From a bacterium (GTDB lineage Bacteria > JAMCPX01), in contig JAJYJX010000056.1 in assembly GCA_021789095.1 (NCBI GenBank), positions 1-13,263 on the forward strand: a stretch of DNA of 13,263 nt. The letters run 5' to 3'. Under the pieces are notes generated by a model. That model saw only the letters and a list, made by a program, of their open reading frames with translations. It had not been told where the DNA came from and ran no database searches. A program made the position numbers and the translations under genes. Position 1 is the stretch's first letter, and the number at the start of each line of letters is the position of its first letter. Below are positions 1 through 13,263 of the stretch, one piece after another.

Positions 1-511
1 GATCTGCCCTCTTGAGATCACGACTATGGTCTTAATACCGCAGGTCGTGGACGCTGTGAAAGTCCCTGTTGTAGCGGCGGGCGGTATAGCGGATTACAGG
101 GGATTTGCGGCAGCCAGGGCACTCGGTGCGCAGGCTGTCCAGATGGGGACAAGGTTTGTAGCGAGTTCTGAAGCACCCGTGCATCCTGCGTTCAAACAGG
201 CGATTGTTGATGCGGGTGATGATTCGACCGTGCTTACGGGAAGGAGCATCGGCAAGCCGGTAAGGGTGATAAAGAATAAATTGACAGAGCAAATCCTTGA
301 ACTTGAAAAGAAGGGCATAACCGAGATGGAACTTTTGTCGTTTATAGGACCCGGCATGAGCAGGGCTGCATCCGCTGAAGGAGATGTCGAAACAGGCTCT
401 GTGATGAGCGGGGAGATTGCCGGGCTTATAAGCTCTGTCGAGCCGGTTGAAAAGATCATAAACGATATCGTAACGTATGCGCAGTCTTTGTTCAAAGAAT
501 TGAACGGGTGA
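1..511 (+). CDS. Nitronate monooxygenase / FabK-type flavin oxidoreductase, 3' part only
   Basis: The reading frame is open from base 2 and ends at the TGA at 509-511, so the gene starts outside the window and about 169 C-terminal residues are present. The segment reading PVVAAGGIADYRGFAAARAL, followed by GAQAVQMGTRFVAS and an HPAFK motif, is the phosphate-binding half of the TIM barrel in NAD(P)H-dependent flavin oxidoreductases (2-nitropropane dioxygenase family). These enzymes bind FMN and either oxidise nitronates or, as FabK, reduce the enoyl-ACP double bond in fatty acid synthesis. The late GD-x3-G-x3-SGEIAGLI block is also typical of the family. The residues that would separate FabK from nitronate monooxygenase lie in the missing N-terminal part, so I leave the substrate open. 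It is followed after 45 to 72 bases by the small cysteine protein gene in the same direction. Confidence 0.85.
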   Translation, partial: ICPLEITTMVLIPQVVDAVKVPVVAAGGIADYRGFAAARALGAQAVQMGTRFVASSEAPVHPAFKQAIVDAGDDSTVLTGRSIGKPVRVIKNKLTEQILELEKKGITEMELLSFIGPGMSRAASAEGDVETGSVMSGEIAGLISSVEPVEKIINDIVTYAQSLFKELNG

Positions 512-583
512 TTATTTTACAGCCCAGGAGTCTTCAGGACCAGCAAAGAGCTGTTTTTGTCAAAGAGGGATCATAGTAACTGT

Positions 584-775
584 ATGGTATACATGGATAA
601 TAAAAGCTGTCTTACCTGCGCATGGCGGGAAGCCTGCCAGAAGAGGTTTTCGGCCACCGAGGATCTCGGATTGAGGTGCCCTGAATATACCTACGATGTC
701 AGGCTGAACAAGAAAGACCGCCCGCCTGAGAGCGGTGATGCCAAGCGTAACGGCAATGATAAATACACTCGTTGA
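584..775 (+). CDS. Small four-cysteine protein upstream of argS
   Basis: Encodes about 63 residues with the pattern C-x2-C-x5-C-x13-C (C9, C12, C18, C32), opening with SCLTCAWREACQKRF and closing the cysteine-rich part with RCPEYTYDV. The spacing suggests a small metal-binding protein, probably zinc or iron-sulfur. From memory, short proteins with a CxTCAWR...C...RCP(D/E) pattern occur in Deltaproteobacteria, but I know no function for them. The tail after about residue 40 is charged and disordered-looking. I chose ATG 584 because AGAGGGA lies 13 bases upstream, which is rather far. A TTG at 557 preceded by AAAGAG would add nine residues. The gene overlaps the argS start by 38 bases, which suggests translational coupling. 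The cysteine pattern argues that it is a real gene and not chance. Confidence 0.6.
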   Translation: MVYMDNKSCLTCAWREACQKRFSATEDLGLRCPEYTYDVRLNKKDRPPESGDAKRNGNDKYTR

Positions 776-2399
776 ATTCATCAGAACTGCTGTAACGGAT
801 TACATGGACAGCGATGATGCTGTACCGCAGTTCAGTGTAAACATTCCTGCCCGTGAAGAATACGGCGATTTTTCCACGGGTGTAGCTTTCAGCCTCGCCC
901 CGGCGGTCAAAAAGCCGCCTTTTGAGATCGCATCCGGGATCTCAAAAAAAATGCAGAAGGGCATCCCGGGCATTGTGTCCAGGATAGACGTGATAAAGCC
1001 GGGCTACATCAATTTTTTCATGGACAACAAATTCTGGCATGCCGGCGTAAAAGACATTGTTGAAAAAAATACCGCTTACGGAAAAAATAATTTTGGACAG
1101 GGCAAAAGGATCCTTGTTGAGTTTATAAGCGCGAACCCGACAGGTCCGGTCCATGTCGGACACGGCAGAGGGGCGGTTGTAGGTGATGTGCTGGCGCGTG
1201 TACTGGCTGTATCGGGCTATCATGTTACCCGTGAATACTACATAAACGATGCAGGCAATCAGGTCCTGTCGCTTGGATACTCTGTCCTGAACGAGTATTA
1301 CCGGCTTAACGGTATTGACACGGAGGTTTCAAGACAGGGAGAGTACGCAGGTGAATACATTAAAAATATAAGCGATATGCTTGGCTCACACATGCCGCAG
1401 TCCGATATTAACGAGGAACATATCCGGCTGATTACCGGTTTTGCCGCGGATGTGATACTGGATACGATAAAGCAGACGCTGCTTGGTTTCGGCGTCGGAT
1501 TTGACAGCTGGTTCAGCGAGAAGTCTCTGTATGAAGACAACAGTATTCCTGCGGTTATACAGGAGCTGGAAAAGAAAAATGCGGTCAGCCGCAGCGAGGG
1601 CGCAACATGGTTCTTATCGACATTGTATGGGGACGAGAAGGACAGGGTACTGCAAAAACAGTCGGGTGAACTGACGTATTTTGCATCCGATATAGCGTAT
1701 CATGTTAACAAATACAAACGCGGCTATGACATGCTTGTAAATGTATGGGGTGCTGACCATCACGGGTACCTGCCCAGGATCATGGCTGCACTGAGGGCTC
1801 TTGGCTATGATCCGGCAAAGGTGATTGTTCTGTTTGTTCAGATGGTAAGGTTAATGCGCGGGGACAAGCCCGTTGCAATGTCAAAAAGGGCGGGAGAGTA
1901 TGTTACGTTAAAAGAGCTTGTGGACGAGGTGGGCAGTGATGCTGTGAGGTTCTTTTTCCTGCAGCGCAGTCATGAGAGCCAGCTTGTTTTTGATATAGAG
2001 CTGGCAAAGAAGCAGTCCCAGGAGAACCCTGTTTACTATGTCCAGTATGCGCACGCAAGGATTGCAAGCATATTCGTGTATGCCCGGACAAAGGGATGGG
2101 ACGTGAATGGATTAACGTATGCCGCTGATTATGTGTTCGGTGCCGAGGAAAAAAGGCTTATAGCCCAATGCCTGCTGTATCCGCAGGTTATCATGGATAT
2201 GGCGGTAAAAATGGAACCGCACAGGCTTACACATTATCTTATTGAACTTGTAGGAATACTTCATAAATATTATACAGACACCAGAGTCGTAGGTGATGAC
2301 AGCAACACAGGCCAACGGCTTTTGTTGATGAAAATGGTAAAAATTGTTTTAAAGAATGCACTCGATCTGCTGGGCATTAATGCCCCGGAGAAGATGTAG
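738..2399 (+). CDS. argS: Arginyl-tRNA synthetase
   Basis: Class Ia synthetase that charges tRNA(Arg) with arginine in the cytoplasm. The N-terminal part (about residues 1-95, including EEYGDFSTGVAF) fits the ArgRS-specific additional domain. ANPTGPVHVGHGRG at about 132-145 is the ArgRS version of the HIGH signature, GADHHGYLPR near 339 is a conserved catalytic-domain block, and AMSKRAGEYVTL near 380 is the KMSKS-loop equivalent. VQYAHARI near 435 opens the DALR anticodon-binding domain, which runs to the C terminus. About 553 residues is normal for a bacterial ArgRS. The start is uncertain: GTG 735, ATG 738 and ATG 756 are all in frame. I prefer 738 because a weak GAGAG lies a few bases upstream; 756 would give a start closer to many homologues but has no visible ribosome binding site. 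The SPOR gene follows after 16 bases. Confidence 0.97.
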   Translation: MPSVTAMINTLVEFIRTAVTDYMDSDDAVPQFSVNIPAREEYGDFSTGVAFSLAPAVKKPPFEIASGISKKMQKGIPGIVSRIDVIKPGYINFFMDNKFWHAGVKDIVEKNTAYGKNNFGQGKRILVEFISANPTGPVHVGHGRGAVVGDVLARVLAVSGYHVTREYYINDAGNQVLSLGYSVLNEYYRLNGIDTEVSRQGEYAGEYIKNISDMLGSHMPQSDINEEHIRLITGFAADVILDTIKQTLLGFGVGFDSWFSEKSLYEDNSIPAVIQELEKKNAVSRSEGATWFLSTLYGDEKDRVLQKQSGELTYFASDIAYHVNKYKRGYDMLVNVWGADHHGYLPRIMAALRALGYDPAKVIVLFVQMVRLMRGDKPVAMSKRAGEYVTLKELVDEVGSDAVRFFFLQRSHESQLVFDIELAKKQSQENPVYYVQYAHARIASIFVYARTKGWDVNGLTYAADYVFGAEEKRLIAQCLLYPQVIMDMAVKMEPHRLTHYLIELVGILHKYYTDTRVVGDDSNTGQRLLLMKMVKIVLKNALDLLGINAPEKM

Positions 2400-2415
2400 G
2401 ATATAGGAGGTAATT

Positions 2416-3117
2416 ATGAGAGACATGGAAAGAATAAAACCAAAATATAATGTAACACTGGATAACAAGCAAATCGTAATGATAATTGTTTCCTCTGTCG
2501 TTATCCTCGTACTCGTTTTTGTTATAGGATTTGTGCTGGGCAAAAATACGGGCATCAGGGAGGCGCGGCAGGCCCCGGGCACGGCAAAGGAAAGTGCGTC
2601 ACAAAACGCCGTTGTTTTCACACAGCAGACAATGCAGTCAGCAGGGCAGATTACCGGCGGCAGCCAGGCACAGGGCACTGAACAGGCTGCAGCGGAAACG
2701 GCAACAGAGACAGTGACTCAAACAACCAGGGCAGAGAAGCATACAGAGCTGACATTCTACAAATCCCTTACGGAAGAGGGAAAACATAAAGAGGTTAAAG
2801 GAAAACAGGCAGAAAAAACAGAGAAGCATAAGGCAGAGAAAAATAAATCAATCAAGAAAGCGATACACAAGGTTGAGGGCAGATTCAGCATCCAGTGCGG
2901 CGCATTTAAGGACAATGATCAGGCGGGCAGGCTGAGTTCGGAGTTAAAAAAGAAATACAGGCTTACAGCGTGGATAGAGCCGATGGAGATCAATGGAGAA
3001 AAGATATACAGGGTGAAGATAGGGCATTTCGAAACAAGAGAGAAGGCGCAGGCATACGAAAAAAGGCAGCTTTCACCAAAAGGCCTGAGGAACTGCGTTA
3101 TAACGGTAGGTAAATAA
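2416..3117 (+). CDS. Membrane-anchored SPOR-domain protein
   Basis: A 233-residue bitopic membrane protein. Residues 1-19 are cytoplasmic, one transmembrane helix spans about 20-42 ([19 protein letters not shown]), and a low-complexity Gln/Thr/Ala-rich then Lys-rich linker runs to about 153. Residues 155-232 form a SPOR domain, beginning [19 protein letters not shown] and ending [12 protein letters not shown] domains bind denuded peptidoglycan glycan strands at the division septum, so a role in cell division or wall remodelling, similar in layout to FtsN, is likely. The linker contains [10 protein letters not shown] (113-122); similar F-Y-x-L segments occur in other SPOR proteins I recall. 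The start is firm: AGGAGG at 2405-2410 lies 5 bases before the ATG. Its position between argS and aspS suggests co-transcription, not a shared function. Confidence 0.9.
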
Positions 3118-3148
3118 AAAAAACAGGGGAATAATATGGAGTTTGTTT

Positions 3149-4930
<1,782 letters not shown>

Positions 4931-4951
4931 GGCCTGAACCCAGGAGGAAAA

Positions 4952-7474
4952 ATGGCAGAAAATACTGCGTTAAAGGCAAACCCGGATACCCTATACGATA
5001 AAATAGGCGTTGTTACCGTTATCCTGTCTTTCCTTGTTGTCCCGCTTTTAAAGTACGGCAACGAATTTATATGGATAAAAACAACCGTGCTTATCGCCGT
5101 TGTTATGATACTGACGTTCCTGTGGCTTATAAGGGCTGTTGACAGACGGGAGCTGGTTTTCCCGAAAACGACCCTGTGGCTTCCGATGCTTATCATGATC
5201 TGCGTTGTATTTGTGCACCTGGTTCATGTGACCGATATATGGCGTTCTGTGGACATGATGATCAGGCTCGGCGCGAACATATTCTTCTGGTTCTTCACGC
5301 TGCTCTATGTAAGAAAGAAGACCCATGTAAAATGGATCATCATCGCCATGGCGATATCCGTATTTATCGTGTCCATGTACGGCATCATGCAGTTCTACGA
5401 GATACTGCCGTGCCCGTACGACATATACGGTGAAAAGGACCCGTCATCCACAATCGGACTGACAAATTTTTCGGCAGAATGGATAGTCGGGTTCATAGGA
5501 CTTTTAATCTTTGCGTTCTTCATGTCCGATTTTAATATTGAGACAAAAACAGTCCTTTTCTTTTTGTTCCTGCCTGCGTACTTTTATTTTGTACTTACAA
5601 AGGCGCGGGCTGCATGGATGGGCTTTATCGTTTCAAGCCTTGTTATGTCCGGTTTTTTAATATACCAGTGGATAAAATTGAAAAAGAAAAAAACCATTCC
5701 CGATTCCGCTCCCTCGAAACAGAAGGCAGTTCCGGGGCAGATGCCTGTTTCACCGGGGAAAAGGATCGCCGTTGCTGTAACGTTCGGCATCCTTGTAATC
5801 ATTGGGGGCTCTGTGCTTTCAGTCACGCACTTCGGGAAAAAGAAGCAATTCGCATCCATATATTCGACAGTTAAGGATGTTTCAGAACCGCATACGAGTT
5901 CTATAAAAGATATATACGACCTGCTCACTTCTAAAATTACAACAAAAGACCCGTCCATTAATTTCAGGTTCATGGCATGGCGGAGCACTTTTGATACATG
6001 GAAGCACAATCCTATATTAGGAGTGGGCATAGGTCAGGTTGAGGTGGATATCCATAAATACCAGGTGCCGCAGTTACAGCAGATTATATCAAAAACATAT
6101 CAGGTCTTTTCCGAATCCCATAATGACTGGCTCCAGATACTTGCCGAACTCGGCATTATAGGGTTTATTGCATTCCTGTGGATCGTTCTTAATATCGCCG
6201 GAAAGCTTATAAAAATTGCAAAACAAAATATAAACAATGAGGACAAGTTCCTTCTCGCGCTGGCAACCGGCGGCGGCATTATAGGCATCCTTATAGCGGC
6301 CATCTTCAGTTTTCCATTGCAGGAGCCTGCGTCGAGTATGTATTTCTGGGGCCTGATAGCCTTGTCTGATATCCTTTACAGGGGACTTGACGAGGAAACC
6401 CAGCAGCAGGGCACAAAGAAACAAAAAAGAACCGCAGCACCCGAGATGCCCGGCTACCTGCTTGTTGTGAACCCTTCGGCAAAGGGAAAAATCCCGGTTG
6501 CACTGAAACAGCTTGTATTGATAACGGCCATAGTTCTCAGCGTGTTCTCCGTATTTGCGCTGCCCATCTATGCGGGACGCACGGCAGTTGCAGAAAACCA
6601 CATTAAGGACGGTGTAGCTTACAGGAACAGGAGAGATTTCACCAATGCTGTACGTGAGTTCAATGATGCAATAAGCCTGAACCCGTTTGAATACATCTAT
6701 TACTTCCACAGGGCAATAGTGCTGTTTAATACACATGAGCTCCAGCAGGTAATATCCGATCTCGACCAGTCATTAAAGCTGAGTCCTTATTTCGGCCTGG
6801 CGTACAGGTTACGGGGCGGTGCATATTTTGCGCTTAACAATTGTGCAAAGGCATTGCCGGATTTTGAGAAGGCCCTCAAGTTCCTGCCGCCTCTCGCCGG
6901 AGAGATAGGTAACCAGATTGTTGCCTGTGATGTAAGATTGAACAAATTAAACGATGTGCCGAGGATCGCACAACTCCAGCTGAAATACAATCCCGGTGAC
7001 AAGGACGCATATTATAATCTCGGCAATGCAATGTTTCTCACGGGAGATTACAAGGGCGCACTTGAAAACTACAGGAAGAGCGTAGAAGCAGACCCTTCGT
7101 TCCAGAGCGGCTGGCTTAACATAGCAATGACCTACTACTACCTGAAGGACTTCAAAAACGGCAATGAATCTTTTGAGAAGGCGAAGAAGATCGATCCCGA
7201 CAACCCTATTTTATGGTATGACCATGCAGTGGGACTTGTACTTGAGGGAAAAAAAGAACAGGCACTGGAGAACCTTAAGAAGGCGATAGAAAAGAAACCC
7301 GACCTGAGGATGTCCGCGATGGAAGAGCCCACTTTTGCTCCGATCAAGGATACGCCGGAATTCAAGAAGCTTGTCGGTACTAAACTCATGAATAAATATG
7401 AGGAATTAGAGAAACTGCAAAACCTGATCAAAGGCATGAAAGAAAAACGACCGGAAAATATAATAAAAAAGTAG
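4952..7474 (+). CDS. O-antigen ligase-like (Wzy_C) membrane protein with C-terminal TPR domain
   Basis: An 840-residue polytopic membrane protein with roughly 11 hydrophobic segments between residues 20 and 470 and one more near 518-540. GLTNFSAEWIVGFIGLL (168-184) and LTKARAAWMGF (214-224) fit membrane motifs of the WaaL/Wzy superfamily. The large periplasmic loop of PF04932 runs from about 290 to 395 and contains RFMAWRSTFDTWKHNPILG (338-356), GVGIG and SESHNDWLQILAELG (386-400); His389 is the conserved loop histidine. From about 545 to 785 there are about six TPR-like helical pairs (YYNLGNAMFLTGDYKGALEN at 686-705, for example). WaaL/Wzy-type enzymes transfer lipid-linked glycans to lipid A-core, to another glycan or to protein; which applies here cannot be read from the sequence. 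An AGGAGG-type site sits just before the ATG. The last codons overlap a hairpin, and this is probably the last gene of the operon. Confidence 0.88.
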   Translation: MAENTALKANPDTLYDKIGVVTVILSFLVVPLLKYGNEFIWIKTTVLIAVVMILTFLWLIRAVDRRELVFPKTTLWLPMLIMICVVFVHLVHVTDIWRSVDMMIRLGANIFFWFFTLLYVRKKTHVKWIIIAMAISVFIVSMYGIMQFYEILPCPYDIYGEKDPSSTIGLTNFSAEWIVGFIGLLIFAFFMSDFNIETKTVLFFLFLPAYFYFVLTKARAAWMGFIVSSLVMSGFLIYQWIKLKKKKTIPDSAPSKQKAVPGQMPVSPGKRIAVAVTFGILVIIGGSVLSVTHFGKKKQFASIYSTVKDVSEPHTSSIKDIYDLLTSKITTKDPSINFRFMAWRSTFDTWKHNPILGVGIGQVEVDIHKYQVPQLQQIISKTYQVFSESHNDWLQILAELGIIGFIAFLWIVLNIAGKLIKIAKQNINNEDKFLLALATGGGIIGILIAAIFSFPLQEPASSMYFWGLIALSDILYRGLDEETQQQGTKKQKRTAAPEMPGYLLVVNPSAKGKIPVALKQLVLITAIVLSVFSVFALPIYAGRTAVAENHIKDGVAYRNRRDFTNAVREFNDAISLNPFEYIYYFHRAIVLFNTHELQQVISDLDQSLKLSPYFGLAYRLRGGAYFALNNCAKALPDFEKALKFLPPLAGEIGNQIVACDVRLNKLNDVPRIAQLQLKYNPGDKDAYYNLGNAMFLTGDYKGALENYRKSVEADPSFQSGWLNIAMTYYYLKDFKNGNESFEKAKKIDPDNPILWYDHAVGLVLEGKKEQALENLKKAIEKKPDLRMSAMEEPTFAPIKDTPEFKKLVGTKLMNKYEELEKLQNLIKGMKEKRPENIIKK

Positions 7475-7498
7475 GGGTTCAAAATGTTGAACCCCTAC
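7465..7498 (-). terminator. Rho-independent terminator of the minus-strand CoA operon
   Basis: A perfect 12-bp inverted repeat, GTAGGGGTTCAA (7471-7482) and TTGAACCCCTAC (7487-7498), encloses a 4-base loop. On the minus strand the hairpin is followed directly by TTTTTT (7470-7465) and more T/A-rich sequence, the classic intrinsic terminator layout. On the plus strand the tail is only AATTGTTTG, so termination of the ligase gene here would be weak. The hairpin includes the stop codon of the O-antigen ligase-like gene, and its T-run is the complement of the terminal lysine codons. Confidence 0.8.
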
Positions 7499-7549
7499 AA
7501 TTGTTTGACGCAGGCTTTTCGCTTATTACTCAAACTTCCTTATTTCCCA

Positions 7550-7591
7550 ATGCATTTTTCGGGTAAATTTACCCGGCATTTTTAAATGCAT
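7550..7591 (+). terminator. Nested inverted repeat, possible terminator of the plus-strand operon
   Basis: An inner palindrome CGGGTAAATTTACCCG (7560-7575) can form a 6-bp stem with an AATT loop and is followed on the plus strand by GCATTTTTAAA. An outer repeat ATGCATTT (7550-7557) and AAATGCAT (7584-7591) flanks it. The plus-strand order hairpin-then-T-run suits a terminator for the operon ending at 7474, although the GCA between stem and T-run makes it imperfect. Alternatively it could be a protein-binding site or a bidirectional stop. Confidence 0.45.
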
Positions 7592-7598
7592 ATTCTGG

Positions 7599-8243
7599 TT
7601 ATGGCTTCTCCGGTATAATGAGTGCGGCCCCGGTGCTGTTGATCACATCATGGGCGGATACGCCCGGAGCAAGCTCTTTCAAAACAAGTCCTTCACCGGT
7701 AACATCAAGTACACACAGGTTTGTTATGATCATGGATACGCATCCGTAGCCTGTTACCGGGTAAGTGAGCTTCTTTACAATCTTCGGCCTGCCATCCTTT
7801 GTTGTATGTGTCATCATGACGATGATCCTCCTTACTCCTGCGACAATGTCCATGGCACCCCCGATGCTTGGCAGCATGCCCGGTGCAGTCCAGTTTGCAA
7901 GGTCGCCTTTTTCAGAGACCTGGTAAGCGCCCATGATTGCAAGGTCAATGTGGCCTCCTCTTACCATTGCAAAGGAAATGTCACTGGCAAAAAAGCTCGC
8001 ACCTTGAATGCAGGTAACGGGCTGTTTTGCGGCATCAACAAGATCGGGATGCGTTTCCCCTTTTTGGGCAAATCCACCCATACCAAGCAGACCGTTTTCC
8101 GTATGAAAGAACACCAGTTTGTCAGCGGGTACATAATCAAGTACAAGCGTTGGCATACCGATACCGAGGTTCACATAATAGCCATCGCCGATCTCTGCCG
8201 CAGCGCGCCTTGCCATGTCTTTTTCATTCATACCAGCGGTCAT
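7599..8243 (-). CDS. Family I CoA-transferase, subunit B (3-oxoacid/acetate type)
   Basis: Beta subunit of a family I CoA-transferase (AtoA/ScoB/PcaJ type), 214 residues, the usual length. The start region ARRAAAEIGDGYYVNLGIGM fits the family. TENGLLGMGG (48-57) holds the catalytic glutamate, Glu49, that forms the covalent acyl-glutamyl and CoA-thioester intermediates. The enzyme moves CoA between an acyl-CoA donor and a free acid, working with the A subunit encoded just upstream. The natural acid cannot be told from sequence; acetoacetate, another 3-oxoacid or a pathway-specific acid are all possible. ATG 8243 has AAAGG eight bases upstream and overlaps the A-subunit gene by 20 bases. ATG 8231 would match the family N terminus better and give an 8-base overlap but has no visible ribosome binding site. 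It is the last gene of the operon. Confidence 0.93.
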   Translation of the reverse strand: MTAGMNEKDMARRAAAEIGDGYYVNLGIGMPTLVLDYVPADKLVFFHTENGLLGMGGFAQKGETHPDLVDAAKQPVTCIQGASFFASDISFAMVRGGHIDLAIMGAYQVSEKGDLANWTAPGMLPSIGGAMDIVAGVRRIIVMMTHTTKDGRPKIVKKLTYPVTGYGCVSMIITNLCVLDVTGEGLVLKELAPGVSAHDVINSTGAALIIPEKP

Positions 8244-8913
8244 ATCTTTCGCCTTTTACAATTCTGTCCACGAAGATGGCCGGGGTGTGTATGGTGCTGG
8301 GGTCCAGTTCCCCGGCATCAACAACCTCTTCAGCCTCCGCTATTGTCACGGCGGCGGCCATTGCCATAAGCGGATTGAAATTTGCGCCTGTATACCGGTA
8401 AACAAGATTGCCGCACCTGTCGCTCTTGTACGCCTTTACAAATGCAAAATCAGCTTCCAGAGGATACTCCAATATATACTGTTCGCCATTGATAGCGCGG
8501 GTTTCTTTGCCTTCGGCCAGGAGAGTACCTGCGCCTGTTTTTACATAGAATCCTCCTATGCCCGAGCCCTTTGCCCTTATGCGCTCTGCTAAAGTACCCT
8601 GGGGTACAAGCTCAAGCTCTACCATGCCTGCATCGTACAGTTCTTTAAATGATTTTGTTGCAGCAGGGTATGAACCTATAAATTTCCTGACCCTCCCTTC
8701 CTTGAAAAGGGGTGCAAGCCCATACTCATTGTCCCCCAGTCTTGAACCGGGGTTATTGCTTATTACGGTAATGTTCCTTGTTCCCTTTTTATACAGTGCA
8801 CGGATCAGGTTCTGGGGTATGCCGGCAAGCCCGAATCCGCCGAACATGATCACTGCCCCGTCTTTGACGTCGCTGATTGCCTCAGCAGAGGATTTGTATA
8901 CCTTGTTTACCAT
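8224..8913 (-). CDS. Family I CoA-transferase, subunit A
   Basis: Alpha subunit of the same enzyme (AtoD/ScoA/PcaI type), 229 residues. GGFGLAGIPQNLIRAL (25-40) is the family signature near the N terminus, ISNNPG follows near 51, and the ADFAFVKAYKSDRCGNLVY block near 154-172 is typical. It contributes the CoA-binding half of the heteromeric enzyme, while the nucleophilic glutamate is on subunit B. The ATG at 8913 shares a base with the TAA of the upstream DUF35 gene (TAATG), so translation is probably coupled. AAAGAG lies just upstream as a weak ribosome binding site. Linked A and B genes with overlapping ends are the rule in this family, which supports both calls. The substrate remains open; the neighbours suggest a product or starter acid of the local acyl-CoA pathway. 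Confidence 0.93.
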   Translation of the reverse strand: MVNKVYKSSAEAISDVKDGAVIMFGGFGLAGIPQNLIRALYKKGTRNITVISNNPGSRLGDNEYGLAPLFKEGRVRKFIGSYPAATKSFKELYDAGMVELELVPQGTLAERIRAKGSGIGGFYVKTGAGTLLAEGKETRAINGEQYILEYPLEADFAFVKAYKSDRCGNLVYRYTGANFNPLMAMAAAVTIAEAEEVVDAGELDPSTIHTPAIFVDRIVKGERYDRWYE

Positions 8914-9455
8914 TATGTCTCTTTGAAATAAATGTCCGTAATCCTGCCGTCCCTCTGTCCCCTGAATACGACCTTTACCTGCATTCCGACCCTTGCCCTT
9001 TTAATGTCTTTCATTTCCACATTCGAAAGGATCGCCGTATCAGTGCCGTCGAGCTTTATGTATGCAACGATGTAAGGCACCTGCTTGATATACGATGATG
9101 TTGCAAAGTACACAGTAGTGTAGCTGAGTACTCTACCAGTGCCTTTAAGCTCTGTCCATGCTGTTTTTTCATAACAGTGCGGACAGTGCGCACGCGGCGG
9201 ACAGAATACCTTGTCGCATTGGTTGCAGCGTGTTCCCATAATGCGCTTGTTCTCGAGGATCTCCCTGAAGAACCTTGACTGCCCGCCGTAAGAATATCGC
9301 ATGTTCACGTGCATTGTATCCGGGATCTCAAAAGGTGTATCTGCGCCAGTCTGTGTTGTCATATCCTTTTCAAAGGCCTTTATGACCAGTTCCTTTTTTA
9401 CGCCGATGCGCCTTGCGTTCCTGTCTGCCCATGTCAAAAATGTCCGTTTATCCAT
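8913..9455 (-). CDS. DUF35 zinc-ribbon/OB-fold protein, partner of the thiolase-like protein
   Basis: A 180-residue protein with two recognisable parts. Residues 77-94 form a rubredoxin-like zinc ribbon (C77-x2-C80 and C91-x2-C94 in CNQCDKVFCPPRAHCPHC), and residues 103-178 form an OB-fold (GTGRVLSYTTVYFATSSY at 106-123, then VPYIVAYIKLDG). This is the DUF35/OB_aCoA family. Known members pair with SCP2-type thiolases or aldolases: BbsA with BbsB in toluene degradation, the ChsH2 C-terminal domain with Ltp2 in steroid side-chain cleavage, and the archaeal acetoacetyl-CoA thiolase/HMG-CoA synthase complex. By analogy it should bind and position the acyl-CoA for the upstream thiolase-like protein. 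The N-terminal 55 residues are longer than in minimal members and contain no domain I recognise. AAGGAG lies 4 bases before the ATG. It follows the thiolase-like gene after a 259-base gap. Confidence 0.9.
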   Translation of the reverse strand: MDKRTFLTWADRNARRIGVKKELVIKAFEKDMTTQTGADTPFEIPDTMHVNMRYSYGGQSRFFREILENKRIMGTRCNQCDKVFCPPRAHCPHCYEKTAWTELKGTGRVLSYTTVYFATSSYIKQVPYIVAYIKLDGTDTAILSNVEMKDIKRARVGMQVKVVFRGQRDGRITDIYFKET

Positions 9456-9526
9456 ATGACTCCTTTTGAAAGTGAAGACTTCTTTGGTAGAGAAGAAAGA
9501 GTTTGATCCGAAGCGAAGTGAAACAC

Positions 9527-9696
9527 CTACGGACTGCCTGGAATTCTTTCGTGGTATTCTGCGTGGACTGCTTCTCTCTCAGCGTCAAAGATAAGAGTAA
9601 CTGCATTTTTAATCAGCCAATCTCGTGTATCGAAAAGAGCATTGTTTCACGAGCAGAGGAGAAAACTTTTTCTTCTATGAGTATTCTTTCATTCAC
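9527..9696 (-). pseudogene. Possible frameshifted small gene in the gap between thiolase-like and DUF35 genes
   Basis: On the minus strand AAGGAG (9711-9706) stands 9 bases before a GTG at 9696-9694. The frame reads VNERILIEEKVFSSARETM, then LFSIHEIG, and stops at TGA 9615-9613. One frame over, the sequence continues without a break as LIKNAVTLIFDAEREAVHAE then YHERIPGSP, stopping at TAG 9529-9527. The two halves have protein-like composition and would join into about 56 residues if one base were restored near 9616. I do not recognise a family. It could be a decayed gene, a sequencing or assembly error, or chance. The 70 bases between 9527 and the DUF35 start hold only that gene's ribosome binding site as far as I can see. 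Confidence 0.35.
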
Positions 9697-9714
9697 TTCG
9701 TAAATCTCCTTATT

Positions 9715-10914
9715 TTATATCCTGTCCCTTTCCAACACCAGACACACCGTCCATGCAGCGCCCGGCCCTCCTATGCTCTGGACAAGCCCGGTCTTTGCAT
9801 TTTTGATTTGCCTGTTTCCCGCCTCATCCCTCAAGTGAAGAACGATCTCGTTTGCCTGCATAATCCCTGTTGCACCGACGGCATGGCCGCACCCTATCAA
9901 TCCTCCGCTCACATTCACAGGCAGCCTGCCGCCGCGCTCTACGATGCCTTCATCAATAAGCCTGCCGCCTCCCCCCTCTTTGCAGAAGAAGCAGTCCTCA
10001 TAAGCGATGATCTCCGTGCCCGTAAATGCATCGTGCAGCTCCGCAAGGTCGATTTCATCCACAGGATCTTTAATGCCTGCCATAGCATAGGCCTTTTTTG
10101 CGGCTATCCTGCTGGATTCAAAACTGTAGAGGTCTTTCCTGTTGCCTATGACTGCCCAGTCAAGTGCAGCTCCAATTCCCCTTATCCATACAGGGGGCTT
10201 TTTGAATGTCTTTGCGACATCCTCTGATGAAAGGATGAGTACTGCAGAGCCTTCCGAGTAGAGACAGTTGTCAAAGCGTTTGAACGGATATGCGATCATG
10301 GGTGACCTCATAACATCATCAACAGTCAGGGCAATTGGACTCTGTGCAACGGGGTTCAGCAGTGCATTGCGGTGGTTCTTAACAGAAACCTTTGCCATCT
10401 GCATCTCTGTAGGGTTCCCGTATTTTTCAAGGTGCGCAATGGTTGTAAGTGCGAATGACCCTGCTGCTGTCCTGCCTGTAGGCTGTTCATAAGTCATGTC
10501 GGCTGTATACGAGATAGCTTTAAGCACCTCGGGGCTTGATTTCCCTGTTTCATAATCGAAGCAGTCGGCAGACTTTTCTACTCCAACAACAAGGCATACG
10601 TCATAAAGCCCGGACGCTACCTGCGCAAAGCCCGCGCTTATCGCACTGCCGCCTGTTGCCCCGCCTGTAGAAACCCTTATTGCGGGCTTTGGCGCCATGC
10701 CTATATAATCGTGGACAAACAGGTCGGGCTGGAACTGCCTTTCGAAAAAATCATTGTATATGCCGTACACAACACAGTCTATCTTGTCCTTTGCTATGCC
10801 TGCATCATCAAGAGCCATCTTTACCGCATCAAACGCAAGCTCGAAATAGGTCTTTTCAATCCAGCGGGACCTGAACTGAGTTGTGCCTATGCCGACGACA
10901 CCTACCTTCCTCAT
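9715..10914 (-). CDS. SCP2-type thiolase-like protein lacking both catalytic cysteines
   Basis: A 399-residue protein of the thiolase fold, SCP2/lipid-transfer type, beginning MRKVGVVGIGTTQF. The conserved regions are recognisable: STGGATGGSA (82-91), where thiolases have the CxS nucleophile; ELHDAFTGTE (292-301), the HDCF loop with His294; SGGLIGCGHAVGATG (336-350), the GHP loop with His344; and QSIGGPGAAWTVC near the end. The nucleophilic Cys position is Gly85 and the HDCF Cys is Ala296, so ordinary thiolysis looks unlikely, although Cys342 next to the GHP-like loop could take part. Candidates are a retro-aldolase like Ltp2, or another carbon-carbon lyase or ligase, probably with the DUF35 protein. 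Start: ATG 10914 shares its A with the stop TGA of the acyl-CoA dehydrogenase gene and has AGAGAG five bases upstream. A GTG at 10917 would add one residue. Confidence 0.88.
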   Translation of the reverse strand: MRKVGVVGIGTTQFRSRWIEKTYFELAFDAVKMALDDAGIAKDKIDCVVYGIYNDFFERQFQPDLFVHDYIGMAPKPAIRVSTGGATGGSAISAGFAQVASGLYDVCLVVGVEKSADCFDYETGKSSPEVLKAISYTADMTYEQPTGRTAAGSFALTTIAHLEKYGNPTEMQMAKVSVKNHRNALLNPVAQSPIALTVDDVMRSPMIAYPFKRFDNCLYSEGSAVLILSSEDVAKTFKKPPVWIRGIGAALDWAVIGNRKDLYSFESSRIAAKKAYAMAGIKDPVDEIDLAELHDAFTGTEIIAYEDCFFCKEGGGGRLIDEGIVERGGRLPVNVSGGLIGCGHAVGATGIMQANEIVLHLRDEAGNRQIKNAKTGLVQSIGGPGAAWTVCLVLERDRI

Positions 10915-12050
10915 CACAGCTCTCTTGAAACAACGAGCTTCTGTACCTCAATGGTACCTTGGGCTGAAATCCATGAGAATGCGTCCCTGAGATACCTTTC
11001 AACCGGGTACTCCGGGGATGCGCCGTATGCGCCGAGCACCCTGCTGGCGAGCTCCACTGCCTGGACGAGCGTCTCCGCGGCATAGAACTTTGCCATGGAG
11101 GTTTCTTTTTTGTGCTTCATGCCTTTGTCATGCATGAATGCAACACGGTATGTAAGCAGTCTCGACGCATCTATCCTTGCGGCAAGCTCGGAAAGCGGGA
11201 ATGCAATCGCCTGGTTATCGATAATAGGCTTGCCTGCAACCATCCTTTGCTTTGCAAATTTGACAGCAGTATCAAATGCAGCCGATGCAAGGCCTGTAAA
11301 CCCAGCTGCAAGGCTTATCCTTGTTGTATTAAGGATCTCAAGTGCGAGCTTCAATCCTTCATCGGCCTTACCCAACAGATTCTGCTCAGGAACAAACAGG
11401 TCATCAAGCCTTATATTGAATGCACGGTGTCCCCTCAGTCCCATGGTTTGCGCATGGCTCTCGAACACAAGTCCTTCGGGCTTGCCCTCGACAATAAAAC
11501 CGCTGATGCCCTTCCCGCCTTTTTCAGGAGATGTCTTCGCAAAAAGGATATAAAATTCCGATATATCTGCAAAAGTAATAAGCCTTTTCCTGCCGTTCAA
11601 CAGGTAGCCCTTTTCTGTCTTTTTCGCCGTGGATTTCATACCCGCAGGATCGGATCCCGGGCCTTCATCTGTCAGTGCATAACAACCGACCATGCCTTGT
11701 GCCAATCGTGTAAGATAATTTTTCTTTTGCTGTTCACTGCCGCCGAACAGCAAACCATGAACAAACAGCTGGGCAATCTCTACAAGCGGGATAAGTGCTG
11801 GACATGCATATCCAACCTGTTCCGCAACAACGCAGACATCAAGCGTGCTGAGACCCATGCCGTTGTAAGCCTTGGGTACCGACATGGCAGTCAGGCGCAT
11901 AGGTGGAGCAAGGAGTTTTTTTACGAGTGTTTCGGGAATTACGTCGTCTTGGTCGATCTTTTCAGCGAGGGGTATCACCTCTTTTGCCATATAGTCCCTT
12001 GTCTGGGCGCGCAGCTTTATCTGCGCATCGGTTAAAAATACATCTGTCAT
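10914..12050 (-). CDS. Acyl-CoA dehydrogenase family protein with Gln at the catalytic-base position
   Basis: FAD-dependent acyl-CoA dehydrogenase fold, 378 residues, normal length. The N-terminal helical domain runs to about 120. The middle beta domain has YALTDEGPGSDPAGMKSTAK (124-143) and GYLLNGRKRLIT (148-159), which bind FAD and substrate, and the C-terminal helical domain has PVERYLRDAF (349-358). These enzymes normally introduce an alpha-beta double bond and pass electrons to electron-transfer flavoprotein. The catalytic base of medium-chain enzymes, the Glu of the YEGT motif, is Gln364 here (SAQGT, codon CAA). The alternative Glu of isovaleryl- and long-chain enzymes, on another helix, aligns with Thr243. 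So neither usual base is present. I chose ATG 12050 with GGAGGG just upstream; ATG 12086 would add 12 residues without family support. This is the first gene of the operon. Confidence 0.92.
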   Translation of the reverse strand: MTDVFLTDAQIKLRAQTRDYMAKEVIPLAEKIDQDDVIPETLVKKLLAPPMRLTAMSVPKAYNGMGLSTLDVCVVAEQVGYACPALIPLVEIAQLFVHGLLFGGSEQQKKNYLTRLAQGMVGCYALTDEGPGSDPAGMKSTAKKTEKGYLLNGRKRLITFADISEFYILFAKTSPEKGGKGISGFIVEGKPEGLVFESHAQTMGLRGHRAFNIRLDDLFVPEQNLLGKADEGLKLALEILNTTRISLAAGFTGLASAAFDTAVKFAKQRMVAGKPIIDNQAIAFPLSELAARIDASRLLTYRVAFMHDKGMKHKKETSMAKFYAAETLVQAVELASRVLGAYGASPEYPVERYLRDAFSWISAQGTIEVQKLVVSREL

Positions 12051-12071
12051 ACCGCCCTCCCTATATGCGTG

Positions 12072-12099
12072 GTAAGGACAATGCATGAATTGCCCTTAC
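12072..12099. promoter_or_regulatory. Imperfect palindrome in the leader of the CoA operon, operator or hairpin candidate
   Basis: GTAAGGACAAT (12072-12082) and ATTGCCCTTAC (12089-12099) are inverted copies with 10 of 11 bases matching, around a 6-base centre. It sits 22 to 49 bases upstream of the acyl-CoA dehydrogenase ATG, where an operator for a TetR-like regulator or a 5' leader hairpin would be expected. No regulator gene is in the window. Confidence 0.45.
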
Positions 12100-12112
12100 A
12101 AAAGCGATTTTT

Positions 12113-12153
12113 TTGATTATTTTATCAATACCAGAACAAGCCTGATTGTGCAA
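12113..12153 (-). promoter_or_regulatory. Weak promoter candidate of the CoA operon, with overlapping inverted repeat
   Basis: On the minus strand TTGCAC (12153-12148) and TATTGA (12130-12125) are separated by 17 bases, with TGG in front of the -10-like box. Both boxes match the sigma-70 consensus only partly. The -10-like box overlaps the inverted repeat TTGAT-N6-ATCAA (12113-12128), which could bind a regulator. The placement upstream of the operon is right but the boxes are poor. Confidence 0.25.
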
Positions 12154-12171
12154 ACAGATTTGTTCCTCCTG

Positions 12172-12207
12172 TTGACAAATATACCGGTTCTTCATATTTT
12201 TAGCCCG
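12172..12207 (+). promoter_or_regulatory. Sigma-70-type promoter of the mutY-like gene
   Basis: A perfect -35 box TTGACA (12172-12177) is followed after exactly 17 bases by TATTTT (12195-12200). Transcription from this promoter would start about 6 to 8 bases later, at or within a base or two of the GTG start codon at 12207. No Shine-Dalgarno sequence lies between the -10 box and the GTG, so the mRNA would be leaderless. Confidence 0.6.
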
Positions 12208-13034
12208 TGAAGACAAAAAGTCCAACACCCGCCAGAGTAAAAGCGTTCCGGAACATCATCTCCCGGTATTACAAAAAGCACGGCCGGGATCTGCCGTGGC
12301 GGAGAACAAAAAACCCTTACCGTATCCTTGTTTCGGAAGTGATGCTCCAGCAGACGCAGGTACAGAGGGTCATCACGAAATATGCGGAGTTTATCGCAGC
12401 GTTTCCGGATTTTCCATCACTCGGGGAAGCCTCTCTCAAAGGAATACTCCGCGTATGGAGGGGCATGGGATATAACCGCCGCGCCCTTGCCCTGAAAGAG
12501 ACGGCTGTGAGGATGATACGGGATTTCAACGGCATGCTCCCTGATTCTGTTGATGTGCTTATAACGCTTCCCGGGATCGGCAGGGCCACTGCTTCTGCAA
12601 TTTGCGCTTTTGCGTTCAACCACCCGGCTGTTTTTATAGAAACAAATATCCGGAGGGTCTTCCTCCATTTCTTTTTCAAGGACAGACGCAATGTCAAAGA
12701 TGCGGACATCCTTCCGCTTGTTGAAAAAACCCTGAACAGACGCAACCCCAGGGAATGGTATTATGCACTCATGGATTACGGCGTAATGCTGAAACAGCGT
12801 TTCCCTGAGATCAACAAGCGGAGCGTCCATTATCAAAAGCAGAGTCCTTTTCAGGGATCGAACAGGCAGATGAGAGGAAAGATTTTAAGGATCCTTATTA
12901 AAGGCCAGGCAACCCCGAATGAAATCTCGCGGATGTCCATGCTTGATCCCAAACAGGCCTTACACATCCTCACGCAGCTTAAAAAAGAGGGATTCATCAT
13001 AAAAAGGGGGACACGTTATTCTGTAGCAAAATAG
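12207..13034 (+). CDS. mutY: MutY-like HhH-GPD DNA glycosylase without an iron-sulfur cluster
   Basis: A 275-residue base-excision repair glycosylase. GRDLPWRRTKNPYRILVSEV (26-45) and MLQQTQVQRV are hallmark MutY sequences, with Glu44 the adenine-protonating residue. LPGIGRATASAI (121-132) is the helix-hairpin-helix; Ala127 stands where Nth-type enzymes have the lyase lysine, so a monofunctional glycosylase is expected. The catalytic Asp position reads FIETNIRRV (143-151), with Glu145. The four-cysteine cluster loop is absent: after YALMDYGVMLKQ comes RSVHYQKQSPFQGSNRQMRG and the only cysteine is Cys133. Residues 222-275 resemble a winged helix (RGKILRILIKGQATPNEI, then a predicted recognition helix and wing), and there is no MutT-like domain. 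By homology it would remove A opposite 8-oxoG, but these differences leave the substrate uncertain. The start is GTG 12207, fixed by family alignment and lack of an alternative. Confidence 0.85.
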   Translation: MKTKSPTPARVKAFRNIISRYYKKHGRDLPWRRTKNPYRILVSEVMLQQTQVQRVITKYAEFIAAFPDFPSLGEASLKGILRVWRGMGYNRRALALKETAVRMIRDFNGMLPDSVDVLITLPGIGRATASAICAFAFNHPAVFIETNIRRVFLHFFFKDRRNVKDADILPLVEKTLNRRNPREWYYALMDYGVMLKQRFPEINKRSVHYQKQSPFQGSNRQMRGKILRILIKGQATPNEISRMSMLDPKQALHILTQLKKEGFIIKRGTRYSVAK

Positions 13035-13041
13035 CAGGAGG

Positions 13042-13054
13042 GGCACCCTGTGCC
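13042..13054 (+). terminator. Small hairpin after the mutY-like gene, weak terminator candidate
   Basis: GGCAC and GTGCC pair around a CCT loop, 7 bases after the stop codon. The stem is only 5 bp and no T-run follows (TACTCTTGG), so termination here is doubtful; the larger palindromic repeat just downstream could also serve. Confidence 0.25.
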
Positions 13055-13065
13055 TACTCTTGGAA

Positions 13066-13188
13066 TGTCATTCCCGCGAAGGCGGGAATCCAGCTTCTCC
13101 TTTCTTTGTCCTGCAGAACAGAAAACAAAAAGAAAACTGGATTCCTGCTCAAGAATACCTCCGAAAAAGCTCACGGGCAGGAATGACA
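13066..13188. repeat. Palindromic dispersed repeat, MITE/REP-like
   Basis: The left unit (13066-13093) begins TGTCATTCCCGCGAAGGCGG and ends GAATCCAG; it is itself an inverted repeat (ATTCCCGC against GCGGGAAT). The right part begins CTGGATTCCTGC (13137-13148) and ends GGGCAGGAATGACA (13175-13188). The outer ends are inverted copies of each other with one mismatch over the first 12 bases (TGTCATTCC-C/T-GC). Units of the form TGTCATTCCCGCGAA...GGGAATCCAG are common dispersed repeats in many bacterial genomes. The 43 bases between the units (13094-13136) show nothing I recognise. No transposase is encoded. Confidence 0.7.
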
Positions 13189-13263
13189 TTGAACTGGTAC
13201 AGATGGATGTACACACCCATCTTAAAAGACCGTGGGTTTCTCATGAATCTAAAATCCCTTTAA
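13189..13263. other. Right edge, nothing recognised
   Basis: The last 75 bases after the repeat contain no start codon with a ribosome binding site, no clear hairpin and no recognisable coding signal. A frame is open through the repeat and into this stretch, but its protein is a translation of the repeat. Confidence 0.5.

Follow-up and report, generated by a model that had tools for sequence, protein, structure and literature searches.

The stretch of DNA analysed here (the window, 13,263 nucleotides of contig JAJYJX010000056.1) encodes a thiolase-fold protein, hereafter T, in which the nucleophilic cysteine of thiolases is replaced by glycine. The locus raises the question of what such a protein does together with the DUF35 protein encoded next to it. 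An initial annotation, made from the sequence, noted the loss of both catalytic cysteines and proposed an aldolase or another C-C bond enzyme instead of a thiolase. The relevant features of the window are:

7599..8243, minus strand: 3-oxoacid CoA-transferase subunit B family (TIGR02428, 282.6 bits, cut-off 243.55)
8224..8913, minus strand: 3-oxoacid CoA-transferase subunit A family (TIGR02429, 293.7 bits, cut-off 128.5)
8913..9455, minus strand: DUF35 / ChsH2-C partner, 180 aa, zinc ribbon Cx2Cx10Cx2C plus OB fold
9715..10917, minus strand: T, 400 aa, thiolase-fold protein with Gly86 for the nucleophilic Cys, HDAF and GCGHAV
9883..9894, minus strand: GCGH codons of T (residues 342-345), with the invariant Cys343 and His345
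10642..10671, minus strand: STGGATGGSA codons of T (residues 83-92), the former nucleophile loop
10914..12086, minus strand: acyl-CoA dehydrogenase-like protein, its stop overlapping the start of T

A thiolase homologue with glycine in place of the nucleophile

T starts with GTG at 10917 or, one codon later, with ATG at 10914; read on the plus strand, 9715-10914 is interrupted by stops. Residue numbers given here follow the GTG, and those of the initial annotation, counted from the ATG, are one lower (Gly85, His294, Ala296, Cys342 and His344). The characteristic motifs are STGGATGGSA (residues 83-92), HDAF (295-298) and GCGHAVG (342-348, with C343 and H345).

The Pfam model Thiolase_C_1 matches T at 134 bits, over its cut-off, which places the protein in the thiolase superfamily, and a PDB search returned 7yvy, 4yzo, 6esq and 6hsj as its closest relatives. 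When T is aligned to 7yvy, 6esq and 6hsj, the nucleophilic cysteine column holds G86 and the HDCF cysteine column holds A297, as had been read from the sequence at the outset. Set beside SCP2-type and DUF35-linked thiolases, T has the fold and lacks both the nucleophilic cysteine of the C[AS][ST]G loop and the cysteine of HDCF. No NCBIfam model reached its cut-off on T; the top name, below cut-off, was 'thiolase domain-containing protein', about what had been forecast for database labels. Like the benzoylsuccinyl-CoA thiolase BbsAB (7pxp), T combines the thiolase fold with a DUF35 partner and with HDAF, which the BbsB sequence also reads; unlike BbsB, it scores only 126.7 bits with the BbsB equivalog NF053628, far under the cut-off of 750.

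The signature GGATGG, HDAF and GCGHAV is kept in all 24 orthologs and paralogs of T, which cover 59-100% identity, several genera and other lineages. T therefore belongs to a real subfamily, and this conservation rules out both a sequencing error and a pseudogene. Orthologs are found at 88-92% identity within the window's family and at 66-69% in one Desulfobacterales MAG and other MAGs, and the window's genome holds, on another contig, a T-type paralog with the same signature (61% identity). At a limit of E 1e-90, any match to T was confined to 5 of the 85 genomes from one class and to 12 of the 297 from one phylum. The identities in this search form two sets with a gap between them: T proteins lie at 66-69%, and the rest, which with few exceptions have a cysteine nucleophile, at 43-47%. 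Plasmid-borne relatives, mostly labelled thiolase, were all below 40% identity among the matches listed.

Retained and replaced active-site residues

Neither the 24 T proteins nor the 39 aligned Cys-thiolases vary at His295, Asp296 or His345; the two histidines had correctly been described as retained. Further residues are invariant in the 24 T proteins and specific to them, among them Y51, N55, R60, D65, N217, Y220, E222, C343 and S381. A set of invariant residues of its own, next to the kept histidines and HD pair, is what would be expected of a working enzyme. T might nevertheless be a catalytically dead thiolase homologue, acting only as a scaffold or regulator of its complex, a reading that would suit the loss of both catalytic cysteines and the absence of the usual catalytic glutamates from the neighbouring dehydrogenase-like protein (see below). 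We regard this as very improbable given that His295, Asp296, His345 and the subfamily-specific polar residues persist in 24 of 24 proteins, and that 60-70% identity is maintained across distant lineages in an operon of its own.

The two cysteine replacements differ in weight. Because alanine occupies the HDCF position in 4 of the 39 Cys-thiolases, 7yvy included, Ala297 by itself is no evidence against thiolase activity, and HDAF, which 7yvy combines with a nucleophilic cysteine, was rejected as the sole mark of a non-thiolase. Of the original argument from two lost cysteines, the part resting on the glycine stands and the part resting on alanine is weakened; only the loss of the nucleophile is telling.

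Cys343 is found in 24 of 24 T proteins, in 26 of 29 Gly-type proteins with the GH histidine and in none of the 39 Cys-thiolases, counts that were taken over related sequences and do not give a number of independent events. This distribution would agree with a thiolase whose nucleophile has been relocated, Cys343, which precedes the GHA histidine by two residues, attacking a 3-oxoacyl-CoA. We consider such a relocation unlikely: normal thiolases carry mostly K, F or R, and also L or A, at this position, so that it does not have to face the reaction centre; TcLtp2 carries Glu there; and the gene context described below includes hydratases, with a hydroxyacyl-CoA dehydrogenase not identified.

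Predicted fold and phylogeny

An AlphaFold2 model of T, built from an 11-sequence alignment (mean pLDDT 67.9, pTM 0.77), resembles both thiolases and thiolase-fold aldolases along its full length. It aligns to 6et9 with Z 42.0 (rmsd 2.7, 358 aligned), to 7yvy with Z 41.0, to Sal with Z 35.5 and to Ltp2 with Z 34.3, and structural matches were also obtained by Foldseek. Because pLDDT is below 50 in the active-site loops, we draw no residue geometry from the model, including the direction of the C343 side chain. Both the modelled structure and pairwise identity put T nearer to the thiolases 7yvy and 6esq than to Sal or Ltp2. Both 7yvy (P. furiosus thiolase) and 6esq (Methanothermococcus acetoacetyl-CoA thiolase, DUF35-linked), its best sequence and fold matches, have the GH histidine, and 7yvy has HDAF in common with T; unlike T, both have the nucleophilic cysteine (ACASG) and lack C343.

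A tree was computed from 69 sequences with the active-site columns removed. One branch (support 95/90) divides 33 glycine or gapped rows, including T, TcLtp2 (6ok1) and CtSal (9myr), from 36 rows with Cys, Ser or Pro, and the T family branch has support of 100/98. Forcing T alone among the Cys-thiolases was rejected (p-AU 0.0006), but an independent loss of the nucleophile, with T and its nearest Gly-type relatives placed there together, was not (p-AU 0.24), both constrained groups having been named after the tree was seen. On account of the latter value the kinship of T with the aldolases is not firm; common descent with Ltp2 and Sal is likely but not settled.

Among the Cys-less structures, the archaeal thiolase-like protein ST0096 (4yzo) resembles T in having its nucleophile replaced and differs in the replacement itself, serine (NTSGSGG), in HDMA, in the absence of C343 and in grouping with the Cys-thiolases in the tree. 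It is part of a small group related to Cys-thiolases (L030, L033, L064 and 4yzo) in which Ser or Pro takes the place of the nucleophile, alongside HDA or HDM; this is another independent nucleophile change.

Gene context of T

The minus-strand order in the window is acyl-CoA dehydrogenase-like protein, T, DUF35, and 3-oxoacid CoA-transferase A and B, and the stop/start overlap makes it likely that the first two genes share one operon. The same order is found at three further loci (L009, L010 and L048), and at L012 without the CoA-transferase. About 260 bases (9456-9714) without an assigned gene separate T from DUF35 in the window; L009 and L010 have a comparable spacing of 200-270 bases, and L012 and L048 do not.

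A DUF35 gene adjoins T in all T loci examined, and the two proteins may form a complex. In nine T orthologs outside the window's family, DUF35 always follows T. The fullest ortholog clusters (L121 and L126) comprise a TRAP transporter (DctPQM), T, DUF35, BKACE, an acyl-CoA ligase, a MaoC hydratase and an acyl-CoA dehydrogenase. Two others (L015 and L122) have the full cluster minus the transporter, L124 is without both the transporter and an adjacent acyl-CoA dehydrogenase, and L013, L014, L123 and L125 have shorter or different clusters. At seven loci of the nearest Cys-thiolases, DUF35 is present with neither BKACE nor a T-type MaoC. No hydroxyacyl-CoA dehydrogenase was identified among the neighbours of T that are annotated, which are not all of them. 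A ligase, a dehydrogenase and a hydratase beside T-DUF35, with no such enzyme identified, give the layout already described for aldolytic beta-oxidation of steroid side chains, a process that the core of the ortholog clusters fits; in having a hydratase beside T-DUF35, the clusters resemble Shy-Sal and ChsH1/ChsH2-Ltp2. DUF35 itself also stands beside true thiolases (6esq; L127-L134). It was accordingly rejected as a mark of an aldolase, and the DUF35 neighbour carries less weight in this direction than the initial annotation gave it.

The window's own T operon contains no hydratase; a MaoC pair lies elsewhere in the genome in all six window-family genomes searched. The acyl-CoA dehydrogenase-like neighbour, in the window as well as at L009, L010 (6856-8001), L012 and L048, is missing both usual catalytic glutamates, with LNTTR in place of the usual L-x-E-R and AQGT in place of YEGT. 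The two positions, here Thr and Gln, are those at which we take ordinary acyl-CoA dehydrogenases to have their catalytic Glu. Judged by their residues, T and its neighbour would be two adjoining genes with altered active sites. Since the window operon lacks a hydratase and the neighbour lacks these glutamates, the pathway in the window may differ from that of the orthologs.

Comparison with thiolase-fold aldolases

T resembles the steroid side-chain aldolase CtSal-ShyDUF35 of Comamonas testosteroni (9myr) in its thiolase fold, its DUF35 partner, its nucleophile glycine within GGA[ST], its placement among genes for a MaoC hydratase and acyl-CoA enzymes, and its side of the tree; the structural alignment of the two gives about 25% identity. 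CtSal, reported to be unable to perform thiolysis because of its glycine, is a measured retro-aldolase. A substrate model has the backbone amide of its Gly89 touching the beta-hydroxyl, and both Tyr302 and Cys304 are essential, Y302F abolishing activity (PMC12329534). In T, His295, Ala297 and His345 stand in place of Tyr302, Cys304 and Gln352 of Sal (YDCY), and its partner shows a C4 pattern, in contrast to the C3H1 zinc site in Shy's DUF35.

TcLtp2-ChsH2DUF35 (6ok1), a steroid C3 side-chain aldolase, likewise has glycine for the nucleophilic cysteine and a DUF35 partner, and its catalytic pair is Tyr294 and Tyr344 (PMC12329534). Counted by hand from the TcLtp2 sequence, the distance from HDAF (YDHF in TcLtp2) to the GH/AY position is 50 residues in both proteins, which pairs Y294/H296/E342/Y344 with H295/A297/C343/H345 of T. 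Histidine thus occupies both catalytic tyrosine places, and Cys343 that of a glutamate. T has the glycine common to the wider Ltp2/Sal type but neither YDHF with Tyr294 and Tyr344 nor YDCY with Tyr302 and Cys304. As it shares the aldolases' glycine and neither one's acid-base residues, we do not file it as Ltp2 or Sal, and the direct analogy with Ltp2 drawn initially breaks down at the residue level (Tyr, and Tyr or Gln, against His295 and His345). Histidine at the Sal/Ltp2 tyrosine position and alanine at the position of the essential Cys304 of CtSal count against T as an aldolase, and so do its greater closeness to thiolases in fold and identity, the p-AU of 0.24 and, in the window's operon, the missing hydratase and the altered dehydrogenase-like neighbour. 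When the literature on sulfate reducers was searched for a published thiolase-like aldolase with DUF35, only the Sal paper (PMC12329534) came up.

A proposed retro-aldol reaction and its product

The strong part of the evidence for the aldolase reading is the nucleophile glycine, together with the tree and the gene context. We therefore think that T and its DUF35 partner are probably, though by no means certainly, a CoA-dependent retro-aldolase (a CoA-thioester C-C lyase), possibly reversible, and not a thiolase. The initial proposal is upheld in this respect by the glycine's conservation, the tree and the gene context; its arguments from HDAF and DUF35 are weakened, its direct analogy with Ltp2 fails, and the invariant Cys343 as a possible alternative nucleophile lowers its strength further.

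For the reaction, we infer the following course. T would keep the thiolase pocket and bind there a beta-hydroxyacyl-CoA, made in the orthologs by the acyl-CoA ligase, acyl-CoA dehydrogenase and MaoC hydratase. The Gly86 backbone, in place of the nucleophilic cysteine, would give room to and bind the beta-hydroxyl, comparable to Gly89 of CtSal. One retained histidine, His295 or His345, would take the beta-hydroxyl proton, the C-alpha/C-beta bond would be cleaved with the enolate of acetyl-CoA (or propionyl-CoA) sitting in the old oxyanion hole, and a proton would be given back by the other histidine or by Cys343.

The retained oxyanion-hole histidines and missing nucleophile would equally suit some other enolate-forming enzyme on CoA esters, for example a malonyl- or alkylmalonyl-type CoA decarboxylase, comparable to ketosynthases with a lost cysteine. 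TbSLP of the same superfamily decarboxylates malonyl-CoA, very slowly, but CtSal, which is also Gly-type, showed no malonyl-CoA decarboxylase activity (PMC12329534). As the ligase, dehydrogenase and MaoC hydratase encoded nearby speak for a beta-hydroxyacyl-CoA instead, decarboxylation seems to us an unlikely function.

Within the aldolase reading, the neighbours of T bear on the product. BKACE converts a free beta-keto acid and acetyl-CoA into acetoacetate and an acyl-CoA (PMC6365646, PMC4922564). None was found in the window's family, including four well-covered genomes, and the 3-oxoacid CoA-transferase occupies the same place; in the window, this transferase could take up a 3-oxo acid product of T. 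Either enzyme would be of use if the product of T were a free 3-oxo acid, as it would be from a 3-hydroxy-3-alkylglutaryl-CoA. We tentatively suggest, as a possibility that we ourselves rate as doubtful, that T-DUF35 is a histidine-based thiolase-fold aldolase that cleaves substrates of the 3-hydroxy-3-alkylglutaryl-CoA type into acetyl-CoA and a free 3-oxo acid. If true, T-DUF35 would do the job of HMG-CoA lyase with an unrelated protein. No classical HMG-CoA lyase scored above cut-off in the four well-covered genomes of the window's family; three genomes with T orthologs do have one, which weakens the idea that T is a plain HMG-CoA lyase replacement everywhere.

Other Cys-less relatives

The 61% paralog of T (L053 on contig C105 of the window's genome; L050, L051 and L052) lies beside DUF35 and ArgJ in 4 of 4 genomes and near a DUF2889 protein in 3 of the 4, with no beta-oxidation genes directly adjoining. 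Other Cys-less types occur as well. Two related genomes (L157 4298-9767 and L158 4401-9740) have separate clusters of an acyl-CoA dehydrogenase, another Cys-less thiolase-like protein (CGGTSS, EVYDVF/EVYGVF), DUF35, one or more MaoC genes and an aldehyde dehydrogenase, which looks like a second aldolytic pathway; in the window's genome (L156), what was found together of this cluster was limited to the MaoC pair and the aldehyde dehydrogenase. On contig C10 of the window's genome (L054 5082-8398), two adjacent thiolase-like genes, one with TGGTTG/VYSGF and the other with a gap of three residues in its nucleophile loop, both without the GH histidine, are flanked by two DUF35 genes and possibly encode a heteromeric complex. 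Another Gly-type subfamily (GGGATGG/HDAY/ACGHP) is encoded on contig C148 of the same genome (L062 358-1668), and L135 (4651-9332) has two tandem Gly-type genes of further subfamilies, with DUF35s and a MaoC gene between them.

Significance

The T family is a coherent group of 'thiolases' that are most likely incapable of thiolysis. Its active-site set Gly/His/Ala/Cys/His is a third one beside those of Ltp2 and Sal, and, with both histidines and no nucleophile, T offers a point between thiolases and aldolases for studies of activity change. The conserved operon of the orthologs is the place to look for the substrate. More broadly, T suggests that aldolytic beta-oxidation occurs outside steroid degradation.
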